5,770 nt of DNA from positions 1-5,770 of the forward strand of contig CACZQE010000015.1 in assembly GCA_902783205.1 (NCBI GenBank). Direction: 5' to 3'. The translations under genes and the position numbers were made by a program. Below the pieces are notes generated by a model, which was given only the letters and a program-made list of their open reading frames with translations, was not told the origin of the DNA and ran no database searches. Numbering within the stretch: the stretch's first letter is position 1; each line of letters starts with the position of its first letter. Of the stretch, positions 1 through 5,770 are shown piece by piece. Source of the stretch: an uncultured Lachnospiraceae bacterium (GTDB taxonomy: Bacteria > Bacillota_A > Clostridia > Lachnospirales > Lachnospiraceae).

Positions 1-408
1 CAGGCTCAGAATCCCGTTCCTGCCATCCCGGATGTCCTGTGCGTAGCAGTTGCCCCACAGGAGCAGGTGTGTCATCATGACCTCCCTGAAAGAGAAACTC
101 GTCATCTCCTGGTTCGGCTACCTGTACAGGATCCTGTATATAGGGTGGTCTTTTGCCTTCTCTTTTCCCTTCTCCTCTGCATCGGTGAACCTGTAAAGAT
201 GTAGCGGAAGTCCCGCCACGGTCTCTGCCAGGAGCCGCACGCATGCATAGACCGTGGCGATCTGCATGGTGCTTTTCTCATCGACACGTTCCCCGGAATC
301 CGCCTTTCCGAACACGAAAGTCTGCCCGGAGTCCCGGACGTTATCAGTGATCTCCGGAAGTCCGGGTTCATCTCTCGGGCTGATACCCAGCCAGTCAAGA
401 ATTCCCAT
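1..408 (-). pseudogene. Phage portal protein (HK97 type), N-terminal part with in-frame TAG
   Basis: The portal forms the dodecameric ring at the capsid vertex through which DNA enters and leaves, and docks the terminase. The start is ATG at 406-408, with GGAGG at 416-420 six bases upstream. The product begins MGILDWLGISPRDEPG. It continues with a segment typical of HK97-family portals (about residues 53-76): STMQIATVYACVRLLAETVA, then GLPL. After residue 96 (ILYR) the frame meets TAG at 118-120, then stays open for 39 more codons to the window edge. These read PNQEMTSFSFREV, then THLLLWGNCYAQDIRDGRNG, which is clearly portal sequence. Homologues as I remember them have Gln at the TAG position (LYRQPN), so a CAG-to-TAG change is the simple explanation. 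The 3' end lies outside the window. The gene normally follows the terminase directly, but here a cargo gene separates them. The family is secure, and loss of function is very likely unless the host suppresses amber codons. Confidence 0.87.
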
Positions 409-470
409 TGTTTTCCCTCCATAACAAAAGAGGCCGCCCATTAGAGCAAGCCCCTCTGCATTATTCATGT

Positions 471-491
471 ATTATCTATAATCTATTATCT
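471..491. repeat. Three tandem AT-rich heptamers
   Basis: On the plus strand the heptamers ATTATCT, ATAATCT and ATTATCT follow one another, differing at two positions in the middle copy. They cover the TAA stop (486-488) of the membrane-anchored cargo gene and the start of the gap before the portal gene. They may be simple low-complexity DNA at the edge of the insertion. No function is implied. Confidence 0.4.
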
Positions 492-1439
492 AATATAATC
501 TTCATAGAAACCTGTCTGTAGATGGATCGATTCCGGTTTTCTTTCTTTTGATTCCCCTGAGATCACATACTGATAATAAGCGGTCCACGGGATAGTCTCA
601 GGTTCAGCAAACGGTTTTCCCTGCATATCCGTATATTGTATGGTTATTTCAAGATCTGGGATGTTTGCTTTAAGGTCTCCAGCTCCATCGGGATCCGTCC
701 TGATCAAGTTTTCCCAGCATTCCCTGCCGTATATAATTGCAAGCATCTTAACCCATCCCTGTGGAAGCGCCACATTAACTGAAGAGTCATCTGAAGCAAT
801 ATACGTGTATTTCTTTATCACGTCTTCATCGGTATATAAATACGTACTCTTGGATTCATCAGAATCAGAATAATTAAGCAGATACATCTGCCGACCATCT
901 CTTCCTTTCACTGTTTTTATTTCGTAATGATAGTCGTCAATTATACTATCCAGTGCAGTCGCTGCGTTCTCCAGCCACTCTGTGGAAAAGGATACCTGAA
1001 CATCCTTTGCCGTTCCATGTCCTATGTTTTTTAAAGTCAGATAAGGTATTTCAAGAAACAGATAATCGGCGTCATCTGAGGGTTTCTCTGAATAACAGCT
1101 GCCTGGATCGGATGTATTATAGTTTATATAGATGTGCCTTTTGTTTGTTTTTGGACCTTCTTCATCTAATCGTCCTCCTTCAAATGCATTTGGGCTGATC
1201 ACGATCTCAGGCTTGTAAGCATTATCTCGTTCTGTCTGCATTTCGCGTAATGTTCCATATGCCAAAAGAGCAGCCATAACGGTGGCTATCGCCCCTAAAG
1301 CCTGAATAATATCAAAAAAAATCTGAAGTTTGTTGGTTTTCTTTTCCTCTGCATTTGTTGAGGAATTTGAACCCTGTGTAGTTTTATTATCCGATATCTG
1401 CACCTGGTTTTTGACTTGTTCTGTTTCTTTTCTGGCCAT
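486..1439 (-). CDS. Single-pass membrane-anchored protein of unknown function, cargo gene between terminase and portal
   Basis: I do not recognise a named family. The 317-residue product has a polar N-terminal tail rich in Lys, Gln, Asn and Ser (residues 1-37). One hydrophobic segment follows at about 39-64 (FFDIIQALGAIATVMAALLA inside it). The remaining region of about 250 residues is soluble, acidic and Tyr/Asp-rich, and its alternating pattern suggests mostly beta structure, including a stretch ILEPYLTLKNIGHGTAKDV-like in character (LTLKNIGHGTAKDVQVSF). There is no signal-peptide cleavage site, no lipobox and no visible catalytic motif. I chose ATG at 1437-1439: a GAGGAGG lies 11 bases upstream, whereas the GTG at 1449-1451 abuts that site with no spacing. 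It sits between terminase and portal, which are normally adjacent, has its own promoter (1496-1525), and is visibly more AT-rich than its neighbours. These are marks of a moron. It is intact while both flanking phage genes are broken. A role in defence or exclusion is possible but unsupported. Confidence 0.8.
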   Translation of the reverse strand: MARKETEQVKNQVQISDNKTTQGSNSSTNAEEKKTNKLQIFFDIIQALGAIATVMAALLAYGTLREMQTERDNAYKPEIVISPNAFEGGRLDEEGPKTNKRHIYINYNTSDPGSCYSEKPSDDADYLFLEIPYLTLKNIGHGTAKDVQVSFSTEWLENAATALDSIIDDYHYEIKTVKGRDGRQMYLLNYSDSDESKSTYLYTDEDVIKKYTYIASDDSSVNVALPQGWVKMLAIIYGRECWENLIRTDPDGAGDLKANIPDLEITIQYTDMQGKPFAEPETIPWTAYYQYVISGESKERKPESIHLQTGFYEDYIR

Positions 1440-1495
1440 TTCCGTCCCCACCTCCTCAAAGCATGGTCTAATGCATCATTCAAGCAACTGTAACC

Positions 1496-1525
1496 ATGAT
1501 AGCATGCAGGTGTATTCCGAGACAA
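1496..1525 (-). promoter_or_regulatory. Extended -10 promoter for the membrane-anchored cargo gene
   Basis: Reading on the minus strand, TTGTCT (1520-1525, four of six consensus bases) is followed after 18 bases by TATCAT (1496-1501, five of six). The TG of an extended -10 element (TGC-TATCAT) stands just before it. Transcription would start about 50 bases before the ATG at 1439. The -35 begins three bases past the terminase stop, as expected for an inserted gene with its own sigma-A promoter. Confidence 0.55.
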
Positions 1526-1527
1526 CT

Positions 1528-2486
1528 TTAAAAAAACAGCAGTCCCCTAGTGTCATAAACGCTCTCAGATATATCATTCCCACACCGGATCGCCCGGTCC
1601 AGCCCCATGATCATGGCAATGGCGCCATCAATCCTCTCAGTGCTCTTTGACTTGTCTGCCTTGATATTGCCGGCCGGATCTGTCCGGATATAGATGTTAT
1701 CCATCATCCATCTCAGGACCGGGTGCCCGCCGTGGGCGATCTTCCCCTCGAGCACCAGCTTCATCAGTTCTTTGGTGGGAGGGGACATTGCAGAAACCCT
1801 CTGTCCGAAGGGGACTACCGTGAACCCCATGCCTTCCAGGTTCTGCACCATCTGCACCGCTCCCCATCTGTCGAACGCGATTTCCCTGATGTTGTAATGC
1901 TCTCCAAGGCGTTCTATGAATTTCTCTATGTAACCGTAATGGATGACGTTCCCTGCCGTTCCCAGAGGTCATAGGGTACGTGGTCACGCCTTACGCGCAG
2001 GTCGACCGTATCCTCAGGGATCCAGAAATACGGCAGCACTATATATTTTTCATCCTCGTCCCTGGGAGGGAAGACTAGGACGAATGCCGTGACATCAGTC
2101 GTCGATGAGAGGTCAAGGCCGCCATAGCAGACACGTCCTTCCAGTTCCTCCGTATTGACCCTGAAAGCACATGAATCCCATTTCTCCATCGGCATCCAGC
2201 GCATTGCCTGTTTCACCCACTGGTTCAGCCTCAGCTGCCGGAAGCTGTTCTCTTCAGCCGAGTTCTGTCTGGCTGATTCACAGGCAGCTTTGACTTTGTC
2301 GATGCCGACCGTGATGCCCAGTGAAGGGTTTGCCTTCTTCCACACCTTCGGATCCGTCCAGTCATCTGACTCATCCGCCCCATAGATTACAGGGTAAAAT
2401 GTGGGATCGAACTTCCTCCCCTCCACAATGTCCACGGCCTTCTGATGCGTTTCATAACAGATGCTGTTCGTATCAAACCCTGTTAT
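1528..2486 (-). pseudogene. terL: Phage terminase large subunit, nuclease half only, frameshifted
   Basis: The large terminase is the packaging motor: an N-terminal ATPase and a C-terminal RNase H-like nuclease that cuts concatemeric DNA. Recognisable terminase sequence begins at about 2474-2486 with GFDTNSICYETHQKAVDIVEG. It continues through WTDPKVWKKANPSLG, FRQLRLNQWVKQAMRWMP and the first nuclease motif CYGGLDLSSTTDVTAF, whose Asp lies near 2112-2114. The frame reaches WERQG and then shifts near 1950-1955. The other frame resumes at NVIHYGYIEKFIERLG and runs through IAFDRWGAVQMVQNLEGMGF, KAHGG-like KIAHGGHPVLRWMMDNIY and the late-motif region KSTERIDGAIA. It stops at TAA 1528-1530 with the family-typical ending SVYDTRGLLFF. 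The ATPase half with Walker A and B is absent. The upstream sequence belongs in frame to the radical SAM gene. A local FGQRVSAMSPP, where I expect FGQGF, suggests a compensated frameshift at about 1785-1805. The family is secure and the protein cannot be functional. Confidence 0.92.
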
Positions 2487-2540
2487 CCTAGACAGGTATT
2501 TTATCTTCTTCTCCAGTGGCAAGTGCCGGTATCCGCTCTA
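2472..2540 (-). other. Deletion junction: radical SAM C-terminal region fused in frame to terminase
   Basis: From the TAG at 2538-2540 the radical SAM frame stays open and encodes SGYRHLPLEKKIKYLSRITG. As I remember the SPL-type phage proteins, this is the normal continuation after the ...YSEYxxK segment. At ITGF (2475-2486) the reading changes without loss of frame into terminase GFDTNSICYE. Both parents have a similar T-G-F or T-A-G-F-D tract here, so a deletion between short similar sequences (around ACAGGGTTTGA) explains the joint. The lost segment would include the last part of the radical SAM gene, the terminase ATPase domain and probably the small terminase. Confidence 0.75.
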
Positions 2541-3209
2541 CTTCACCGCATATTCTGAGTAATCTATCGGGAATGTTCTGCGGATGAAAGCATTACCCCT
2601 AAGAAACTCCACCAGTATCTTGTCGCACCGGATGCCGTTCAATACATCGAAGTCAGCATATTCCGGTATGAACGGAGAAAGGCGGACAGAGACATCCAGA
2701 CCATATGCCTGCAGCTTTTCTATCGCCGCAATACGGTCAGAGGTCCTGCTCGCCTTCTCATACTCCATCGCTTTATCATCTTCCGTTGCCGTGATGGTCA
2801 CCTGGATATGCGCCAGATCCGGGTCATACAAATTGATATATTCGATATCCGCTACCATTGCGGATTTAGTCACAATCAGATACCTGATGCGCCTCTTATT
2901 CAGTTCTTTGATCACCATGTACGTGATACGCCGCTTCCTCTCTGCCGGCTGGAAGCAGTCCGTCATGCCTCCCAGCCTCAGGATGGTTCCGGCAGGTACT
3001 TTATCAAGTTTTCTCCGAATCTTCCATATATCAGCGACCGCCGGATCTTTCGGCCTCCATAATCCCCTGAAATCCAGAAGAGACCTCGCATAACAGTATC
3101 TGCAGTCATGCGCGCATCCGCAGCCGTAGCTGTCCAGCCTTGTCGGATAACGGCATTTCGTTCCCTCGTTGCCTGCGACTGTCTTGTAAAATGACTTGTA
3201 TTCCGCCAT
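2538..3209 (-). CDS. SPL-type radical SAM protein of phage origin, truncated by TAG
   Basis: Radical SAM enzymes bind a [4Fe-4S] cluster through CX3CX2C and cleave S-adenosylmethionine. This clostridial phage subgroup is usually annotated as spore photoproduct lyase-like, but its substrate is unknown to me. The 223-residue product starts MAEYKSFYKTVAGNEG and has the cluster motif at C32-C36-C39 (GCGCAHDCRYCYA). LRLGGMTDCFQP at about 77-88, YLIVTKS at about 109-115 and VSVRLSPFIPEY at about 173-184 follow the expected barrel strands. The chosen ATG (3207-3209) has AAGGGG five bases upstream. Longer in-frame starts would run through a terminator hairpin. It ends at TAG 2538-2540, after YSEYAVK. 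Coding continues in the same frame, so this is a nonsense mutation, probably of a conserved Gln. Relatives, by memory, are about 260-290 residues. The cluster site survives, but the C-terminal part is gone and activity is doubtful. Confidence 0.85.
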   Translation of the reverse strand: MAEYKSFYKTVAGNEGTKCRYPTRLDSYGCGCAHDCRYCYARSLLDFRGLWRPKDPAVADIWKIRRKLDKVPAGTILRLGGMTDCFQPAERKRRITYMVIKELNKRRIRYLIVTKSAMVADIEYINLYDPDLAHIQVTITATEDDKAMEYEKASRTSDRIAAIEKLQAYGLDVSVRLSPFIPEYADFDVLNGIRCDKILVEFLRGNAFIRRTFPIDYSEYAVK

Positions 3210-3235
3210 CCACACCCCTTCTTTACGGACATAGT

Positions 3236-3265
3236 AAAAGCCCCATGAGATCTCTCCCATGAGGC
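3236..3265 (-). terminator. Intrinsic terminator upstream of the radical SAM gene
   Basis: On the minus strand an 11-bp stem (two G-U pairs) closes a GAGA tetraloop at 3240-3265 and is followed by TTTT at 3236-3239. It is strong in the minus direction and lacks a good T-run in the plus direction. It would stop leftward transcription coming from the regulator side or from antisense to the Sel1/HEPN cassette. It also leaves only about 26 bases before the radical SAM start, so that gene would need antitermination or read-through to be expressed. Confidence 0.7.
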
Positions 3266-3402
3266 TTGGTTCATATTGCATTTCGCTGATTTTACTATAT
3301 CAAAATTATGGGGTGGGCATCTTAGGACAAAAGCGGACATTTCGGGCGTATTTTGCAATAGATCAATATAAAGTTTAGTAAAATGTCCTTGCGCTACTGG
3401 TG

Positions 3403-3408
3403 TATAAT
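3403..3408 (+). promoter_or_regulatory. Probable -10 box for the Sel1/HEPN operon
   Basis: A perfect TATAAT, preceded by TG, lies 35 bases before the chosen ATG of the first cassette gene (3443). I see no convincing -35: the window 16-18 bases upstream is A-rich (around 3379-3386). This may mean an activator-dependent or weak promoter. Two GGACA copies one helical turn apart (3325-3329 and 3335-3339) stand farther upstream. Confidence 0.4.
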
Positions 3409-3442
3409 GAACGAAAAGTTCTGTAAAGGAAGTGATAAAGCA

Positions 3443-3946
3443 ATGCAAAGATGGAACTACGATTCGCTTATCCAGGCCGCCGAACAAGGGGATCCTTGCA
3501 AGATGTTAGAAGTTGCAAAGCTCTACAAGGCAGGGGCTTTCGGCGATTCTGATCACAGTGAATACCTTTTCTGGTTAAAACGGTTTTTTGAGTCGCCAAA
3601 AGTCAATGCGATCTTGCTAGAGTTGGAGGATAAATACAGTGGGGGCGATTCACCTTACTCCCCCTATTTTGATATGGAATCCAGCAGTCTTGAAGAATAC
3701 TATGTTCTGTGTGATTCTATCGTTGAGGCCGGTCTCGCATTAGGAATTTATTACAGTAACAGTAGCAAAAAGGAAAACCTTGAGTTATCAAGGGACTCTC
3801 TGGTAGCCGCTTTAGACGCTAGCAGATGGGATTATCTGACCTACGATGACCCTAATGGAGTTGAGGAAAGCATTCTGTCCCTCTTGGGAAAAGTAAATGA
3901 CCGGATCAAAAAACTCGGATATCAGGCAGGTGAAGACAATGAGTGA
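3443..3946 (+). CDS. Sel1/TPR-like helical repeat protein, first gene of a two-gene cassette
   Basis: The 167-residue soluble acidic protein has no signal peptide or membrane segment. Residues 10-50 resemble a Sel1-like repeat: AAEQGDPCKMLEVAKLYKAG is followed by a helix with YLFWLKRFFE. A second degenerate unit lies at about 92-130 (IVEAGLALGIYYSNSS, then SLVAALDASRWDY). Sel1 and TPR-type repeats usually hold or sense a protein partner, and no catalytic motif is visible. ATG 3443-3445 is preferred because AAGGAAGTGAT (3426-3436 region) stands about seven bases upstream. The in-frame ATG at 3383 would put the TATAAT inside the gene and lacks a ribosome site. The stop overlaps the next start by 8 nt, so translation is coupled. 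It runs opposite to the phage genes. By inference it is the sensor, adaptor or antitoxin of the HEPN protein encoded next. Confidence 0.8.
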   Translation: MQRWNYDSLIQAAEQGDPCKMLEVAKLYKAGAFGDSDHSEYLFWLKRFFESPKVNAILLELEDKYSGGDSPYSPYFDMESSSLEEYYVLCDSIVEAGLALGIYYSNSSKKENLELSRDSLVAALDASRWDYLTYDDPNGVEESILSLLGKVNDRIKKLGYQAGEDNE

Positions 3947-4634
3947 TTATCTTGATGAAATAAAAAACGCAAGCCAAACCAGTCTGAAAAAAGCAGTTGG
4001 CGAATCAACATGGGATGCCCTCGACCCATCGATCAAAACAGGCGCATTAACTTCTGAGATATGTCTAAAGACTTTGGAGGGGTTGTCAAATGCGGACTTT
4101 TCCGCCTCCATCATGCCCCTTATGAAAGTACTGGAAAACGAACTGATACGGCACTTCTATGCCCCATATCTTAAATTTGTAGAAGAGAAATATTCGCCGC
4201 AAGAGTATATATCTGCCAACAGACTGAATGAACGCGACAAAAACCCCAATGACTTGCGCAGGAAGATTCTCTACTACAATCGTTATGCCCGCGAATACAG
4301 GTTCTGCAGTTTAAGGGATCATGATGACAAAATAAAGTTTACTATCGGCAATTATCAGTTTACTGTCGGGGCAGAAAACTATTCAAAACAGGAATGTGAT
4401 CCTACAGCCGTGAGGTTTTATAAAGAACGGGTATTTGGTCCGTCAGCTGACGAATCAGCAATCATTAAATGGGTGTGCAACCTGACTGAAGCCCTGGATT
4501 CCCTTGTGCTTCTTCGTAATGACAGTGCTCATGCAGGCATTATCCAGTCTGAGGAAGATGCAAATACCGCAATGGACACGCTTATCAAGGTTGACCAGGT
4601 ATTATTAACGCTTGTGTTTCCCAAATTACCATAA
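3939..4634 (+). CDS. HEPN-motif protein (candidate RNase), second gene of the cassette
   Basis: HEPN domains are helical bundles whose R-x4-6-H motif often forms a metal-independent RNase site in toxins and phage-defence proteins. The 231-residue product has LRNDSAHAG at 192-200, giving R193-N-D-S-A-H198, the canonical R-[polar]-x3-H form, in a helical context (ALDSLVLLRNDSAH). An earlier helix at about 59-75 (MPLMKVLENELIRHFY) carries a Glu (E67) in the place where such proteins keep an acidic residue. A central FTIGNYQFTVG (134-144) precedes the C-terminal bundle. The overall pattern matches uncharacterised HEPN-like proteins I have seen in Firmicutes; I know no specific name. ATG 3939-3941 has AGGCAGGTGA upstream and overlaps the preceding stop by 8 nt. 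TAA is at 4632-4634, followed by a hairpin terminator. It is intact and without disruption, unlike the surrounding phage genes. RNase activity and a role in defence or abortive infection are inference. Confidence 0.83.
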   Translation: MSDYLDEIKNASQTSLKKAVGESTWDALDPSIKTGALTSEICLKTLEGLSNADFSASIMPLMKVLENELIRHFYAPYLKFVEEKYSPQEYISANRLNERDKNPNDLRRKILYYNRYAREYRFCSLRDHDDKIKFTIGNYQFTVGAENYSKQECDPTAVRFYKERVFGPSADESAIIKWVCNLTEALDSLVLLRNDSAHAGIIQSEEDANTAMDTLIKVDQVLLTLVFPKLP

Positions 4635-4648
4635 TAAGCTATATATTC

Positions 4649-4705
4649 AAAAAATCCCCCACCATTGACATGAGAGGTGCTTGCTTTATATCACAATGGG
4701 GTTTT
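4649..4705. terminator. Bidirectional terminator between the HEPN gene and the DUF1492-type gene
   Basis: CCCCCACCATTG (4656-4667) pairs with CAATGGGG (4694-4701) with one bulged base. On the plus strand TTTT follows (4702-4705). On the minus strand a run of six T follows (complement of 4649-4654), making the minus direction stronger. It serves two convergent genes, and its right arm lies inside the last codons of the DUF1492-type gene. Confidence 0.6.
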
Positions 4706-5111
4706 CCGACAGCTTCACATGCAGAAGAGCCGCACCATGCCATCTGCGCAACGTCCAGAAATCAGCATGGAGTTCACTGCCGATCTGCTCCCATGTATAG
4801 TTGTGGACGTATCGGTATTTTAGGGCCATACGTTCATCCGTATCCTCCACGATCGTGATGGCTGCCCGTATCTCTTTTTTCAGGTCTATGAGCAGCTCGA
4901 TTTCAAAGTTGATTTTTCCCTCCAGCTCTGTGATCTTTTCAATGCAACGGACGAATGTGACATCGCCTTTTCTTGACATCTGTACACGCTCCGTCAGTTG
5001 GGGAGAGGAGACAGAAGATGCCATCCCCCTCAATGCCGCCATCTCCTCAAGGTCGCTGTTTATTTTCTGATCCAGGCGGTAAGCCTGACGTAAGTACTCT
5101 TTTGCTGTCAT
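4686..5111 (-). CDS. ArpU/RinA-like phage late regulator (DUF1492 type)
   Basis: This family comprises small phage proteins with an N-terminal helical part and a C-terminal helix-turn-helix resembling sigma region 4; members I know control late (packaging and structural) transcription. The 141-residue product starts MTAKEYLRQAYRLDQKINSD, which is the family signature. A helical, coiled-coil-like region follows (about 60-90: FVRCIEKITELEGKINFEIE). Then come ALKYRYVHNYTWEQIGSELH and a recognition helix DFWTLRRWHGAAL (about 108-128). Its length is normal and it is intact. Start ATG 5109-5111 has GAGGAAG seven bases upstream and overlaps the stop of the preceding gene as ATGA, so it is translationally coupled. 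In related prophages it stands just before the terminase module; here the inverted Sel1/HEPN cassette and two terminators separate it from those genes. The family assignment is good, the target promoter unknown. Confidence 0.85.
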   Translation of the reverse strand: MTAKEYLRQAYRLDQKINSDLEEMAALRGMASSVSSPQLTERVQMSRKGDVTFVRCIEKITELEGKINFEIELLIDLKKEIRAAITIVEDTDERMALKYRYVHNYTWEQIGSELHADFWTLRRWHGAALLHVKLSENPIVI

Positions 5112-5329
5112 GAGATTTCTTCCTCTTTCAGTTTTTCAAGCAGCGTCCGACCGTCAATACCGGTCAGCGCCGAAAATCAGTGGGAACGAAAGAGACTCTC
5201 ACAATCCTGTATCATGAGCTTTGCTTCTTTATTCTTCGGGTGATATTTTGTTTTTTTCCTTGCAGCACGGTAATCCTTCACAGCCTGCAGGATGATCGCC
5301 TGTGCAAGGTCTTCATATGGATCAGTCAT
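5108..5329 (-). pseudogene. Small conserved phage protein interrupted by TGA
   Basis: ATG 5327-5329 opens a frame of 50 codons: MTDPYEDLAQAIILQAVKDY, then RAARKKTKYHPKNKEAKLM and DCESLFRSH. It ends at TGA 5177-5179. The frame then continues FSALTGIDGRTLLEKLKEEE-IS to a second TGA at 5108-5110 that overlaps the ATG of the next gene as ATGA. In similar phage proteins I remember, the sequence reads RSxWFSxLTxIDGxxLL, so the first TGA probably replaces Trp (TGG to TGA). The original product would have been 73 residues. Such proteins sit directly before the DUF1492-type regulator; their function is unknown to me. It has a weak GGTGAGG ribosome site and an ATGA overlap with the gene before it. Confidence 0.65.
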
Positions 5330-5391
5330 CGCCTCACCCCCAGATTCGCCTTAACCGCATCGATCAGGGCGTCCTGGGTTTTCTCTTCACC
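5326..5391 (-). pseudogene. C-terminal tip of a phage gene, possibly the SNF2-type helicase
   Basis: The frame ending at TGA 5326-5328 encodes EEKTQDALIDAVKANLGVRR and overlaps the next ATG as ATGA, the same coupling used by the following gene. This supports genuine coding. The composition recalls the C-terminal end of phage SNF2-type helicases found at this place in clostridial prophages, but 20 residues are too few to be sure. Upstream of about 5392 the frame loses sense, stops at 5398-5400, and the opposite strand shows a different gene fragment. The rest of the gene is gone. Confidence 0.35.
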
Positions 5392-5399
5392 TTGGTGTC

Positions 5400-5606
5400 A
5401 GCAACATAAATAATGCTTCCGCCTGTGGAAAAAATTGCGCCCCCTGGATCCTTCGTATAGGAAACAAAAAGGAACTGAGCATTCGACTCGGCTATTTAAT
5501 GGACTTTGGGGATGATCCGTTTGAGACAGAAATCATGAATCTTGGGATCGTCGTACAATCTAAAAAAGAATTGGCTACGACGGTGCTCGACCATCACCTG
5601 ATTTAA
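5400..5606 (+). pseudogene. C-terminal fragment of a DUF4869-like protein
   Basis: About 68 codons without a usable start end at TAA 5604-5606. They include NNASACGKNCAPWILRIGNK, then KELSIRLGYLMDFGDDPFET and EIMNLGIVVQSKKELA. I recall DUF4869 proteins of gut Clostridia with NASxCGxNCAxWLLxI, then LRxIMDFG, then IxIxNxGxIVHSxEEL near the C-terminus, and the match in order and spacing is good. Full members, as I remember, are roughly 140-150 residues, so over half is missing at the 5' side. The fragment meets phage sequence near 5392-5402. It is on the opposite strand to the phage genes and is probably flanking host or older accessory DNA cut by the deletion or insertion. Function of the family is unknown to me. 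Confidence 0.6.
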
Positions 5607-5644
5607 AAAAGCAGGATGAGTGTAAAAAAGTCAATAAAATAAGC

Positions 5645-5696
5645 AAAAGCGGCACGCACGTCATGAGAGATATTCCACATGGCCATGTGCCGCTTT
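5645..5696. terminator. Hairpin terminator between convergent genes
   Basis: AAAGCGGCAC (5646-5655) and GTGCCGCTTT (5687-5696) are a perfect 10-bp inverted repeat around a 31-base loop. On the minus strand the second arm runs into TTTTGCTTATTTTATT, a good T-rich tail. On the plus strand only CTTTCC follows. It most likely ends the minus-strand gene whose stop lies at 5721 and may also serve the plus-strand DUF4869-like fragment. Confidence 0.65.
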
Positions 5697-5720
5697 CCTA
5701 TATGCATTAAGCCTTCCTTT

Positions 5721-5770
5721 TCAGAACAGATCCACTGCTCCGGCAGTCTCGCCGTTGACTACGTAATAGG
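5721..5770 (-). CDS. C-terminal end of an unidentified gene entering from the right
   Basis: The minus strand ends with 15 sense codons, YYVVNGETAGAVDLF, then TGA (5721-5723). A T-rich hairpin terminator follows 25 bases later, which supports a real gene end. It is too short to name; a repeated-strand ending of this type (VVNGETAGAVDL) could fit a cell-wall enzyme or many other proteins. It is probably host sequence outside the prophage. Confidence 0.5.
   Translation of the reverse strand, partial: YYVVNGETAGAVDLF

Follow-up and report, generated by a model that had tools for sequence, protein, structure and literature searches.

The analysed window, a stretch of 5,770 nucleotides from an uncultured Lachnospiraceae bacterium, is phage or prophage DNA in which the phage genes occupy the minus strand. 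Compared with phage records, it produced 113 matches, the 20 listed comprising human-gut phages of Oscillospiraceae, Acutalibacteraceae and Ruminococcus or unnamed hosts, together with Streptococcus prophages. Directly behind the gene of an ArpU-like late regulator lies a cassette of two plus-strand genes, ORF1 and ORF2, encoding an acidic protein of Sel1/TPR-like appearance and a HEPN protein, respectively (Table 1). The two intact overlapping genes, their orientation opposite to the phage genes and the R193-N-D-S-A-H198 motif of the second product had all been reported in the original prediction, and each was confirmed from the sequence.

Table 1. Features of the window; coordinates count from its first nucleotide.
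Feature	Position	Strand	Basis or remark
Portal gene start	118–468	-	Frame cut by a stop
321-codon gene, intact	486–1451	-	In the terminase-portal junction
Large terminase pieces	1926–2522 and 1528–1857	-	Match to the terminase of G518
Radical-SAM gene	2538–3236	-	Pfam Radical_SAM 6.1e-11; PHROG 13321, 2.2e-18
Conserved element behind arpU in relatives	3257–3353	-	Other insertion flank; blastn and alignment A7
Whole cassette	~3354–4684		About 1331 nt, directly behind the arpU stop codon; border uncertain by a few bases
TATAAT box, possible -10	3403–3408	+	Read from the sequence; absent from promoter-scan output
ORF1	3443–3946	+	167 aa, acidic Sel1/TPR-like protein; proposed inhibitor or sensor; start set by homologues
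ORF1 end/ORF2 start overlap	3939–3946	+	8 nt, ATGAGTGA
ORF2	3939–4634	+	231 aa, HEPN protein; proposed RNase toxin/effector
HEPN active-site motif R193-N-D-S-A-H198	4515–4532	+	RNxxAH
Weak inverted repeat, claimed terminator	4654–4705	+	Folds at shuffle level
ArpU-like late regulator	4686–5111	-	One insertion flank; PHROG 36, 1.8e-24; 77% to L026

ORF1 had initially been started at 3383. Position 3443 appears more likely, as the relatives P0009 and P0011 start there and P0010 within one codon of it; this start is preceded by AAAGGAAG at 3425–3432. A near-identical copy of ORF1 (P0008), which is predicted from the upstream start, counts against 3443. Chance ORFs were ruled out by shuffling and by homology: in 1000 mononucleotide shuffles of the cassette a 231-aa ORF was never reached and a 167-aa ORF only three times, and relatives of both ORFs exist down to 28–33% identity. 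The GC content of the cassette is 0.43, against 0.48 in the rest of the window. Within it, the two genes are flanked by no more than 89 nt on the upstream and 50 nt on the downstream side.

A promoter and a hairpin terminator had also been proposed to frame the pair. The TATAAT sequence is indeed present, but the promoter scan returned 2 sites against a shuffle mean of 2.9, neither of them at this box. The downstream hairpin did not withstand comparison with shuffles (z -0.06; 92 of 200 shuffles fold as well), and the terminator scan gave no plus-strand site, both terminator-like sites being on the minus strand. The two signals are at chance level and were discarded as evidence.

The borders of the unit are better defined by relatives with an empty site, which replace the earlier limits of 3383–4705. 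In the locus L026, the sequence that starts with the stop codon of arpU matches window positions 3353–3270, whereas arpU of the window ends at 4686; the 1331 nt of the cassette are absent between the gene and this flank. Two further relatives, L033 and L048, carry the same flank directly after arpU, matching the window from 3353 to about 3257–3270. These three loci are non-identical; a fourth, L110, was left out of the count, being the same as L033 across 700 nt. Because the site is empty in relatives, ORF1 and ORF2 behave as a single unit that was either gained here or lost in the other loci. The flanking element itself (window 3257–3353; L026:838–922; L033:2525–2620; L048:1539–1635) contains TGTCC-like repeats about 10–11 nt apart and a -10-like box, and may serve the ArpU-like regulator as late promoter and operator. 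Its alignment (A7) includes five sequences, the fifth of which, L044, lacks part of the repeats.

The protein encoded by ORF2 carries the RNxxAH motif in common with all full-length members of its family (11 of 11, window included), so that the arginine and histidine named in the original prediction are conserved among homologues; P0015 ends before the motif and is therefore outside this set. The motif follows the HEPN form R-x4-6-H with a polar residue after R. The structural model of ORF2 is confident and helical (mean pLDDT 90.1), with R193 in the last turns of a helix spanning residues 172–197 and H198 just after it. This position agrees with the end of helix 3 or the start of the next loop, where a HEPN survey puts the motif (PMC3710099), in a stretch which is the least certain part of the model (pLDDT below 50 at 199–201). 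Residue E66, located in model helix 55–84, is invariant in 11 of 11 rows; HEPN proteins have an acidic helix-2 residue, typically within E-x3-[KR], the exact spacing of which is not seen here.

The condition that would have refuted the original prediction on the fold, a second protein not forming a HEPN bundle, was not borne out: the model is confidently helical and R193 closes a long helix, though structure searches taken alone gave no significant match. VIA-align placed a HEPN-MNT toxin and Csm6 among the better rows, with modest Z and mixed with unrelated helical bundles. Foldseek returned nothing significant in the PDB and BFVD, where a missing family excludes nothing. Among the 11 members, sub-cut-off Pfam matches to three HEPN-type families were found in 5, 4 and 3 proteins. 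PADLOC and NCBIfam scans of ORF1 and ORF2 gave no match, and other hits were weak only (PHROG at 0.016 for ORF2; PADLOC Csx1 at 0.0063 for the relative P0013). Kinship was revealed with the C-terminal domains of helicase-like proteins bearing RNPSAH, to which the ORF2 family aligned with hhalign at 98.6% and 6.5e-16. By its motif, predicted helix layout and this kinship, ORF2 is a HEPN protein. It would cut RNA, probably as a dimer whose cleft is lined by R193 and H198.

The ORF1 protein gave an AlphaFold2 model with mean pLDDT 84, for which VIA-align returned rows of Sel1/TPR type. Its matches among PDB sequences are weak, and all of them are Sel1/TPR proteins. Foldseek found nothing significant for it in the PDB, and Pfam gave neither a family for ORF1 nor a Sel1 family in the five rows of alignment A2. 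The protein has a pI of 4.4.

The pair was met again in the genome G518, the single full-length ORF2 relative among 394 genomes of the order of G002, which carries the locus L117 (Evtepia gabavorous); the match has an E-value of 6.8e-39 with a profile (A4) built without G518. The contig is prophage DNA, and its terminase shares 80% identity with the two pieces in the window. On the strand opposite to that of the phage genes, the terminase-portal junction of this prophage contains an HTH gene and relatives of ORF1 (33% identity, pI 4.1) and ORF2 (28%). The pair has the same order as in the window and overlaps by 11 or 14 nt, depending on the ATG chosen. The insertion places differ, being behind arpU in the window versus the terminase-portal junction in G518. 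With an ORF1 profile (A5), G518 was the only place found in the 394 genomes, a match given by construction, since A5 contained the G518 protein; ORF1 of the window alone finds this relative at 1.2e-17.

The HTH gene of G518 was left out of the proposed system, because it is missing from the window and because five other loci have a relative of it in this junction but no pair. These HTH_3 genes (L011, L049, L051, L057 and L074) are 59–68% identical to that of G518 (L170:7782–8117) and share its orientation opposite to the phage genes; four of the five junctions measure just 452–473 nt.

The refuting condition that the two genes are not neighbours in other genomes was not borne out either, as they adjoin each other in G518. 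We infer two more pairs, P0002/P0009 and P0005/P0010, from longest contigs common to both partners (16815 and 1825 bases, respectively). For seven of the nine full-length ORF2 relatives (P0003, P0004, P0006, P0007, P0012, P0013 and P0014) no ORF1 partner appears in the relative lists, nor does an ORF2 partner for the ORF1 relative P0011, which speaks against an obligate pair. Of 392 genomes of the order of G001, which carries L106 (Lachnoclostridium sp. An169), the ORF2 profile matched five, always near the C-terminus within some longer ORF. The ORF1 profile hit four other genomes of the same set (E 2.6e-4 to 9.1e-4), by eye ordinary Sel1 proteins, with no HEPN motif in the surrounding ORFs within the fetched 3.1–3.4 kb.

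Wider searches were mostly empty. The ORF2 profile found no relative in genome_contigs and viral_contigs, in the 19 genomes holding fetched terminase loci, or in the 19 other genomes of the G518 family, and ORF2 itself found none in phages and one distant match in plasmids. ORF1, P0004, P0002 and both G518 proteins have no relative in viral_contigs. Neither gene was detected in 160 loci fetched by terminase; two collections contributed their best 80 each, taken from longer lists, and contig ends often truncate these loci.

The same loci, together with that of G518, were used to characterize the terminase-portal junction, which could be measured in 153 of 161 (L002–L161 and L170; not dereplicated). 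It is empty (102 nt or less) in 79 of these and spans 173–2243 nt in the remaining 74, including G518. The 73 other filled junctions contain 115 ORFs in 64 clusters, of which nine representatives, picked by eye as resembling toxin-antitoxin or defence genes, were scanned. Eight of the nine have Pfam matches above cut-off: ParE_toxin, RelB, HTH_3 (twice), Fic, RHH_3, Abi_2 and PIN_3. ParE_toxin and RelB each form clusters of eight genes, seven of them on the opposite strand; the Abi_2 gene occupies the junction of L134, and the junction of Javan191 carries Doc/DinJ on the phage strand. The junction used in G518 is a variable slot that also holds toxin-antitoxin and Abi genes in relatives, and is a place to seek further modules in gut Firmicutes phages.

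For the window's own insertion place, besides the three empty relatives, a YafQ/RelB pair is found nearby in L044, on the opposite strand between arpU and terminase. Naive ORF calling with a minimum of 60 aa yielded 149 opposite-strand ORFs here, spread over 64 of 79 intervals. Ten of them were scanned against Pfam; since the YafQ and RelB ORFs of L044 were the sole matches, most of the 149 are probably spurious and the count was not used.

The combination of a HEPN protein with a repeat protein has a precedent, and the view that a Sel1-type gene next to a HEPN gene is without example does not hold. The 2013 survey lists AbiU2 in an operon with a Sel1-repeat protein gene, and the LA2681 HEPN both fused to TPR and in an operon with TPR (Anantharaman et al. 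2013, PMC3710099). With its Sel1-like neighbour ORF2 would resemble the former, and with a TPR-type partner the latter. However, an assignment of ORF2 to AbiU2 was rejected: none of the 11 members matches PF18734, hhalign with an alignment of AbiU2 proteins, a thin one of four sequences, gave 1.5%, and those four have R-x5-H in place of the R-x4-H of ORF2. Around the four AbiU2 genes that exceeded the cut-off (L179–L182), inspection by eye of the fetched 0.7–1.5 kb showed nothing Sel1-like. Pfam also holds an LA2681 family, which is absent from the Pfam matches of the 11 ORF2 members, this comparison being through the Pfam scan only. No published description of the ORF1–ORF2 pair was found among the matches listed in the literature on HEPN proteins with Sel1/TPR partners, AbiU2 and LA2681.

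Other HEPN systems share single traits with the pair. HEPN fusions to SF-II helicases are reported in the same survey (PMC3710099); the RNPSAH domains aligned to ORF2 terminate proteins of restriction-type SF2 helicase and Methylase_S character (L162–L165), and the alignment extends over 190 columns, including the middle FTLG stretch. L163–L165 carry ResIII, and L162 has Methylase_S at its cut-off. These domains were found with the ORF2 profile and have no HEPN family above cut-off; unlike them, ORF2 is a stand-alone, phage-borne protein paired with a Sel1-like gene. A Priestia megaterium plasmid encodes a 693-aa protein (L001:3465–5546) with an ORF2-like domain containing RNKVAH at its end and with no Pfam family above cut-off, near UvrD-helicase, HNH and MutT genes. 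In contrast to HEPN-MNT, the partner of ORF2 is repeat-like and has no nucleotidyltransferase match. With RNase LS (RnlA/LsoA), the ORF2 family shares a sub-cut-off match to the RnlA toxin DBD in 4 of 11 members, but no other RnlA domain is present in their Pfam matches and ORF1 matches no RnlB family. Finally, AbiF/AbiD (Abi_2) and Tha are, like ORF2, prophage-borne HEPN proteins with R-N-x3-H (PMC12373285, PMC11087260). ORF2 has no Abi_2 match, however. AbiF of Clostridioides difficile prophages has the motif RNQCAH, loses its toxicity when altered at R202 and H207, and is under the control of a noncoding RNA (PMC12373285). Tha of Staphylococcus aureus prophages (RNSIMH) is a single protein of 301 aa, as opposed to a pair, is activated by tail proteins (PMC11087260), and is likened to ORF2 by description.

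We propose that the pair is a mobile, type II-like toxin-antitoxin or abortive-infection cassette carried by a prophage, in which ORF2 would be the RNase and ORF1 its restraint, and assign this reading a probability of about 0.55. Its layout is that of type II modules: the genes are co-directional and overlapping, an empty site exists, and G518 has the same order at a different junction. Several type II dyads have their antitoxin gene in the 5′ position (PMC3710099). The genomic company also speaks for this reading: the junction used in G518 has ParE, RelB, Fic, PIN and Abi_2 genes in other loci and Doc/DinJ in Javan191, and L044 has its YafQ/RelB pair between arpU and terminase. ORF1 would be translated first and coupled to ORF2 by the overlap, and would bind and restrain the ORF2 product, as suggested by gene order, overlap, acidity and the likely repeat fold. 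Loss of ORF1, or its occupation by a product of an invading phage, would free ORF2, which could then cut cellular and phage RNA and stop growth, so that an incoming phage is blocked or loss of the prophage penalised. Because the cassette runs opposite to the phage genes, its expression in the lysogen would be allowed. The broader claim of the original prediction, in which an antitoxin or sensor accompanies an RNase effector, is well supported as a reading of sequences and models, from which we infer cleavage, toxicity, binding and a trigger.

A somewhat unlikely alternative is that ORF1 is no classical antitoxin: as a sensor or adaptor, it would recognise a phage component by binding and so activate ORF2, otherwise a latent RNase. 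The Sel1/TPR-like model of ORF1 agrees with this, as such repeats usually bind proteins, and so does the Abi_2 gene in the junction of L134. Activation of Tha by tail proteins offers a parallel (PMC11087260), weakened by the differences named above; gene order and overlap fit an antitoxin equally well, and there is no known trigger. Considerably less probable is a regulatory or RNA-processing pair in the service of the phage, with a non-toxic HEPN protein of the kind proposed for MtlR. The pair is phage-borne, and some HEPN families, MtlR included, have lost the motif and are probably RNA-binding (PMC3710099), but the R...H motif is complete in every full-length ORF2 member, and the genes lie on the opposite strand and in two different insertion places. 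Since neither gene was found in the 160 terminase-fetched loci, the best 80 of each longer list, these phages do not generally need the pair.

We regard as least probable, at a level of slight likelihood, that ORF2 is checked by RNA or needs no partner at all, with ORF1 as an independent cargo gene. The RNA-regulated AbiF with its RNQCAH motif (PMC12373285) and the seven of nine ORF2 relatives for which no ORF1 partner was seen speak for it. Against it stand the short non-genic stretches of the cassette (89 and 50 nt) and the preservation of the pair, with overlap, at about 30% identity in G518. A noncoding-RNA partner was considered and dropped, just two Rfam matches at E ≤ 1 having been obtained, both far below their cut-offs.

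A further, somewhat unlikely reading is that the pair is a previously undescribed mobile immunity cassette in which the Sel1-like protein both holds the HEPN RNase and senses the phage, antitoxin and receptor being one protein, and which moves between cargo places of related gut-Firmicutes prophages. If the toxin-antitoxin or abortive-infection reading is right, an entry of the 2013 table would take concrete shape as a compact system of two genes, for which both an empty site and another, diverged copy are at hand. Repeat proteins would then join the known silencers of HEPN RNases, namely adenylylation by MntA (PMC7641770) and RNA (PMC12373285).

Some of the genes around the cassette are incomplete. 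The original prediction placed the pair between a late regulator and packaging genes, and the ArpU-like gene and terminase do lie on its two sides, but the terminase is broken and the radical-SAM gene intervenes. The terminase pieces correspond to residues 212–394 and 399–541 of the 541 in G518, in two frames, with a frameshift between them and residues 1–211 missing. Broken terminase and portal genes beside intact cargo genes may reflect a decayed prophage, a rearrangement or a sequence error. The interval from arpU to terminase, which houses the radical-SAM gene here, contains several other genes in relatives, and no relative of the radical-SAM gene was found in the 161 loci. The 321-codon gene likewise has none there; it matches no Pfam family above cut-off and nothing in PADLOC or NCBIfam, and its PHROG matches are weak. 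It possibly represents a second cargo gene: it lies in the terminase-portal junction, and the window therefore seems to carry two cargo insertions.
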